Below, in pieces: positions 1 to 64,000 of a stretch of DNA of 64,000 nt; position 1 is the first letter of the stretch, and each line of letters starts with the position of its first letter. The translations under genes were made by a program, and so were the position numbers. Source of the DNA: Rhodobacteraceae bacterium M382 (GTDB lineage: Bacteria; Pseudomonadota; Alphaproteobacteria; Rhodobacterales; Rhodobacteraceae); the NCBI GenBank assembly GCA_025141015.1, contig CP081098.1:1804501-1868500 (forward strand), in the 5' to 3' direction. A model generated the notes under the pieces. The model was not told the origin of the DNA. It saw only the letters and a program-made list of their open reading frames with translations, and did not search any database.

Positions 1-137
1 GCAGTCATGCCCGGCAGGTTGATTTCATCGGGGTATTTCCAGCGCGCATCATATTCGCGAAACCCTGTGGGGGTGATCATCGGGTCGCGCAGAAAGCTCC
101 AGGTGTTCGGCGTCACCGGCGAAGTAGGTTTGGTCAT
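1..137 (-). CDS. Phosphomannomutase/phosphoglucomutase, N-terminal fragment
   Basis: Only the first 45 codons are inside the window; the gene runs off the left edge. It starts at the ATG complementary to 135-137. The residues FREYDARWKYPDEINLPGMT match the conserved beginning of bacterial phosphohexomutases as I know them from Rhodobacterales. These enzymes interconvert hexose 6- and 1-phosphates and feed sugar-nucleotide synthesis. The gene lies 22 bp downstream of kdsA on the same strand, which fits supply of precursors for capsule or LPS sugars. The assignment rests on a short N-terminus, so substrate preference (mannose or glucose phosphate) cannot be told. Confidence 0.75.
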   Translation of the reverse strand, partial: MTKPTSPVTPNTWSFLRDPMITPTGFREYDARWKYPDEINLPGMT

Positions 138-159
138 GTGAAATCTCGTGGCTTGAGGG

Positions 160-993
160 TCAAATCTGAACTGGGTTGGCCTTGGCCAGCCGATCGAATG
201 CCATCAGCGTATCGATCAGTTTGGGCATTTGATCAAGGTAGATCATATTGGGGCCGTCACAGGGGGCGTTGTCTGGATCCTGGTGGGTTTCCATGAACAC
301 GCCAGCGACGCCGACAGACACGGCGGCGCGCGCCATGACGGGGGCGAATTCGCGCTGCCCGCCCGAAGAGCCGCCAAGCCCGCCGGGTTGGGCTACTGCG
401 TGGGTGGCGTCCATGATGACGGGATGACCGGCGCGCGCCATTTCGGGCAGCGACTGCATGTCGACCACCAGGCGGTTATACCCAAAGCTGACGCCGCGTT
501 CGGTCAGCATCACGTTGCCGTTGCCGGTGCTTTCGATCTTGGCCGCGACGTTGGCCATGTCCCAGGGTGCCAGGAACTGTCCCTTTTTCACGTTGACTGC
601 AATGCCGGTTTCCCCGGCAGCCCTGAGCAGGGCGGTCTGACGACACAGAAAGGCCGGGATCTGCAGGATGTCACAGACCTGGGCGACCGGGGCGCATTGT
701 TCCTTTTCGTGCACATCGGTGATGACGGGCACGCCGATGGTGTCCTTGACCGATTGCAGCACGGCAAGGCCGTTTTCCAACCCCAATGCGGGCGCTGCAT
801 TGACCGAGGTCCGGTTGGCCTTGTCAAAAGAGCCCTTGAACACGAACTGCGCACCCGCGGCGTCGCAGGCTTCCTTGAGCGTGCCTGCGATCATCTGGGC
901 ATGATCGGCGGATTCCAGCTGGCAGGGGCCGGCAATGATGGTCAGAGGGCGATCATTGCCGATCGTCAGGTCGGCGACTTGGATATGTTTCAT
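160..993 (-). CDS. kdsA: 3-deoxy-8-phosphooctulonate synthase (KDO-8-P synthase)
   Basis: Condenses phosphoenolpyruvate with arabinose 5-phosphate to give KDO-8-phosphate, the precursor of Kdo in LPS and in Kdo-linked capsules. The 277-residue length is normal. Family landmarks are the AGPCQLES segment near residue 21, FKGSFDKANRTS near 52, PVITDVHE near 89, KKGQFLAPWDM near 136 and CDGPNM near the C-terminus. Cys24 in AGPC sits where metal-dependent KDO8P synthases carry a metal-ligand cysteine and metal-independent ones an asparagine, so I infer the metal-dependent class. It is 3 bp downstream of the KpsE-like gene, in one transcript with the capsule export genes. Confidence 0.95.
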   Translation of the reverse strand: MKHIQVADLTIGNDRPLTIIAGPCQLESADHAQMIAGTLKEACDAAGAQFVFKGSFDKANRTSVNAAPALGLENGLAVLQSVKDTIGVPVITDVHEKEQCAPVAQVCDILQIPAFLCRQTALLRAAGETGIAVNVKKGQFLAPWDMANVAAKIESTGNGNVMLTERGVSFGYNRLVVDMQSLPEMARAGHPVIMDATHAVAQPGGLGGSSGGQREFAPVMARAAVSVGVAGVFMETHQDPDNAPCDGPNMIYLDQMPKLIDTLMAFDRLAKANPVQI

Positions 994-996
994 GGC

Positions 997-2766
997 TTAT
1001 TGAGTAACCTGTTCGCGAAGGATGGACGCGGTAAGCGAGAGCATCAGGTAAATACCCGAAAAGATCAGGAAAGCCAAAAGGGTATTCTCGAACTTGCGCG
1101 GATAGGACGGATCCTGGCTTGCGACCGGTGTCACCGAGGTGGTGAGATAGCGCACCTGCTTGTTGGCTTCCAACCTGGTGGTCTCGACCTGTTGCAGGGC
1201 CGATTGCAACATCATGTCACGGGTTGCCAGGTCGGCCTGGGCCATTTGTATCCCAATGGTCAACTGAGCCAGCGAGTTCTCTCCCTTGGACGCATCCAGC
1301 ATCTGGGCGTTCAATTGGGCGCGGACCGATCGAAGGCGGGCAATATCTGCTTTGGCCCCGGCCACTTTGGCCCGGTTCGGGCGGGCATTGTCCTGAAGGG
1401 CGGCCAGTTGCAGCTCCTTTTCTTGGAGCTGAACTTCGACAGAATCGATGCGACCGCGCAAACTGGCGATGACGCTTTCGGGGTCCAGGACGGATCCGCG
1501 CTGTTGAAGGTTGACCAAAGCATGTTGCGCCTCGCGTCGGGCCTGGGCCGCTTCCTCAAAGGCGCTGCGGGCTTCGCGCATCTGGTCTTCGCGTTTTTCC
1601 TCGCTCAATGCGTTTACCCGCTCTTCGGCATAAGAGATCAGATTGCGTGAAAACGTGGCTGCAACTTCGGGATCTGCAGCGGTCACTTCCATGCGAATGA
1701 CACCTTCGGTCGGGTCATAGCCAATCCTGACACGTTTGGAATACGTCCCATAGGTTTCTTCATTCGTTGGATTCGGGTTCAACCGTTGGATTGGATCGAT
1801 CCAATCCTGTGTGAAATGGTCCCGGAAACCGGCCTCTCGGTCCAGGCGCAGCATGGCGTCCTTGGATTCCAGATAGGCCTGCGTCGCGATCGAGTCCTGA
1901 CTGGTGGCAAATTGGGTGCCTGACAACAATCCACCAAACCCGGATGAGCCCCCGGATTCATTCTTGATGATCAGGAACTGGGATTTGGTCGAATACATCG
2001 GCGTGGCGACAAAATAGAAATAATACCCGACGATGATGGTCGGAATCCCGACAAAGAACAGCAGCCGTGTCAGCAGCAGCGCCAGTTTGCGCCGCCGACG
2101 TCGCGCAATATCGCGTTGGATTTCGGTGATTTCCAGTGCGCGCCGCTCGGCGGGGCTCACATCGGTCGATGGCAATGTCTGCTTGGCGGGTTGGATCGTC
2201 TGTGGAAGCTGAACTTTTGATTCGTCTGTCTTTTCGACAGCTTTTTTCTTGGCCGCATCCTGTGGCACGACCAGTTCCAGCATGTTGGAGCGCTGAAACG
2301 GATCAATTCCCTTTTTGCGCAACAGCCGGACCGCATCAAAATCCGAGGTGGCAGGCAGGTTGTGTTTCTGGGCAACGCGGCGCGCCATGCGCAGCTGGCG
2401 CCCGGTCAGACCTTCGCGGCGAATGGCGTCAATATCCGCATCGGCGCTGGTTTCCCGGGCCGAACTGACCTGTCCGCTGCGGGCAGTCGGCGTGGGGCGA
2501 CGCGGTGGTTGCGCCTGTGGTGGGGGCGATGCGTCCGACGGGGGCGTCTGGGCAGTTGATTGTTTGTTCTCGGGCGCGGTGGTGCCCGACGCGGCCGGGG
2601 GGACACGTTCTGCCCCCGACACTTTGGCCGCAGTGGCCGCCTGGCGCGCAGAGGAGAGCGCAGAGGCGCGCGGCTCGGACGCAGCAACAGCCTGCGCGGG
2701 CGCAGTTTCGCCTGTTGGGGTGTTCCGGCGGATCCGGAACTTTTTAGCCTTGGGTTTCGTAGTCAT
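997..2766 (-). CDS. Capsule polysaccharide export inner-membrane protein, KpsE/CtrB/BexC-like
   Basis: Polysaccharide co-polymerase type export protein that couples a KpsMT-type ABC transporter to the outer-membrane exporter. At 589 residues it is longer than E. coli KpsE because of a Pro/Ala-rich cytoplasmic N-terminal extension of about 220 residues. TM1 spans roughly residues 228-253 and is preceded by an RRRRRK stop-transfer cluster. A long periplasmic region rich in E, Q and R (about 380-530) looks coiled-coil. TM2 lies near 562-582. The gene overlaps kpsT by 23 bp, indicating translational coupling. No kpsM permease is visible here, so it must be encoded elsewhere. Confidence 0.85.
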   Translation of the reverse strand: MTTKPKAKKFRIRRNTPTGETAPAQAVAASEPRASALSSARQAATAAKVSGAERVPPAASGTTAPENKQSTAQTPPSDASPPPQAQPPRRPTPTARSGQVSSARETSADADIDAIRREGLTGRQLRMARRVAQKHNLPATSDFDAVRLLRKKGIDPFQRSNMLELVVPQDAAKKKAVEKTDESKVQLPQTIQPAKQTLPSTDVSPAERRALEITEIQRDIARRRRRKLALLLTRLLFFVGIPTIIVGYYFYFVATPMYSTKSQFLIIKNESGGSSGFGGLLSGTQFATSQDSIATQAYLESKDAMLRLDREAGFRDHFTQDWIDPIQRLNPNPTNEETYGTYSKRVRIGYDPTEGVIRMEVTAADPEVAATFSRNLISYAEERVNALSEEKREDQMREARSAFEEAAQARREAQHALVNLQQRGSVLDPESVIASLRGRIDSVEVQLQEKELQLAALQDNARPNRAKVAGAKADIARLRSVRAQLNAQMLDASKGENSLAQLTIGIQMAQADLATRDMMLQSALQQVETTRLEANKQVRYLTTSVTPVASQDPSYPRKFENTLLAFLIFSGIYLMLSLTASILREQVTQ

Positions 2767-3403
2767 ACAGCTGTTTCGCTTCTTCCAAGGTGTCGAACAT
2801 ATACAACTGGCCGTTCAGCAGGACGGCCGCCGATTGTGCGAATTTTTCCAGAACTCCAGGGCTGTGGGATACGATGACCATCGTCGTTGTGGCCAGCCGT
2901 TCCTGCAGGATTGCCCCTGCTTTCTTATTGAACTCAACGTCGGTGCTGGCTGGCATGCCTTCGTCGACCAGGTAGATATCGAACTCCAGTGCCAGCATCA
3001 GCGAAAAGGTAAAACGACCTTTCATACCTGACGAATAGGTGCCCATGGGCTGGTCGAAATATTCCCCGAGCCCACACAACCAACGGCAATAGGCTTCGAC
3101 ATAGTCCGCATCGAGCCCGTAAAGCTTGGCAATATAGCGGGCGTTTTCCTTGGCCGACAGTTTGCCGACAACGCCGCCGGAGAACCCCATGGGGAACGAT
3201 ATGTTGCACCGGCGAAAGATCTCACCTTCGTCGGGTTTTTCCAGTCCGGCCATCATGTTGATCAATGTGGTCTTGCCGGTGCCATTTGGGGCGAGAACAC
3301 CCAACGACCGACCCAGTTCGACATTGAACGACACATTGTCCAGGATCACTTTGCGTTGTGATCCCGTCCAAAAGGATTTGCTAACATTTCTAAACTCAAG
3401 CAT
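2744..3403 (-). CDS. kpsT: Capsule polysaccharide ABC transporter ATP-binding protein
   Basis: ATPase of a group 2/3-type capsule exporter. Walker A is APNGTGKTT (about residues 38-46), the ABC signature is YSSGMKGR, Walker B ends in IYLVDEGM and the H-loop is VSHS. The YSSGMKGR signature in place of LSGGQ is characteristic of KpsT/TagH-type exporters. Its 219 residues match the family. It is the first gene of the minus-strand block here (kpsT, KpsE-like, kdsA, phosphohexomutase) and overlaps the next gene. Its usual permease partner KpsM is not adjacent. Confidence 0.9.
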   Translation of the reverse strand: MLEFRNVSKSFWTGSQRKVILDNVSFNVELGRSLGVLAPNGTGKTTLINMMAGLEKPDEGEIFRRCNISFPMGFSGGVVGKLSAKENARYIAKLYGLDADYVEAYCRWLCGLGEYFDQPMGTYSSGMKGRFTFSLMLALEFDIYLVDEGMPASTDVEFNKKAGAILQERLATTTMVIVSHSPGVLEKFAQSAAVLLNGQLYMFDTLEEAKQLYDYETQG

Positions 3404-3474
3404 CGCTTGTTCCGGTACTGCCCGCTTTGACCACCTTAGAGAGGTTCTTGTTCACGGATCGATATTGCCCTCAT

Positions 3475-3498
3475 ACTCTCTCATTATCAGGAGAGAGT
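3475..3498. promoter_or_regulatory. Inverted repeat upstream of the capsule block
   Basis: ACTCTCTC (3475-3482) and GAGAGAGT (3491-3498) form a perfect 8-bp dyad around an 8-nt spacer, 72 bp upstream of the kpsT start. It could be an operator or a 5'-leader hairpin. The rest of the 277-bp gap 3404-3680 is AT-rich and presumably holds the divergent promoters of the capsule block and of the glycosylase-like gene. No clear -35/-10 pair was chosen. Confidence 0.35.
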
Positions 3499-3680
3499 TA
3501 ACAGGTTACGTCTGGAATTTGGCCACATTATGTCGAATTGTGAAACAAATTACCAACGCTGTTGGCGTAATTGTGAGGGTCAGGGGCATTGATTCCAAGT
3601 ACTTTCCCAAGAAACACTGTCTCAGGGCGTCAGCGCCGGTCGCAATACGACTGTTTCCGACGGGGAAACGAATTGGGAAA

Positions 3681-4277
3681 ATGATGGAAACCATTGACGA
3701 ATTGACCGGTCTGATCCGGGGCTGTCGGTTGTGTTCGGATCGTTTTGCGGCAACAACAACCCGCCATCAGCCACGACCTGTTGTCTGGTTTTCCGACAGC
3801 GCCCGCATCCTGATTGCGGGGCAGGCCCCTGGTGCCCGTGTCCATGACAGCGGCCGCCCCTTTACCGACCCGTCAGGGGATCGGTTGCGAGCGTGGCTGG
3901 GGCTGAGCGCGACGGAATTTTATGACAGATCCCGGCTGGCCATTGTGCCGATGGGGTTCTGCTTTCCCGGCTATAACGCCAAAAAGGCTGATTTGCCGCC
4001 GCCTCCGATCTGCGCCCACACCTGGCATACGCGGGTGATGGCACAGCTGCCCAACGTCGAGCTCAAGGTGCTGATCGGGGCCCATGCGCAGCGGTGGCAC
4101 CTGAACCACAAGGGACCGGTTACTGCATTGGTGCAGGGGTGGCGGGATCATGCGCCGCAGGTGTTCCCCTTGCCTCATCCGTCCTGGCGCAATACCGCAT
4201 GGCTGAAGAAAAACCCGTGGTTCGAGAGCGAGCTGTTGCCGGTCTTGCGCGCACGGGTGCGGCAACTGATGGAATAA
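3681..4277 (+). CDS. Uracil-DNA glycosylase superfamily protein
   Basis: Probable base-excision repair glycosylase of the family 4/5-like group. With the start at ATG 3681 (a second ATG follows at 3684) the protein has 198 residues. ILIAGQAPGARVHDSGRPF (from about residue 43) corresponds to the uracil-binding GEAPG motif, but the usual acidic residue is Gln (GQAPG). A CRLC pair at 15-18 resembles two of the Fe-S cysteines of family 4, and HPSWRN near residue 180 is the HPS-type motif. Spacing to the next gene is 9 bp, so the two are probably co-transcribed. The altered motif leaves catalytic specificity open. Confidence 0.7.
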   Translation: MMETIDELTGLIRGCRLCSDRFAATTTRHQPRPVVWFSDSARILIAGQAPGARVHDSGRPFTDPSGDRLRAWLGLSATEFYDRSRLAIVPMGFCFPGYNAKKADLPPPPICAHTWHTRVMAQLPNVELKVLIGAHAQRWHLNHKGPVTALVQGWRDHAPQVFPLPHPSWRNTAWLKKNPWFESELLPVLRARVRQLME

Positions 4278-4286
4278 GAGGGCCAG

Positions 4287-5090
4287 ATGGACCAGATCAG
4301 CGGATTGGACAGGGCACATGCCGAGATGGAGACCGCCATGGCGCAGGCCGGGGATGCGGACAGCGCGCGGCTGCGGTTCTATGAACGCCTGGCTGATACG
4401 CAGCTGTGCGTGTTGCTGACACAAGAGGCACAGGGTGACCAGATGACACCCGAAGTTTTTGACCTCGCGGATGGGCGGTTCATCCTGGTGTTCGACAGCG
4501 AAGAGCGGTTGGCGGACTTTGCGGGGCGGGTGGTGCCCTATGCGGCGCTGTCAGGGCGCATGATCGTACAGATGCTGACCGGACAGGGCGTCGGGTTGGG
4601 GGTGAACCTGGATGTTGCCCCATCCCAGACGCTGATACCGGCCGAGGCCATCGACTGGCTGAGCCAGACCCTGGGTCACGCCCCGGACGAAGTCGAAGCA
4701 GGGCTGACCGAATTTACCCCTCCAAAAGGGCTGCCTGATGATTTGCTCAAGGCGCTGGACGCAAAGCTGTCTGGTGCGGTCGGGCTGGCAACTTCGGCCT
4801 ATCTGGTTGGGGTGCGCTATGACAATGGCGGGGCCGGGTATTTGTTGGGGTTTGTCGATGCCAAAGATAACGCCCATGACGCGCTGGCCAAGGCCGCGGG
4901 CGAAGCGTTGACGTTTTCCGGTATCGAGGCGGGTGTCATGGATGTGGGGTTCTTTGCCTCTGGTGATCCGGTTGCCGACAAATTGGCGGCCGTGGGAATG
5001 CGATATGACTTGCCCGAACCGCAGCAGCCAAAGGTTTATGCCCCACAAAAACCGGGTGGAGATCCGGATAATCCGCCAAAGTTGAAATAG
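4287..5090 (+). CDS. SseB-like family protein
   Basis: Soluble 267-residue protein whose first half (about 10-130) matches the SseB N-terminal domain pattern known from many Rhodobacterales hypotheticals, and whose second half resembles the SseB C-terminal domain. The name comes from the Salmonella type III protein, but chromosomal homologues outside secretion systems have no established function. It follows the glycosylase-like gene by 9 bp and probably shares its transcript. There is no signal peptide or membrane segment. The C-terminus is Pro/Lys-rich and probably disordered. Confidence 0.65.
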   Translation: MDQISGLDRAHAEMETAMAQAGDADSARLRFYERLADTQLCVLLTQEAQGDQMTPEVFDLADGRFILVFDSEERLADFAGRVVPYAALSGRMIVQMLTGQGVGLGVNLDVAPSQTLIPAEAIDWLSQTLGHAPDEVEAGLTEFTPPKGLPDDLLKALDAKLSGAVGLATSAYLVGVRYDNGGAGYLLGFVDAKDNAHDALAKAAGEALTFSGIEAGVMDVGFFASGDPVADKLAAVGMRYDLPEPQQPKVYAPQKPGGDPDNPPKLK

Positions 5091-5215
5091 CAGAAACCTA
5101 TGTTCGCCTGGGCAGCACAAACGCGGGTGCCCAATTCTTTGGTAAAAACTGGCATTCTGGGGTATCATTCCAGTGTCGGCAAGTTGTCGATTTCCCAAAC
5201 ATGGAGGGACCGAAG

Positions 5216-5629
5216 ATGTCAATGAAGCAGAACGCGCGTGACTTCTTTGAGGCATGTGAAACAGGCAAGGGCTGGGATGTTTGCAAGCAATGGTGCACGG
5301 ACGGGGCTACGTTTTCGGCCCAGGCCGATGCGCTTGGTGACGTGAACACGCTGGCTGGATATGCGGATTGGATGCAGGGATTGCTGGTGCCGTTGCCGGA
5401 CGGACGGTACGAACTGAAATCCTTTGCCGTTGACGAAGACCGCGGAAACGTAACTGCGGCGGCTGTCTTCCACGGAACCCATACAGTGGACGCTGGGAAC
5501 GGAGCCCCCACGGGGAAGTCCGCGGCAGCCGATTACGTGTATGTCATGGATTTTGATGGCGACAAGATCAGCCATATGACCAAGATCTGGAATGATGGCC
5601 ACACTCTCAAGCAGCTAGGCTGGGCCTAA
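5216..5629 (+). CDS. NTF2-like / SnoaL-type protein
   Basis: A 137-residue cone-fold protein. The N-terminal helix pattern (ARDFFEACETGKGWDVCKQW), the central strands and the final DFDGDKISHMTKIWND segment are typical of SnoaL/NTF2-like proteins annotated as nuclear transport factor 2 family. Start: an upstream in-frame ATG exists at 5201, but GGAGGG at 5203-5208 is a strong ribosome-binding site placed correctly for ATG 5216. A 10-bp stem terminator follows at once. Substrate and role are unknown; members include isomerases, cyclases and simple binders. Confidence 0.7.
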   Translation: MSMKQNARDFFEACETGKGWDVCKQWCTDGATFSAQADALGDVNTLAGYADWMQGLLVPLPDGRYELKSFAVDEDRGNVTAAAVFHGTHTVDAGNGAPTGKSAAADYVYVMDFDGDKISHMTKIWNDGHTLKQLGWA

Positions 5630-5637
5630 TCAGATAT

Positions 5638-5660
5638 GCCCGGACGTTTGACGTCCGGGC
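5638..5660. terminator. Hairpin between convergent genes
   Basis: GCCCGGACGT (5638-5647), loop TTG, ACGTCCGGGC (5651-5660): a perfect 10-bp stem between the NTF2-like gene and convergent yghU. There is no T-run on either strand, so intrinsic termination would be weak; it may act bidirectionally or protect 3' ends. Confidence 0.6.
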
Positions 5661-5726
5661 AAACTGTTGGGGCGTGATGCCCTTGGATTGGTGCAAGCAC
5701 TGTCATGCGCCCGCAAACAGCCAGGG

Positions 5727-6611
5727 TCAGCTTTCAGATTCAGCGGGTTCCAGTTTATCCTGGGTCCGGGTTTCGAAATCCGACGCTGCATGGCGTTCGC
5801 GCAACTGGGTGTGCAATTCGCCAAAGCCCCGGTTCACCATACGACCACGGCTGACGGCGGGGCGGGCATCAATGGCTTTGGCCCAACGCATGACGTTGGT
5901 ATAGCTCTCGACGTCCAGGAATTCGGCCGCGCTGTACAGGCGGCCCAGCACCAGCTGACCGTACCAGGGCCAGATCGCCATGTCGGCAACCGTGTAGTCA
6001 TCACCTGCAATATAGGTCTTGTTGGCCAGCTCACGATCCAACACATCCAGTTGCCGTTTTGCCTCCATGGCGAAACGATCAATCGGGTACTGCCATTTTT
6101 CCGGCGCATAGGCATAGAAATGTCCAAACCCGCCGCCCAGATACGGTGCGCTGCCCATTTGCCAGAACAACCAGTTCAGGGTTTCGGTGCGTGCGGGGCC
6201 AGACGCGGGCAGAAATTCCCCGAATTTCTCGGCCAAATGCATCAGGATCGACGCGCTTTCGAAAACCCGTACCGGTTCCGGGCCCGAACGGTCCCACAGG
6301 GCCGGGATCTTTGAATTGGGATTGGCCTCGACAAAGCCGGACCCGAATTGCTCCCCTTCGCCGATGTTGATCAACCAAGCGTCATATTCTGCGCCGGTGT
6401 GGCCCAGTTCCAGCAGTTCTTCGAACATGATGGTGACCTTGACCCCATTGGGCGTGGCCAGCGAATGCAACTGGAATGGATGTTCGCCCACGGGCAGGTC
6501 CTTGTCGTGGGTCGCGCCTGCGATGGGGCGGTTGATGCTGGCGAACTGGCCGCCGCTTTCGGTATCCCACGTCCAGACTTTGGGCGGGGTATAGGTCGGT
6601 GTGTCGCTCAT
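5727..6611 (-). CDS. yghU: Glutathione-dependent disulfide-bond oxidoreductase, YghU family
   Basis: Glutathione-S-transferase-fold protein of the Nu class. In E. coli YghU this class has disulfide-bond reductase and organic-peroxidase activity with two bound glutathiones. The extended N-terminus (TYTPPKVWTWD...GGQFASINRPIAG) is typical of YghU rather than ordinary GSTs. The thioredoxin-like domain contains NPNSKIPAL with the cis-proline, and the helical domain follows from about residue 150. Start: a GAAGG ribosome-binding site precedes ATG 6611, giving 294 residues; an in-frame ATG at 6638 would add nine. The upstream gap 6639-6880 holds the divergent promoters with the YHS gene. Confidence 0.9.
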   Translation of the reverse strand: MSDTPTYTPPKVWTWDTESGGQFASINRPIAGATHDKDLPVGEHPFQLHSLATPNGVKVTIMFEELLELGHTGAEYDAWLINIGEGEQFGSGFVEANPNSKIPALWDRSGPEPVRVFESASILMHLAEKFGEFLPASGPARTETLNWLFWQMGSAPYLGGGFGHFYAYAPEKWQYPIDRFAMEAKRQLDVLDRELANKTYIAGDDYTVADMAIWPWYGQLVLGRLYSAAEFLDVESYTNVMRWAKAIDARPAVSRGRMVNRGFGELHTQLRERHAASDFETRTQDKLEPAESES

Positions 6612-6880
6612 CTGTTCGCCTTCTTTTTTCGTGTTCATTGCCGGTCCCGGCCATACTGAGCCTCTGGGGCTGTCAGAGACTTAAGGTGCTTTGAGGAAAT
6701 TCCAATGACTGGAAGGTCTGCGTTGTAACAATTTTAACAATTCCCTCACGCATTCTCCACTCTGGTCACAGGGCTGTTAGGCCCCCTACGCAATCCGAAA
6801 TAATTGCATATTGTCAATCCAACCCGGCAATGACGCCGCGTGTGTGACTGGTAAATGCCCGATTAATAAGGAAGATCAAG

Positions 6881-7399
6881 ATGAAGCGTATGATCATGGC
6901 TATTGCAGCCGCAGGTTTCTTTGCAGTGCCTGCGTTTGCCGGTGAACAATTCGTCGACGCGACCGGCTATGCGGTGTCCGGCTACGACGTGGTGGCCTAT
7001 CGCAGCCTGGCCGAAGTGCCTGTTGGGCAGGCCGCGACACCGGCGGTGCCGGGCCGTGCCGATATCACGGTGGACTACAATGGGGCCACATTTGCGTTCT
7101 CAAGCGAAGAAAACCGCGCCAAATTCCTGGAAAAGCCCGAGTTTTACGTGCCCCAATATGACGGACATTGTGCCTATGGCGTGTCCAAAGGCGGCAAGGT
7201 TCCGGGCAACCCGAACCTGTGGCGGATCGTTGATGACAAACTGTATCTGAACATCACCAAGAATGTGGTCGGGTTCTGGGAAGAGGACATTCCCGGCAAT
7301 ATCAATCTGGCCGAAGGCAACTGGCCGGGAATCGATCCCAAACCGGCCTCTGAGAATCCGATCCCGAATTTCACATCGCCAGCACCAGATCAGGGCTGA
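6881..7399 (+). CDS. Periplasmic YHS-domain protein
   Basis: A 172-residue protein with a clear signal peptide (MKRMIMAIAAAGFFAVPAFA, cleavage after AFA) and a YHS-type core, VDYNGATFAFSSEENRAKF followed by YVPQYDGHCAYGVSKG. YHS domains occur in metal-related proteins, but the small exported versions common in Rhodobacterales have no established function. Ribosome-binding site AAGGAAG precedes ATG 6881. It is a single-gene unit ending at a strong hairpin shared with convergent gcrA. Confidence 0.8.
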   Translation: MKRMIMAIAAAGFFAVPAFAGEQFVDATGYAVSGYDVVAYRSLAEVPVGQAATPAVPGRADITVDYNGATFAFSSEENRAKFLEKPEFYVPQYDGHCAYGVSKGGKVPGNPNLWRIVDDKLYLNITKNVVGFWEEDIPGNINLAEGNWPGIDPKPASENPIPNFTSPAPDQG

Positions 7400-7477
7400 A
7401 CCAGCCACCTAGCGGAACACATGCCCGGCGCACCTCCCAAGGGCATGTCATTGTGCGTTAACGAGTGAAGCAAGTAA

Positions 7478-7508
7478 AATACCCCGGAGCCGACGGCTCC
7501 GGGGTATT
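7478..7508. terminator. Bidirectional hairpin between YHS gene and gcrA
   Basis: AATACCCCGGAGCC (7478-7491), loop GAC, GGCTCCGGGGTATT (7495-7508): a perfect 14-bp stem whose A/T-rich ends give short T tracts on both strands. It is placed symmetrically between two convergent genes, so it probably terminates both. Confidence 0.8.
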
Positions 7509-7560
7509 GTTCTGTGCGGCATCGGTCTGTGACGACCTGCCAAAGCAGAGAGCCGACGTG

Positions 7561-8154
7561 TTACCGTTTGCGGTCGCGTCGGGCGCTCATCGGTTGGAAC
7601 GCCACGCCCACATGGGCTTCGCAATAGGGTTTGCCCTGCTGGACCGGCAGGCCACAGAACCAGAAATCTTCGGTCGCAGGGTCGCCAACGGGCCATTTGC
7701 AGGTCCGCTCGGTCAATTCCATCAAGGTCAACCTTTTGGCCTTTTTCTCGATTTCATTGACCTTTGCCAATGCTTCGGGGCTGATTTCATTGGCTGACGG
7801 CTGAGGAGGCAGCGGTTGGCCCGCAGGAATGATCTGCTTGCGCGCAGGCGTTGTCGGGCGGGAGTCGCCCGAAGGTGCTGCTTCGACCGGAGTCACCGGG
7901 CGGGCGGGTTCGGTCTTTGGCTGCGGCTTTGGTTTGGCCTCGACCTTGGGCGCGGCGGGGGCTGGCTTTTCCTTTGGCTCGGCGGCCTTGGCGGCGCTGG
8001 CGCTGGTGGTGCGGTTGGACAGGCCCAGCCTGTGCACCTTACCGATCACCGCATTGCGGGTGACACCGCCCAGTTCCTTGGCAATCTGGCTGGCCGACTG
8101 GCCTTCGCCCCACATTTTCTTGAGCAGTTCGACGCGCTCGTCTGTCCAGGACAT
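7561..8154 (-). CDS. gcrA: Cell-cycle regulator GcrA
   Basis: Sigma70-associated transcription factor that, in Caulobacter, activates promoters carrying CcrM-methylated GANTC sites. The N-terminal helix-turn-helix begins MSWTDERVELLKKMWGEG and continues SQIAKELGG-VTRNAVIGKVHRLGLSNR. A Pro/Ala/Lys-rich linker (about 55-125) follows, then the conserved C-terminal Cys-containing segment with RTCKWPVGDP, FCGLP and YCEAH that contacts sigma. The start at ATG 8154 gives 197 residues; a five-codon extension to 8169 lacks family support. Presence of gcrA places the organism in Alphaproteobacteria with a CtrA-GcrA type cell cycle. Confidence 0.95.
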   Translation of the reverse strand: MSWTDERVELLKKMWGEGQSASQIAKELGGVTRNAVIGKVHRLGLSNRTTSASAAKAAEPKEKPAPAAPKVEAKPKPQPKTEPARPVTPVEAAPSGDSRPTTPARKQIIPAGQPLPPQPSANEISPEALAKVNEIEKKAKRLTLMELTERTCKWPVGDPATEDFWFCGLPVQQGKPYCEAHVGVAFQPMSARRDRKR

Positions 8155-8318
8155 ATTATGCCTTCCCACGCTAAAAGCGGCCCCCTGTTCTCAAAGTGGC
8201 CGCTTCGAAAATTCCACGATCAGCGACCTATTCTAAACACTGCTGGCCGAGTTACAAGGCACCTTGCGCCCCGGAGTGGGGACGCTATGCAGACAAGACA
8301 CAAAAAAGCGAGGGTTGC

Positions 8319-9131
8319 ATGTCGGAGCGCGGGTATCATGTCGAACTGGGAGAGCGCCGTTTTGGCCGGGTGAACTGGTTGGGGTTGCGCACGCTTGCCG
8401 GGCGCGAGATCTCGCGGTTTGTTGTGGTCTGGACGCAAACCTTGCTTGCGCCCTTGGTGACAGCGGGTCTGTTCCTGCTGATTTTCAACACGGCCATCGG
8501 ACCGCGTCGCGGTGAGGTGATGGGGGTTCCGTTTCTTGAGTTCCTGGCGCCGGGGATCCTGATGATGGCGGTGATTCAGAACGCCTTTGCCAATACGTCT
8601 TCGTCGATTGTCATTTCCAAGGTGCAGGGCAATATCGTTGATACGCTGATGCCGCCCCTGTCCGGGGGCGAGCTGTTGTTGGGGTATCTTGCGGGGGCCG
8701 TTGTGCGCGGTGTCGTTGTGGCGCTGGGCATCGGAGCGGGGTTGGCGTTGGTTCTGGGGCAGGTGCCGCAGCACCCGTTGATCGCATTGGTCTTTGTTGT
8801 CCTGGGGGCCGGGTTCCTGGGAGGATTGGGCATCATTGCCGGGGTGTTTGCCGAAAAATTCGATCAGATGGCGGCGATCACCAATTTCATCGTCACGCCG
8901 TTGGCATTTCTGTCGGGCACGTTTTATTCCGTCGATGCCCTGCCGCCTGTGCTGCGGGTGATCTCGCATCTGAATCCGGTATTCTACCTGATCGACGGTG
9001 CGCGCTTTGGCATGATTGGCACATCCGACAGCGACCCGGTGACGGGGTTGGTAATTTGTCTGGCAGCGACGGGCGCAATTTGTGTCCTGGCCTGGTCGAT
9101 GCTGCACCGGGGATACAGGCTCAAGGCCTGA
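8319..9131 (+). CDS. ABC-2 type transporter permease
   Basis: A 270-residue inner-membrane permease with about six hydrophobic segments and the ABC-2 pattern: a long N-terminal cytoplasmic helix, FLAPGILMMAVIQNAF, and FIVTPLAFLSGTFYSVDALP near the end. The last pattern resembles NodJ/DrrB-type permeases. ATG 8319 was chosen because it follows AGCGAGGG; the longer frame upstream is noncoding. The partner ATPase is not adjacent here, since the next gene is convergent two bases away, so the partner must lie elsewhere. Substrate is unknown. Confidence 0.8.
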   Translation: MSERGYHVELGERRFGRVNWLGLRTLAGREISRFVVVWTQTLLAPLVTAGLFLLIFNTAIGPRRGEVMGVPFLEFLAPGILMMAVIQNAFANTSSSIVISKVQGNIVDTLMPPLSGGELLLGYLAGAVVRGVVVALGIGAGLALVLGQVPQHPLIALVFVVLGAGFLGGLGIIAGVFAEKFDQMAAITNFIVTPLAFLSGTFYSVDALPPVLRVISHLNPVFYLIDGARFGMIGTSDSDPVTGLVICLAATGAICVLAWSMLHRGYRLKA

Positions 9132-9133
9132 TC

Positions 9134-10378
9134 TCACTGGGCAGGAATGGACTCTGGTTTGGAAACGGCGACAGGGTGCATCCGATTGCGCCCCAATCGC
9201 GGATGCAGGCGGCGCGCCAGAACCGCAGCTCCAAATGCGGCAAACCCTCCGGCGGCAAAAATCCCGGCCAATGGCGTCGCCAACAGAACCAGCCAGGCTG
9301 CACCCGGGGTCAAGATGCCCGACACATCACGGTAGGACGAATAAATCGCTGACATTTCGGTCCGTTCGGATGGTTTGACGGCCATCAGGAACGGCAGACC
9401 GGCACAGATGTCCAGCTCGATCATGCAAAACGAGCCCAGAACCAATAGGGCAACGGCCACCACTGGCATGTTCGACAGAACCGCCGCCAGCGAGAAACAC
9501 AGCGCAACCGCGCCAAACCCGGCCTGCACCGCCTGGCGGATTGACCGGCGGGAAATCCATCGCTGCAACAGGGGCGCGCCAAACAGGGCGGCGTTGGTGA
9601 TTGACAGAAGAATGCCGCCCAGTTGGTCGCCCAGTCCATTTTCAATGGCAAAGATTGGCAGATAGACAACATAGACCCACCACCCGCAGGACCGGACCAG
9701 GGCAAAGACATAGCCCGTGACCAGGCGCGGCTGCTCCAGAAACCGGGGCAGAAACACCAACGGATTCGAGGCCGGGCCGCGCGCGCGGGTGATCAGTTTG
9801 CCATTGCCCAGCCGCATGAACCAGAACACGGCCAGCATCACCAATGCCGCGGTGCCCGAGATCACAAAGGGCGCGGGTGCCCAGTATTGATACGACAGAA
9901 CTCCGGCCATGGGCCCCACCGTCCATCCGACAGCGCTGTAGAACATCCGCGAGGTTTCGCATTTGCCCAACTCGACCCGAGAGATGTAATCCAGCACATA
10001 GGCGTTGAAGCAGATGAACACCATAACGGTCCCGACCGTATTCAGGGCAAGCGCAATCACGGTGGACCGAGCGCTGCCTTCGATGGCAAAACCCGCCGAG
10101 GTTACGAACAGCAAAACCCCGATGGTATAGGCCCAGCGGCGCGGGATCAGGCGGATGATGCCGGGCATGAGCAAGCCGATGATCAGAGATCCCAGACCCA
10201 CCAGAAAATACGCCTGTGACACCAGCCCCGCGTCGCCCAGGGCCCGGTACATGACCAGCGGGAACACGGAAATCAGAATGCCCCTGACAATCGCTTCGAT
10301 CCCGGACAATATGCCGAAATTGCGAACTGTCGGGGTGGGGGCGTGGCGCAGCCATTCGGGTATACGGCGCTCTTGCAT
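9134..10378 (-). CDS. Major facilitator superfamily transporter
   Basis: A 414-residue membrane protein with about 12 predicted transmembrane segments. The cytoplasmic start (MQERRIPEWLRHAPTP) leads into GILSGIEAIVRGILISVFPL. Loop RRWAYTIG between early helices and the basic RWISRRS central loop are MFS-like. Substrate is unknown. Its stop is two bases from the stop of the convergent ABC-2 permease, so transcripts must overlap. An upstream DMT transporter on the same strand begins 110 bp away; co-transcription is possible but not shown. Confidence 0.8.
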   Translation of the reverse strand: MQERRIPEWLRHAPTPTVRNFGILSGIEAIVRGILISVFPLVMYRALGDAGLVSQAYFLVGLGSLIIGLLMPGIIRLIPRRWAYTIGVLLFVTSAGFAIEGSARSTVIALALNTVGTVMVFICFNAYVLDYISRVELGKCETSRMFYSAVGWTVGPMAGVLSYQYWAPAPFVISGTAALVMLAVFWFMRLGNGKLITRARGPASNPLVFLPRFLEQPRLVTGYVFALVRSCGWWVYVVYLPIFAIENGLGDQLGGILLSITNAALFGAPLLQRWISRRSIRQAVQAGFGAVALCFSLAAVLSNMPVVAVALLVLGSFCMIELDICAGLPFLMAVKPSERTEMSAIYSSYRDVSGILTPGAAWLVLLATPLAGIFAAGGFAAFGAAVLARRLHPRLGRNRMHPVAVSKPESIPAQ

Positions 10379-10488
10379 GGCGGAAATCCTTGCGAGGTCA
10401 ATAGGATCACCCTGCCTGTCAAGATGAGACAGAAATGGATGTTTCCGACCTGTGCGTCGTCTTCAGACCGTTGCGCAATTTTTTCGTT

Positions 10489-11367
10489 TCAGCTCAGCCG
10501 GGCCTCGCGCCAGGCCAGGATTGCCGCGCCGGTCAGGATGATTCCGGCCCCCAGAACGGAAATGCCATCGGGCAATGTGCCAAAACCCAGGAAATCATAC
10601 GCAGCGGCAAAGATCAGAGTCGTATAGCTGAACGGCGCAACAAAACTGGCATCCGCCCGCGCCATACCGTTGATAAACGCGGTCTGGGCGCAGGCCATTA
10701 ACAGCCCAATGGCCGCCAATGCGCCCCATTGTTCCAAAGTCGGCGCTTGCCAGACCGGAATGACCGCCACGCTGGCGATCACCAGTCCCAACAGATTGTT
10801 GACCAGCAGCACCTGAAACAGCGGCTCGCGCCCGGCGAGCTTCTTGATGAAAATCAGCTCCATTCCCATGACCATGGCCGCGCCAAAAGCCAGCAGCGCA
10901 GCAGGTTGAAACGATGCCGGGGTCGGTCGCAACAGGATCAGCGCCCCCAACAACGCAATCGCAGCCGCCCCCCAGCGCCAGGGGCCGATGCGTTCGCCCA
11001 GCAATGGGATGGCCAGCACCATGGCAAACACCGGATTGAGAAAGGAAATGGCTGTGGCATCCGCCATCGGGATATAGGCGACCGAGGCAAACATCAGCGT
11101 GACTCCCAACCAGCCAAAGCTGGTCCGCCCGATGTGCAGCCCCCAGTTCGGGTGGCGCAACCGCGGCCGAATCACCGCGGCAACCGCGCCCAATCCCATC
11201 AGAGCGAATAGAAAACGCCCATGGCTGATCTGCAGCGGATTGAGCGCCGGTCCCAGCGTGTCTGTTCCCAATGCCTTGGCAAACAGTGTGGTTGCCGCGA
11301 TGAACGCGGTCGCGACAGTGATCAATGCCGCGGCCAGGGCCGGATTCTGGGTCTTTGGAACAAACAT
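10489..11367 (-). CDS. DMT superfamily (EamA) transporter
   Basis: A 292-residue protein of two EamA repeats with about ten transmembrane helices. Repeat 1 contains ISFLNPVFAMVLAIPLLGERIGPWRWGAA, the usual end-of-repeat signature (PV-x-A-x-l-GE). Repeat 2 ends with SYTTLIFAAAYDFLGFG-TLPDG. Members export amino acids, nucleobases or other metabolites; the substrate here cannot be inferred. The 150-bp gap to the next upstream gene suggests its own promoter. Confidence 0.85.
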   Translation of the reverse strand: MFVPKTQNPALAAALITVATAFIAATTLFAKALGTDTLGPALNPLQISHGRFLFALMGLGAVAAVIRPRLRHPNWGLHIGRTSFGWLGVTLMFASVAYIPMADATAISFLNPVFAMVLAIPLLGERIGPWRWGAAAIALLGALILLRPTPASFQPAALLAFGAAMVMGMELIFIKKLAGREPLFQVLLVNNLLGLVIASVAVIPVWQAPTLEQWGALAAIGLLMACAQTAFINGMARADASFVAPFSYTTLIFAAAYDFLGFGTLPDGISVLGAGIILTGAAILAWREARLS

Positions 11368-11517
11368 GGCCCAGCGGTGATCGAGAAACGCCCAAAAGGC
11401 AAGTTGCGAATGTGCTTTTGTGTCAGCTGGCGTAGGACAGCTTTGGCATCTGGAACAGGGCCGGCTGTGGGCCGATTGCCCGGGTTCTGGGGGCGAACAT
11501 TGGATGCATGGGGCAGA

Positions 11518-12759
11518 TCACAGTCTGAGCGCGCGGATGGAATACAGCCAGATGGCCCCCATACCCATAGCCGCGAGAAGATAGGGCAGGCGCAGCGCCA
11601 CGTCGCGCCCCAGATCAGGAGCGGCAGCGGCTACGATCCATCCCCCCAGTAATGCGCCAAACGGCATCATGCCCCAGCCAAAGAAACGATACAGGCTGTT
11701 GACGCGCCCCAGCAGGTCGTCAGGGATCAGCCTTTGTCGGTACGATACTGTAACGACGTTCCACAACAACGCCGCGAACATTTCGGTGAACAATGCGAGC
11801 GCCACAATCCAGGGCGAAGAGGCCAGCCCGATCACGACAAAGGACAGGGCGAACACCGGCAGAGCAATCATCAATGATTGTCTTTGACCCCAGCGTGCGG
11901 CGATGCGGGGGCAGATCAGACCTCCGGCGACACCGCCAGCGGCCCCGGCTGTCAGCAACAGGCCATGTTGGGCCGCGTTCAACCCCAGGATTTCCTGACT
12001 GAACAGGATCAACACCGTCACGGTCATCAGCGATAGCGCATTCATCAGCCCCAACAGGATCGCCAGCTGCAACACCGTGCGATGACCTCGCAGCCATGCG
12101 ATGCCTTCGCGGGCCTCCTCCCACACTGAACGGCGTGCCGGTGTGATGCGGGGGGCGATGGCCATGCACCAGACCAGCGCGGCCGCCCCTGCAAACGTGA
12201 TGGCATCCAGCACAAAGGGGGCTGGCACTGCAAATGCGATCAACACACCCGCCAAAGGGGGGCCGACAAAGGAGCCCATAACCTGTTCGATGCTCCAGAT
12301 CTGGCCATTTGCCTGCTCCAACCGGTCTTTTGGCACCACGGCGGGCAGAACTGTCTGGGCAGCGTTGTCGCGCACGACCTCGGCGGACCCCAGCAAAAAC
12401 GCCAAGGCCGAGATCGCAAGGATATACAGATGCGCCTGCGCGGGCGGAAAGTCGGGGGCCAGGAGGATGATTCCGATGACACCGCAGGTCAGAACCATAC
12501 GCAGCACATCCGCCTGGACCATCAGGCGGCGCCTATCGGCGCGGTCGGTCCAGACACCGGCCGGGATCGAGAACAACAACCAGGGCAGGCGGGTGGCAAA
12601 GGCCACCAGCGAGATCAGCACCGGATCCCGCGTGATCAATGTCGCGAGCCAGGGGAACGCCAGGGCCGACACCCCATCGCCCAGATTGGAAATGGCAGAG
12701 GCCGAGAACAGCAGGCGATAATTTCGCAGAGACCAGATATATGTCATCGGCCCACTCAT
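11518..12759 (-). CDS. MFS transporter, EntS/MFS_3-like
   Basis: A roughly 413-residue 12-TM transporter. SASAISNLGDGVSALAFPWL in TM1, GVWTDRADRRRLMVQADVLR in the loop after TM2 and a central GLICPRIAARWGQRQ loop match the MFS_3 group that includes enterobactin exporter EntS and macrolide-efflux-like proteins. The start is uncertain: a GTG at 12786, ATG at 12759 (used here) and ATG at 12747 are in frame and none has a strong ribosome-binding site. The substrate is unknown. Confidence 0.8.
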   Translation of the reverse strand: MSGPMTYIWSLRNYRLLFSASAISNLGDGVSALAFPWLATLITRDPVLISLVAFATRLPWLLFSIPAGVWTDRADRRRLMVQADVLRMVLTCGVIGIILLAPDFPPAQAHLYILAISALAFLLGSAEVVRDNAAQTVLPAVVPKDRLEQANGQIWSIEQVMGSFVGPPLAGVLIAFAVPAPFVLDAITFAGAAALVWCMAIAPRITPARRSVWEEAREGIAWLRGHRTVLQLAILLGLMNALSLMTVTVLILFSQEILGLNAAQHGLLLTAGAAGGVAGGLICPRIAARWGQRQSLMIALPVFALSFVVIGLASSPWIVALALFTEMFAALLWNVVTVSYRQRLIPDDLLGRVNSLYRFFGWGMMPFGALLGGWIVAAAAPDLGRDVALRLPYLLAAMGMGAIWLYSIRALRL

Positions 12760-13094
12760 CCGCAGAACGACGGCAGTGTCAAACACCGGTTCGATGTCGG
12801 GTTCGCCATGCGCTGTCTGCCATCACCGCAACTGTGCCAGCTGTCGAATTGTGGCGCAGGGGTGCGCAAAAGGGGTTCACAGGTCGTGATTCCTTCGTTA
12901 TGGACCCGTTTCATGATCAAACTGATGCATATCACCGCGTTGCGACGCCGACGTTGATGTCCCACCAGGCCGTTTTCCAGCCTGTTTGATCCCCTGCGCC
13001 TGTCAAATTGGCGCATTCCCACCTCTCCATCGTTGACCCGGACCTTCATGTGTTGCAGTCACAGTAGTTCCATTTGCCAAAAAGGATGATCCTG
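12760..13094. other. Divergent intergenic region, no gene seen
   Basis: About 335 bp between an MFS gene on the minus strand and argD on the plus strand. Open frames here show no protein-like composition. TTGACCCGG near 13034 could be a -35 element for argD but has no convincing -10 partner. The stretch presumably holds both promoters. Confidence 0.4.
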
Positions 13095-14270
13095 ATGATC
13101 CCGTCCGTTCTGCCGACCTATAATCGTGCCGCGCTTCAATTCGTGAAGGGCGAAGGCGCCTGGCTGACCGAGGCAGATGGCCGACGTTTTCTGGACCTGG
13201 GATCGGGGATTGCCGTGAACGCGCTGGGCCATGCGCATCCGGCATTGGTCGAGGCGCTGAGCAATCAGGCAAATGCCCTGTGGCATGTGTCCAACCTGTA
13301 TCAGATCCCCCAGCAGCAGGCACTGGCCGACAAGCTGGTTGAACATACCTTTGCCGATACGGTGTTTTTCACCAATTCGGGCACCGAAGCCTGCGAGCTG
13401 GCGGTCAAGATGGCGCGCAAGCATTTCTATGACAAGGGGCAACCCGAAAAGGTAGAGATCATCACCTTTGACGGCTCGTTCCATGGCCGTTCCTCGGCCG
13501 GGATCGCCGCCGCTGGGTCCGAAAAGATGACCAAAGGGTTCGGCCCCATTTTGGGTGGGTTTGTTCACCTGACATTTGGCGATCTTGATGGCGTGAGCAA
13601 TGCGATCTCTGACGCCACCGCCGCGATCCTGATCGAACCGATCCAGGGCGAAGGTGGCATTCGCCCCGTTCCAGATGCCGAACTCAAGGCGCTGCGCCAG
13701 ATCTGCGACGCCCACGGTCTGCTTTTGATCCTGGACGAAGTCCAATGCGGCGTTGGTCGAACAGGCAAGCTGTTTGCTCATGAATGGGCCGGGATCACCC
13801 CGGACATCATGATGGTGGCCAAGGGCATCGGCGGAGGCTTTCCGCTGGGGGCTGTTCTGGCCACCGAAGACGCGGCCAGCGGCATGACCGCAGGAACGCA
13901 TGGATCGACCTATGGCGGCAACCCGTTGGGCTGCGCCGTGGGCTGTGCGGTCATGGATCATGTGTCCGACCCCGAATTTCTGGCCGAGGTGAACCGCAAA
14001 TCCGGATTGCTGCGGCAAAAGCTGGAAGGGCTGATTGCCGATCACCCCGATGTGTTCGAAGAGGTGCGTGGATCAGGTCTGATGCTGGGGCTGAAATGCA
14101 AGGCATTGAACATGGATGTGGTCAATGCGGGCTATGAAAACATGGTTATCACCGTGCCTGCCGCTGATAACGTCATCCGTCTTTTGCCCCCGCTGACGCT
14201 GACGGATGAAGACATCGGCGCAGCTTTCACCCGTCTGGATCAGGCGGCCACCCAGGTGGAAAACGCCTGA
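13095..14270 (+). CDS. argD: Acetylornithine aminotransferase
   Basis: PLP-dependent class III aminotransferase of arginine biosynthesis that makes N-acetylornithine from N-acetylglutamate semialdehyde. The 391-residue length is normal. Landmarks: [37 protein letters not shown] with the PLP-ring aspartate, [15 protein letters not shown] with the Schiff-base lysine, and [18 protein letters not shown] 13095 fits the usual [11 protein letters not shown] start; AAAAGG lies about 9 bases upstream, and ATGs at 13074 and 13086 are in frame. It is followed 76 bp later by argF, the usual alphaproteobacterial argD-argF pair. Confidence 0.95.
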
Positions 14271-14346
14271 TCGTCCTTTGCGACCATTACTCCGAAGGAT
14301 CGGGTCTGAGACGCCCGCCCCCTCGGTCAGAAGAAGAAGCACCGAT

Positions 14347-15273
14347 ATGAACCATTTTCTAGATATTCACAAAACCGACGCGGACGAACTGCACGCGATT
14401 GTTGATCAGGCGACCGCCATGAAACAGGCGCGCCTGGGTCGCCCAAAAGTGGCCCCCGATGACGAACTGCCGCTGGACGGGCGCATGGTCGCTCTGATCT
14501 TTGAAAAACCGTCGACCCGGACGCGCGTGTCCTTTGATGTGGGGGTGCGCCAGATGGGGGGGCAGTCGATGGTGCTGAGCGGCAAGGACATGCAGCTGGG
14601 CCATGGCGAAACCATCGCCGACACGGCGCGGGTGCTGTCGCGCTATGTCGATATGATCATGATCCGGACCTTTGATGAAACGGTTTTGACCGAAATGGCG
14701 GAATATGCCGATGTACCGGTGATCAATGGGCTGACCGACCGCACCCACCCCTGTCAGATCATGGCGGATGTGATGACCTATCAGGAACACCGCGGTTCGA
14801 TCAAAGGCAAGAAAGTCGTCTGGTTGGGGGATGGCAACAACGTCTGTGCCTCGTTTCTGCACGCGGCTGGCCAGTTTGAATTCGATCTGACCTTTGCTGG
14901 TCCGGCGCAATTGGATCCCGAAGCCGACTTTATGGGGTTTGCCCGGTCAAAGGGATCGCAGATCCAGGTTGAACGGGATGCCTACAAGGCCGTTGAGGGG
15001 GCCGATCTGATTGTCGCCGATACCTGGGTTTCGATGCATGACAGCCAATCTTCCAAGGAACGTCGCCACAACATGCTGCGCCCCTACCAGGTCAACGAAC
15101 ACCTTATGTCGTTTGCCAAACCGGATGCGCTGTTCATGCATTGCCTGCCGGCACATCGTGAAGAGGAAGTAACCTCGGCCGTTATGGACGGGCCACAGTC
15201 GGTGATCTTTGACGAAGCCGAAAACCGTCTGCACGCGCAGAAGGCCGTGATGCGGTGGTGTCTGGGGGTCTGA
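14347..15273 (+). CDS. argF: Ornithine carbamoyltransferase
   Basis: Cytosolic enzyme that makes citrulline from ornithine and carbamoyl phosphate. The 308-residue protein has the carbamoyl-phosphate loop FEKPSTRTR near residue 55, HPCQ near 136, ornithine-binding SMHDSQ (the SMG-type loop) and HCLPAHR near 270 with the catalytic cysteine. It is translated from ATG 14347, co-directional with argD. The redox chaperone gene hslO, which often follows argF in relatives, is not present; a short noncoding gap and a convergent VOC gene follow. Confidence 0.97.
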
Positions 15274-15417
15274 TCGCTGCCAAAACGCAGGGGGCGCACC
15301 GGTGCCGCCTCTCCGCGGTGAAACCGTGCTGAAGTTGTGCCGAGCGCAGCATGATTGCCAGTTCAGGTATGCAGATCAGATGCGCCCCAAGGCGCGCCTG
15401 GCTCCTGCGAAAAACAG

Positions 15418-15834
15418 CTATCCGTCTCGACCGGGTTCGTCTGGATTGCTGGAAAACACTGCAATCTTGTTTCCCTGAGGGTCGCGAAGATAGCCGACAT
15501 AGAACTGCGGCCCATAGGCGTCACGAAAGCCCGGTTGACCCACATCAGACCCACCTGCGGCAAGCGCGGCTGCGTGAAGGGTGCGAACCTGCTCTTGATT
15601 GAACGCCTCGAAGGCAATCATGGTGCCATTGCCTGCGGACGCAGGACACCCATCAAAGGGTGATTTGACGTAGAAATCAACTGGGGCACCAGATTGCCCG
15701 GGGTGCCTGGGCAGAATATAACTCAGGTCCCCGTGATATTTCTCGAGCTGGTATCCAAGCGCAGGCAGGAACGCAGAATAAAACTGTTCTGCGAGGGCGA
15801 TGTCGTCAACGCCAACGGTCACGTAGGCAATCAT
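15418..15834 (-). CDS. VOC (glyoxalase/bleomycin-resistance fold) family protein
   Basis: A 138-residue vicinal-oxygen-chelate protein. The first beta-alpha-beta-beta-beta unit is MIAYVTVGVDDIALAEQFYSAF..., the second runs from MIAFEAFNQEQVRTLHAAAL to YVGYLRDPQGNKIAVFSS, matching the common Rhodobacterales VOC pattern with RDPQGNKI near the end. The start at ATG 15834 is preceded by AGAAGGA. It overlaps the stop of a 113-codon ORF by ATGA, suggesting translational coupling with that ORF and the Nudix gene. The substrate is unknown. Confidence 0.85.
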   Translation of the reverse strand: MIAYVTVGVDDIALAEQFYSAFLPALGYQLEKYHGDLSYILPRHPGQSGAPVDFYVKSPFDGCPASAGNGTMIAFEAFNQEQVRTLHAAALAAGGSDVGQPGFRDAYGPQFYVGYLRDPQGNKIAVFSSNPDEPGRDG

Positions 15835-16172
15835 TCTGTTGGGTCCTTCTCGCGGGGGCTGGTATCGGCGCAACGCGCTTGCCACATCTTCACACGGCCA
15901 TTCTGGATCAGGAGCGGCACAGCGACAGGGCGCGACGACACTGTGGGGCGGGCGGTGTTTGCCGCATACGGGGCCAGAGGCACGGTGACGACCACAGGCT
16001 GTTTCACACAGCATGAAAACTGGCCGTGTCGGATGACAGTCTGCGCAGGTGTCGCGGTTGGAACGGACATCGGCCTGTGGGCGTTTTCTACCAGGTTTGT
16101 GTGACAGTCGGGATGCGCTAGGATGTCGGGTTCTGGTGGCGTATTTTTTGCGGAATACCCGAACAGACTCAC
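15831..16172 (-). CDS. Possible small protein, coupled between Nudix and VOC genes
   Basis: A 113-codon frame with a GTG start that overlaps the Nudix stop (GTGA) and a stop that overlaps the VOC start (ATGA). This double overlap is what makes it worth recording: a 330-bp gap filled exactly by one frame would be unlikely by chance. The product has no family I recognise and no membrane segment. It has four cysteines (two adjacent) and is rich in Pro, Val and Thr. There is no clear ribosome-binding site, so expression would depend on coupling. If it is not real, 15835-16168 is simply an untranslated spacer. Confidence 0.4.
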   Translation of the reverse strand: MSLFGYSAKNTPPEPDILAHPDCHTNLVENAHRPMSVPTATPAQTVIRHGQFSCCVKQPVVVTVPLAPYAANTARPTVSSRPVAVPLLIQNGRVKMWQARCADTSPREKDPTE

Positions 16173-16633
16173 GCGTTGATCTGTAACAGCAGGTCGCGCA
16201 GTTGCGGTTCATGCACCAGATTGGCGGCCACTTCTGCGGGCATCCATTGGCGTTCGCGTTGATGGCTTTCGGGATAGTTCGGTGACATGGTATTCACCGC
16301 GACCCGGTAGACATAGGTTTGTACCGGTTCGGCCGTACCATTGCCGCGCTTTTTGACATAGTCATAGGTGCCGATCGGGTCGGTCTGCGGATCGGCGGAT
16401 TTCACACCGGCCTCTTCCCAGGCTTCCTGAAGGGCGCTTTGGGCACCGTCCTTGCCTTTGATCGGCCAACCCTTGGGGATGATCCAGCGACCGGTGCCCC
16501 GGCTGGTGATCATCAGAACATCCACGCCACTCTTGGTCTCGCGACAGCACAGCGCAGCAACCTGCACCGCCTTGGGACGTGAGATCATCGGCTTGAGAAG
16601 CTCCTCCCAAGCATGTGTCATGAATTTGACCAT
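16169..16633 (-). CDS. Nudix hydrolase
   Basis: A 154-residue hydrolase resembling diphosphoinositol-polyphosphate-phosphohydrolase-like bacterial Nudix proteins: RGTGRWIIPKGWPIKGK followed by the Nudix box GAQSALQEAWEEAGV. The catalytic EExGV end is intact, while the usual REx2EE arginine is Gln, as in several members of this subgroup. The expected substrate is a nucleotide or inositol diphosphate linked to another moiety; it cannot be specified. It is first in a trio with the 113-codon ORF and the VOC gene. Confidence 0.85.
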   Translation of the reverse strand: MVKFMTHAWEELLKPMISRPKAVQVAALCCRETKSGVDVLMITSRGTGRWIIPKGWPIKGKDGAQSALQEAWEEAGVKSADPQTDPIGTYDYVKKRGNGTAEPVQTYVYRVAVNTMSPNYPESHQRERQWMPAEVAANLVHEPQLRDLLLQINA

Positions 16634-16682
16634 GGTTTGCGCCTGTGTTCGCCTTGCAACTTATGTCACTTTGATTAACTAG

Positions 16683-16694
16683 ATGTATATACAT
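16683..16694. promoter_or_regulatory. AT-rich palindrome between Nudix gene and 6PGD gene
   Basis: ATGTATATACAT is a perfect 12-bp palindrome midway between divergent genes, 50 bp upstream of the Nudix start and 160 bp upstream of the dehydrogenase start. It may be an operator or part of a promoter. Confidence 0.3.
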
Positions 16695-16853
16695 ACGGAG
16701 AGGGCATTTGCCAAGGGTATTGGTGAATTCACGGTGTTTCTTTAACGTGTTTCGTGAAAATGTGCGGTTGGAATTGTCTTGGCCAAGGCCGAAAAACTGC
16801 ACGCGAAGGCCGCATATTGGTCGATCTGGCCGTTTGAGAGGATTGCAGCAACA

Positions 16854-18254
16854 ATGAAAACGGCGCAGATCGGGATTTATGGTCTAGGGACCATGGGGCG
16901 GGCTCTTGCCCTGAACCTGGCGGAGCACGGGATTGTGACCGCCGTGGCCAATCGCGAAACGGATTGGATTGATCCGTTTGTCGAAGGGGCCAGCCATCTG
17001 GGCGAGAACCTGTTGCCAGCATATGATCTGGAGAGTTTTGTCAAACGTTTGGACACGCCGCGTACCGTGTTGTTCATGATCCCGTCGGGGCCCCCTCTGG
17101 ATGTGATGCTGGATCACGTGCTGCCGTTGCTGGACGCCGGCGACATGGTGGTGGATGCGGGTAATGCCGATTTCAATGAAACGGTGCGGCGCAGCGCCCG
17201 GGTTCAGGCTCTGGGTATCGACTATGTTGGCATGGGCGTGTCTGGCGGCGCGCGGGGCGCGCGCCATGGCCCGTCGATGATGGTCGGGGGGGATGATCAC
17301 AGCTGGACCCGGCTGGCTCCCGTGTTGTGCCCGATCGCGGCCCGGTTCGAAGGGGACCCGTGTGTGGCGCACATGGGCCCGGATGGGGCAGGGCATTTCG
17401 TCAAGACCGTGCACAATGGCATCGAATATGCCGACATGCAGATGATTGCGGAAATCTATGGGCTGCTGCGGGATGGCGGCGGCTGGGATGCGCCCGCAAT
17501 TGGCCAGTTGTTTCGTGCCTGGAGCGGTGGACCTTTGGCGTCCTTTTTGGTGGATGTGACGGCAATCGCGCTGGCGGCAATGGACGAGGAGACACACCAG
17601 CCATTGGTGGATGTGATCCTGGACAAGGCGGGTCAAAAGGGAACCGGGCGCTGGAGCGTGATCGAAGCACTCAAGCTGGGGCAGTCGGCCTCGACCATCG
17701 AAGGTGCCGTGGGTGCGCGGGCGTGGTCGGCAGCCCTGGACGTGCGTCGGACAGCGGCCGATGTGTTGCCGGGAACCTCGGTGGTCGGCGGATTGCCCGG
17801 GGCGCATGTGTTGGAGCGGGCCCTGCTCGCGGGGCGGATCCTGTCGCACGCTCAAGGGTTCGACATTCTTCGGGCAGCGTCTCAGGAGCACGCATGGGAT
17901 TTGGACCTGGCCCGGATTGCCGAAATATGGCGCGCGGGATGCATTTTGCGGTCCGATCTGCTCAGCGACATCGCAAAATCACTGGCAGCGGACCCGCCGC
18001 AGGGGCAATTGGTTCTGGCACCTGAAATGGTGGGGCTGTTGGATCAAAGTGTTCCCGCATTGCGTCAGGTCGTCGGCGCAGCTGTGCAGACCGGTTTGCC
18101 GGTTCCGGCCTTGTCGGCGGCGCTGGCCTGGTATGACAGTCTGCGCCAGGCCAGAGGCAACGCCAATCTGATCCAGGCGCAACGTGACGTCTTTGGGTCG
18201 CATGGGTTTGAACGGATTGACAAAACTGGCCGGTTCAATGGGGAATGGGGCTAA
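16854..18254 (+). CDS. gnd: 6-phosphogluconate dehydrogenase, decarboxylating
   Basis: Oxidises 6-phosphogluconate to ribulose 5-phosphate with NADP, the last oxidative pentose-phosphate step. The 466-residue protein shows the dinucleotide fold GIYGLGTMGRALALNLAEHG, VDAGNADF (normally GNS-x), SGGARGARHGPSMM and GHFVKTVHNGIEYADMQMIAE with the catalytic lysine. ATG 16854 was chosen by the conserved MKTAQIGIYGLG start. The sequence diverges from housekeeping 6PGDs at several conserved spots (GNADF, SGGARGARHG), but the C-terminal domain ends normally. An SDR gene follows 30 bp later, probably in the same transcript. Confidence 0.85.
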   Translation: MKTAQIGIYGLGTMGRALALNLAEHGIVTAVANRETDWIDPFVEGASHLGENLLPAYDLESFVKRLDTPRTVLFMIPSGPPLDVMLDHVLPLLDAGDMVVDAGNADFNETVRRSARVQALGIDYVGMGVSGGARGARHGPSMMVGGDDHSWTRLAPVLCPIAARFEGDPCVAHMGPDGAGHFVKTVHNGIEYADMQMIAEIYGLLRDGGGWDAPAIGQLFRAWSGGPLASFLVDVTAIALAAMDEETHQPLVDVILDKAGQKGTGRWSVIEALKLGQSASTIEGAVGARAWSAALDVRRTAADVLPGTSVVGGLPGAHVLERALLAGRILSHAQGFDILRAASQEHAWDLDLARIAEIWRAGCILRSDLLSDIAKSLAADPPQGQLVLAPEMVGLLDQSVPALRQVVGAAVQTGLPVPALSAALAWYDSLRQARGNANLIQAQRDVFGSHGFERIDKTGRFNGEWG

Positions 18255-18284
18255 AGCGTCTGTAACCCGGGGAAATATGGCATC

Positions 18285-19034
18285 ATGAAAACCGCATTGA
18301 TTACAGGAGCCGCGCGTGGAATCGGCCTGGCCACGGCCAAGGGGCTGGCCGGTGACGGCTGGCGAGTGGCAATGCTGGATCGCGATAGCCAGGCGCTGAC
18401 CGAGGCCGTCGCGCAGATTGAAGGCGCTGTGCGGGTCGACGCGGATGTGTCCGTCCCAGAAGACGTAAGGCGCGTGGTGACGGAAATTACCGCAGGCTTT
18501 GGGCGGCTGGACGGATTGGTCAACAATGCAGGGGTGGCCGATTTTGGGCCAATCCGCGACACCAGTTTCGAACGCTGGCGTCGCGTGATGGAAACCAATC
18601 TGGACGGTCCATTCCTGATGACACAGGCGTTCACAGATCTGCTGGCCGACAATGGCGGGGGAGCGGTGGTCAACATTACGTCGATTTCGGGCCTCAGGGC
18701 CAGCACGTTGCGGGTCGCCTATGGAACGTCCAAGGCCGGGTTGGCACAGCTGACCTTGCAGCAGGCGGTCGAGTTGGGGGACCTGGGAATTCGGGTCAAC
18801 GCGGTGGCACCGGGGCCGGTAGCGACCAAGCTGGCGATGGCAGTGCACAGCCAGGACATTATTGACGCCTACCACGATGCGATCCCGCTGAACCGATATG
18901 GCACCGAAGATGAAATTGCTGCAGCCGTGATGTTTCTGCTGGGGGACAAGGCCAGTTTTGTCACCGGTCAGATCCTGGCTGCCGACGGCGGATTCGAGGC
19001 GGCCGGAATAGGCCTTCCGTCCTTGCGCGGCTAA
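18285..19034 (+). CDS. Short-chain dehydrogenase/reductase
   Basis: Classical SDR of 249 residues: TGAARGIGLA cofactor loop, NNAG near residue 82, catalytic Ser in ITSISG, and YGTSKAG with the Tyr-x3-Lys pair. Asp36 after the second strand (MLDRD) favours NAD over NADP. The downstream position after the 6PGD gene suggests oxidation of a sugar acid or alcohol, perhaps glucose dehydrogenase-like, but this is inference. Confidence 0.85.
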   Translation: MKTALITGAARGIGLATAKGLAGDGWRVAMLDRDSQALTEAVAQIEGAVRVDADVSVPEDVRRVVTEITAGFGRLDGLVNNAGVADFGPIRDTSFERWRRVMETNLDGPFLMTQAFTDLLADNGGGAVVNITSISGLRASTLRVAYGTSKAGLAQLTLQQAVELGDLGIRVNAVAPGPVATKLAMAVHSQDIIDAYHDAIPLNRYGTEDEIAAAVMFLLGDKASFVTGQILAADGGFEAAGIGLPSLRG

Positions 19035-19197
19035 CACCCCCGCAGTGCTCCCGCCCGGTCTTGCCGCATCTGCGATGCGTCTGCGACCAGTTGGGCCTGG
19101 CAGCGCGCATGGCGCGCTGTGGTCGCGCCTGTGGCAGATGATCGAGCGGAGGAAGTGTAGGGTGTGTGCTTGCACGCACCGATCGGTTGGGACGGCT

Positions 19198-21648
19198 TTA
19201 TTTGCGGGGTTTGGCCCGTAGGGTAGGATCCGCCTGGGTCGGATCGTCGGGCCAGGGGTGTTTGGGATACTGCGCGCGCATGTCCTTGCGCACATCTTCA
19301 TAGGAACCGACCCAGAATCCCGGCAGGTCCCGGGTGATCTGGATCGGGCGTCGGGCTGGCGACAACAATGTCACCTTGAGCGCAACGCCACCGCTGGTTG
19401 GATGTTGCGTGACGCCGAACATCTCCTGCAAACGCACCGAAATCTCGGGTCCGCCATCGCCGTAATCAATTGGAACCTTGCGCCCCAGGGGGGTAACGAA
19501 ACTGCCCGGTGCGGCCCTGTCGATCAGCTGGGTCTGCTCCCAGCTGAGGGATGCGCGCAGGGCGGGGAGCAGGTCAAAGCGTTTCCAATCCTCACCTGAC
19601 CGCACACCGGTCAGCATGGGCAACAGCCACGCTTCCAGGCGGGCCAGCAACCCATCTGTGGTGAAATCCGGCAGATCGTGCCCCTCGGCACGCACCAACT
19701 CGACGCGTCGCGCCAACCGCGCCGCGGCCCCATCCAGCCGCAGCCCCAGATCGCGCACACCATCCAGCATGGCAACCGCGACCTGATCGGCAGGAACATC
19801 CTTCCAGATCCGATCATCCAGCACGATGGCTCCCAGACGTTCCTGAGTGCGCGACAAAACCCGACGCTCGCGTTTGGACCAGCTACAGGCGTTGACCCAG
19901 GCGATGTGATCGCCAAACAGATCATGGATCTCTGCGAGATCAATGCGCGTGGCCAGCCGAATGCGGGATTCGCGCGGATTGCCATCGGTATCTAGTGCCA
20001 CCAGGAACGGGGTGGCGGCCAACGGGTCGCCATTCTCAAGCATCGCACCTTTGCCGCCAGATAGGACGAAACGGGCGTCTGCGCCCTTGCGGCGCTGGGC
20101 GATCCGATCAGGGTAGGCCAGCGCCGCCATCGCGGCCCAGCTCATCCGATCTGCAGATGTCCGGGTTCTGGATTGAAGTCGCTTGGCCTCGGCCCGAATG
20201 CGCTCGATGGCCGCTCGATCTGCCTGAAAGGGGCGTTCGCGTGCAAATCGGCCCGGATCCCGCAGCGCTTCGAGTCGCAGGGTCAGATCACTGGGGGCAC
20301 CACGCAACGGGTCGCGATCCGCCAAAAGCGCTGCCAGCATGGCGGCCTGCGGCCCGGCGTGGTGCAACATGTGGGCCAGACGCGGGTGCAGCGGGAGCTG
20401 TGCCAGCGCGCGCCCGTGTTTTGTGATGTGACCGACATGATCCAAGGCCCCAAGCATTTTCAGCAGTTCGACCGCCTCTGACAAAGCGCCCACAGGGGGA
20501 GGTGTCAAAAACGGCAGATCGCCCGGTGCCGCTCCCCATTGTGCCAACTCGAGCGCCAGTCCGGTCAAATCCGCCGCCTCGATCTCGGCCGGAGGAAAGG
20601 CGGCCAAGGCACCTTCTTCTCCCTTGGTCCACAATCGGTAACAGATCCCTTCGGCCACACGCCCGGCCCGGCCTGTGCGCTGGGTGGATTCGGCCCGGGT
20701 CACCCGTTCGGTGACCAGTCGGGACATCCCAGAGCCAGGATCAAATCTGGCGCGCCGTGCCAGTCCCATGTCGATGACCACCCGCACGTCCTGGATGGTG
20801 AGAGAGGTTTCGGCAATCGCGGTGGCAAGCACCACCTTGCGCCCTGATTTGGCGGGCTGGATTGCAGCGCGTTGTTTGGCAAAGGGCAGGGCACCGAACA
20901 GGGGATGCAGGCTGCAATGCTGGGGCAATCGCGCTGCCAACGCCTTTTCTGCCCGCCTGATCTCACCTTCGCCCGGGAGAAACACCAACAGGCCGCCGCC
21001 ACTCTGGCGGGTGTCCCGCTCGGCCTGGACCACAAGATCGACCAGCGCATCCAGCCTGCGCGCGCGTGCGCCCAGCGGCGCATCAAGCCAACGGATGTCC
21101 ACCGGATAGGCCCGCCCCTGGGAGGTGATCAGCGGTGCGGCCATCAGTGTGCCGACCGGTCCGGCATCCAGCGTGGCGGACATCACCAGCAGGAGCAGAT
21201 CGTCACGCAGCGCCTCGGCCACTTCCAGACACAGCGCCAGACCCAGATCCGCGTTCAAAGACCGTTCGTGGAATTCGTCAAAGATCACAGCGCCAATACC
21301 CGGCAACTCGGGATCCGATTGCAGCATCCGGGTCAGGATGCCTTCGGTGACCACTTCGATCTTCGTCGCTTTGGAAACCTTGGCCTCGCCGCGGATCCGA
21401 TAGCCCACAGTCTGCCCCACCGGCTCCCCCAGCGTTTCTGCCATGCGCTCGGCGGCGCTGCGGGCGGCCAGGCGTCGGGGTTCCAGCATCACGATGCGAC
21501 CGGTGGTCACTTTGGCCTCCAGCATGGCCAACGGCACGACCGTTGTTTTGCCCGCGCCAGGGGGGGCTTGCAAAACGGCGCGCCCGTGGTCCCGAAGTGT
21601 CTGGGTCAGTTCGGACAGGACGGCGGCGATGGGGAGATTGCTCTTCAT
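19198..21648 (-). CDS. hrpB: ATP-dependent helicase HrpB
   Basis: DEAH-box helicase of about 816 residues, matching HrpB length. Motif I is APPGAGKTT, motif II is FDEFHERS (DE-x-H variant DEFH), motif III SATLDA, motif VI QRTGRAGR, followed by winged-helix, ratchet (HA2) and the HrpB C-terminal domain (GRKVPIDYGDGGPEISVRLQEMFG). Biological role in most bacteria is unknown; HrpB is distinct from the RNA-processing HrpA. ATG 21648 was chosen over upstream in-frame starts (21654, 21696) from the conserved MKSNLPI beginning. It is divergent from meaB. Confidence 0.93.
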   Translation of the reverse strand: MKSNLPIAAVLSELTQTLRDHGRAVLQAPPGAGKTTVVPLAMLEAKVTTGRIVMLEPRRLAARSAAERMAETLGEPVGQTVGYRIRGEAKVSKATKIEVVTEGILTRMLQSDPELPGIGAVIFDEFHERSLNADLGLALCLEVAEALRDDLLLLVMSATLDAGPVGTLMAAPLITSQGRAYPVDIRWLDAPLGARARRLDALVDLVVQAERDTRQSGGGLLVFLPGEGEIRRAEKALAARLPQHCSLHPLFGALPFAKQRAAIQPAKSGRKVVLATAIAETSLTIQDVRVVIDMGLARRARFDPGSGMSRLVTERVTRAESTQRTGRAGRVAEGICYRLWTKGEEGALAAFPPAEIEAADLTGLALELAQWGAAPGDLPFLTPPPVGALSEAVELLKMLGALDHVGHITKHGRALAQLPLHPRLAHMLHHAGPQAAMLAALLADRDPLRGAPSDLTLRLEALRDPGRFARERPFQADRAAIERIRAEAKRLQSRTRTSADRMSWAAMAALAYPDRIAQRRKGADARFVLSGGKGAMLENGDPLAATPFLVALDTDGNPRESRIRLATRIDLAEIHDLFGDHIAWVNACSWSKRERRVLSRTQERLGAIVLDDRIWKDVPADQVAVAMLDGVRDLGLRLDGAAARLARRVELVRAEGHDLPDFTTDGLLARLEAWLLPMLTGVRSGEDWKRFDLLPALRASLSWEQTQLIDRAAPGSFVTPLGRKVPIDYGDGGPEISVRLQEMFGVTQHPTSGGVALKVTLLSPARRPIQITRDLPGFWVGSYEDVRKDMRAQYPKHPWPDDPTQADPTLRAKPRK

Positions 21649-21809
21649 GCTCATCTTATCGCGGATGGCGGGCAGGAGGTCCAGCAATCGCGCCACCGTT
21701 TCTGTGCGCGGGCGGAGACCACAGGCCGCACCGAAAGGGGGATCAAGAGACTGGACTTTGGACCCGCCCCTGCGTCATCTATGGCGACCAGAATTTCGGA
21801 AAGACGCGC

Positions 21810-22790
21810 ATGATGAACATTGAAGAGCTGAGCCAGAAGATTTTGAACGGAGACCGCCGGGCATTGGCACGGGCGATCACTCTTGTGGAAAGCGGACGCA
21901 GCGACCATCGCGAACAGGCCAGCGCGCTGTTGGCTGACCTGGCAACACATCGCCGGCAGGCCCTGCGCATCGGGTTGTCGGGAACGCCGGGCGTTGGGAA
22001 ATCCACCTTTATCGAAAGCTTTGGCATGTTTCTCATCGCCCAGGGCCTGCGTGTGGCTGTTCTGGCGGTCGATCCCAGTTCGGCCCGGTCTGGTGGGTCC
22101 ATCCTGGGTGACAAGACCCGGATGGAGCGGCTCACACGGGAACGTGCGGCCTTTATCCGGCCGTCGCCGAGCCAAAGCCATCTGGGCGGCGTTGCGCGCC
22201 GTTCGCGCGAAGGGGTGGCGCTGTGCGAGGCTGCCGGATTCGACGTCGTTCTGATCGAAACCGTGGGGGTTGGGCAGTCGGAAACCGTGGTGGCGGAAAT
22301 GTCCGATCTGTTCCTGTTACTGCTCGCCCCTGCGGGTGGGGATGAATTGCAGGGCGTCAAACGTGGCATCATGGAAATGGCTGACCTGATTTTGGTGAAC
22401 AAGGCCGATGGTGCCCTGAAACCCGTCGCGACCCGCACCTGTGCGGATTATGCAGGCGCGCTGCGGCTGCTGCGCAAACGGCCGCAGGACCCGGAAGGCT
22501 ACCCCAAGGCGATGATGGTTTCGGCCATCGAAGAGCAGGGGCTGAGCGATGCCTGGGACGAAATGCAGACGCTGACCAGCTGGCGGCGCGAAAACGGCCA
22601 TTGGGACCAGCGCCGGGCCGATCAGGCGCAATATTGGTTTGATCAGGAGGTTCGCCAGGCTTTGTTGGCCAAACTGGATACGTCGGCCGTGCGCGGTCGG
22701 ATGGCTGAATTGGCGGCAAACGTGGCAGCGGGCGAGCAAAGCCCGTCAGCGGCGGCGCAGGTGATGCTGGCAGAGCTGGGCGCGTCCTGA
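21810..22790 (+). CDS. meaB: Methylmalonyl-CoA mutase-associated GTPase (G3E family)
   Basis: Chaperone GTPase that protects and reactivates B12-dependent methylmalonyl-CoA mutase; it was formerly annotated as ArgK. The 326-residue protein has Walker A GLSGTPGVGKSTF near residue 51, switch region VLAVDPSSARSGGSILGDKTRM, IETVGVGQSE and NKAD. ATG 21810 is used; ATG 21813 is equally possible. The mutase gene is not in the window. cobQ near 37 kb shows the strain makes or modifies cobalamin, which such a mutase would need. Confidence 0.93.
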   Translation: MMNIEELSQKILNGDRRALARAITLVESGRSDHREQASALLADLATHRRQALRIGLSGTPGVGKSTFIESFGMFLIAQGLRVAVLAVDPSSARSGGSILGDKTRMERLTRERAAFIRPSPSQSHLGGVARRSREGVALCEAAGFDVVLIETVGVGQSETVVAEMSDLFLLLLAPAGGDELQGVKRGIMEMADLILVNKADGALKPVATRTCADYAGALRLLRKRPQDPEGYPKAMMVSAIEEQGLSDAWDEMQTLTSWRRENGHWDQRRADQAQYWFDQEVRQALLAKLDTSAVRGRMAELAANVAAGEQSPSAAAQVMLAELGAS

Positions 22791-22826
22791 CGGCGTCATT
22801 TCGTCTCAAAAACTGTTCCCAAAGGC

Positions 22827-22845
22827 ATGGCCCCCCTGGGGCCAT
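22827..22845 (+). terminator. Hairpin after meaB
   Basis: ATGGCCCC (22827-22834), loop CCT, GGGGCCAT (22838-22845), followed by TTCTAT: an 8-bp stem with a short T-rich tail, 37 bp after the meaB stop. Confidence 0.55.
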
Positions 22846-22932
22846 TTCTATATGAAGGGCGGCGACTCGTCGTGGTGAAACCCAATTCTTGCTGCGGCGT
22901 GACGGATGCGTGACAAATCCGTGGCATATGGC

Positions 22933-22961
22933 TTGACCCTGACCGCGATTCCTCCTAAACG
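22933..22961 (+). promoter_or_regulatory. Candidate sigma70 promoter for rpmB
   Basis: TTGACC (22933-22938), 17-bp spacer, TAAACG (22956-22961), about 105 bp upstream of the L28 start. The -35 is good and the -10 is weak. Confidence 0.35.
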
Positions 22962-23066
22962 CATCCAACCAGTTTTCGGGCGCAGCCAATGGCAGCGCCC
23001 CTTGTGATTTGGCATTCGATTCGGACTGACCCCGCGCCGGTGCCTCTAGAACGAAGGAAGATGAAT

Positions 23067-23357
23067 ATGTCGCGCCGTTGCGAATTGACCGGAAAAGGCC
23101 CGATGACTGGCAACAATGTCAGCCATGCGAAAAACAGAACTCGTCGTCGGTTTCTGCCGAACCTGAACGATGTGACCCTGCAGTCGGAAACCCTGGGTCG
23201 TGGCGTCAAGCTGCGCATCTCGGCCGCCGCTCTGCGCTCGGTCGATCACCGTGGTGGTCTGGACGCATTCCTGGCCAAGGCAAAAGACGACGAACTGTCG
23301 GCTGCCGCGCTGAAAGTGAAAAAAGAGATCGCCAAGGCTGCAACCGCCGAAGCTTGA
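23067..23357 (+). CDS. rpmB: 50S ribosomal protein L28
   Basis: A 96-residue basic protein. [21 protein letters not shown] followed by [15 protein letters not shown] is the unmistakable bL28 N-terminus. ATG 23067 is favoured because GAAGGAAG lies 7-8 bases upstream; an in-frame ATG at 23061 touches that site. The CELTGK segment has only one cysteine and lacks the zinc-binding pairs, so this is the zinc-independent form. Expression is probably monocistronic. Confidence 0.97.
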
Positions 23358-23522
23358 TCGCTTTTACCATTCCGAATAGCTGACGCCGTGCACCTGCTGC
23401 GCGGCGTTTCGCGTTGTGGCGGGGGCGATGGGTGGCGGCGTTTCGCGCATGAGGCGGCGGGGCGCTCTGCCGCAGCCGTTGGGGTTGCAGAGGCTGCCTG
23501 ACAGAGTCATATCTGGCGCGAC

Positions 23523-23882
23523 ATGCACAGGCTTTGCACATATCTGGCACAGATCCTTGCCCTGACGCTCACGCTGAGTCTGGTGGCGACCGGACACAGT
23601 GCGGCGTCGATGCGGACGATGAGTGACGCCACCGGTCAGATGGTGATCTGTACCGGGACCGGCCCCGAGATTGTCTATGTTGATGCGGAGGGGCAACCGA
23701 CATCACCGCCCCATATCTGTCCGGAATGTGTGCAGAACCTGATGGTGTCCGCAGAGCCTCCGGTCCCTTTTGATCTGCCACAATCCGTTGCGGGGCAGGC
23801 TTTTGGGCCGGATGTGGTGTTGCCGTCTCTGACCGCGTTCCACCTGGAAGCCACTGCACGGGCACCTCCGGCCCGCGTCTGA
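23523..23882 (+). CDS. Exported small protein upstream of PCu(A)C (DUF2946-like)
   Basis: A 119-residue protein with an N-terminal signal peptide (MHRLCTYLAQILALTLTLSL then VATGHSAAS). It has a CxxC pair in ICPECVQNLM and a preceding Cys in MVICTGTG. These features and its position 57 bp before a PCu(A)C copper chaperone resemble the DUF2946-type proteins found with copper-handling genes. I infer a periplasmic metal-related role; family membership is not certain. Confidence 0.6.
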   Translation: MHRLCTYLAQILALTLTLSLVATGHSAASMRTMSDATGQMVICTGTGPEIVYVDAEGQPTSPPHICPECVQNLMVSAEPPVPFDLPQSVAGQAFGPDVVLPSLTAFHLEATARAPPARV

Positions 23883-23939
23883 TCTGTTCCCACCCGATTT
23901 TTCGAACTATTCAGACCAACCTCTGTGAGGAGAACGACG

Positions 23940-24422
23940 ATGTCTTTCAAAACTCTTATCTGTGTTACCGCTGCTGCTGTCACGATTGCCGGCGCAACCT
24001 ACGCCGAAGGCATGATGAAGATCATGGACCCCTATGCCCGGTCCGCCCGTGAAAATGCGCCCACTGGGGCGGCGTTCATGGGAGTCATGAACATGACGGG
24101 CCAGGATGATGTGCTGATCGGGGCCAGTTCGGATATTGCCAAACGGGTCGAGCTGCACACCCATATCGACGCTGGAAATGGCGTGATGCAGATGCGCCAC
24201 GACGAAGACGGGTTCCCGATTGCGGCGGGCGAAACCCATATGCTGCAGCGGGGCGGCGATCATGTGATGTTCATGGGGCTGACCAAATCGCTGGTGCAGG
24301 GCGAAACCATCAGCGTCACCCTGACCTTTGAGAAGGCAGGTGACATGGTTGTCGAAATTCCCGTGGATTCAGAACGTCAGGCCGAACATGGCATGAAACA
24401 CGGCGAGATGGACAACAACTGA
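23940..24422 (+). CDS. Periplasmic copper chaperone PCu(A)C
   Basis: A 160-residue exported protein with signal peptide ending near TYAEG. It carries the PCu(A)C copper-site pattern: ELHTHIDAGNGVMQM (His and Met ligands) and, about 20 residues later, ETHMLQRGGDHVMFMGL (HxM). Such proteins deliver Cu(I) to cytochrome oxidase CuA or CuB sites. ATG 23940 follows GAGGAGAACGACG. The C-terminal tail is His/Met-rich (HGMKHGEM), which may bind more copper. It forms a pair with the upstream small exported protein and ends at a terminator. Confidence 0.9.
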   Translation: MSFKTLICVTAAAVTIAGATYAEGMMKIMDPYARSARENAPTGAAFMGVMNMTGQDDVLIGASSDIAKRVELHTHIDAGNGVMQMRHDEDGFPIAAGETHMLQRGGDHVMFMGLTKSLVQGETISVTLTFEKAGDMVVEIPVDSERQAEHGMKHGEMDNN

Positions 24423-24480
24423 TCGCGATGTGACGGGCGCGGTCCGACCTCGGGCCGCGCTGCGGCCGTCGACCGAACCG

Positions 24481-24511
24481 GGGCGGACTTCTTTCAGAAG
24501 TCCGCCCTTTT
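24481..24511 (+). terminator. Intrinsic terminator after PCu(A)C, embedded in the cobB 3' end
   Basis: GGGCGGACTTC (24481-24491), loop TTTCA, GAAGTCCGCCC (24497-24507), then TTTT. The 11-bp perfect stem serves the plus-strand copper genes. Its right arm is also the last four codons of convergent cobB, whose stop lies in the loop. Confidence 0.8.
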
Positions 24512-25210
24512 GGTGCTCTGTGAAGACAGAAGGTCAGTGACCCAGAGTGGGACGCTTTGGCTGGCAGGGCCCAGGCGTGTTTCGTCGAACAGCCCGCCAA
24601 CCGCAGAGGATTCGAGGTTCAGTTCGACCGTATGTGCGCCTGCGCGGCGTGCCTCCTGGACAAAACCCGCGGCAGGATAGACCTGTCCAGAGGTGCCAAT
24701 GGCGGCAAAGATGTCGACCGTGGCAAGCCGGTCAGAGATGATATCCATATCATAGGGCATTTCGCCGAACCAGACCACATCCGGGCGGGTCGCGGGGGCG
24801 TGGCAGGCCGGGCAGGTGTCATCAGTGGCCATCTCCTGGGGCGCAGGCCAGCGGTGCTGGCATTGGCCACACACAGCCCCGGCCAGCGTCCCATGCATGT
24901 GCATGACATCCCCGGACCCGCCCTGTTCGTGCAGGTCATCCACATTCTGAGTGATCAGCGTGACAGAGCTGCGCCATTCCTGCTGTAAGCGTGCCAACGC
25001 GTGATGCGCGGCATTTGGGCGGGCACCGGCCGCATTGGCCCGCCGGGCATTGTAGAACGCATGAACCAGGTCTGGATCGCGGGCAAACCCTTCGGGAGTC
25101 GCCACATCTTCGATCCGATGTCGCGCCCACAGGCCACCGGCGTCCCGAAACGTACCCAATCCGCTTTCGGCTGAAATGCCCGCGCCAGTCAGAATGACGA
25201 TGTTGTTCAT
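24494..25210 (-). CDS. cobB: NAD-dependent protein deacylase (sirtuin)
   Basis: Class III deacylase that removes acyl groups from lysines using NAD. The 238-residue protein contains GAGISAESGLGTFRDAGGLW, TQNVDDLHEQGG, the catalytic histidine in HMHGTL, a zinc pair set CGQC...CPAC, and GTSGQVYPAAGF. The upstream partner is not obvious. Acs, near 63 kb, is a classic sirtuin target in bacteria, which suggests but does not prove a functional link. Confidence 0.95.
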   Translation of the reverse strand: MNNIVILTGAGISAESGLGTFRDAGGLWARHRIEDVATPEGFARDPDLVHAFYNARRANAAGARPNAAHHALARLQQEWRSSVTLITQNVDDLHEQGGSGDVMHMHGTLAGAVCGQCQHRWPAPQEMATDDTCPACHAPATRPDVVWFGEMPYDMDIISDRLATVDIFAAIGTSGQVYPAAGFVQEARRAGAHTVELNLESSAVGGLFDETRLGPASQSVPLWVTDLLSSQSTKRADF

Positions 25211-25341
25211 TGTTTTGTCCCTTTGCGCAAATGACCAGGTTGGGTGGGGCGGGGGTGGTCATTCGCTTTGATCTTCACGGTGAACCGTTTCATACTTGGT
25301 GGTTCAAAGACCCTCCAGTGCCGCTGTAAATCGGGAGCATC

Positions 25342-25797
25342 ATGGCCCAGAAAATTCTGTTTGTCTGCCTCGGCAATATCTGCCGGTCCCCTGCCGCCGA
25401 AGGCGTGTTCCGCGCCCTCTGTCCGACGATCACGACGGACAGTGCCGGCACCGGCGGATGGCATGTGGGAGAGCCGCCGTATGACCCGATGCTCCAGGCC
25501 GCGCGGGCGCGCAATGTTGATCTGTCTGATTTGCGGGCCCGCCAGTTTACAGGTCGTGATTTTATGCGGTTTGACCTGATCGTCGCCATGGATGACGCCA
25601 ATCTGCGCGACATCCAACGGCTGCGCCCTGATGGAAATACGGTGCCTGTTCGGCTGTTCACCGACTTTGCGCCCCAAGCCGGGGCGGATCACGTGCCCGA
25701 CCCCTATTACACCCGCGATTTTGATGGCGCGCTGGATCTGATCGAAATCGCGGCCCAAGGGCTGAAGACCCGGATCGAAAGCGGTCTGACTCTCTGA
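25342..25797 (+). CDS. Low-molecular-weight protein-tyrosine phosphatase
   Basis: A 151-residue phosphatase. The P-loop is CLGNICRSP (CX5R-S) starting at Cys9, and the general-acid loop is DPYY near residue 123. This class dephosphorylates tyrosine kinases and exopolysaccharide regulators in some bacteria. No tyrosine kinase is next to it; the capsule block is 22 kb away. It appears monocistronic, convergent with the LysR gene. Confidence 0.93.
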   Translation: MAQKILFVCLGNICRSPAAEGVFRALCPTITTDSAGTGGWHVGEPPYDPMLQAARARNVDLSDLRARQFTGRDFMRFDLIVAMDDANLRDIQRLRPDGNTVPVRLFTDFAPQAGADHVPDPYYTRDFDGALDLIEIAAQGLKTRIESGLTL

Positions 25798-26003
25798 TCA
25801 GATTAAGGAAATTGAAAACTGATAGGTCTTGTTGTCAAATCTTGACCCCGGGGACTTGCCGCCGGGGAATGAGCTGTGAAATTTGAGGTCACCTTGGATT
25901 TTGCAACTGGACTTTGATGCCTCTTTCACAGCAATTCAATCGGCGAACGACCCTCCGCATCCGGACGGTGGCTAGGCACCGCCGCGGTCATGGGCAGAGG
26001 GTA

Positions 26004-26969
26004 TCATCCTGCGATGACGCGCAGCTGTCCTGCCAGCCAGGGCTGCTGCGAGATCGCCGGATCAATCATCTGGCTTTGCACCAGATGGCGCAGGGTCTGG
26101 GCAATATCGCGGGGGACTTCATCGGCGAAGTCCGACCCGGCAAAGACCGAAATCGTGCGCGAAAACGCCCCGAACGGCAACGGAAATACGTCGATTTGAT
26201 CGTGGAACCGGGCCGCCCGCATATAGCCAAGCGGCGTTGTCACCGCCCATCCTACACGACGCGCAACCATTGCAATCAACGCCAAATGGCTGCCGATTTC
26301 AAACCGCTCTTCAAAGTCCAGCTTTTGTCGGGCCAAATGTGCTTCGATTTGTCGACTGATCAACTGTTCGCGCGCGTACCGCAGCAGGGGCAAGTCGCTC
26401 AAACCACTTATTTCCGCCTTGGGATTGGTGAAATGGCCGCGCGGTGCCACCAGAATAAACGGATCGCGGATCACCGGGTATTCGGTGATGCCATCGATCA
26501 GTTGACCGGTGCTGGCCGAAACAGCAACCTGCAGGCTGCGCTCTTCCATGGCCTTGGTGATTTCATGGCTGGGCGCGGTGATCATCTTGAACCGGCATTT
26601 GGTCAGACTGTCGGCCAGGATCGTAGCCAGCCGCGGGGTCAGGTCATTGTCAAAATCGTCGATCAGCCCGATCGACAGCGTGCTCAGATGGGTCAGGTCC
26701 ATCACGGTCAGCTCGCTTTGTGCCAGACGCAGTTCCGACAGCACGGATTCAGTGCGCGCCAAAAACGATTTTCCTGCTGGTGTCACCCGCATCGGGCGGC
26801 GACTGTGGTCGACCAGATCAGCCCCCAGCGCCTTTTCAAGGTTGCGCAATTGTTGGGACACGGCAGGTTGGCTCAATCCGGTTATTTCGGCGGTTTGTGC
26901 AACCGATCCCGTTTTTGCAAGGGCTTCGAAAACTTCGAGCCCGCGCAATGTAACCCCCTTCATCAGCAT
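26004..26969 (-). CDS. LysR-family transcriptional regulator
   Basis: A 321-residue regulator with an N-terminal winged helix (TLRGLEVFEALAKTGSVAQT then AEITGLSQPAVSQQLRNLEK) and a periplasmic-binding-like effector domain. ATG 26969 follows CGGAGAC; a longer frame to 27023 exists but would abut the divergent gene. It is transcribed divergently from the HisD-family dehydrogenase with about 80 bp between starts, the standard layout for a LysR regulator and its target. The inducer is probably the substrate of that dehydrogenase. Confidence 0.88.
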   Translation of the reverse strand: MLMKGVTLRGLEVFEALAKTGSVAQTAEITGLSQPAVSQQLRNLEKALGADLVDHSRRPMRVTPAGKSFLARTESVLSELRLAQSELTVMDLTHLSTLSIGLIDDFDNDLTPRLATILADSLTKCRFKMITAPSHEITKAMEERSLQVAVSASTGQLIDGITEYPVIRDPFILVAPRGHFTNPKAEISGLSDLPLLRYAREQLISRQIEAHLARQKLDFEERFEIGSHLALIAMVARRVGWAVTTPLGYMRAARFHDQIDVFPLPFGAFSRTISVFAGSDFADEVPRDIAQTLRHLVQSQMIDPAISQQPWLAGQLRVIAG

Positions 26970-27048
26970 GTCTGGTCTCCGCAACGTTTTGTCTTTTCTG
27001 AAACTCTGACCCCAATGGGTCAAGGTGCAACATAGTCAGGTTTTCCCC

Positions 27049-28374
27049 ATGTCCTTCGAAAAATTCGCCGAAATCCCAAGTGTTACCTATCTAAAATCCA
27101 GTCTTGGTATCGCTGAGGGTTCCGCAGGGTCAACTGAAACCATCGTGCGCGGGATGTTAGAGCGCATTGCCGCTGATGGAGAGGGCGCAGTGCGTGATTA
27201 TGCCGATCAGTTGGACAGGTGGAGCGGCGATATCGTCGTCAGTCGCACAGAAATCGATGCGGCAGCGGCTCACGTGACCCCGGCGTTGAAGGAAGCCATT
27301 CGCTATGCCCACGAAAACATCAAATGCTTTGCCGAAGCCCAGCGGGCGAGCGCCACGGATATCGAGGTGGAAATCCGCCCCGGTCTGGTGGCCGGACAGC
27401 GCCAGATCCCGGTGAACGCCGCGGGATGTTATGTGCCGGGGGGGCGCTATGCACATATTGCGTCTGCCTTGATGACCATCACAACGGCGCGCGCGGCGGG
27501 GGTGCCCAACGTGATTGCCTGCTCGCCGCCGCGTCCGGGGCAGGGGATTCCGGCAGAGATCCTTTTTGCCATGGATCTGGCAGGGGCAGACCGCATTCTG
27601 AATCTCGGTGGTGTTCAGGGCGTTGCGGCCATGGCACAGGGATTGTTTGGCTGTCCGCCAGCCGACATTCTCGTGGGGCCAGGGAACCAATTCGTGGCCG
27701 AAGCGAAACGCCAGCTGTTTGGTCCCGTGGGCATCGACATGTTTGCCGGGCCGACGGATTCGCTGGTGATTGCTGATGCAACAGCCGATCCGCGGACCGT
27801 GGCCTGGGACCTGGCCGGGCAGGCCGAACACGGGTATAATTCACCAGTCTGGTTGGTGACGGATGACCGGGTGCTGGCGGAGGAGGTTTTGCGCCTGGTG
27901 CCTGTCTGCATCGCCAGCCTCCCCGAACTGAACCGAGATCAGGCCCGCGCCGCATGGGACGCGTTGGGAGAGGTGATCCTGTGCGCTGACCGCGGCGAAA
28001 TGGCCCGCGTGGCGAATACATATGCCCCTGAACATCTGCATGTACAGGCGGCGGATCTGGCGTGGTGGCGGGGACATCTGTCGGCCTATGGATCGCTGTT
28101 TTTGGGCGAACACACCACGGTGGCATTCGGCGACAAGGCGGCAGGGCCAAACCATGTGCTGCCCACATCACGCGCGGCGCGCTATACCGGGGGGCTGAGT
28201 GCCCAAAAGTTCCTGAAAACAGTGACCTGGCAACGGGTGGAGCCTGAGGCAGTGGGTGATCTGGCGCGCGCGACAGCGGCGATTTCAAGGGCCGAGGGCA
28301 TGGAAGGCCACGCCCGCACGGCGGACATCCGTTTGGAGAAGCTGCAAGCACAGGACACCCGCGCGGCCATGTGA
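27049..28374 (+). CDS. Histidinol dehydrogenase family protein, probably HpsN-like rather than biosynthetic HisD
   Basis: A 441-residue NAD-dependent zinc dehydrogenase of the HisD fold. The catalytic Glu-His pair is kept in YAPEHLHV. Other segments differ from biosynthetic HisD and resemble the catabolic paralogues such as sulfopropanediol dehydrogenase HpsN: CYVPGGRYAHIASALMT, ACSPPRPGQGI, LGGVQGVAAMAQGLFG and AEHGYNSPVWLVT (in HisD the last is usually AEHD-x-AQS). The divergent LysR gene also points to inducible catabolism. The start could be 27025 or 27049; 27049 gives MSFEKFAEIP. The actual alcohol substrate is unknown. Confidence 0.75.
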   Translation: MSFEKFAEIPSVTYLKSSLGIAEGSAGSTETIVRGMLERIAADGEGAVRDYADQLDRWSGDIVVSRTEIDAAAAHVTPALKEAIRYAHENIKCFAEAQRASATDIEVEIRPGLVAGQRQIPVNAAGCYVPGGRYAHIASALMTITTARAAGVPNVIACSPPRPGQGIPAEILFAMDLAGADRILNLGGVQGVAAMAQGLFGCPPADILVGPGNQFVAEAKRQLFGPVGIDMFAGPTDSLVIADATADPRTVAWDLAGQAEHGYNSPVWLVTDDRVLAEEVLRLVPVCIASLPELNRDQARAAWDALGEVILCADRGEMARVANTYAPEHLHVQAADLAWWRGHLSAYGSLFLGEHTTVAFGDKAAGPNHVLPTSRAARYTGGLSAQKFLKTVTWQRVEPEAVGDLARATAAISRAEGMEGHARTADIRLEKLQAQDTRAAM

Positions 28375-28429
28375 CCGCGCCGCCGGTGCGGTGCGTGCCA
28401 GCACGCACCCTACATCTGACGGGAGAGGA

Positions 28430-28747
28430 TCAGCCGCAGGTTTTCTGGGCCTTCTGGCCAAATGCCTTGTACTTCAGCCACAGCCGCTCGTCCGAGCGGT
28501 TGTCGGACTGGCGCACTTCCTGGGCGCGGTGGGGATCGCTGAACCATTTTGACACTTTGCGGCGTTCGGAATGGCTCAGGCTTTTGTTCGCGACCTTCTG
28601 GATACAGCGACACAGCGACGGGTTGGCGGCGGTGCGGTTGGATTGGCGACACGCGCGTTCAATCACACCCGCCCCGGCGAGGGTCGGGGTCGGAACAGTT
28701 GTCATGGAAACGCCCACACACAGCAGGGCGATCGTCAGATGTTTCAT
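28430..28747 (-). CDS. Small exported protein of unknown function
   Basis: A 105-residue protein with a signal peptide (MKHLTIALLCVGVSMTTVPT then PTLA) and a mature part rich in Arg, Lys and Ser with four cysteines (RACRQ, SLCRCIQ, KTCG), probably disulfide-bonded. The pattern ACRQSNRTAANPSLCRCIQK followed by VANKSLSHSERR is one I associate with small Rhodobacterales proteins sometimes annotated, without basis, as arginine transporter. It is convergent with the HisD-like gene. Confidence 0.7.
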   Translation of the reverse strand: MKHLTIALLCVGVSMTTVPTPTLAGAGVIERACRQSNRTAANPSLCRCIQKVANKSLSHSERRKVSKWFSDPHRAQEVRQSDNRSDERLWLKYKAFGQKAQKTCG

Positions 28748-28949
28748 GGTCTTGCCTCATAGCACCGGTGCCGGGTCTTGTGCCCAGTCACCTTGGGGTT
28801 TCGCGGCACTATGGCGCAAAGTTGGGGGTGGGGCAATGTTTGGGTGAAAAATCTCAAATGCAACCCTGGTTAGAACGCCTTCACTTGCGCGCAATTTTTG
28901 AATGAGCTAGTGCTGGCAATAAGGTGTAAATTATTACAGGTGAACCGAA

Positions 28950-30140
28950 GTGCGAAAGTCAATCAAACAAGTTTCGGTGTTCATCTCCTCTCCCAGCGAA
29001 GTTGAGGATGAACGATCGGCCGTAAAAGAGGTTATTCAACAGATCAATGAATTGAAGGGAACCGCTCTCGGATACAATCTTGTTCCTCTGACGTGGGAGA
29101 GTGATGTCGTACCAACATTTGGGATTCCAGCTCAAGAGAAAATTGATTCTGAAATTGGAGATGATTACGATATTTTTTTGGGCATTATGAGTGCGAAATT
29201 TGGAACCCCCACGGGAAATGCATCTTCTGGTACCCAGCATGAATTTGACCGAGCCTACAAACGAAAAACAGAAGCTCCTGACTCTTTAGAAGTCATGTTT
29301 TTTTTCCAAGAGGTGGGTCATTCTGGGCGAGAACTCGAAGTCAAAGAACTTTTGAAAGTAGAAGAGTTCAAGGCTTCCATTTCCGACAAAGGGATGTATG
29401 CAAAGTACAAGACCGTTGGTGATTTTAAAACAAAAGTAACGTCATATTTAGCTAGGTTACTTGATCGAGTTATCGAGAAGGATTCTGCAGAAACCGGACG
29501 TGTTGACACTGCGGTTTCGGAACTGAAAATCGAGAAAGAGAAAGATAGCAATAACCTTTCAGATCCGTTGTCCATTTTGAATCAGTTGGAAGAAGAAGAT
29601 GAGATTGGATATATCGAACTCGCTGACCAAGCGAGTGATGCAATGATAGCAGCGACTACGCAGTTAGAAGCATTGAGCGGTGCTGTAACTCGCCTTGGAC
29701 AGGAAACTCAAGAGCACGCACAGCAATTGAGTTCCGACCCCAACAAGTCGTCTTCAGAAATTAGGTCGGTGTTGAAGGGCGCTAGTCGCAGTATGGACGC
29801 CTTTGTTGAGACGTCATCTGCGATCTTACCTCTTTTTCGGGGCCATCTTTCTGAAGGTATTCAACTTTCTCGTGACTTGCTGATTATCGTGTCGAGCGAC
29901 AACGTCGGTACTAATAATGAGCGTCGCGAATTTTTGGAAATGTTTGTTTCGTTGCAAGAAAATATGAGGACTGGTCTTCAAGGATTTGAAGATCTTTCGC
30001 GGACGTTGGCGTCTGTCCCGCGAGCTGTGTCGGAGTTAAATAGAGCGAAGCGAAGAACCAAGGCCATCATCGATGGCGTATGTGGACTTATTGTAAGTGC
30101 GATCAATGAGATAGATGAAATCGTTTCTGAGGCGATTTAA
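28950..30140 (+). CDS. DUF4062-domain protein in an AT-rich island
   Basis: A 396-residue protein starting at GTG 28950 behind AGGTGA. Residues 8-120 match DUF4062: VSVFISSPSEVEDERSAVKE at the N-terminus, then LTWESDVVPTFG, DIFLGIMSAKFGTPT and SGTQHEFDRAY. This domain is typically the N-terminal module of NLR/STAND-like and other multidomain proteins suspected of sensing or defence. The rest (about 190-396) is helical with likely coiled coil and no recognised domain; a nucleotidase or NACHT core is absent. Base composition is visibly lower in GC than both neighbours and codon use is AT-rich (TTT, GAA, AAA), indicating transfer. It stands alone between unrelated core genes. Confidence 0.75.
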   Translation: MRKSIKQVSVFISSPSEVEDERSAVKEVIQQINELKGTALGYNLVPLTWESDVVPTFGIPAQEKIDSEIGDDYDIFLGIMSAKFGTPTGNASSGTQHEFDRAYKRKTEAPDSLEVMFFFQEVGHSGRELEVKELLKVEEFKASISDKGMYAKYKTVGDFKTKVTSYLARLLDRVIEKDSAETGRVDTAVSELKIEKEKDSNNLSDPLSILNQLEEEDEIGYIELADQASDAMIAATTQLEALSGAVTRLGQETQEHAQQLSSDPNKSSSEIRSVLKGASRSMDAFVETSSAILPLFRGHLSEGIQLSRDLLIIVSSDNVGTNNERREFLEMFVSLQENMRTGLQGFEDLSRTLASVPRAVSELNRAKRRTKAIIDGVCGLIVSAINEIDEIVSEAI

Positions 30141-30220
30141 TTAATTTGTTTGGAGAAATGCAAGGAAGTTCTATGTGTAACAGTAAGCTAAATTGTCCGC
30201 CATCGGCTAGCTGACACGCA

Positions 30221-30308
30221 CCACACAACCGTGTGGGCACGCGATTTTCTTTGAAAATCACTGCCGCCCACCCACCCTTAAAATGGATTTAGGAATCCAT
30301 TTTAAGGG
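30221..30308. repeat. Three consecutive hairpins between the DUF4062 gene and lepA
   Basis: Dyads in order: CCACAC-AACC-GTGTGG (30221-30236), GATTTTC-TTT-GAAAATC (30243-30259), and a perfect 15-bp stem CCCTTAAAATGGATT (30275-30289) with AATCCATTTTAAGGG (30294-30308). The third straddles the lepA stop codon, so its right arm is the final lepA codons. None is followed by a T-run. They may end both convergent transcripts, or mark the edge of the acquired segment. Confidence 0.6.
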
Positions 30309-32103
30309 CGGAAATAAACGCTTCCTGTGGGATGTCCACTTTCCCGAACTGGCGCATCTTCTTCTTGCCGGCCTTCTGTTTGTCCAGCAATTTCCGTTTC
30401 CGGGTCGCGTCGCCGCCGTAGCATTTGGCGGTCACGTCCTTGCGCAGGGCAGACAGGGTTTCGCGGGCGATGACCTTGCCGCCGATGGCCGCCTGGATCG
30501 GGATCTTGAACATGTGACGCGGGATCAGATCCTTGAGCTTTTCGCACATGGCCCGGCCGCGCATTTCGGCGCGGTCCCGGTGGACCATCATCGACAGCGC
30601 GTCTACGGGTTCGTCATTCACCAGCACCGACATCTTGACCAGATTGTCTTCGCGATAGCCGGTCAGCTGATAATCAAAGGAAGCATAGCCTTTGGTCACC
30701 GATTTCAACCGGTCGTAAAAGTCGAACACCACTTCGTTCAGCGGCAGGTCATACACAACCATCGCGCGGGATCCCGCATAGGTCAGGTTCTCCTGAATGC
30801 CGCGCCGGTCCTGGCACAGCTTCAGCACGTCACCCAGATAGTCGTCAGGGACCAGGATGGTTGCCTTGATCCGCGGTTCCTGGATGTGGTCGACCTTGGA
30901 CATGTCGGGCATGTCGGCAGGGTTGTGCAGGTCGATTTTTTCGCCTGCTTCTCCGTCTTTGCCCTTCATGTAGACGTGGTAGATCACCGATGGGGCGGTG
31001 GTGATCAGTTCAATGTTGTATTCGCGCTCGATCCGGTCGCGGATCACTTCCAGGTGCAGCAGCCCCAGGAACCCACAGCGAAAGCCAAATCCCAGCGCCG
31101 CCGAGGTCTCCATCTCAAAGCTGAAGGAGGCGTCGTTCAGGGCCAGTTTGTCGATGGCGTCGCGCAGGTCTTCGAATTCGGCGGAATCAACCGGGAACAG
31201 ACCACAGAACACAACGGGCTGGGCGGGTTTGAAACCGTCCAGCGCGATTTCGGTCCCATTCCGATCATTGGTGATCGTGTCGCCGACACGGGTGTCGCGC
31301 ACCTGTTTGATCGAGGCCGTCAGAAAACCGATTTCACCGGGGCCCAGGGAGTCGACCATTGCCATTTCCGGGCGGAAGACGCCAACGCGGTCCACATGGT
31401 GCAGCGTGTCGTTGGACATGAATTTGACGCGCATGCCCTTTTTCATCACGCCATCAATGATGCGGACCAGAACAATCACGCCCAGATAGGCGTCATACCA
31501 GCTGTCCACCAGCATCGCCTTGAGCGGCGCGTCAAGCGTACCGGACGGGGCGGGCAGGTCGCGCACGATTGCCTCGAGCGTTTCGTGAATGCCCTGGCCG
31601 GTTTTGGCGCTGACGCGGATGGCTTCGGAGGCATCAATGCCGATCACGTCTTCGATCTGTTCGGCCACGCGGTCACAATCCGAAGCCGGCAAATCAATCT
31701 TGTTCAGCACCGGGACGATTTCGTGATCCGCATCCAGCGCGTGATAGACATTGGCCAGAGTCTGGGCTTCGACCCCTTGGGAGCTGTCGACCACCAGCAG
31801 CGAGCCTTCGACCGCGCGCATCGAGCGGGAGACCTCATAGGCAAAATCGACGTGGCCGGGGGTGTCGATCAGGTTCAGGACGTATTCCTGACCGTCATCG
31901 GCGATGTAATCGATGCGCACCGTGTTGGCCTTGATGGTGATGCCGCGTTCGCGCTCGATATCCATGCTGTCGAGCAGCTGCTCCTTCATGTCACGGTCCT
32001 TGACCGTGCCGGTCTCTTGGATGAGCCGGTCAGCAAGGGTGGATTTGCCATGGTCGATATGGGCGACGATGGAGAAATTGCGGATATGAGCGAGGTCTGT
32101 CAT
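30289..32103 (-). CDS. lepA: Elongation factor 4 (LepA)
   Basis: Ribosome-associated translational GTPase of 604 residues that back-translocates or otherwise remodels stalled elongation complexes. G1 is [14 protein letters not shown]2 lies in [14 protein letters not shown]3 is DTPGHVDF and G4 is NKID, followed by domain II, EF-G-like domains III and V and the LepA-specific C-terminal domain (KVDIPQEAF). ATG 32103 begins [15 protein letters not shown]; an upstream in-frame extension to 32163 has no family support. Expression is monocistronic from the 0.7-kb region to its right. Confidence 0.97.
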
Positions 32104-32835
32104 GGAGAGGCATATGATTTGGAATCGCGGATTGGTCAAGCGTTCGCATGCGTTTGTGCCCATCTCATGTTTTCAAGGCCACTTTCACGGAATTTCCGAT
32201 TTTTCAGCAACAGCGGGATTTGGGCAAATGGCTTATGGCCAAGCAACAGGATTTACATCAAAGACGGATCGCTTTGGGAGCCTGGCGTGTTCTCCTGTTG
32301 GCGGTGCAGATTCTTCCGTTGGTGGTGCAGAATTTTGACACCGGGCTAAAGCTCGAAAACTCACATCCCGAAAAACTCACATAGAGATGAATGCAAAAGA
32401 AACCTGCGGACGCTCGCCGCTCAACTGTGCGCACCGTGCGGTGTGACGGCAACGTAGAGGATCGCCCGCAGCAAGACGCCAAAGAGGGTCATCGTTCCAA
32501 ATGCGGCCGGTGGGTTTGTCCAGACATTGGGTCGTAAATCTCCTCGGCGCGTATGCAGCGGGTGCCCGGTCTTTCTTTGGTATGATGCCTAGGGATGTAA
32601 CCTTTGAAAATCTGACGGGGTATGTTTCCGACTTGATCTCGGCCAATTTCACGATCCGGCCCCCAAATTAGAAGTTTTGCCCAAGGTTTACGACATCTCG
32701 GGTCTTGCAGCTTATGCTCTGATGGCAACTGATGGATGGTTGTCGGGCTGGTATTGGGAATGCCGACGCCGGCCCCTCTGTCTTTCCTGATCTGCACCTC
32801 TTATACCCGCCCCAAACCAACCTTGGAGATCCCCC
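32104..32835. other. Unassigned 0.73-kb region upstream of lepA
   Basis: No recognisable gene. Short frames exist on both strands (for example 32148-32384 plus, 78 codons; 32489-32797 minus, 102 codons) but none has a clear ribosome-binding site or a family I know. GGTGCAGA is repeated near 32304 and 32324, and an AAAACTCACAT motif occurs twice (about 32356 and 32371). The stretch must hold the lepA promoter and may contain gene remnants. Confidence 0.4.
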
Positions 32836-33345
32836 ATGTCCTGTTCGCTTTGTTCCTCTGACGCCCCTTTGCGGTTCTTTGCGGTCGAGGGCGGGCCGGA
32901 TGAGGCAGGGTGCCAGATTTGTGACACCTGCCGCACCCAGATAGACGGCGATCTGGACGCCAACCACTGGCGGTGTCTGGCCGGGTCCATGTGGTCCGAA
33001 GATGTCGCGGTTCAGGTATTGTCGGCGCGGCTGCTGAAACGGTTGGAGGATCACGATTGGGCGCGGGATCTGTCAGATCAGCTGTGGCTGGACGAAGAAA
33101 CCCAGGCCTGGGTCGATGCGGTGGCGGTTGCCTCCGCACACCGTGACAGCAATGGAGCGCCGCTGGCGCAGGGTGACAATGTCGTGCTGATCAAGGATCT
33201 GCCGGTCAAGGGCGCGGGGTTCACAGCCAAACGGGGCACCGCAGTGCGGGGGATTTCATTGGTTCAGGACAATCCTGACCACATCGAAGGCCGTGTCGAA
33301 GGCCAGCGGATCGTGATCCTGACCAAATTTGTGAAGAAGAAATAA
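32836..33345 (+). CDS. PhnA-domain protein
   Basis: A 169-residue protein with an N-terminal zinc-ribbon-like half (CSLCSSD, CQICDTCR cysteine pairs) and the C-terminal PhnA domain (DSNGAPLAQGDNVVLIKDLP then GRVEGQRIVILTKFVKKK). This family (YjdM/PhnA) was named from the E. coli phosphonate region, but homologues generally have no demonstrated phosphonate role. It is separated by 136 bp from the downstream methyltransferase gene. Confidence 0.85.
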   Translation: MSCSLCSSDAPLRFFAVEGGPDEAGCQICDTCRTQIDGDLDANHWRCLAGSMWSEDVAVQVLSARLLKRLEDHDWARDLSDQLWLDEETQAWVDAVAVASAHRDSNGAPLAQGDNVVLIKDLPVKGAGFTAKRGTAVRGISLVQDNPDHIEGRVEGQRIVILTKFVKKK

Positions 33346-33481
33346 CACAAGGCTGGCCGATTTGCGCCAATCGGTGCATTCTGTCGCGGAGTTTGACAGG
33401 CTTTTGCGGCTTCTGCCGTTGCCGCCCCGGCGGGGATGTGGCAAAACCTGTTGCAACCGACTGAACAGAAGAGTTTAGCAA

Positions 33482-34132
33482 ATGACAGACTTTGCCGCAC
33501 GTCGCGTCATGATGGTCGACACCCAGGTGCGCCCCTCAGATGTAACCAAATTTCCGATCATTGACGCCATGTTGGACGTCCCGCGCGAGATTTTCGTGCC
33601 GGATGCACAGCGCGAGGCCGCCTATGCCGACGAAATCCTGCCGGTTGGTGGGGGGCGTATGATGCTGGATGCGCGTACTCTGGCCAAGATGCTGGATGTT
33701 TTGAATATCACCAATGACGAGCTGGTTTTGGATATCGGCGGTGGATTGGGATATTCCGGTGCGGTTCTGGCGCAAATGGCCCAGGCCGTGATCCTGGTCG
33801 AAGAAGACGAACTGGCCGATGAGGCACAGGAGCTTTTGGCGCAAACCGGAGCCGACAATGCGGTTGTCCACAAGGGCGCACTGACGGCAGGAGCCGCCGA
33901 ACATGGCCCCTACGATGTCATTTTGCTTCAGGGTGGTGTCGAAGACCTACCAGCGGCCGTGACGGATCAGCTGAAGGAAGGCGGGCGCATCGCCTGCATC
34001 TTTATGTCGGGCAATCTGGGCGAATTGCGCGTTGGTCACAAGGCGGGCGGGGACATCTCGTGGCGTCTGGCGTTCAATGCGGCGGCACCGGTTCTAAATG
34101 GATTTGAAAAGGCGCATGAATTCGCGCTCTAA
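33482..34132 (+). CDS. Protein-L-isoaspartate O-methyltransferase-like protein
   Basis: A 216-residue SAM-dependent methyltransferase of the PCMT family. SAM motif I is VLDIGGGLGYSGAVLAQM, with VEEDELADEAQ after it and PYDVILLQGGVEDLP (motif II region). The canonical PCMT N-terminal V-R-GxFVP segment is only partly present (REIFVPDAQREAAYADEILPVG), typical of the alphaproteobacterial group found before tolC. Real isoaspartyl repair activity is therefore unproven. A hairpin separates it from tolC, 87 bp downstream. Confidence 0.85.
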   Translation: MTDFAARRVMMVDTQVRPSDVTKFPIIDAMLDVPREIFVPDAQREAAYADEILPVGGGRMMLDARTLAKMLDVLNITNDELVLDIGGGLGYSGAVLAQMAQAVILVEEDELADEAQELLAQTGADNAVVHKGALTAGAAEHGPYDVILLQGGVEDLPAAVTDQLKEGGRIACIFMSGNLGELRVGHKAGGDISWRLAFNAAAPVLNGFEKAHEFAL

Positions 34133-34137
34133 GGCGA

Positions 34138-34160
34138 TCACCCCGGGTCATCCGGGGTGA
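34138..34160 (+). terminator. Hairpin between the methyltransferase gene and tolC
   Basis: TCACCCCGG (34138-34146), loop GTCAT, CCGGGGTGA (34152-34160): a 9-bp perfect stem 6 bp after the stop. A T-rich stretch (TTGTTTAATAAT) follows about 7 bp later, so attenuation or termination is plausible. Confidence 0.55.
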
Positions 34161-34219
34161 GGGCGTTGTTTAATAATAGCTCCGGCAATTCGGACAGAGT
34201 CTAACAGGCGAGGCGACCC

Positions 34220-35638
34220 ATGGGCACGAAACGGACAACAGGCATTTTTCAAAAATTGGTTCTGGCTGGCAGCGTCGCTGTCGGGGCTCTGGTTTCAGGG
34301 GCGCAGGCCGACAATATGACCGACGCCATGATTGGCGCTTACAAGACCAGCGGCCTTCTGGAACAGAACCGGGCCCTGCTGCGGGCCGCGGACGAAGATG
34401 TCGCCCTGTCGGTTTCGGGGCTGCGACCGGTGATCAACTGGATCAGCAGCGCCGAACGGAGCCTGCGGTACAATTCGGCCGGCGTGGCACATGGGACGGG
34501 GCATTCTACGACGCTCTTTACCGGGTTGCGGTTGAACCAGCTGCTGTATGATGGTGGGGCCACCCGGATTTCGGCTATTGCCGCACAGGAAACCGTTTTG
34601 GCGACCCGTCAGGCATTGGTGTCGATCGAGCAGCAGATTCTGCTGCGGGCGGTTGTTGCCTATACCAGCGTTCTGTTGCAGCAGGAAAATGTGGCTCTGC
34701 GGCAGAACAACCTGCGGCTGCTGCGCGAAGAATTGCGCGCGGCACAGGATCGTTTCGACGTGGGTGAAGTGACCCGGACCGATGTGTCGCTGGCCCAGAG
34801 CCGCGTCGCGGCGGCCGAGGCGAGCCTGACGGACGCCCGCGGAGCCCTGATCGACGCCAAATCGGAATACGCCAACGCGGTAGGCAATGATCCTGGCGTG
34901 GTGACGGCTTATCCCACGTTGCCCAAACGGGTGGCTTCGGTGTCCACAGCCCGTTCCATCGCCTTGCAAGGCCACCCGGATCTGCTGAACCAGCAACACC
35001 GGGTCAAGGCGGCCGAGCTCACGGTGCAGGCCCAGAACAAGACATTGGGCCCCTCTGTCAGCTTTCAGGCCGATCTGGGTTTGACCAACCAGGACACAAA
35101 TTCGAGCATTACAACGGACAACCTGGCAGCGCGTATCGACCTGTCCCAGCCGTTGTATCGGGGCGGCAGCCTCTCTGCGGGCATTCGCCGGGTCAAAGCG
35201 GTGCGTGATGCAGAGCGCAGCGCCTTGATTACGGTTCAGCGCAATGTGGTTCAGGGGGTCGATAACGCCTTTGTGTCGCTGGATGTCGCGCGGGCCAACA
35301 TTACATCGCGCAGGGAACAGATCCGGGCGGCCCAGGTTGCCTTTGACGGGATTCGCGAAGAGGCCACATTGGGGGCACGGACCACGTTGGATGTGTTGCA
35401 GGCGGAACAGGAACTGTTGAACGCCAACACTGCCCATATCCAGGCCCAGGCTGAACAGATCATCGCGTCGTTTTCGCTGTTGTCCGCGCAGGGGTTGTTG
35501 ACCGCTGAACGGTTGGGGCTGGCGGTCGAAATCTATGACCCGCTGCTGTATTACAACCTGGTCAAAGGCGCACCCGCCAAGTACAGCAAACAGGGGCGTG
35601 ATCTGGACCGTGTTCTGGAAGCGTTGGGAAAGAAATAA
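34220..35638 (+). CDS. tolC: TolC-family outer-membrane channel protein
   Basis: A 472-residue exit duct for type I secretion and RND/MFS/ABC efflux. It has a long signal peptide (to about residue 31, SGAQA), two structural repeats with helical coiled-coil stretches, NQLLYDGGATR and SQPLYRGGSLSAGIRR (strand-turn signatures of TolC), and LGARTTLDVLQAEQELLNAN near the end of repeat 2. The ribosome-binding site is AGGCGAGGCG. Downstream lies the PopZ-like gene after a 74-bp gap with a large inverted repeat. Confidence 0.93.
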   Translation: MGTKRTTGIFQKLVLAGSVAVGALVSGAQADNMTDAMIGAYKTSGLLEQNRALLRAADEDVALSVSGLRPVINWISSAERSLRYNSAGVAHGTGHSTTLFTGLRLNQLLYDGGATRISAIAAQETVLATRQALVSIEQQILLRAVVAYTSVLLQQENVALRQNNLRLLREELRAAQDRFDVGEVTRTDVSLAQSRVAAAEASLTDARGALIDAKSEYANAVGNDPGVVTAYPTLPKRVASVSTARSIALQGHPDLLNQQHRVKAAELTVQAQNKTLGPSVSFQADLGLTNQDTNSSITTDNLAARIDLSQPLYRGGSLSAGIRRVKAVRDAERSALITVQRNVVQGVDNAFVSLDVARANITSRREQIRAAQVAFDGIREEATLGARTTLDVLQAEQELLNANTAHIQAQAEQIIASFSLLSAQGLLTAERLGLAVEIYDPLLYYNLVKGAPAKYSKQGRDLDRVLEALGKK

Positions 35639-35662
35639 CAATTCACTCTATCGGTTGTCTGA

Positions 35663-35695
35663 AACTCTGTCACAAGCTACACTTGCGACAGAGTT
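35663..35695. promoter_or_regulatory. Long inverted repeat between tolC and the PopZ-like gene
   Basis: AACTCTGTC (35663-35671) pairs with GACAGAGTT (35687-35695); inside it CAAG (35673-35676) pairs with CTTG (35682-35685) around a CTACA loop, with one A/C mismatch between arms. There is no T-run. It may be an operator or RNA-processing hairpin, 17 bp before the next start. Confidence 0.5.
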
Positions 35696-35712
35696 AAGAG
35701 TGGTGGCTTCGG

Positions 35713-36777
35713 ATGTCTGAACCTGTATCAAATGCCGCGATAGAGGATGTTCTGTCGTCAATTCGCCGTTTGGTGAGCGAAGATTCACGCCGTGAGGAAC
35801 TTGCTCCTGAACCGCGAGAGGTCCCAAAACCGCCACGGCTGGTCCTGACGCCATCTTTGCGTGTGGCAGAGTCCGCAGCGGAATCCACGCTCTCCTCTGC
35901 GCAGGGCAGCCCGGGCCCCATGCGGCTGGGGGACAGCCAACGGGTGTCCATCGCGGTCAATGACGGGGATCTTCAGGATGGGGACCAGGAGTTGACCCAA
36001 ACCCAGGAGTTGACCCAAACCCAGGAGTTGACCCAAACCCAGGCGGCAGACGCTCCCGAAACGATCCCGGAAGAATTGGTCGCAGAAATCGTCTCTGACG
36101 ACCTTCCCGATTCCCAAATGGAAACAGAGGCGGCCAAACCGGCAGATGATGCCGATGATGTGCCGTGGGCCGACCCTGAAAATACGTTGTTTTCAGCGGC
36201 CAAGGTCGAAGTCCTGACAGACCCGGTTCTGGTCCCGGAACACCCGCCCCATGACCAAGACGACGTGCAGGACCAGGTGGAGCGCCATCTGGACGATGCC
36301 GCGCACCTGCAGGAGGCCGCCGGTCACGATGACACAGCCGACGCCGACGAACCGCTCAGCGCCCGGATTGCCGCTCTTGAGACGGCCATCAATCAAAGCG
36401 ATGACCACTGGGAGCCGGATGGCGATTTCGGAGATGATTATGCTGGCACCCCGACAGTGACCATCGAATGGCAGGACCATGTCGATGAGGAGCTTTCGGA
36501 TCCGCTGGAAACCGATGACACCGCCGCGATGGCCGCGATCGTGCCAGATCCGGAGGCAGCCCCGATTGCCGACACCGAGTCAACCGAGGTCGATGAGGAT
36601 CTGGATGTGCTGGCAGGCGAAGACACGTTTCTGGATGAAGAAAGCCTGCGCGAATTGGTTGCCGACATTGTCCGTCAAGAGCTGCAAGGGGCTCTGGGGG
36701 AGCGGATCACCCGCAATGTGCGCAAACTCGTGCGGCGGGAAATCCATCGGGCGCTGGTGGCGCAGGAACTGGACTGA
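35713..36777 (+). CDS. PopZ-like (DUF2497-type) acidic polar-organiser candidate
   Basis: A 354-residue acidic protein with a short N-terminal helix (NAAIEDVLSSIRRLVSED, residues 6-23), a long low-complexity acidic middle (Asp, Glu, Pro, Ala) and a C-terminal helical domain, LDEESLRELVADIVRQELQG then ERITRNVRKLVRREIHRALV. This three-part design and the EDVLSSIRRL-type N-terminus are those of PopZ, the condensate-forming pole organiser of Caulobacter, whose gene also follows a TolC-family gene (rsaFb) as I recall. The middle region includes three identical 6-residue repeats ELTQTQ. Function as a PopZ orthologue is inference. Confidence 0.65.
   Translation: MSEPVSNAAIEDVLSSIRRLVSEDSRREELAPEPREVPKPPRLVLTPSLRVAESAAESTLSSAQGSPGPMRLGDSQRVSIAVNDGDLQDGDQELTQTQELTQTQELTQTQAADAPETIPEELVAEIVSDDLPDSQMETEAAKPADDADDVPWADPENTLFSAAKVEVLTDPVLVPEHPPHDQDDVQDQVERHLDDAAHLQEAAGHDDTADADEPLSARIAALETAINQSDDHWEPDGDFGDDYAGTPTVTIEWQDHVDEELSDPLETDDTAAMAAIVPDPEAAPIADTESTEVDEDLDVLAGEDTFLDEESLRELVADIVRQELQGALGERITRNVRKLVRREIHRALVAQELD
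35986..36043 (+). repeat. Tandem 18-bp repeat inside the PopZ-like gene
   Basis: CAGGAGTTGACCCAAACC occurs three times without a mismatch (35986-36003, 36004-36021, 36022-36039) followed by CAGG. It encodes ELTQTQ repeats in frame. Perfect identity indicates recent slippage, so copy number may vary between strains. Confidence 0.95.
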
Positions 36778-36888
36778 GACCCTCTCAGATTATCTGGATC
36801 ACCGCAGCCACGAGTGCCTTGGATGGCGCTCTGGCCAATCGTTGATCTGACTCGACATGCCTGGCCGTGCCAGTGGCAAAGCCTGGGG

Positions 36889-38361
36889 TCAACTGGCTGT
36901 GCGGGTGGTCTGCGAAACTGGCCCTGCCAGATCCCACAGCTGGTCCAAGTTGAGGTGTTCTTCCAGATGCACGGCAAGCTGATCCAGAACGTCGTCCACG
37001 CCGTCTTCATAGCGCAGGTCGCTTTGGTGCCCCAGTTCCTCCAGGAATTTGGCGCGAAAGGGGTCCGATGAAAACAGACCGTGCAGATAGGTGCCGCGGA
37101 CCAGACCCGACCGGGATCGGGCGCCTTCGCGTCGCCCATCTATGCCCAGCCAGGCCCGATCACAATCCGGACCGCTGCTGCGTCCCATATGAATTTCGTA
37201 ACCGTCGACCGGTTCATTGCTGTCCAGCACATGCGCCTGGGTCAGGGTAACGGTCTTGGTGCCGCCCATGACTGTATCGACATCCAGCAACCCCAATCCA
37301 TCAACCTTGCCGGGGCGCCCATCGACACCATCGGGGTCGTCAATTGTCTTGCCCAGCATTTGATAGCCGCCACACACGCCCAGAACGTGACCGCCGCGCC
37401 GAACATGGGCATGGATGTCCACATCCCACCCCTGTGCCTTCAAATAGGCCAGGTCTCCGATTGTCGATTTGCTCCCCGGAATCAGGATCAGATCGGCGTC
37501 ACCGGGCAGCGCGCGCCCGGCGGGAACGATGTCGACCGTCACACCAGGTTCGGCCGACAGCGGGTCCAGGTCGTCGAAATTGGCCATACGCTCCAGCTGC
37601 GGGACCACGATCTTGCAGGCCCCGCCCACGTGCGAGGCGATGTCCATCATGTCCTCGGCAGGCAGACGCCAGGCTTCGTTGAACCAGGGAACCACCCCAA
37701 GACAGGGCCACCCGGTGCGCTGCACGATGTCATCGCGCCCCCCGTCAAACAGGCTCAGATCGCCGCGGAACCGGTTGACGGCAAATCCGACGATTTGATT
37801 CAGATCCACGGGGTCCAGAACGGCCTGGGTGCCCACGATCTGGGCAATCACGCCGCCACGATGGATGTCCCCCACCAATAGGACTGGCACGTTTGCAGCA
37901 CAGGCAAAGCCCATATTGGCTATGTCGCCCTGGCGCAGGTTGGTTTCTGCGGGTGATCCTGCGCCTTCGATCAACACCAGGTCCGCGTCGGCTGCCAGCC
38001 GCGCAAAACTCTCCAGCGCGGCATCCAGCAAACCGCTCTTGTCGCGCATGAAACTGCCCGCAGACCGGGTGCCGCGGCGTTGCCCATGAACGATCACCTG
38101 GGCACCGGTGTCGGTCTCGGGCTTCAACAACACCGGGTTCATGTCGGTATGCGGCGTGCGGCGCGCGGCTCGGGCCTGCAGCGCCTGTGCGCGTCCGATT
38201 TCCCCGCCCTCGGGGGTGACGGCGGCATTGTTGGACATGTTCTGTGGTTTGAACGGGGCCACCCGCAGCCCGCGGTTGACAAAGGCCCGCGCCAATCCTG
38301 CGACCACCAACGATTTTCCGACGTTGCTGCCGGTGCCTTGAATCATGATGGCGCGTGTCAT
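36889..38361 (-). CDS. cobQ: Cobyric acid synthase
   Basis: Amidates four side chains of adenosylcobyrinic acid a,c-diamide in cobalamin synthesis. The 490-residue protein has the dethiobiotin-synthase-like domain starting [20 protein letters not shown] (P-loop) and a C-terminal glutamine amidotransferase: nucleophile in [11 protein letters not shown] and histidine in [11 protein letters not shown] 38361 is preceded by GGAGAGAGACC; a 10-codon extension to 38391 is less likely. It stands alone here. I saw no B12-box in the 370 bp upstream. Confidence 0.95.
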
Positions 38362-38735
38362 GGTCTCTCTCCTGTCGTCTGGCTCTGACATGACCGATTT
38401 TTCCGTCTGGTGGAAGACTAGGAATACCCCATCCTGAATGCAGCTTTGGACCCGTCCTGTTTGTGCTCAAAGACGACAGCAGGCGCTGTCCCAGCCTCTT
38501 GTTGGGCTGTGCCCAGCAAGAGGCCACGCCCAACGGGCGGAGGTTTCCCGCCAGGGAAACCGACACCGGGCGGGAGCCCATCAGGACGATCACCAAAGGC
38601 GGGTCACAGCGGTACGATCACAGCAAAGGACGATCACAGGACAGAGATCACTCTGGGGCGACCACTCACAGCAGGGGGAAATTGGAAAGGCGCGCCGACC
38701 AGGCGCGCCCTTCAATCTGCGCAATGCATTTGATA
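38362..38735. other. Structured intergenic region upstream of cobQ
   Basis: No gene recognised in about 370 bp. It holds a 13-bp stem (one G-U) from CCTCTTGTTGGGC to GCCCAGCAAGAGG near 38496-38524, an 8-bp stem GGTTTCCC-GCCA-GGGAAACC near 38542-38561, and an irregular direct repeat built on ACGATCAC (about 38586, 38613 and 38631). Coordinates may be off by one. It ends the small minus-strand gene to its right and precedes cobQ, so hairpins may be terminators or leader structure. Confidence 0.45.
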
Positions 38736-39056
38736 TCAGGCCGCTTCGGCCTGTTGAGCGGCATTGCGACGCTCGCTTTCTTCGCGTGACAGAGCAACCG
38801 AGGTCCGCACACCGCGACCCACGAACTCCATCAATCCGTTCACAACCCGCTCATTGGGGTCGATCCCGGCACAGCTCAGCACCTCGCGCCCATCGCGCGA
38901 GCGGGCCCAACGGGCAATTTGTTCTGGGCCATTCCCGTATTTTTTATCATCGGCAATGGCGTCATCCAGCGCAGCCAACACAACTGCTGCAAACAGTTTA
39001 CGAGCCCGGTTTCCCTGCTCGTTGTTAAAGGCAGTGCCGTCAACGAAATCTCTCAT
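38736..39056 (-). CDS. Conserved Rhodobacterales small protein (DUF6280-like)
   Basis: A 106-residue soluble protein with ribosome-binding site AAGGA. FVDGTAFNNEQGNRARKLFA then VVLAALDDAIADDKKYGNGP and SRDGREVLSCAGIDPNERVV is a block I recognise as highly conserved across Rhodobacterales with no known role. It contains a single Cys and no membrane segment. It is divergent from efp. Confidence 0.65.
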   Translation of the reverse strand: MRDFVDGTAFNNEQGNRARKLFAAVVLAALDDAIADDKKYGNGPEQIARWARSRDGREVLSCAGIDPNERVVNGLMEFVGRGVRTSVALSREESERRNAAQQAEAA

Positions 39057-39202
39057 CTCGTCTTCCTTGTTGTTCTTGCTCTTGCAATTTCGGCGTGGCG
39101 CTCCTTATGACTGAACAATAGTGATTCGGGTACCCCGTTTTTGCATAGCTTTTATGCATTTGGTGCATGGCTTGCTGCAGGTGCAGCACGAGATAGGTTG
39201 TC

Positions 39203-39231
39203 TTGCCAGTCTTGCGCCTGCCAGATATAGG
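39203..39231 (+). promoter_or_regulatory. Candidate promoter of efp
   Basis: TTGCCA (39203-39208), 17-bp spacer, TATAGG (39226-39231), 43 bp before the efp start. Spacing and both hexamers are acceptable for sigma70. Confidence 0.4.
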
Positions 39232-39273
39232 GTCGGCAAGCAAATCATCAACTACCCCAGAGGGATTTAACGC

Positions 39274-39837
39274 ATGGCTAAGATCAACGGCAATGAGATC
39301 CGTCCCGGCAATGTTCTGGAACACAACGGCGGGCTTTGGGCCGCGGTCAAAGTGGATCATGTGAAACCCGGCAAGGGTGGGGCATTCGCACAGGTCGAAC
39401 TGCGCAACCTGCGCAACGGGTCCAAATTGAACGAACGCTTCCGCAGCGCGGACAAGGTCGAACGGGTGCGTCTGGAGCAAAAAGACCAACAATTCCTGTA
39501 CGAAAGCGACGGAATGCTGGTGTTCATGGACACCGAAACCTACGAGCAAATCGAACTGCCTGCCGAATTGTTGGGCGATCGCCGCCCGTTCCTTCAGGAC
39601 GGTATGACCATCGTTGTGGAATTCCACGAAAGCGAAGCGTTGAACGCCACTGTGCCGCAGAAAGTCACCTGTCAGATCGTCGAGACCGAACCGGTCGTCA
39701 AAGGTCAGACAGCGGCCAATTCGTTCAAACCCGCGATTCTGGACAATGGGGTCAAAGTCATGGTGCCGCCCTTTGTCGGTCAGGACGAAATGATCGTGGT
39801 GAACACCGAAACCATGGAATATTCTGAACGCGCCTGA
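39274..39837 (+). CDS. efp: Elongation factor P
   Basis: A 187-residue three-domain factor that rescues ribosomes stalled at consecutive prolines. The KOW-like domain I contains [21 protein letters not shown] with Lys at the modification-loop tip (PGKGGAF), followed by two OB domains ending in [15 protein letters not shown]. The PGKGG loop lysine could be the EpmA-type modification site. The gene is monocistronic with an efficient intrinsic terminator. Confidence 0.97.
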
Positions 39838-39861
39838 CGTGGCGTCGTTTGATGTGAATTG

Positions 39862-39901
39862 AACCCGTTTCTTTGGTTTGAAGAGGCGGGTTTTTCATTT
39901 T
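39862..39901 (+). terminator. Intrinsic terminator of efp
   Basis: AACCCGTTTCTT (39862-39873), loop TGGTTTG, AAGAGGCGGGTT (39881-39892): a 12-bp stem with two G-U pairs followed by T-rich TTTCATTTTT. Confidence 0.85.
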
Positions 39902-40013
39902 TGGGCGTTTTGTCATTTCTTTATGCTTGAAACTTTAAACTTGAAATAAATCCGGAAATTCCGCACACTCTCCAAAACCCGCCGCGTCCCGGTCACAAGT
40001 CAAGGAGCCCGTC

Positions 40014-40412
40014 ATGCCCGCAATCTCTGTACATCCCGAAGGATGGAAACCCGCAAAAGGCTATGCCAATGGCATGGTGGCCGAGGGGCGTGTATTGTGT
40101 GTGGGCGGGCAGATCGGCTGGAATGCGCAACAGGTGTTCGAAACCCATGACTTTATCGGTCAGATGGTCCAGACCCTGAAAAATATTCGTGACGTGGTCG
40201 AAGCGGCCGGTGGCAAGGCCGAAGATATCATTCGCCTGACCTGGTATGTGACGGACAAACGGGAATACGTCGCGCGCCAGGGCGAAATCGGCAAGGCATA
40301 CCGCGATGTGATGGGATACCATTTCCCGGCCATGGCGATGGTGGTGGTGGCCGGGTTGGTCGAAGATGACGCCAAGATCGAAATCGAAGCCACGGCGGTT
40401 CTGCCATCCTGA
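40014..40412 (+). CDS. RidA family protein
   Basis: A 132-residue trimeric YjgF/YER057c/UK114-type protein. VLCVGGQIGWNAQ, IIRLTWYVTDKREYVA and the terminal AMVVVAGLVEDDAKIEIEAT match the family. RidA deaminates reactive enamines; only subfamilies with a specific arginine do so. The position of that arginine (normally in the C-terminal IEIEAxAxxP area) is not obvious here, so activity is uncertain. Paired with a cupin gene 125 bp downstream. Confidence 0.85.
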   Translation: MPAISVHPEGWKPAKGYANGMVAEGRVLCVGGQIGWNAQQVFETHDFIGQMVQTLKNIRDVVEAAGGKAEDIIRLTWYVTDKREYVARQGEIGKAYRDVMGYHFPAMAMVVVAGLVEDDAKIEIEATAVLPS

Positions 40413-40537
40413 GACCGCTGATCGCCCCCTGATGGGTTTTCTTCGCAGCGTTTCTCTGGTCACCTGTGCGTGAAGATGCTTTTGTGGGGCGATGGTCGGG
40501 GCCATATGCCCCGTAGCGCGGACATCAGGAGGGCCTT

Positions 40538-41176
40538 ATGCGGATCAATGCCGATTTTGCCGAAAGAGTGGCAGTTCACTTTGATGACACCCCGTGGGTT
40601 GCCTCTCCGGCCCCAGGGGTTGAACGCAAAATGCTGGACCGGATTGGCGAAGAGGTCGCGCGGGCGACAACCATTGTCAGGTTCGCACCGGGCAGCGCCT
40701 TCAAGGCCCATACCCATGACGGGGGCGAGGAATACCTGGTGCTGGACGGGGTGTTTCAGGACGAACTGGGGGATTTCCCGGTGGGATCCTATGTGCGCAA
40801 CCCGCCCACATCGCGCCACACGCCTGCCGCGATGGACGGCGCTATTATTCTGGTCAAACTGCATCAATTCCAACCCGAGGACAGGCATCAGGTTCAGATC
40901 AACACCAATATCGGTGCCGATCCGGTGTTGCCGCTGTTTCATGACGCCCACGAAGAGGTGCGCCTCGAAACCTGGGCACCAGGAGCCAGGGTCGGCAAGG
41001 AACCCGAAGGGGGCATGGAGGTTTTTGTTGTGGACGGTGGCTTCACGGAAAACGGCGAAGAATTTGCGCGCTGGGACTGGCTGCGCCTGCCGCCGGGACA
41101 GGGGTTTTCAGGCTGCGCGGGGCCCGATGGGGCCCGTGTTTGGATCAAAACGGGGCATTTGGCCCAAATGCTGTAA
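40538..41176 (+). CDS. ChrR-like cupin protein
   Basis: A 212-residue double cupin. The first barrel has the metal-site pattern HTHDGGEEYLVLDG followed by SYVRNPPTSRH (His, His, Glu, His) as in the ChrR C-terminal cupin and related acetylacetone-cleaving or anti-sigma cupins. The second (about 130-205) has EGGMEVFVVDGGF. The N-terminal anti-sigma zinc domain of ChrR is missing and no sigma factor is adjacent, so it is not an ordinary anti-sigma factor. Substrate is unknown. Confidence 0.75.
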   Translation: MRINADFAERVAVHFDDTPWVASPAPGVERKMLDRIGEEVARATTIVRFAPGSAFKAHTHDGGEEYLVLDGVFQDELGDFPVGSYVRNPPTSRHTPAAMDGAIILVKLHQFQPEDRHQVQINTNIGADPVLPLFHDAHEEVRLETWAPGARVGKEPEGGMEVFVVDGGFTENGEEFARWDWLRLPPGQGFSGCAGPDGARVWIKTGHLAQML

Positions 41177-41265
41177 TTTTGTGCAATCCCGGATAGCGGT
41201 TTGATATCAAAGATTTGCTGGCCATCTGATTTCAGGTGGCCATATTTTTTTCATCCGGTCAAAAT

Positions 41266-41281
41266 TTTACCAGTTGATAAA
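41266..41281 (+). promoter_or_regulatory. Degenerate RutR-like half-operator upstream of preT
   Basis: TTTACCAGTTGATAAA matches the RutR consensus TTGACCANNTGGTCAA at 11 of 14 fixed positions, 56 bp before the preT start. The surrounding 70 bp is AT-rich. Confidence 0.45.
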
Positions 41282-41336
41282 AAAATAAAATATGGCACTC
41301 TGATAGGACAAGAACAAAACATCAGGGAGACACCCA

Positions 41337-42671
41337 ATGGCGACCAGCCATCAGGCATCCGGAGTTCAGGCAGGGCGTTTGTCCGCCGAACAGATCACCG
41401 AAAACTTTTCGGATCTGCATCCAGCCTATGACGCACACGAGGCGGCAGTGGCCGCAGATCGGTGCTATTTCTGCTATGACGCACCCTGCACGACCGCATG
41501 CCCCACAGACATCGACATTCCCATGTTCCTGCGCGAAATCCAGACCGGTCACCCCGAGGCTGCGGCGCGCACGATCCTGAGCCAGAACATCCTGGGCGGC
41601 ATGTGCGCCCGGGTCTGCCCCACGGAAACGCTGTGCGAAGAGGTTTGCGTGCGTGAAACGGCCGAAGGCAAGCCGGTCGAGATCGGCCGCCTGCAGCGCT
41701 ATGCCACCGACACGTTGATGGCGTCGGGCGTGCACCCGTTCACACGGGCGGACAGCACTGGCAAGAAAATTGCCATCGTCGGGGCAGGGCCTGCGGGTCT
41801 TTCGGCGGCGCACCGTCTGGCGATGTTGGGCCATGATGTGGTGATTTATGAGCCCAAACCCAAATCCGGCGGCCTGAATGAATTCGGGATCGCGTCGTAT
41901 AAGTCGACGGAAAACTTCGCCGCACGCGAAGTCGAATGGTTGATGCAGATCGGTGGGATCACCGTTGAGCATGGCCAGGGGTTGGGCCGAGGTCTCACGC
42001 TTGATGGTCTCAAAGCTGATCATGACGCGGTGTTCCTGTCAATTGGTCTGGCTGGGGTCAATGCCCTGCGGGCCGCGGGCGAGGACAAGGACGGCGTGCG
42101 CGATGCCGTTGATTTCATTTCCGAACTGCGTCAGGCGGACGATCTTCGCACCTTGCCTGTTGGCCGCGATGTCGTGGTGATTGGCGGCGGTATGACCGCA
42201 GTGGATGCCGCCGTGCAGTCGAAACTGTTGGGCGCGGAAAACGTCACCATCGCCTATCGTCGCGATCGCAGCGCAATGGGGGCCAGCGGGTTTGAACAGG
42301 ATCTGGCGGCCTCCAAGGGCGTCAAGCTGATGTTCAATGTTCAGCCAGTCGCCGTGCATGGCAATGGCGCAGCTGCCGAGATCGAGCTGGAATACACCTC
42401 CAGCACCGGCGGGTCTTTGACCGGAACCGGCGAAACCGTACGGATCGCTGCGGATCAGATCTTCAAGGCCATCGGCCAGACGCTGGAAGGCGCACCCGAA
42501 GGTCTGGAAATCGAAGGCCGCAAGATCAAGGTTGATGACGCAGGTCGCACATCGGTTGCCGGGGTTTGGGCCGGGGGCGACTGTGCCTCGGGCGGCGAAG
42601 ACCTGACCGTAACCGCTGTGGCCGAAGGCCGCGACGCTGCAATGGACATCCACAGCAGCCTGATGGGCTGA
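41337..42671 (+). CDS. preT: NAD-dependent dihydropyrimidine dehydrogenase subunit PreT
   Basis: FAD/NADH subunit that, with PreA, reduces uracil or thymine to the 5,6-dihydro form. The 444-residue protein has an N-terminal Fe-S region with ADRCYFCYDAPCTTACPTDIDI and GGMCARVCPTETLCEEVCVR cysteines, an FAD-binding GAGPAGLSAAHRLA (near 145), a second GGGMTAVDAA dinucleotide loop (near 282) and a terminal VWAGGDCASGGEDLTV. It is 62 bp before preA, so the two are an operon. This is the first enzyme of the reductive pyrimidine pathway. Confidence 0.93.
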   Translation: MATSHQASGVQAGRLSAEQITENFSDLHPAYDAHEAAVAADRCYFCYDAPCTTACPTDIDIPMFLREIQTGHPEAAARTILSQNILGGMCARVCPTETLCEEVCVRETAEGKPVEIGRLQRYATDTLMASGVHPFTRADSTGKKIAIVGAGPAGLSAAHRLAMLGHDVVIYEPKPKSGGLNEFGIASYKSTENFAAREVEWLMQIGGITVEHGQGLGRGLTLDGLKADHDAVFLSIGLAGVNALRAAGEDKDGVRDAVDFISELRQADDLRTLPVGRDVVVIGGGMTAVDAAVQSKLLGAENVTIAYRRDRSAMGASGFEQDLAASKGVKLMFNVQPVAVHGNGAAAEIELEYTSSTGGSLTGTGETVRIAADQIFKAIGQTLEGAPEGLEIEGRKIKVDDAGRTSVAGVWAGGDCASGGEDLTVTAVAEGRDAAMDIHSSLMG

Positions 42672-42733
42672 GCGGGCGGCGGGTCGCAATTCTCCCAGGT
42701 GACCCGCGCCCCTTTTTCTAAAGGAACAGACAA

Positions 42734-44038
42734 ATGGCTGATCTGACAACAGACTTTCTGGGGATCAAATCCCCGAACCCGTTCTGGCTGGCCTCGGCGC
42801 CGCCAACGGACAAGGAATATAACGTCCGCCGCGCATTCGAGGCCGGATGGGGCGGTGTGGTGTGGAAAACGCTGGGGTCCGAAGGACCGCCCGTCGTCAA
42901 TGTGAACGGTCCGCGTTATGGCGCGATCTGGGGGGCGGACCGTCGCCTGTTGGGGCTCAACAATATCGAGCTGATTACTGACCGCCCACTGGAAACCAAC
43001 CTCGAAGAAATCACCCGGGTCAAAAAAGACTATCCGGATCGCGCGATCATCGTATCGCTGATGGTCCCGTGCGAGGAGGAGGCCTGGAAGGCGATCCTGC
43101 CCAAGGTCGCGGCCACTGGTGCCGACGGGATCGAGCTGAACTTTGGCTGTCCGCATGGCATGGCCGAACGTGGCATGGGATCTGCCGTTGGGCAGGTGCC
43201 GGAATATGTCGAAATGGTCACCCGCTGGTGCAAGGAAAACTATGACAAACCGGTGATCGTCAAGCTGACCCCGAACATCACCGATGTGCGCCTGCCGGCC
43301 CGCGCGGCCATGGCGGGGGGCGCGGATGCGGTCAGCCTGATCAACACGATCAACTCGATTGTCTCGGTCGACCTGGACGCGATGGCGCCGAACCCGACCA
43401 TTGGCGACAAGGGCACCCATGGTGGCTATTGTGGTCCCGCAGTTAAACCCATCGCGCTGAACATGGTCGCGGAAATCGCCCGCGATGCACAAACCCAAAA
43501 CCTGCCGATCTCGGCCATTGGTGGCATCACCACATGGCGCGATGCGGCGGAATTCATAGCGATGGGCGCGGGCAATGTGCAGGTTTGTACCGCCGCGATG
43601 ACCTATGGTTTCCGCATCGTCGAAGAGATGATCAGCGGGCTGAGCCAGTGGATGGATGAGAAGGGGTATGAATCGACTGCCGACTTCCTGGGTATGGCCG
43701 TGCCGAATGTCACCGACTGGCAGTATCTGAACCTGAACCACATCTCCAAGGCCAAGATTGACGAAGATTCCTGTATCAAATGCGGTCGGTGCTATGCTGC
43801 CTGCGAAGATACCTCGCATCAGGCAATCGCGATGAGCGAAGACCGGGTGTTCAGCGTCAAGGACGAAGAATGCGTGGCCTGCAATCTGTGCGTCAACGTC
43901 TGCCCGGTTGAGAATTGCATCACCATGGAAGTCATGGAACCCGGAACGGTTGACCCGCGCACCGGCAAGGTGGTCGAGGAAGAATACGCCAACTGGACAA
44001 CCCACCCCAACAATCCGGGGACCTGCGCCGCCGAGTAA
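42734..44038 (+). CDS. preA: NAD-dependent dihydropyrimidine dehydrogenase subunit PreA
   Basis: FMN/Fe-S catalytic subunit of 434 residues, fold like class 1/2 dihydroorotate dehydrogenase. Features include IELNFGCPHGMAERGMG, KLTPNITDV, SAIGGITTWRDAAEFI and VCTAAMTYGF, and a C-terminal ferredoxin with two CxxCxxC clusters (CIKCGRCYAAC and CVACNLCVNVC). It pairs with PreT. A hairpin terminator follows and the next gene is convergent rutR. Confidence 0.95.
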   Translation: MADLTTDFLGIKSPNPFWLASAPPTDKEYNVRRAFEAGWGGVVWKTLGSEGPPVVNVNGPRYGAIWGADRRLLGLNNIELITDRPLETNLEEITRVKKDYPDRAIIVSLMVPCEEEAWKAILPKVAATGADGIELNFGCPHGMAERGMGSAVGQVPEYVEMVTRWCKENYDKPVIVKLTPNITDVRLPARAAMAGGADAVSLINTINSIVSVDLDAMAPNPTIGDKGTHGGYCGPAVKPIALNMVAEIARDAQTQNLPISAIGGITTWRDAAEFIAMGAGNVQVCTAAMTYGFRIVEEMISGLSQWMDEKGYESTADFLGMAVPNVTDWQYLNLNHISKAKIDEDSCIKCGRCYAACEDTSHQAIAMSEDRVFSVKDEECVACNLCVNVCPVENCITMEVMEPGTVDPRTGKVVEEEYANWTTHPNNPGTCAAE

Positions 44039-44065
44039 CGGCGAGCAAATTCAAACAAGACGAAG

Positions 44066-44089
44066 CGGGCGGCTCAAACGAGCCGCCCG
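44066..44089. terminator. Hairpin between preA and rutR
   Basis: CGGGCGGCTC (44066-44075), loop AAAC, GAGCCGCCCG (44080-44089): a perfect 10-bp stem between convergent genes, without a T-run. Confidence 0.6.
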
Positions 44090-44130
44090 TAATCTGTTGT
44101 ATCAATGCGTTAGTGGTAGAAGTTCACAGA

Positions 44131-44742
44131 TCACGGCGGGGTCAACATGCGCCGATAAAGGCCCTCAAGGAATTCGGCAGCGCCGTCAAACGGGTCTTCA
44201 TCTGCCATCAACGCGCGGACCTGAACATCGAAATCGGCGTAATGCTGGGTCAGCGACCACACCGAAAACAGCAGGTGTTTGGGATGGGTTCGGGCAATTT
44301 TCCCCTCGCGCATCCAGGTTTCCAGCACGGTGACTTTTTCATCGACCAATGTTCTGAGGTCGGTCGATAGCACCTCGATCATACGCGGTGCACCCTGAAC
44401 GATTTCATTGGCATACAGCCGGCTTTCCCGTGGAAAATCCCGGCTCAGTTGCAGCTTGCGCTGAACATAGGCCAGGATCTCTTCCATCGGATCGCCCGCC
44501 GCATCCAATTCGCGCAGCGGATCCAGCCAGGTGTCCAGCAACTGGGACAAAAGTTCGGTGAAAATCGCCTCCTTGGAGGGGAAGTAGTAGAGCAGATTGG
44601 GCTTGGACAGCCCGGCTGCATTGGCAATTTGATCCACGGTTGACCCGCGAAATCCGTTGGCAGAAAACACATCCAATGCAGCTTCGAGAATGGCGGCGCG
44701 ATTCTTTTTCTGGATGCGGGTCGGGGCTCGATCCTGGGCCAT
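44131..44742 (-). CDS. rutR: TetR-family regulator, RutR-like
   Basis: A 203-residue repressor. The N-terminal helix-turn-helix is AALDVFSANGFRGSTVDQIA then NAAGLSKPNLLYYFPSKEAI, followed by the RutR-type ligand domain (LRELDAAGDPMEEILAYV, MREGKIARTHPKHLLF). RutR of E. coli senses uracil or thymine and controls pyrimidine catabolism. ATG 44742 begins MAQDRAPTR; a 41-codon extension is noncoding in appearance. The gene sits between preTA and hyuC, and a perfect RutR-type palindrome lies 138 bp upstream, between it and hyuC. Confidence 0.85.
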   Translation of the reverse strand: MAQDRAPTRIQKKNRAAILEAALDVFSANGFRGSTVDQIANAAGLSKPNLLYYFPSKEAIFTELLSQLLDTWLDPLRELDAAGDPMEEILAYVQRKLQLSRDFPRESRLYANEIVQGAPRMIEVLSTDLRTLVDEKVTVLETWMREGKIARTHPKHLLFSVWSLTQHYADFDVQVRALMADEDPFDGAAEFLEGLYRRMLTPP

Positions 44743-44880
44743 GGGCGTCTGTTTGATCCTCGGTATTGTCCTGGTGCGTGCGGTTTGCCTGAAATTTGAT
44801 GATATGCCCGATTTTGTGGGGCTTTTTCCAGATGTCGCGCTGCAATTTCTTGACTGGTGTCCCACCCGTGATAGCCTGAG

Positions 44881-44898
44881 TTTGACCAGTTGGTCAAA
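44881..44898. promoter_or_regulatory. RutR-type operator
   Basis: TTTGACCAGTTGGTCAAA is a perfect 18-bp palindrome containing the RutR consensus TTGACCANNTGGTCAA without mismatch. It lies 138 bp before the rutR start and 91 bp before the hyuC start, in the divergent gap, so it could control both the regulator itself and the catabolic operon. Confidence 0.85.
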
Positions 44899-44988
44899 TC
44901 ACAGTGGTGGCAGATGTCACGCAGACGTGATGACCAACAGCAAAAACAACGCCGCAAATGGCGAGACAGACGGGGAAGGACGACGGCG

Positions 44989-46239
44989 ATGACCGCGCTT
45001 GGACAAAATCTGAAAATCAACGGCGAACGCCTGTGGGACAGCCTGATGGAAATGGCTCAGATCGGACCCGGTGTTGCCGGAGGCAATAACCGCCAGACGC
45101 TGACAGATGAAGATGGCGAAGGGCGCGCGTTGTTCCAGAAATGGTGCGAAGACGCGGGCTGTACGATGGGGCTCGATCAGATGGGCAACATGTTTGCCCG
45201 GCGCGAAGGCACCGACCCGGATGCGCTGCCGGTCTATGTGGGCTCGCACCTGGACACCCAGCCGACGGGCGGCAAATATGATGGGGTCCTGGGCGTGCTG
45301 GGCGGTCTGGAAATTCTGCGATCTCTCAATGACTTGGGGATCAAGACGAAACATCCGATCGTGGTGACGAATTTCACCAACGAAGAGGGCACGCGCTATG
45401 CGCCCGCGATGTTGTCATCCGGCGTGTTTGCGGGAATTCATACTCAGGATTGGGCCTATGACCGCGAAGATTCCGAGGGCAAGAAATTCGGCGATGAGCT
45501 GTCGCGCATCGGCTGGCGCGGTGACGAAGAGGTCGGCGCGCGCAAGATGCATGCGTTTTTTGAATTGCACATCGAACAGGGCCCGATTCTGGAAAACGAA
45601 GACACTGATATCGGTGTGGTCACACATGGGCAGGGGCTCAGCTGGACGCAGGTGACGATCACCGGCAAGGACGCGCATACTGGGTCGACGCCGATGCCGA
45701 TGCGGCGCAACGCCGGGCTCGCCATGGCGCGGGTGCTCGAGGCGGTGGATGAAATCGCCTGGTCCCATGCGCCGCATGCGGTCGGCGCTGCGGGGCATAT
45801 CGAAGTGTTCCCGAATTCGCGCAATGTGATCCCCGGGCAGGTTGTGTTCACGGTCGATTTCCGTTCACCCGAATTGGATGTGATCACTGACATGGAGGAC
45901 CGTCTGCGCGTTGAAGGCGACAAGGTGGCCGAGGCCATGGAGGTCGAGATCGCATACGAAAAGGTTGGGGGATTCGATCCGGTGACCTTTGACGAGGGGT
46001 GTGTATCGGCTGTGCGCAATGCCGCCGAACGTTTGGGATATTCACATCTGGATATCATTTCCGGCGCGGGTCATGACGCCTGTTGGATCAACCGGGTGGC
46101 CCCGACGGCGATGGTCATGTGCCCCTGTGTGGATGGGCTGAGCCACAATGAGGCCGAAGAGATCAGCCCCGAATGGGCCGCAGCCGGAACCAATGTGCTG
46201 TTCCATGCGGTGGTGGAGACGGCGGAGATCGTGGAATAG
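44989..46239 (+). CDS. hyuC: Zn-dependent N-carbamoyl hydrolase (beta-ureidopropionase type)
   Basis: M20 metallopeptidase-like amidohydrolase of 416 residues; hydrolyses N-carbamoyl-beta-alanine to beta-alanine, CO2 and ammonia in this pathway. Di-zinc ligands lie in VGSHLDTQPTGGKYDGVLGV, NEEGTRYAPAM, HIEQGPILE and a final GLSHNEAE. ATG 44989 follows GGGGAAGGA. A short gap (108 bp, with the structured repeat 46239-46313) separates it from hydA. Confidence 0.92.
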   Translation: MTALGQNLKINGERLWDSLMEMAQIGPGVAGGNNRQTLTDEDGEGRALFQKWCEDAGCTMGLDQMGNMFARREGTDPDALPVYVGSHLDTQPTGGKYDGVLGVLGGLEILRSLNDLGIKTKHPIVVTNFTNEEGTRYAPAMLSSGVFAGIHTQDWAYDREDSEGKKFGDELSRIGWRGDEEVGARKMHAFFELHIEQGPILENEDTDIGVVTHGQGLSWTQVTITGKDAHTGSTPMPMRRNAGLAMARVLEAVDEIAWSHAPHAVGAAGHIEVFPNSRNVIPGQVVFTVDFRSPELDVITDMEDRLRVEGDKVAEAMEVEIAYEKVGGFDPVTFDEGCVSAVRNAAERLGYSHLDIISGAGHDACWINRVAPTAMVMCPCVDGLSHNEAEEISPEWAAAGTNVLFHAVVETAEIVE

Positions 46240-46313
46240 GGGGCGCTGCCCCCCACATTGAAATCCGGGGATTTCAATGTTCCCCCCGAGGTATTTTGAA
46301 CCAGAAAGAAGCA
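46239..46313 (+). repeat. Structured intergenic repeat, copy A
   Basis: GGGGGC-GCT-GCCCCC hairpin (46239-46253) whose first G is the last base of the hyuC stop, then an 11-bp stem CATTGAAATCC-GG-GGATTTCAATG (46256-46279), then a tail CCCCCGAGGTATTTTGAACC then AGAAAGAAGCA. Copy B near 49,833 has the same layout. Confidence 0.75.
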
Positions 46314-46347
46314 TGAGGGCCAATGCATGGTCCCAAGGGAGTGTAAG

Positions 46348-47802
46348 ATGAGCACAGTGATCAGGAATGGAACCATCGTCACGGCGGATCTGACCTATAA
46401 GGCGGATGTGCTGATCGAGAATGGGGTGATTGCCGAAATCGGCCCGAACCTGAAGGGTGATGAGGAGCTGGACGCGACGGGGTGTTATGTGATGCCGGGT
46501 GGGATTGATCCGCATACCCATCTGGAAATGCCGTTCATGGGCACCTATTCCACGGATGATTTTGAATCCGGCACCCGCGCGGCGTTGGCCGGGGGCACCA
46601 CGATGGTGGTGGATTTTGCGTTGCCCAATCCGGGTGAAGGGTTGCTGGATGCGCTGAAACGCTGGGACAACAAATCCACCCGCGCCAATTGCGACTATTC
46701 ATTCCACATGGCAGTGACATGGTGGGGCGAACAGGTGTTCAATGACATGAAGACCGTCATCGAAACCCGTGGAATCAATACGTTTAAACACTTCATGGCC
46801 TATAAGGGCGCGTTGATGGTCAACGATGATGAGCTGTATTCCAGCTTTCAGCGCCTGTCCGAATTGGGTGGCATCGCAATGGTGCACGCGGAGAACGGTG
46901 ATGTGGTCGCCGAGTTGAGCGCCAAGCTGTTGGCCGAGGGCAACACTGGCCCCGAAGCGCATGCCTATTCGCGCCCGCCACAGGTCGAAGGCGAGGCCAC
47001 AAACCGCGCCATCATGATTGCCGATATGGCGGGCGTGCCGCTGTACGTTGTTCATACGTCCTGCGAGGACAGCCACGAAGCCATCCGCCGTGCCCGGATG
47101 CAGGGCAAACGGGTGTGGGGCGAGCCGTTGATCCAGCATCTGACGCTGGATGAGAGCGAGTATTTCAACCAGGATTGGGACCACGCCGCGCGCCGGGTGA
47201 TGAGCCCGCCGTTCCGCAATAAACAACATCAGGACAGCCTGTGGGCAGGTCTGCAAGCCGGATCGCTGAGCGTGGTGGCGACAGACCATTGTGCCTTTAC
47301 CACGGAACAGAAACGCTATGGTGTGGGGGATTTCACCAAGATCCCCAACGGGACCGGTGGATTGGAAGACCGGATGCCGATGCTGTGGACCCATGGGGTC
47401 GCAACGGGGCGTCTGACACCCAATGAATTTGTTGCGGTGACCTCGACCAATATCGCCAAGATCCTGAACTGTTATCCCCGCAAGGGCGCGGTTCTGGTCG
47501 GGGCCGATGCGGATCTGGTGGTGTGGGATCCTGAAAAGAGTAAGACAATTCAGGCCTCTACCCAGCAATCTTCGATCGACTACAATGTCTTTGAGGGGCA
47601 TGAGGTCAAAGGGTTGCCCCGGTTCACCCTGACGCGGGGCCATGTGGCGGTGCATGACGGCGACATGCGGTGCCAGGAAGGGCACGGCAAATTCGTGGCG
47701 CGCGAGGCCAACACAACAGTGAACAAGGCGCTGAGCACCTGGAAGGAGCTGACGTCACCGCGTCCGGTGGAGCGGTCCGGCATTCCGGCGACCGGCGTAT
47801 AA
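46348..47802 (+). CDS. hydA: Dihydropyrimidinase
   Basis: Ring-opening amidohydrolase of 484 residues; converts dihydrouracil to N-carbamoyl-beta-alanine. It has the binuclear-zinc motifs GIDPHTHLEM, KHFMAYKG with the carbamylated lysine, VHAENGDVV (His), VVHTSCEDS (His) and VATDHCAF (Asp). ATG 46348 follows AAGGGAG, giving MSTVIRNGTIV; the earlier GTG adds seven residues of no family support. It is co-transcribed with hyuC upstream and the transporter downstream. Confidence 0.95.
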   Translation: MSTVIRNGTIVTADLTYKADVLIENGVIAEIGPNLKGDEELDATGCYVMPGGIDPHTHLEMPFMGTYSTDDFESGTRAALAGGTTMVVDFALPNPGEGLLDALKRWDNKSTRANCDYSFHMAVTWWGEQVFNDMKTVIETRGINTFKHFMAYKGALMVNDDELYSSFQRLSELGGIAMVHAENGDVVAELSAKLLAEGNTGPEAHAYSRPPQVEGEATNRAIMIADMAGVPLYVVHTSCEDSHEAIRRARMQGKRVWGEPLIQHLTLDESEYFNQDWDHAARRVMSPPFRNKQHQDSLWAGLQAGSLSVVATDHCAFTTEQKRYGVGDFTKIPNGTGGLEDRMPMLWTHGVATGRLTPNEFVAVTSTNIAKILNCYPRKGAVLVGADADLVVWDPEKSKTIQASTQQSSIDYNVFEGHEVKGLPRFTLTRGHVAVHDGDMRCQEGHGKFVAREANTTVNKALSTWKELTSPRPVERSGIPATGV

Positions 47803-47925
47803 TCAAAAGACCGGTCCTACGCGCCGCTGCTCTGACCCAGAGATTGGCGCGCGGGGGCGATGCATCAAAACGGTTCCGGATGGAGGCTTGTCACCTGCCT
47901 GGAGCTGTTGAAGGAAGGAAAGAAC

Positions 47926-48024
47926 GTGAGCGCAATCAATATTTTGCAAGGCAGACCTGAAGTCGGAATGTCGCCGGTGAAACACACCATGCGGCGGGTG
48001 CCCGGGGCGAAGAGCGATGACTGA
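47926..48024 (+). CDS. Possible 32-residue leader ORF overlapping the ABC ATPase start
   Basis: A GTG start behind an excellent ribosome-binding site (AAGGAAGGAAAGAAC) begins a short frame that ends 8 bp inside the next gene. The product (MSAINILQGRPEVGMSPVKH as its first 20 residues) has no recognised family. It may be a leader coupling translation to the transporter ATPase, or the true translation entry point after a large gap. The 120 bp before it, after hydA, show nothing else. Confidence 0.4.
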   Translation: MSAINILQGRPEVGMSPVKHTMRRVPGAKSDD

Positions 48025-48814
48025 GCGCGCGCAGGAGCAGCCGGTCATCGAGGCGCAGGGGCTGGATCTGACCTTTCAGACCAATGACGGTCCGGTGCAT
48101 GCGCTCAAGGATGTAAATCTGGTCATAAACAAAGGGGATTTTGTCAGCTTTATTGGCCCGTCGGGCTGTGGCAAGACCACGTTCCTGCGTTGTATCGCGG
48201 CGCTGGAAACCCCCACCGGTGGCACGCTGAGCGTCAATGGTATGAGCGCAGAGGACGCGCGCCGCAACCGCGCCTATGGCTATGTGTTTCAGGCGGCGGG
48301 GCTGTATCCGTGGCGCACCATCTCCAAAAACATCAAATTGCCGCTGGAGATCATGGGCTATTCCAAAGCCGATCAGGAAAATCGCGTCAATAAAGTTATG
48401 GAACTGGTTGATCTTGCTGGGTTTGGTGAGAAATTTCCCTGGCAGTTGTCGGGCGGGATGCAGCAGCGGGCCAGCATTGCCCGGGCATTGGCCTTTGATG
48501 CGGACATCCTGTTGATGGATGAACCTTTTGGGGCCTTGGACGAGATCGTGCGCGACCATTTGAATGAGCAGCTGTTGCAGCTGTGGGCGCGGACCAACAA
48601 GACCATCGGCTTTGTCACGCATTCGATCCCCGAGGCGGTGTATCTGTCGACCAAGATCGTGGTGATGAGCCCGCGTCCGGGGCGGATCACCGATGTGATC
48701 GAAAGCCCGCTGCCCAAGGAACGGCCGCTGGATATTCGCGACAGTCCGGAGTTCATCGAGATCGCACATCGGGTGCGCGAAGGGCTGCGGGCGGGGCATG
48801 GCGATGATGTGTGA
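48017..48814 (+). CDS. ABC transporter ATP-binding protein (nitrate/taurine/pyrimidine type)
   Basis: A 265-residue ATPase: Walker A GPSGCGKTT, Q-loop FQAAGLYPWRT, signature LSGGMQQRASIARAL, Walker B ILLMDEPFGALDE, H-loop VTHSIPEAVYLS. It belongs to the NitT/TauT family. With two permeases and a binding protein downstream, and placed after the pyrimidine-catabolism enzymes, it is probably an uracil, thymine or related-base importer. That substrate is inference from context. Confidence 0.9.
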   Translation: MTERAQEQPVIEAQGLDLTFQTNDGPVHALKDVNLVINKGDFVSFIGPSGCGKTTFLRCIAALETPTGGTLSVNGMSAEDARRNRAYGYVFQAAGLYPWRTISKNIKLPLEIMGYSKADQENRVNKVMELVDLAGFGEKFPWQLSGGMQQRASIARALAFDADILLMDEPFGALDEIVRDHLNEQLLQLWARTNKTIGFVTHSIPEAVYLSTKIVVMSPRPGRITDVIESPLPKERPLDIRDSPEFIEIAHRVREGLRAGHGDDV

Positions 48815-48901
48815 TTTGGCCCAAACCGGGGGGGTGATATCCGTGCACCACACGTGCACCACCCGTACACCGCCGCGGCGCAGCAATTTTGGGGGTGAAA
48901 C

Positions 48902-49819
48902 ATGAAATCCCTGTTCGCCGTTCTGACCGTGATCGCGGCGATTGTCGCGTTCTGGTATGCGGCCTGTGTGCCGATGAACATCAAGGGCGTGCTGGTCGCA
49001 GCCGAACGCGCCGGGGTCGAGGTGACCCCCGCCACCGCCAAGGACCGCCGCAACATGGGCGAGATCGGTTTGATTGTGGGCAACACATTCGCCATTCCCG
49101 CGACATGGGCCCAGGATCGTCCGCGTCTGCCCGCGCCGCATCAGGTGGCGATCGAGCTGTGGCAGACCACGGTGGGCAAAAAGATCACGTCGAAACGGTC
49201 GCTGGTCTATCACGGCTGGGTGACGCTGAGCGCCACGTTGCTGGGGTTTGCCATTGGCACGGGCCTGGGCATTCTGTTGGCCGTGGGGATTGTGCACTCC
49301 AAGGTCATGGACATGAGCGTGATGCCTTGGGCGATCGTGTCCCAAACCATTCCGATCATCGCGCTGGCTCCGATGATCATCGTGGTGCTCTATTCCATTG
49401 GCGTGCAGGGGATCATCCCCAAGGCGGTGATTTCGGCCTATCTGAGCTTTTTTCCGGTGATCGTCGGCATGGTGAAGGGGCTGCGCAGTCCGGACAGTAT
49501 GCAGCTGGATCTGTTGCGCACCTATAATGCCAGCCCGTCCCAGGGGTTCTGGAAGCTGCGGTTGCCGGCATCCTTGCCGTATTTGTTTGCCTCGCTGAAA
49601 ATCGGCATCGCCGCGTCATTGGTCGGGGCCATTGTTGGGGAATTGCCCACGGGGGCGGTGGCCGGTCTGGGCGCGCGTCTGTTGGCGGGCAGCTATTATG
49701 GTCAGACGGTGCAGATCTGGTCTGCGTTGTTCGCGGCGGCGCTGTTGGCGGCATCATTGGTGGCGCTGTTGGGCCTGGTGGAACGGGTGATGCTGAAACG
49801 GATGGGGATGGGCGCATGA
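48902..49819 (+). CDS. ABC transporter permease (NitT/TauT type) 1
   Basis: A 305-residue permease. One N-terminal TM helix (5-22), then a 70-residue periplasmic loop, then the five-helix core with the EAA-type loop LLRTYNASPSQGFWKLRLPA. The extra loop before the core is not typical of SsuC or TauC. It starts at ATG 48902 behind GGGGGTG and its stop overlaps a small ORF that leads into the second permease. Confidence 0.88.
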   Translation: MKSLFAVLTVIAAIVAFWYAACVPMNIKGVLVAAERAGVEVTPATAKDRRNMGEIGLIVGNTFAIPATWAQDRPRLPAPHQVAIELWQTTVGKKITSKRSLVYHGWVTLSATLLGFAIGTGLGILLAVGIVHSKVMDMSVMPWAIVSQTIPIIALAPMIIVVLYSIGVQGIIPKAVISAYLSFFPVIVGMVKGLRSPDSMQLDLLRTYNASPSQGFWKLRLPASLPYLFASLKIGIAASLVGAIVGELPTGAVAGLGARLLAGSYYGQTVQIWSALFAAALLAASLVALLGLVERVMLKRMGMGA

Positions 49820-49908
49820 TGGATCTGTTGTTGGGGGGCTCTGCCCCCGCGCCAGAGGCGCTCCCCCGGGATATTTATGGCCAGATGAAGCAGGGGGGCG
49901 TGGCATGA
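49819..49908 (+). CDS. Possible 29-residue bridging ORF between permeases
   Basis: Starts at ATG 49819, with another ATG at 49816 overlapping the permease-1 stop as ATGA, and ends with a TGA overlapping the permease-2 ATG at 49905. The frame is made of the structured repeat B read through. It has no known domain. It may carry ribosomes across the repeat and so keep permease 2 translated; it may equally be fortuitous. Confidence 0.35.
   Translation: MDLLLGGSAPAPEALPRDIYGQMKQGGVA
49833..49892 (+). repeat. Structured intergenic repeat, copy B
   Basis: GGGGGC-TCT-GCCCCC hairpin (49834-49848), GCGCC-AGA-GGCGC (49849-49861), then CCCCCGGGATATTTATGGCC then AGATGAAGCA. It matches copy A in layout and in the tail (about 24 of 30 positions), while the inner stem differs in sequence but keeps base pairing. 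Confidence 0.75.
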
Positions 49909-50747
49909 TCATGGTGGGTCTGGCCGGTCTGGTCTGGATTGGGGGCTGGTGGGTCAATGGTCGGTTGGCCAATAGCCCGGTGGCCGATACGCGGGCGGTG
50001 CAATTGGCGGTGCCGGTGATTTTTGGCGTGACCGTGTTGATCGTCTGGGAGCTGTTGGTGCGCGGGCTGGAGGTGCCTTTGGTGATTCTGCCGGCTCCGA
50101 CGTTGATTGCGGCGCGATTTGTCGGCAGCCTGCCGATCCTATGGGCGGATTTCGTGCAGACCTTTGCCAAGGGCGCGTTGAGCGGCTATGTCATGGGATG
50201 CAGTGCGGCGTTCTTGATGGCGATTGCGGTGGACCGCAGCGATTTTCTGCGGCGCGGGCTGTTGCCGGTCGGGAATTTTGTTGCCGCGCTGCCGATTGTG
50301 GGCACGGCGCCCATTCTGGTGATGTGGTTCGGGTTCGATTGGCAGTCGAAGGCGGCCGTGGTGGTGGTCATGGTGTTCTTTCCCATGCTGGTCAACACGG
50401 TGGCGGGGTTGCGCGAAACCAGCGCCATGCAGAGGGATCTGATGCAGACCTATGCCGCGTCCTATTGGCAGAGCTTTTTCAAGCTGCGCCTGCCAGCGGC
50501 GATGCCGTTCATTTTCAATGGGTTGAAAATCTCGACCACCTTGGCGCTGATCGGCGCGATCGTGGCCGAATTCTTTGGCTCGCCCACGGTTGGCATGGGG
50601 TTCCGGATTTCCACCAGCGTCGGACAATTGGCGCTGGATATGGTTTGGGCCGAAATCGTGGTGGCAGCGCTGGCCGGATCGGTGTTCTATGGCATCGTGG
50701 CATTGATCGAAAAATCGGTGACGTTCTGGCACCCGTCGCAAAGGTAA
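49905..50747 (+). CDS. ABC transporter permease (NitT/TauT type) 2
   Basis: A 280-residue permease with two extra N-terminal helices before the usual core. The EAA loop reads LMQTYAASYWQSFFKLRLPA and the last helices follow GLKISTTLALIGAIVAEFFG. Both permeases are from the same family, so the transporter is a heterodimer. A hairpin (TCCCGGG-ACCA-CCCGGGA, 50759-50776) follows before the binding-protein gene. Confidence 0.9.
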   Translation: MIMVGLAGLVWIGGWWVNGRLANSPVADTRAVQLAVPVIFGVTVLIVWELLVRGLEVPLVILPAPTLIAARFVGSLPILWADFVQTFAKGALSGYVMGCSAAFLMAIAVDRSDFLRRGLLPVGNFVAALPIVGTAPILVMWFGFDWQSKAAVVVVMVFFPMLVNTVAGLRETSAMQRDLMQTYAASYWQSFFKLRLPAAMPFIFNGLKISTTLALIGAIVAEFFGSPTVGMGFRISTSVGQLALDMVWAEIVVAALAGSVFYGIVALIEKSVTFWHPSQR

Positions 50748-50758
50748 TTTTCCAATGA

Positions 50759-50776
50759 TCCCGGGACCACCCGGGA
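50759..50776 (+). promoter_or_regulatory. Intercistronic hairpin before the binding-protein gene
   Basis: TCCCGGG (50759-50765), ACCA, CCCGGGA (50770-50776): a 7-bp GC stem with no T-run, between permease 2 and the binding-protein gene. Such hairpins often adjust relative expression inside transporter operons. Confidence 0.5.
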
Positions 50777-50804
50777 CAATCCAATCAACAAGGAGTGAAA
50801 ACAG

Positions 50805-51789
50805 ATGAAAAAGCTACTGAACGGAGCAGCGTTGGCGCTGGCCCTGGCAGCCGGTCCCCGCATTGGCCGCTGATGAGGTGAAACTGCAGTTGCAGTGGGT
50901 GACCCAGGCACAGTTCGCCGGATATTATGTGGCGCTGGACAAGGGATTTTATGGCGAGGAAGATCTGGATGTGACGATCCTGCCAGGTGGCCCGGACATT
51001 GCCCCGCCGCAGGTTCTGGCCGGTGGCGGCGCGGATGTCATGTTGAACTGGATGCCGTCGGCGTTGGCCGCGCGGGAAAAGGGGCTGCCGGTGGTGAATA
51101 TCGCCCAGCCGTTCAAGACATCGGGGTTGATGCTGACCTGCTGGAAAGACACAGGCATCACCAGCCCGCAGGATTTCAAAGGCAAGACCATCGGGGTGTG
51201 GTTCTTTGGCAATGAATATCCGTTCCTGAGCTGGATGAGCCAGGAAGGCATTTCCACCGACGGGGGCGACGATGGCGTGACCGTGTTGAAACAGGGGTTC
51301 AAACGTCGATCCGCTGTTGCAGCGTCAGGCCGATTGTATTTCCACCATGACCTATAATGAATTTGGTCAGGTGCTGGATTCCGGTGTCAGCGAAGACGAG
51401 CTGGTGACCTTTAAATACGAAGAACAGGCGTGGCACGTTGGAAGACGGCATCTATGCGCTGGAAGAAAACCTGAAGGATCCGGCCTTCCAGGACAAGATG
51501 GTGCGGTTTGTGCGCGCGTCGATGAAGGGCTGGAAATACGCCGAGGCGAACCCGGATGAAGCGGCCGAAATCGTGTTGGACAATGATGCCTCAGGGGCCC
51601 AGACCGAAGCGCATCAAAGCGCATGATGGGCGAAATTGCCAAGCTGACCGCGGGCAGCAACGGCACGCTGGATCCGGCCGATTTGATCGCACGGTCAACA
51701 CGCTGCTGGGTGGCGGGTCCGACCCGGTGATCACCAAAAAGCCGGAAGGTGCCTGGACCCATGCGATCACCGACAAAGCGCTGAACTAA
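50805..51789 (+). pseudogene. Substrate-binding protein of the pyrimidine ABC transporter, frameshifted
   Basis: THI5/NMT1-like periplasmic binding protein, expected near 325 residues, broken by about five single-base frameshifts: in the signal peptide (50854, CCCC), near 51299 (AAA), near 51430-51440, near 51617 (AAA) and near 51690. Rejoined fragments read as one continuous protein: ADEVKLQLQWVTQAQFAGYY, EEDLDVTILPGGPDIAP, GMLNWMPSA-type segment DVMLNWMPSALAAREKG, NEFGQVLDSGVSEDELVTF, EENLKDPAFQDKMVRFVRAS, and KKPEGAWTHAITDKALN at the end. Because frames stay protein-like between the breaks, sequencing errors are more likely than decay. Confidence 0.8.
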
Positions 51790-51825
51790 GGTCATAATCT
51801 CAGGAGAAACCTGGGGAGTGGGGAG

Positions 51826-51863
51826 ACCCGGTGGGCCGTTGTGGTCCGCCGGGTTTCTTTTTT
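51826..51863 (+). terminator. Intrinsic terminator of the pyrimidine transporter operon
   Basis: ACCCGGTGGGCC (51826-51837), loop GTTGT, GGTCCGCCGGGT (51843-51854): a 12-bp stem with two G-U pairs followed by TTTCTTTTTT. It comes 36 bp after the binding-protein stop. Confidence 0.88.
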
Positions 51864-51869
51864 GCAATC

Positions 51870-52757
51870 TCAGATGCTGCCCCATTCCAGCCAGCGACGA
51901 TCGTCGCCAGGCAACAGGTTCGGACATGCGGGCGTCATAGGCGGCCAACTCGGCCTCTGACAATTTGCCCTCCCATTTGTTGGACGACGCGCTGTCAAAG
52001 AAATCTGCCATCGTTGCTCCAGATGCCTTGTCCGGCAGATGGGGTGAACCGATGGGCGTTTGCCTTCATGTTGTCAAAGGTGGCGGCCTGGATCAGGTGT
52101 TGCATCAAGGCGGGCGGATGGGTGATCGAAATATGCGCGCTGATCCGGGCAAAGGTGGCCGGCAGGTCCCGCAACATGTCGGCGTAATGCAGGCGCAACA
52201 GGTTGTCGGCAGGTTCCATTGCACGGGTGGTGCGGTAGTGATCGACAATGGACGACAGGCTGGCGGCTTCGACGAAATTCACCGGTCAGGAAAACGCCGA
52301 ATCCTTCGAGGGGTCCTGGAAAAATATTCTTTTGGAAAAAGGCTTGGCTGATTCCTTGATCTGGTTTGCGGCGTGTTTGCGAAAGGAGAAATAGACATCG
52401 ATCGGATGCCTGTAGACGGTGATGTATCGCAGGTCGTCCCACATGGGAATGCCGTCCAGCGAGTATGGAGATTTGACGTGACGGCGATGGGTCTGGGCGT
52501 TCAGGCGCCCCATGACTTCGTCCCAGGTCGCGGATGCTGAAATCGATCCAGGGTGATTTCATAGAGGTCTCAGCATCCACGTGCGGATCTCCGGAAATCA
52601 GCAGGGCCAGAATGCCCTCTGTGTTCCAGGTTTGTTCCTGATTTGGGCGCAGTCGTGACAACGATATCCCCGATGCGGGGCTGAAAGGCGTTCCATCTGG
52701 CGCCATCGGTGAAATTGCCGGAAAGGATCGGGCGGCGGGTCCTGGTTGTTTGAGCAT
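51870..52757 (-). pseudogene. Sulfotransferase family protein, frameshifted
   Basis: P-loop-like PAPS-dependent sulfotransferase, about 290 residues when frames are rejoined. Fragments: GNFTDGARWNAFQPRIGDIV, VVTTAPKSGTTW (5'-phosphosulfate loop after correction), GDPHVDAETSMKSPWIDFSI, MWDDLRYITVYRHPIDVYFS then FRKH (3'-phosphate region), SLSSIVDHYRTTRAMEPADN, NKWEGKLSEAELAAYDARMS. About seven one-base indels occur (near 52741, 52635, 52525, 52345, 52275, 51998, 51925), mostly in homopolymers. As with its neighbours, a sequence-quality problem is the likeliest cause. Confidence 0.75.
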
Positions 52758-53014
52758 ATAGGCACCTTCTTTTCGGTGATCTGTCGCAGGAGTGTGCCGG
52801 AACAGGGGGGCCAGATCTATCCTGTTGTCGTCTGGGGCGGTGGGGACAGACATCTTGCACCGGGTGGGGCAGGCCAAGGTGGCTGTGCGCGTCAAATTGT
52901 GGGACCCAAGTCGGAAGCTGGTCTGCGCTTGTCGTGTTTGCCGCCTGATCGTATGAAATGACATGAGATAGTTGGGCTGATTGTTGACGTATCGAGCATT
53001 TGAGGAGACGGAAA

Positions 53015-53830
53015 ATGATGAAAACCTGGGGATGTGCTGCGCTGGCTGGTGCGATCATTTCGATGTGTTCGTCCAGTTGGGCGGGCGAAGAGTTCATTGT
53101 GGTGCAATCCACCACGTCGACGCAGAATTCGGGGCTTCTGGATGCGATTCTGCCCGGATTTCAGGATGACACCGGGATCGAGGTGCGTGTGGTTGCCGTT
53201 GGCACGGGCCAGGCGATCAAGAATGCGACCCAGGGGGACGGGGATGTTCTGTTGGTGCACGCCAAACCCGCCGAAGAGACATTTGTGGCAGAGGGGTGGG
53301 GCGTGCAGCGGTTTGACGTGATGTACAATGATTTTGTGCTGGTCGGGCCGGGCGCAGATCCGGCGGGGATCAAGGGCGGATCGGATATCGTCACGGCCCT
53401 GACTGCTGTGGCCACCGCCCAGGCACCATTTGCGTCGCGGGGATGACAGCGGCACCCACAAGGCCGAGCTGCGCCATTGGGGCGCGGCGGGCGTTGATGT
53501 GGCCGCGGCTTCGGGCAGCTGGTACCGCGAAACCGGATCGGGCATGGGGCGCACGCTGAACATCGCGTCGGGCATGGATGCCTATGCGCTGACCGATCGG
53601 CCACCTGGATTGCCTTTGCCAACAAGGGCGACCTGGAGATCCTGGTTCAGGGCGATACGCGCCTGTTCAACCAATATGGCGTCATTCTGGTGAACCCGGA
53701 CAAACACCCATCCGTCAAGGCCCAGGCCGGGCAGACGTTCATCGACTGGCTGATCGGGCCCGATGGGCAGGCGGCGATTGCCGGCTATCAGCTGGACGGG
53801 CAGCAGCTGTTTTTTCCCAACGCCAAATAG
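53015..53830 (+). pseudogene. Tungstate-type ABC substrate-binding protein (TupA-like), frameshifted
   Basis: Exported binding protein of about 272 residues with signal peptide MMKTWGCAALAGAIISMCSS then SWAG. The hallmark VVQSTTSTQNSGLLDAILPG with GDGDVLLVHAKPAEETFVAE and YNDFVLVGPGADPAGIKGG is that of TupA/WtpA-type oxyanion receptors. One base is missing near 53440 (GGGG run) and another near 53605; rejoined frames end QLDGQQLFFPNAK. No permease or ATPase is next to it, so it is an orphan receptor here. Confidence 0.8.
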
Positions 53831-54027
53831 GCGGCAGCCAGGGCGGGACACCCGGTTTCCGCCCTGGCATCTGATCTGTGGGGCCGGTTGGATCACAAAC
53901 TGTGATCCGGCCCTTTGCGGGGGGTTCTTTTGGTCGGGTCGGGCAAAAAGAGCGCCAACCGCAAGTGGACTTTCCCCAACGGACCCCCACATTGCGACCT
54001 GAAGCAGCAAACCGAAAGGACCAGCCG

Positions 54028-54225
54028 ATGAGCGACGGTTACAACATGTCGATGCGCAAATTTCTAAAACAGGTCGGGGTAACCAGCCAGCAGGCGATCG
54101 AAAACGCGCTGCGCGATGCCGGGGACACGGGGGGCAAAAGCTTTGAGGCCAAAGTGGTTCTGACCATCGACGGGCTCGAGCTGGAACATGTGGTGACAGG
54201 GACCATCAAGGATGACACAGAATGA
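54028..54225 (+). CDS. DUF6494 family small protein
   Basis: A 65-residue protein of the type I know as DUF6494: YNMSMRKFLKQVGVTSQQAI followed by KVVLTIDGLELEHVVTGTI. No function is known. The stop overlaps the start of the Mrp gene by ATGA, so the two are translationally coupled; a role beside the Fe-S carrier is possible. Confidence 0.75.
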   Translation: MSDGYNMSMRKFLKQVGVTSQQAIENALRDAGDTGGKSFEAKVVLTIDGLELEHVVTGTIKDDTE

Positions 54226-55289
54226 GCGTGCGTGAGGCCGTGCTTGCCAATCTGGGCAAGATCACCGACCCGATTTCGGGCAAGGACATTGTCAGCGCCG
54301 GTGTGGTGCGGGCCCTGAATGTCGAAGGCGACACGGTGCGCTTTGTTCTGGAAATCGACCCGAAACATGCGGATCAGATGGAAGCCGTGCGGGCCACCGC
54401 GCAACAGGCCGCCGAAATGGTGCCCGGCGTGGCCAAAGTGTCGGCGCTGTTGACCGCGCATTCGCAAAAGGCCCCGCCGCCGGATCTGAAACCCAAGGCA
54501 AAACCGGCCGCGCCGCAGGGCCCCCAGGCGGTGCCTGGTGTGGATCGGATCATCCTGGTGGCGTCGGGCAAGGGCGGGGTGGGGAAATCCACCGTTGCGT
54601 CAAATCTGGCGGCCGCGCTGGCGGCGCAGGGGCGCAAGGTCGGTCTGTTGGATGCCGATATCTATGGCCCGTCACAGCCGCGCATGATGGGCGTGTCGGG
54701 GCGACCGGCCAGCCCGGATGGCAAAACCATCCTGCCGCTGCGCAATCACGGGGTCACCGTGATGTCGCTGGGTCTGATGATGGAGGAAGGCCAGGCGGTC
54801 GTCTGGCGGGGTCCGATGCTGATGGGGGCGCTGCAGCAGATGCTGATGCAGGTGCAATGGGGGGATCTGGATGTGCTGGTGATCGACCTGCCGCCGGGCA
54901 CCGGTGACGTGCAGCTGACGCTGGCCCAGAAATTTGCGATCGACGGTGCGATCATTGTCTCGACGCCGCAGGATGTGGCGCTGTTGGACGCGCGCAAGGG
55001 GATCGACATGTTCCGCCAGACCAAGGTGCCGATCCTTGGGATGATCGAAAACATGTCCACCCACGTCTGTTCGAACTGCGGACACGAAGAACACATCTTT
55101 GGTCATGGCGGTGTCGCCGCCGAGGCCGAAAAGCTGGGTGCGCCATTGTTGGCCGAAATCCCGCTGCATCTGGATGTGCGTCTGGCCGGGGACGGGGGCG
55201 TTCCGATCGTGGTCAGCCAACCCGACAGCAAACAGGCCGAAGCGTTTTATGACGTGGCCCGCGCGCTGGTTGGACAGGGCGTGGCCTGA
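54222..55289 (+). CDS. apbC: Iron-sulfur cluster carrier protein Mrp/ApbC
   Basis: P-loop scaffold/carrier of 355 residues. The N-terminal MIP18-like domain (about 1-90) precedes the deviant Walker A ASGKGGVGKSTVASN near residue 108, Walker B region VLVIDLPPGTGDVQLTLAQ, and CSNCGHEEHIFGHGG with the bridging CxxC. It delivers 4Fe-4S clusters to target proteins. PreT/PreA and other Fe-S enzymes occur in the window. The start follows the DUF6494 stop in ATGA overlap. Confidence 0.93.
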   Translation: MSVREAVLANLGKITDPISGKDIVSAGVVRALNVEGDTVRFVLEIDPKHADQMEAVRATAQQAAEMVPGVAKVSALLTAHSQKAPPPDLKPKAKPAAPQGPQAVPGVDRIILVASGKGGVGKSTVASNLAAALAAQGRKVGLLDADIYGPSQPRMMGVSGRPASPDGKTILPLRNHGVTVMSLGLMMEEGQAVVWRGPMLMGALQQMLMQVQWGDLDVLVIDLPPGTGDVQLTLAQKFAIDGAIIVSTPQDVALLDARKGIDMFRQTKVPILGMIENMSTHVCSNCGHEEHIFGHGGVAAEAEKLGAPLLAEIPLHLDVRLAGDGGVPIVVSQPDSKQAEAFYDVARALVGQGVA

Positions 55290-55377
55290 CCGGCAAAGAT
55301 TGGTGGATCCGGGGTGCGCGCGCAGGCAAGGCCGCCGCGCGCCCTGGGTGCGCCCCAGGTCTGTTCCAAGAGGATTT

Positions 55378-55444
55378 GGGCCAGACGCTGATCGGGTCCG
55401 GAGGCTGATCCGGGCCAGACGCTGATCCGGGCCAGACGCGGTCC
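55378..55444. repeat. Imperfect tandem repeat after apbC
   Basis: The 17-mer GGGCCAGACGCTGATCC occurs at 55412-55428, a near copy starts at 55378 and a truncated copy GGGCCAGACGCGGTCC at 55429-55444. It lies in the noncoding gap between convergent genes. Confidence 0.75.
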
Positions 55445-55454
55445 GGGTGGCCGG

Positions 55455-55955
55455 TTATCCCTGACCCAGAAACCCGCCGTATTGCCCGCGTTTGAACATC
55501 AGCCCCTGTCCGGGACGGGATGTGGTCAACAACACTTCTCCCACCAGGATCGAATGATCACCGGCGTCGTGGCGGGCGTGTTTGCGACAGTCGAACCGGG
55601 CCAGACACCCGGGCAGGATCGGTTGGCCCTGGGCGTTCTTTTGCCAGGGGGTCGATGAAAAATCATGACCATTGCGGGAAAAATGCACCGCCAGATCCTG
55701 TTGATCCTCGGCCATGACATGCAGGGCGAAATGCGGAGCCATGACAAAGGCGTCGTGGCGCAGCGACGCGCGCGCCGGGCACCACAGGATCAGCGGCGGG
55801 GACATCGACACCGACGCAAAGCTGTTCACGGTCATCGCCAGCGGGCCGTTGTCGGTCATCGTGGTGACGACGGTGACACCGGTGCCGAAACACCCCAACG
55901 CATCGCGATAGGCGCGGGCCGTTTCAGGGCCGGGAACAAAGCTGGTTTCGGTCAT
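55455..55955 (-). CDS. Flavin reductase domain protein
   Basis: A 166-residue FMN-binding split-barrel protein: YRDALGCFGTGVTVVTTMTD, MTVNSFASVSMSPPLILWCP and DHSILVGEVLLTTSRPGQ are the flavin-reductase-like signatures. Such proteins supply reduced flavin to two-component monooxygenases; no monooxygenase is adjacent. It overlaps no neighbour and ends near a repeat-rich gap. Confidence 0.88.
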   Translation of the reverse strand: MTETSFVPGPETARAYRDALGCFGTGVTVVTTMTDNGPLAMTVNSFASVSMSPPLILWCPARASLRHDAFVMAPHFALHVMAEDQQDLAVHFSRNGHDFSSTPWQKNAQGQPILPGCLARFDCRKHARHDAGDHSILVGEVLLTTSRPGQGLMFKRGQYGGFLGQG

Positions 55956-56045
55956 GCGCGCGTGCCCTTGCTGGATCTGCCGCGTTGAGGTGCCACGCCA
56001 GCCGCGATTTGTCCACCGTCTGTTTTGCCCTTTGACCGGCGCGGA

Positions 56046-57455
56046 TCAGTTCAGATCTTCGAGCAGACGCCCATGTTTGCGGGTCTGTTCGATCACGTCA
56101 CCAAAGGTCGCCAACCCACGGGCCTGCAGCATGGGCAGCATCTTGCACAGAACTTCGGCTGTGGCCTGCGCATCCCCCAGCGCCGTATGGCGCAGATGGT
56201 CGGGGATGGTCACGTCCAGACGGTCACACAGCGCATCCAGCGTGTGGGTTTCAGAGGCCCCGAACAACACGGCGCTGAGCAGGACGGTGTCCAGGATCGG
56301 ATGGTCCCAGGTGACGCCGGCTTTTTGCGCGTGGCGACGCAGGAACGCCATGTCAAAGGGGGCGTTATGCGCAACAATCACCGCATCGGTCGCAAACTGG
56401 TGAAAGGTTCGCGCGACGGCAAAGATGTCGGGCGCACCCTGCACCATATGATCGGACACCCCATGCACACGGGTTGACGCCGCTGGAATCGCGATACCGG
56501 GATCGACCAGCGTATTGATGATTTCACCGTCGATGATCCGGCCCTTGAGCACCCGCACGGCGCCCAGCTGAACGACTTCGTCCTTGTGCGGCAGCAACCC
56601 GGTTGTTTCGGAATCAAACACCACGAAGCACAGATCGGCCAGGGCGCGATCCTCAAAGGCGGCGTCGCCGGGGGTGTCGAGCAGATCAAAGTCATAGACC
56701 AGCGGGCGCGCCGCGTCCGGCGCGATCTGTGCATGTGCGCTGTCAAAGGTCATCATGTACCCACCGGCCTCGCCCAGAGGCTTGAGCCGCAGATCATAGC
56801 TTTGTTGTCCGGTCGCCCCCGTCACACGACAGCTGACCTCCAACCCGGTTTTCATCATGCGCGCATGGCCGGATTCGAGCCCGGTCCGATCCAGATAGTC
56901 AAACAGCGAGGCATTCAGCCGGGGGTGGGCGATCTGGGCCAGCACTTCGGCGGATTGCCCGTCATACAGCACGATCTGATGGCTGGGGCTGACCAGAACC
57001 ATGGCCACCGGGATTTCGGTGAGCAGCGCGGTCAACCGGGCCTTGTCCTGGGCCAGCCGGGCGGTTTCCTGGGCCACGGTCTGCGCCGTGGACAGGGTGG
57101 TTTCGCTCAGCTGTCCGGCCAGCCCGGCGGCCGCCGGGGCCAGATCGCCCAGATACCGGGCGGCCTGGAGGTCCATGTCATTGCTGACACCGGCGTGGGC
57201 GCGCGCGCGCATTTCCGAGGCCAGGCGTTCGATCGGCTTTGCAACATTTTCATCAAACAGCAACCAGATCCCGGCACAAAGCGCCAAAATCGCAAAGCAG
57301 CTGAGCAAGCCGCTGAACACAAATGGATCCAGCAGCGCCGGCTGATCGGCGCGGGCATAGCCGATCCACAGGGCAGCGGTCACAACAGCCACCCCGCCCA
57401 GAGCCAGCAAACAGAAAAACAGGAAAATTCTCAAACGCAAACTCAGCCGGGTCAT
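56046..57455 (-). CDS. Membrane-anchored PAS-DEDDh exonuclease fusion
   Basis: A 469-residue fusion with two TM helices (about 9-32 and 46-67), a HAMP-like linker (68-140), a PAS-like region (145-240) and a DnaQ-type 3'-5' exonuclease domain (275-445). Exonuclease residues are visible: Asp281/Glu283 (FDSETTG), Asp368 (VAHNAPFDMAFLRR), His423 and Asp428 (HTALGDAQA). This is not the replicative epsilon subunit; similar proteins lie near acs/actP in other proteobacteria. Next to the DUF294 sensor it suggests a signalling or RNA/DNA-turnover function, which is unproven. Stop and start are 3 bp from the next gene. Confidence 0.85.
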   Translation of the reverse strand: MTRLSLRLRIFLFFCLLALGGVAVVTAALWIGYARADQPALLDPFVFSGLLSCFAILALCAGIWLLFDENVAKPIERLASEMRARAHAGVSNDMDLQAARYLGDLAPAAAGLAGQLSETTLSTAQTVAQETARLAQDKARLTALLTEIPVAMVLVSPSHQIVLYDGQSAEVLAQIAHPRLNASLFDYLDRTGLESGHARMMKTGLEVSCRVTGATGQQSYDLRLKPLGEAGGYMMTFDSAHAQIAPDAARPLVYDFDLLDTPGDAAFEDRALADLCFVVFDSETTGLLPHKDEVVQLGAVRVLKGRIIDGEIINTLVDPGIAIPAASTRVHGVSDHMVQGAPDIFAVARTFHQFATDAVIVAHNAPFDMAFLRRHAQKAGVTWDHPILDTVLLSAVLFGASETHTLDALCDRLDVTIPDHLRHTALGDAQATAEVLCKMLPMLQARGLATFGDVIEQTRKHGRLLEDLN

Positions 57456-57458
57456 GGG

Positions 57459-57980
57459 TTACTCCCGCGCACAGATGGTGGTCAGGATGGCGTCATCGGC
57501 ATCGGCCTGAACCCAATCGGCGTTGGTGACACGCCCGTCTGCATCAAATTCGGCATCTGGGGGCAACAGCGCCCGGCGATGGCTGTCGCAATCCATCACC
57601 ACCGGGAGTTTGTTGACCGGGGCCCAGCGGCCAAAGAAGTAGAGTTCCGCCAGGCGTTGACCGGGCAGGGCGGCGTTGTCCTGAATGCTGGCCATGTCCA
57701 CCGCGGCAAACCGGTTCACATAGGGCACGACCTGGGTCCAGGGGCGGTACCAGCTGGTGTGTTCGACCGTTTCGGCCACCACCAGGCCATCGGGCAACCC
57801 GTCGACGGTGCGCGCATACCAGCCGTATTCGCTGGTGACTGTGGCGATGATCATGCCCAGACCTGCGCCCACCGGCGCGGCCCAGCGGGGCAGGCGGCCG
57901 CCGGTCAGTTTGTTCAGCAACATCACCACGCCCGCCACGGCAAAGCCGGCAAAGATCACGCCTATCAATTCCAGAAACAT
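57459..57980 (-). CDS. Membrane protein of unknown function
   Basis: A 173-residue protein with two TM helices near residues 3-22 and 36-50, and a periplasmic C-terminal part of mixed composition (YVNRFAAVDMASIQDNAALP, MDCDSHRRALLPPDAEFDAD). I do not recognise the family. It lies between the DUF294 and exonuclease genes on the same strand, so it is probably part of the acetate cluster transcript. Confidence 0.6.
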   Translation of the reverse strand: MFLELIGVIFAGFAVAGVVMLLNKLTGGRLPRWAAPVGAGLGMIIATVTSEYGWYARTVDGLPDGLVVAETVEHTSWYRPWTQVVPYVNRFAAVDMASIQDNAALPGQRLAELYFFGRWAPVNKLPVVMDCDSHRRALLPPDAEFDADGRVTNADWVQADADDAILTTICARE

Positions 57981-58013
57981 TGCTCTGCTTTCTCCCGTTG
58001 CTGCAAGAGAAGG

Positions 58014-58105
58014 CGTCCGCCTTCATCTCGCTATAAAAACTCTTGTCCCCTGTCCGACAGGGGCTGCTTGCAGCCCCGTTGGGGGAGGCTCCCTCAGGGG
58101 GCATC
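58014..58105 (-). terminator. Hairpins between the DUF294 and small membrane protein genes
   Basis: CCCCTGT-CCG-ACAGGGG and GGGGCTGC-TT-GCAGCCCC overlap in 58050-58080 and can form alternative stems. They are followed by no clear T-run on the minus strand. They may attenuate transcription inside the cluster. Confidence 0.4.
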
Positions 58106-58115
58106 GGCGCTGGTG

Positions 58116-59939
58116 TCAGCCCAGCATACCCTTGCCGTGGCCCACAGCCGATTGCATTGTCTTGACCACCACAAAGGCATCGCGCAAGTGGCTGCGTTCG
58201 AAATCCGACAGATCCGACGGCGGCAGAAAGTTGTCCGGGGCCTGAGCGGATTTGACCTGGGCGGCCTGATGTTCCAGCCGGGTTTCGGCGATCAGGTCAT
58301 AGGCATCCAACAGATCACGCCCCCCCGACGGGCTAAGCACGCCGGCGGCTTCGGCGGCGACCAGACGGGCGCGGGTATTGGCCTCGGGCAATTTGCCCTG
58401 CAGCGCATAGATCCGCCCCAGGTCCACCACTGGCACCACGCCATTGTGTTTCAGATCCAGCGTATTGCGGTGTTCGCCCGAGCGGATCGTGGCAAAGCCG
58501 CGCAGCAGGCCCAGCGGCGGCGTGTGTTTCAACGAGTTGGACACCATATGGGCCACAAAGATCGAATTCTTGGACGCTGCTGCGAGGGTGTCGGCCTGCA
58601 TGTCTTCGAACAGCGAAAAGGCCCCGCCAATGGGACGCAGGTCAAACATGACGCTGGCCAGCATCTGGGCTTCGGGGCTGGGTTTGGCGATCCAGCCGCG
58701 GAAATAGTCCTTCCAGGTGCGGACCGGCTGACACCATTGTGGGTTGGTCGCCATCATGTCGCCGGGGCAATAGAAATACCCGCAGACGTCCAGCCCGTCA
58801 CAGACGAATTTTGCCAGGTTGCGGAAATAGGGCATGTCGTCTTCGGTCACGGCATCATCCAGAAACAGGCAATTGTCCTGATCGGAAACGCCGGTCTGTT
58901 CCTGGCGCCCCTGGGATCCGCAGGCCAGCCACAGATAGCGCACCGGGGGCGGGCCGAATTGGGCCTCGGCCAGGGCGAGCAGGCGGCGGGTGGCGGTGTC
59001 GGCGATGTCGGTGATCAGGCGGGTGACGACTTCGTGGCGGCTGCCGCCTGCCACCAGCTGCACCAGCAGGCGGGGGATTTCGGCGGTGACCTTGGCCATC
59101 TCTTCGGCGGTGGTGGCGCGGGATATCGCGCTGACCAATTCGGCCGAGCTGACCGCCTGAAAGCGGGTCAGGTCGGTCTGGGTGACTATGCCGACCAGTT
59201 TGCCGCCTTCGACGATCGGGATATGGCCGATGTGGCGCTCCATCATGGCGTGCAACACGTCCGAGCCGATGGAATTGGGGGCCAGCGTCAGCGGATCGGC
59301 TGTCATGACATCCGAGATCGGGGTGTCGATGGAACGGCCTTCGGCCAGGATCTTGCCGGTCAGGTCGCGGGTGGTGACGATGCCCTTCAGCCGGTCCTCA
59401 TCGGTGATGCAGAGCGAGGAAATGCGCCAGTCCCGCATCAGCTTGGCCGCGGCCCGGACGGTGGTATCGGGGGCGCAGGTCACGGGGCGGCGGGCCATGA
59501 AGCTGTCCACTTGGGTGGTGGCCAATTCGTCGCCCTGCGCCGGTTCGCTGCGGCGGCGGTCAAAGAATTTGGCGACCTTGGGCTGGCTTTTCATCAGGGC
59601 GCGGAAATCCGCCTTGGGGAGCAGCAACAGGACAGAAGGCTGGGTGGCCACGGCCGAGGTCACGGCAATGCCGCCCCGTGTCAGGCCACGTTCGCCAAAG
59701 GAGTTGCGCGCGCCCAGGATCGACACGGGCATGTTGTTTTCGTCGCTGACCTCGATTTCGCCGTGGTGCACCAGATAGAGCCCGGCCAGCTCGTCCCCCA
59801 ATGCATAGACCTGATCGCCGGGCGCGACTTCGACCAGATCAAAGCAGGGGGCGAGGGTGTCCAGAACATCGGCCGACAGGCTGTCATAGGGATGTACAGA
59901 GGCCAGGAAACGGGTCAGGTCAGTCGTGGAAAGGGGCAT
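58116..59939 (-). CDS. cNMP-binding/CBS/DUF294 nucleotidyltransferase-like protein
   Basis: A 607-residue multidomain protein: cyclic-nucleotide-binding domain (about 15-115, GDELAGLYLVHHGEIEV), two CBS domains (about 150-270, RRPVTCAPDTTVRAAAKLMR and VMTADPLTLAPNSIGSDVLH), DUF294 nucleotidyltransferase-like domain (about 300-440, GSQGRQEQTGVSDQDNCLFL with the GS-x-R and acidic residues) and DUF294_C. The domain set is GlnD-like in part. Near an acetate symporter it is a plausible regulator of that cluster, but its enzymatic activity is unproven. Confidence 0.88.
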   Translation of the reverse strand: MPLSTTDLTRFLASVHPYDSLSADVLDTLAPCFDLVEVAPGDQVYALGDELAGLYLVHHGEIEVSDENNMPVSILGARNSFGERGLTRGGIAVTSAVATQPSVLLLLPKADFRALMKSQPKVAKFFDRRRSEPAQGDELATTQVDSFMARRPVTCAPDTTVRAAAKLMRDWRISSLCITDEDRLKGIVTTRDLTGKILAEGRSIDTPISDVMTADPLTLAPNSIGSDVLHAMMERHIGHIPIVEGGKLVGIVTQTDLTRFQAVSSAELVSAISRATTAEEMAKVTAEIPRLLVQLVAGGSRHEVVTRLITDIADTATRRLLALAEAQFGPPPVRYLWLACGSQGRQEQTGVSDQDNCLFLDDAVTEDDMPYFRNLAKFVCDGLDVCGYFYCPGDMMATNPQWCQPVRTWKDYFRGWIAKPSPEAQMLASVMFDLRPIGGAFSLFEDMQADTLAAASKNSIFVAHMVSNSLKHTPPLGLLRGFATIRSGEHRNTLDLKHNGVVPVVDLGRIYALQGKLPEANTRARLVAAEAAGVLSPSGGRDLLDAYDLIAETRLEHQAAQVKSAQAPDNFLPPSDLSDFERSHLRDAFVVVKTMQSAVGHGKGMLG

Positions 59940-60043
59940 CTGAGAGGCCTGTTATCAAAAGGAAAGTTATGCCCAGATAGCGCTGAAAGTCCCGCAAGAT
60001 AAAGAGGGCGGGGGGTCGCAGGTGCGGGTCTGGAGAAACGCAA

Positions 60044-60143
60044 AAAAGCCGCGTTGAGGCGGCTTTTCCACGCAGGGCAAACCCCGCGAAACAGGACCTT
60101 GGGCAAGGTCCGTGAACCAAGGCGTGTTGAAACGCCTTGGTTC
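60044..60143 (-). terminator. Terminator and two further hairpins after the symporter gene
   Basis: Reading the minus strand: GAACCAAGGCGT-ACGCCTTGGTTC (60114-60143, 12-bp arms), GGACCTT-GGGC-AAGGTCC (60094-60111), then AAAAGCCGC-GCGGCTTTT (60044-60067, 9 bp) ending in six T's on the minus strand. The last is a good intrinsic terminator for the symporter transcript. Confidence 0.75.
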
Positions 60144-60164
60144 GTGTTGGTGTCACCGGTTGGA

Positions 60165-61946
60165 TCAGTGATCCTGGGCCGCGCCGGCCCCACGGGGGAT
60201 ACGCACGCTTTCCACCAGTTCTTCGATCTCGGTCGGGATCGGGTCGCTGGATTTGGACACGAAATAGGCGACGGTGAAGTTCACCAGAGCGCCGATGGCC
60301 CCAAAGGAGGTCGATTTGACAGTGCCCAGCAGCGGATCAGCATCTGTGAACTGGTTGGTGTCCGGAATGAACAGCCAGCCTTTGTGCATGAAGATGTAGA
60401 TCAGGGTCACGATCAGACCGGACAGCATGCCTGCCACGGCGCCTTTGTTGTTCACCTTGGTAAAGATGCCCATCATCAGAGCCGGGAAGATCGATGCCGC
60501 CGCCAGACCAAAGGCCAGAGCCACGGTTTGCGCCGCAAAGCCGGGAGGGTTGAGACCCAGGTAGGTTGCGACCGCAATGGCAACAGCCATGGCCACACGG
60601 GCCGACAGCAGTTCGCCTTTTTCCGAGATGGCGGGGTTGATCGAGCCTTTGATCAGGTCGTGGGACACAGCCGACGAAATCGCCAGCAGCAGACCCGCAG
60701 CGGTCGACAGAGCCGCCGCCAGACCACCAGCCGCGACCAGACCGATCACCCAACCCGGCAGGTTGGCGATTTCGGGGTTGGCCAGAACCAGGATGTCCCG
60801 GTTGAATTTGGTCAGTTCGTTGCCTTCCCAGCCGTTTTCGGCAGCCTTGGCCTGCATGGCCTCGGATTTGTCGTTGTAGTACTGGATATGGCCGTCGCCG
60901 TTCTTGTCTTCCCAAGCCAGCAGACCGGTTTTCTGCCAGGTGGCCATCCAGTCATAGCGGGCGTCGTTTTCGATCTGTTCGACCGAAACAGCGGCACCAT
61001 CGGTGCCATTGGGCCACATCATGTCTGTGATGTTCAGACGAGCCATGGCACCCACAGCCGGAGCGGTCAGATACAGCAGGGCGATGAACACCAGGGTCCA
61101 GCCAGCCGACCAACGGGCGTCAGCCACTTTTGGAACGGTGAAGAAGCGCATGATGACGTGGGGCAGACCCGCAGTACCGATCATCAGCGACAGGGTGAAC
61201 AGCACCATGTTGAAGGTGTCGGCGTGGTGCATCGTGTACTCTTTGAACCCGAGTTCGGTCACGATGGCATCCAGTTTCGCCAGCAGCGGTTCACCCGAAG
61301 CAGTGTGTTCGCCGAACAGGCCCAGGGCCGGGATCGGGTTTCCGGTCAGCTGCAGCGAGATGAAGATCGCCGGAATGGTATAGGCCATGATCAGAACGCA
61401 ATACTGCGCCACCTGGGTATAGGTCACACCCTTCATGCCGCCGAACACGGCGTAGGCGAACACCACACAGGCACCGATCAGCAGACCGGTTGTGTTGGAC
61501 ACTTCGAGGAAGCGGCCAAAGGCCACGCCCACACCGGTCATCTGGCCGATCACATAGGTGGTCGAGGCAACGATCAGACAGATCACGGCCACCACGCGGG
61601 CGGTCGGGCTGTAGAACCGGTCGCCGATGAATTCCGACACGGTGTATTTGCCGAACTTGCGCAGATACGGCGCCAGCAGCAGGGCCAGCAGCACGTAACC
61701 ACCGGTCCAACCCATCAGGAAGGACGAGTTGTCATAGCCGGTAAAGGCAATCAGGCCCGCCATCGAGATGAACGAGGCCGCCGACATCCAGTCCGCCGCT
61801 GTCGCCATACCGTTGGTGACCGGGTGAACGCCGCGACCGGCGGCGTAGAATTCCGATGTGGAGCCCGCGCGGGCCCAGATCGCGATGCCGATGTAAAGCG
61901 CAAAGGACGCGCCCACAAACAGCAGGTTGATGGTAAACTGATCCAT
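60165..61946 (-). CDS. Sodium:solute symporter, acetate-permease type
   Basis: A 593-residue transporter of the SSS family with about 13 TM helices: FYAAGRGVHPVTNGMATAAD near the start, GVAFGRFLEVSNTTGLL, PHVIMRFFTVPKVADARWSA and LAAALSTAAGLLLAISSAV. It belongs to the DUF4212-associated group related to acetate permease ActP. Unusual feature: a hydrophilic insertion in the middle (around residue 350) contains an EF-hand-like loop DKNGDGHIQYYN, so calcium could be sensed. It follows the DUF4212 gene by 6 bp and precedes a terminator. Confidence 0.9.
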   Translation of the reverse strand: MDQFTINLLFVGASFALYIGIAIWARAGSTSEFYAAGRGVHPVTNGMATAADWMSAASFISMAGLIAFTGYDNSSFLMGWTGGYVLLALLLAPYLRKFGKYTVSEFIGDRFYSPTARVVAVICLIVASTTYVIGQMTGVGVAFGRFLEVSNTTGLLIGACVVFAYAVFGGMKGVTYTQVAQYCVLIMAYTIPAIFISLQLTGNPIPALGLFGEHTASGEPLLAKLDAIVTELGFKEYTMHHADTFNMVLFTLSLMIGTAGLPHVIMRFFTVPKVADARWSAGWTLVFIALLYLTAPAVGAMARLNITDMMWPNGTDGAAVSVEQIENDARYDWMATWQKTGLLAWEDKNGDGHIQYYNDKSEAMQAKAAENGWEGNELTKFNRDILVLANPEIANLPGWVIGLVAAGGLAAALSTAAGLLLAISSAVSHDLIKGSINPAISEKGELLSARVAMAVAIAVATYLGLNPPGFAAQTVALAFGLAAASIFPALMMGIFTKVNNKGAVAGMLSGLIVTLIYIFMHKGWLFIPDTNQFTDADPLLGTVKSTSFGAIGALVNFTVAYFVSKSSDPIPTEIEELVESVRIPRGAGAAQDH

Positions 61947-61952
61947 CTGGGT

Positions 61953-62234
61953 TTACTCCTCGACGCCGTATTCGCGGTCCAGCTTGTTCATGCGGATCGC
62001 GTAGAAAAAGATCAGGCCCAGGAACACCAGGATCGAGCCTTGCTGGGCGAACCAGAAGCCAAGATCGGTGCCGCCGACGCTGATGCCAGACAGCAACGGA
62101 CGCAGCAGAATGCCGAACCCGAAAGAGACGACAGCCCAGATCACCAGGCTGACAAGAATGATCCGCACGTTGGCCTGCCAATAGCCCTTGTCGGCTTCGG
62201 CAGTCTGTGCGGAGGTGTTTGTTTGGTCCGCCAT
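61953..62234 (-). CDS. DUF4212 small subunit of sodium/solute symporter
   Basis: A 93-residue membrane protein with two TM helices (ILVSLVIWAVVSFGFGILL and ILVFLGLIFFYAIRM) and the DUF4212 pattern FGILLRPLLSGISVGG plus FWFAQQGSI. It is the small partner always found before this symporter type. ATG 62234 follows GGAGGA; an in-frame ATG at 62279 adds 15 residues. The pair is a two-component transporter. Confidence 0.92.
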   Translation of the reverse strand: MADQTNTSAQTAEADKGYWQANVRIILVSLVIWAVVSFGFGILLRPLLSGISVGGTDLGFWFAQQGSILVFLGLIFFYAIRMNKLDREYGVEE

Positions 62235-62316
62235 CGCGGGTCCTCCTTCGCTTCCTCCAGAGCTGTTCCATCCCTGCATTCAAGTCTCCCCGGGATGGGG
62301 CAGCTCCAATTTTGGG

Positions 62317-62349
62317 GCCTGACGCAGGGAGGGGGGCCTTGCGTCAGGC
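62317..62349. repeat. Inverted repeat between adk and the DUF4212 gene
   Basis: GCCTGACGCA (62317-62326) and TGCGTCAGGC (62340-62349), a perfect 10-bp dyad with a 13-nt G/C-rich spacer. It lies 90 bp after the adk stop and could terminate adk on the minus strand, though no T-run follows. Confidence 0.45.
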
Positions 62350-62438
62350 AACACTCCATCGGTCCGCCAAGGCGGGTCCTTTGGATGTTTCTCGGTGAAT
62401 GGGCCCCCGGCAGGGCAGGGAGCCCTAGAGACGGATGA

Positions 62439-63128
62439 TTAACGCATCGCGTCTTGAACAATGGAGTGCAGGCCGACGGCGATGTCGTCGATCTGGCCCA
62501 TTGCGTCGATCTTTTTCAGCACATCGTGACCGTCGTAATAGGCGATCAGCGGGGCGGTCTGTGCGTGATAGGCTGTGAGCCGGCTGGCAACGGTTTCGGC
62601 GTTGTCATCGGCGCGCCGCTTCATGTCGGTGCCGCCGCATTTGTCACAGGTGCCTGCGGTTGCGGGCTGTTTGAAGCTGTCGTGATAGCCTTCGCCACAG
62701 GTGCCACAGGTGTAGCGGCCCGAAATGCGGGTGACCATTGCCGCGTCGTCGACTTCGAGGCTGACAGCGGCGTTGATCCGCTGGCCGGTTTCCGACAACA
62801 GCGTGTCCAGCGCCTGGGCCTGAACGGTGGTGCGCGGAAAGCCGTCCAGGATCACGCCCTGGGCACAATCGGCTTCGCCCAGACGGTCACGCAGGATGGC
62901 GATGACGATCTCGTCGCTGACCAGATCACCGGCCGCCATCACGGCCTGTGCGGCCTTGCCCGCGTCGGTCCCGGCGGCCACGGCGGCGCGCAGCAGGTCC
63001 CCGGTCGAGAGTTGAACCAGCCCGAATTTGTCTTCGAGCATCCGGGCCTGTGTGCCCTTCCCGGCACCCGGAGGGCCGAGAAGGATCAAAACAGCGGGGG
63101 TGGTTGAAACGGCAGCGTCCATGATCAA
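62439..63128 (-). CDS. adk: Adenylate kinase
   Basis: Interconverts 2 ADP with ATP and AMP. The roughly 229-residue protein has P-loop GPPGAGKGTQA, NMP-binding LSTGDLLRAAV, DGFPRTTVQA and a lid with a four-Cys zinc site (CGTCGEGYH and CDKCGG), so it is the zinc-lid type. The start is ATG 63128 or 63122. It lies beside acs, the enzyme that makes AMP from acetate activation, a sensible pairing. A short gap (5 bp) separates it from acs. Confidence 0.95.
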   Translation of the reverse strand: MIMDAAVSTTPAVLILLGPPGAGKGTQARMLEDKFGLVQLSTGDLLRAAVAAGTDAGKAAQAVMAAGDLVSDEIVIAILRDRLGEADCAQGVILDGFPRTTVQAQALDTLLSETGQRINAAVSLEVDDAAMVTRISGRYTCGTCGEGYHDSFKQPATAGTCDKCGGTDMKRRADDNAETVASRLTAYHAQTAPLIAYYDGHDVLKKIDAMGQIDDIAVGLHSIVQDAMR

Positions 63129-63133
63129 TCCCC

Positions 63134-64000
63134 TTATTTCACAGCACGATTGGCGATCAGGTCGTCAACCACCGACGGATCGGCGAGCGTTGACGTATCC
63201 CCCAGGGCACCAAAGTCGTTTTCGGCGATCTTGCGCAGGATGCGGCGCATGATCTTGCCCGAACGGGTCTTTGGCAGGCCGGGGGCCCATTGGATCACGT
63301 CGGGCGATGCGATGGGGCCGATTTCGGTCCGCACCCAGGTGCGCAGCTCCTTGAGCAGCTCGTCGCTGGGTTCGCGGTCGTTCATCAGGGTGACATAGCA
63401 ATAGATGCCCTGGCCCTTGATGTCATGCGGGTAGCCGACCACGGCGGCTTCGGCGACGGCGGCGTGGGCGACCAGTGCAGATTCAACTTCGGCGGTGCCC
63501 ATGCGGTGGCCCGAGACGTTGATCACGTCGTCGACGCGGCCGGTGATCCAGTAATCGCCATCTTCGTCGCGACGGCAGCCGTCACCGGTGAAGTAATAGC
63601 CTTTGTAATCCGCGAAATAGGTTTTCTGGAACCGTTCGTGATCGCCCCAGACGGTGCGCATCTGACCGGGCCAGCTGTCCTTGATGCACAGCACGCCTTC
63701 GACGCCATTGCCGTCGATCTCTTCGCCCGACTGCGGGTCCAGAACCACCGGTTCGATGCCAAAGAACGGTTTCATTGCCGAGCCGGGTTTCATCGCGTGG
63801 GCACCGGGCAGCGGGGTCATCAGATGGCCGCCGGTTTCGGTCTGCCACCAGGTGTCCACGATCGGGCAGCGCCCGCCGCCAACGACCTCGTTGTACCAGT
63901 TCCAGGCTTCGGGGTTGATCGGTTCGCCCACGGTGCCCAGGGTGCGCAGGGAGGACAGGTCGCATTTTTCGACCCATTCGTTGCCCTGACCCATCAGCGC
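63134..64000 (-). CDS. acs: Acetyl-CoA synthetase, C-terminal part
   Basis: Runs off the right edge; the last 288 codons are here. Activates acetate through acetyl-AMP. Seen: [14 protein letters not shown] (adenylate site), [20 protein letters not shown] then [16 protein letters not shown] (hinge and A8), and [10 protein letters not shown] whose lysine is the acetylation/deacylation control site. Sirtuin regulation of that lysine in other bacteria gives a plausible link to cobB. Transcription is with adk and the symporter genes on the minus strand. Confidence 0.95.

Follow-up and report, generated by a model that had tools for sequence, protein, structure and literature searches.

The window, by which we mean the whole 64,000-nucleotide stretch of contig CP081098.1 from Rhodobacteraceae bacterium M382 that was analyzed, carries an ATG-initiated open reading frame of 354 aa at positions 35713 to 36777 of the forward strand, beginning 74 bp past the stop codon of a TolC-family gene (Table 1). 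On its downstream side, cobyric acid synthase-like and efp genes are found instead of valS, which in this genome lies ~1.05 Mb away; a cobyric acid synthase-like gene often occupies the same place in Rhodobacteraceae loci. Since the N-terminus of the frame is conserved across genera and a conserved -35/-10-like pair with 17-bp spacing lies upstream (29 of 37 sequences versus 0.15% in shuffled sequence), the ATG start is supported. An imperfect inverted repeat in the same upstream region is a possible operator and was absent from the 20 relatives checked.

For the encoded protein, AlphaFold2 (run with ten relatives) predicted helices at residues 7 to 29, 309 to 325, and 327 to 353 with pLDDT of about 90, two weaker helices at residues 186 to 198 and 215 to 232, and low confidence elsewhere. 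A Foldseek search of this model against the PDB returned no meaningful match, as expected for a model that is mostly disordered. The region between residues 27 and 305 contains 27% Asp/Glu and 9% Pro, has a net charge of -0.23 per residue and mostly a pLDDT below 50, and is probably a disordered linker. The helical N-terminus and the acidic, probably disordered middle claimed by the first-pass annotation were both recovered. Two conserved motifs lie in this linker. One, (W/F)EP(D/H), occurs in 32 of 38 relatives versus 0 of 28 canonical PopZs, and the other, L(V/I)LTxxxRV, may correspond to the VLELT motif that canonical PopZ carries; the protein of another member of the family (G083) carries the intermediate form DLLELTPEMRI. 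The tandem units encoding ELTQTQ were not found in ten aligned relatives and are probably a recent expansion lengthening the linker.

Table 1. Features of the candidate popZ locus in the window (coordinates on the window; residues refer to the 354-aa protein)
Feature	Position	Strand	Basis
pcm, protein-L-isoaspartate O-methyltransferase, conserved neighbor	33482..34132	+	PF01135
TolC-family outer-membrane protein gene, conserved upstream neighbor	34220..35638	+	TIGR01844, 263.6 bits, above cut-off
Promoter-like element TTGTCT-17 bp-TACACT, conserved, upstream of popZ	35655..35683	+	29/37 sequences
14-bp imperfect inverted repeat, AACTCTGTCACAAG/CTTGCGACAGAGTT	35663..35695	.	Overlaps predicted -10-like element of popZ
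Diverged popZ orthologue, 354 aa	35713..36777	+	Profile evidence and synteny
N-terminal helix, residues 7-29	35731..35799	+	AlphaFold2 pLDDT about 76-90, 6xry alignment, hhalign E = 6.5e-10
Acidic, low-confidence linker, residues 27-305	35791..36627	+	Composition, mostly pLDDT < 50
Short linker motif L(V/I)LTxxxRV, residues 43-51	35839..35865	+	32/38 relatives
Three perfect 18-bp tandem units (ELTQTQ) within linker	35985..36043	+	Sequence repeat
Linker motif LxxxIAxLEAAI...WEPDG, lineage-specific, predicted helix 215-232	36355..36432	+	(W/F)EP(D/H) counts, AlphaFold2
C-terminal helices, residues 309-353, without canonical Pro/Trp/Asp	36637..36771	+	hhalign E = 3.5e-8, residue table, AlphaFold2
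Cobyric acid synthase-like gene, at the place of valS in canonical loci	36889..38391	-	Named from sequence

PopZ organizes the cell poles in related bacteria. Many Rhodobacterales have been described as having no conspicuous PopZ (PMC5182065), and Rhodobacter sphaeroides is said to contain none (PMC6414705). Our survey fits this literature on PopZ absence, which the first-pass annotation had also mentioned: the curated cut-off of Pfam DUF2497 (PF10691, 27 bits) was passed by only 4 of 100 Rhodobacteraceae genomes (one per genus) versus 153 of 192 genomes drawn from the class, 3 Rhodobacteraceae included. The window protein itself reached 15.9 bits against DUF2497, over profile positions 32 to 73 of 75, and 18.5 bits against NCBIfam PopZ_fam (NF052660, cut-off 125 bits), in its N-terminal part only; both scores are below the cut-offs. 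In a DUF2497 search of its own genome, the gene took the best place with 19.7 bits, also below the cut-off. A second, canonical PopZ elsewhere in this genome was considered and rejected, as the only two other DUF2497 matches both had E-values above 1. A phmmer search of the single sequence against the PDB was as inconclusive as the Pfam and NCBIfam scores, and we therefore turned to comparisons between profiles.

Relatives of the window protein were found in 86 to 87 of the 100 sampled Rhodobacteraceae genera (one genome each). We aligned 38 of them, counting the window protein (A1), and compared this alignment with one of 28 canonical PopZs (A2). With both alignments taken in full, hhalign gave a probability of 90.7% and E = 1.2e-6 over 40 C-terminal columns. 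Taken separately, the N-terminal block matched over 17 columns (E = 6.5e-10, score 34.6 versus a shuffle maximum of 14.3) and the C-terminal block over 41 columns (E = 3.5e-8, score 38.4 versus a shuffle maximum of 18.9). Chance was controlled with 200 column shuffles per block, a set of 2855 ORFs, and the whole PDB. Among the 2855 ORFs, the A1 HMM recovered 25 of 30 canonical PopZs (E < 0.01 in 16 cases) and, outside Rhodobacteraceae loci, nothing else. Against all PDB sequences its only significant match was Caulobacter PopZ (6xry, E = 0.0032), the next match having an E-value of 6.6. In the profile check proposed in the first-pass annotation, the single protein stayed under the curated cut-offs, and the family profiles matched PopZ at both ends, which establishes the homology.

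The alignment with 6xry runs from residue 1 to residue 1 with no gaps, pairing residues 11 to 24 of the window protein (EDVLSSIRRLVSED) with EEILASIRRIISED in the client-binding helix of PopZ. Consequently, E12, R19, and S22 of PopZ correspond to D12, R19, and S22 here. The E12K/R19E mutant of PopZ loses ParB binding and S22P loses ParA binding (PMC10120649). The two end domains of the window protein are homologous to those of PopZ, and the gene almost certainly descends from popZ.

Gene order offers evidence for this ancestry that is independent of the profiles and agrees with them. The order and orientation pcm-tolC-X were conserved in 30 of 30 Rhodobacteraceae loci examined, and pcm-tolC-popZ, mostly followed by valS, in 18 of 20 canonical loci, in line with the conserved position after a TolC-family gene noticed in the first-pass annotation. 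Likewise, popZ adjoins valS and an outer-membrane efflux gene in Magnetospirillum gryphiswaldense and Caulobacter crescentus (PMC6414705).

Reading the post-tolC slot directly in Rhodobacteraceae that had no clear A1 match uncovered a range of forms. In G054 the slot lies directly behind pcm and holds a canonical PopZ. Long proteins whose C-terminal end resembles that of PopZ are encoded in G008 and G017, in the order tolC-X-valS; from stop to stop these ORFs measure 937 aa (G008, locus L120, 3340-6150, reverse strand) and 633 aa (G017, L121, 6230-8128, reverse strand), far longer than the canonical PopZs examined. In G083 and G015 the order is also tolC-X-valS, and the C-terminal end of the protein is altered; that of G083 matches both profiles, with 51.9 bits for A1 and 28.9 bits for A2. 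In a tree of Pcm and TolC, G015 branches first within the main Rhodobacteraceae group, to which G054, G008, G017, and G083 do not belong; some of the nodes concerned are poorly supported.

It could still be argued that the slot after tolC was taken over by an unrelated gene, whose resemblance to PopZ reflects convergence of amphipathic helices and acidic linkers. The subthreshold scores of the single sequence would fit this explanation, but profile E-values that beat the shuffles, the tolC-X-valS intermediates, and the residue-1-to-residue-1 alignment make it very improbable. Convergence or replacement of the gene in the slot was rejected on the graded intermediates, G083 among them. The diverged orthologue put forward in the first-pass annotation is upheld: profile-profile comparison, gene order, and intermediate forms together establish common descent, and the gene is PopZ by descent and not a canonical DUF2497 protein.

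The forms in the slot also extend toward loss. Eroded remnants lie between tolC and valS in G014 and G090, and the slot holds short degenerate PopZ versions in G094, G045, and G001. The eroded short PopZ-like ORFs after tolC lie at L126, L127, L128, and L136 (G094, G045, G001, and G090, respectively). No PopZ-like ORF was seen in the slot of G029, G030, G059, and G093. This suggests that popZ is decaying in several Rhodobacteraceae genera, and, since it is degenerate or missing there, the gene is not indispensable.

Compared with Caulobacter crescentus PopZ (6xry, residues 1 to 133), the window protein shares the three-part layout, the acidic linker, the place of the gene after tolC, the client helix at equal residue numbers, and the last two C-terminal helices (residues 309 to 353), which are homologous to helices 3 and 4 of the PopZ self-assembly domain. 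Of the 36 columns compared in these helices, 13 keep the consensus residue and several more show conservative replacements. The window protein differs, however, in having no RPxLxxWxDxxLP signature: the canonical Pro (column 11), Trp (column 16), and Asp (column 18) are absent from all 38 aligned relatives, window protein included, and their columns mostly hold Gln/Glu, Ala, and Gly. No helix 2 could be detected in the assembly domain, the DUF2497 match beginning at profile position 31 to 32 of 75, and equivalence of the predicted helices 186-198 and 215-232 to helix 2 was not demonstrable. The PopZ-like C-terminal helical domain of the first-pass annotation holds as regards helices 3 and 4, but it reproduces the canonical domain imperfectly. 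The Rhodobacteraceae linker is about twice as long (mean of 251 aa versus 113), is poorer in proline (9% versus 21% in the canonical set), and carries its two conserved motifs, and valS has moved away. M. gryphiswaldense PopZ and other DUF2497 proteins share the outer-membrane efflux gene neighborhood (PMC6414705), but they keep valS adjacent and the assembly domain canonical, and their localization pattern varies by host. Across alphaproteobacteria, the PopZ assembly domain is reported to be conserved and the linker to be variable (PMC9512792). The Rhodobacteraceae form reverses this trend, with the assembly domain changed and the client helix kept.

These changes could mean that the popZ descendant no longer builds a polar matrix and serves as an adaptor, soluble or weakly oligomeric, in which only the client helix has been kept, en route to loss. 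The lost Pro, Trp, and Asp, the undetected helix 2, the longer linker, and the degenerate or missing copies in several genera all lean this way, as does the finding that fewer helices weaken condensation in Caulobacter (PMC9512792). However, few parts of the protein are as well conserved as the C-terminal block, and its many columns invariant across 38 sequences imply that selection strongly maintains a role in assembly or binding, so we consider such an adaptor distinctly unlikely. That both ends are strongly conserved favors a function that has remained two-ended.

Further information comes from ZitP, which is a partner of PopZ and not a homologue of the window gene. To bind PopZ, ZitP uses Trp35 and a basic patch, and residue 27 is needed for binding; the R. 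sphaeroides protein has a natural R27Q change, binds Caulobacter PopZ poorly and is largely diffuse with it, and reverting the change (Q27R) makes it robustly polar and restores binding to Caulobacter PopZ (PMC5182065). Almost every genome that we probed has a ZitP, and Trp35 was present wherever ZitP could be parsed with confidence. In families other than Rhodobacteraceae, all 30 genomes that carry canonical PopZ and gave a confident parse have Arg or Lys at residue 27. In parsed Rhodobacteraceae with neither canonical nor transitional PopZ, this residue is Gln in 44 of 48; the remaining four (G023, G030, G014, and G090) have Glu or Lys27, and their PopZ is altered, eroded, or absent. Three Rhodobacteraceae whose PopZ is canonical or transitional (G054, G017, and G083) keep Arg27, the ZitP match of G008 was weak and ambiguous, and G015, with its altered PopZ and valS still adjacent, already has Gln27. 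G054 (L162 and L166) and G017 (L155 and L165), two of the genomes that keep Arg27, have two ZitP-like zinc-ribbon proteins each. ZitP has thus changed in parallel with PopZ in Rhodobacteraceae. Because these genomes share ancestry, the change is a correlated one along the tree that may have happened only once, and it does not amount to many independent tests. The ZitP ribbon was not found in 2 of 56 Rhodobacteraceae, G029 and G059, both among the four genomes without a PopZ-like slot gene (chance about 0.004, hypergeometric); in these two (L125 and L132, respectively) the PopZ and ZitP genes may have been lost together.

The reading that we favor, and hold with reasonable confidence, is that of a diverged Rhodobacteraceae popZ encoding a client-binding polar scaffold with a rebuilt assembly domain. 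For the scaffold function at the pole taken by itself, the sequence makes a yes somewhat more probable than a no; we infer polar localization, oligomerization, client binding, and ZitP binding. Under this proposal, popZ would have been inherited in an ancestral pcm-tolC-popZ(-valS) locus and would then have diverged strongly. Small oligomers would form through self-association of the C-terminal helices, the long acidic linker would hold the assembly open, and the conserved N-terminal helix at its tip would capture polar clients, most likely ParB/ParA at the chromosome origin; the genome of the window encodes a chromosomal ParB. Membrane-anchored ZitP with a re-tuned zinc ribbon would help to place PopZ at the pole.

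A scaffold with other clients, e.g., division or growth proteins, would leave the chromosome origin unanchored. ParB1 of R. sphaeroides does not bind Caulobacter PopZ in a two-hybrid assay (PMC9298525), ZitP residue 27 has changed, and PopZ appears functionally specialized in Rhizobiales (PMC5182065), all of which could be accommodated by such a switch of clients. We nevertheless hold it to be rather unlikely, as the ParA/ParB-binding helix ranks with the best-conserved stretches of the protein: R19 and S22 are identical and E12 is replaced by Asp. Returning to the client-binding polar scaffold, OriC1 has been suggested to attach transiently to a polar factor in R. sphaeroides (PMC6315104), and a diverged cognate PopZ, if this species has one, would account both for this factor and for the failure of ParB1 to bind the Caulobacter protein. 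Tentatively, and at somewhat less than an even chance, the self-assembly domain and the ZitP interface may have been remodeled jointly; the result would be an orthogonal polar condensate, without interaction with canonical Caulobacter partners, that would be the polar factor holding the Rhodobacteraceae chromosome origin.

We found no description of the Rhodobacteraceae post-tolC gene in the literature searched, which came mostly from outside subscription journals. The presumed absence of PopZ had left the positioning of the origin at the pole and the role of ZitP unexplained in many Rhodobacterales. With this gene, Rhodobacteraceae gain a concrete candidate for the missing polar organizer, and, as it can be found by position, origin positioning and the role of ZitP become directly testable. 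Furthermore, the family offers a natural series that runs from canonical PopZ through a rebuilt form to loss and illustrates how the assembly domain of a condensate scaffold can change with its client helix kept.
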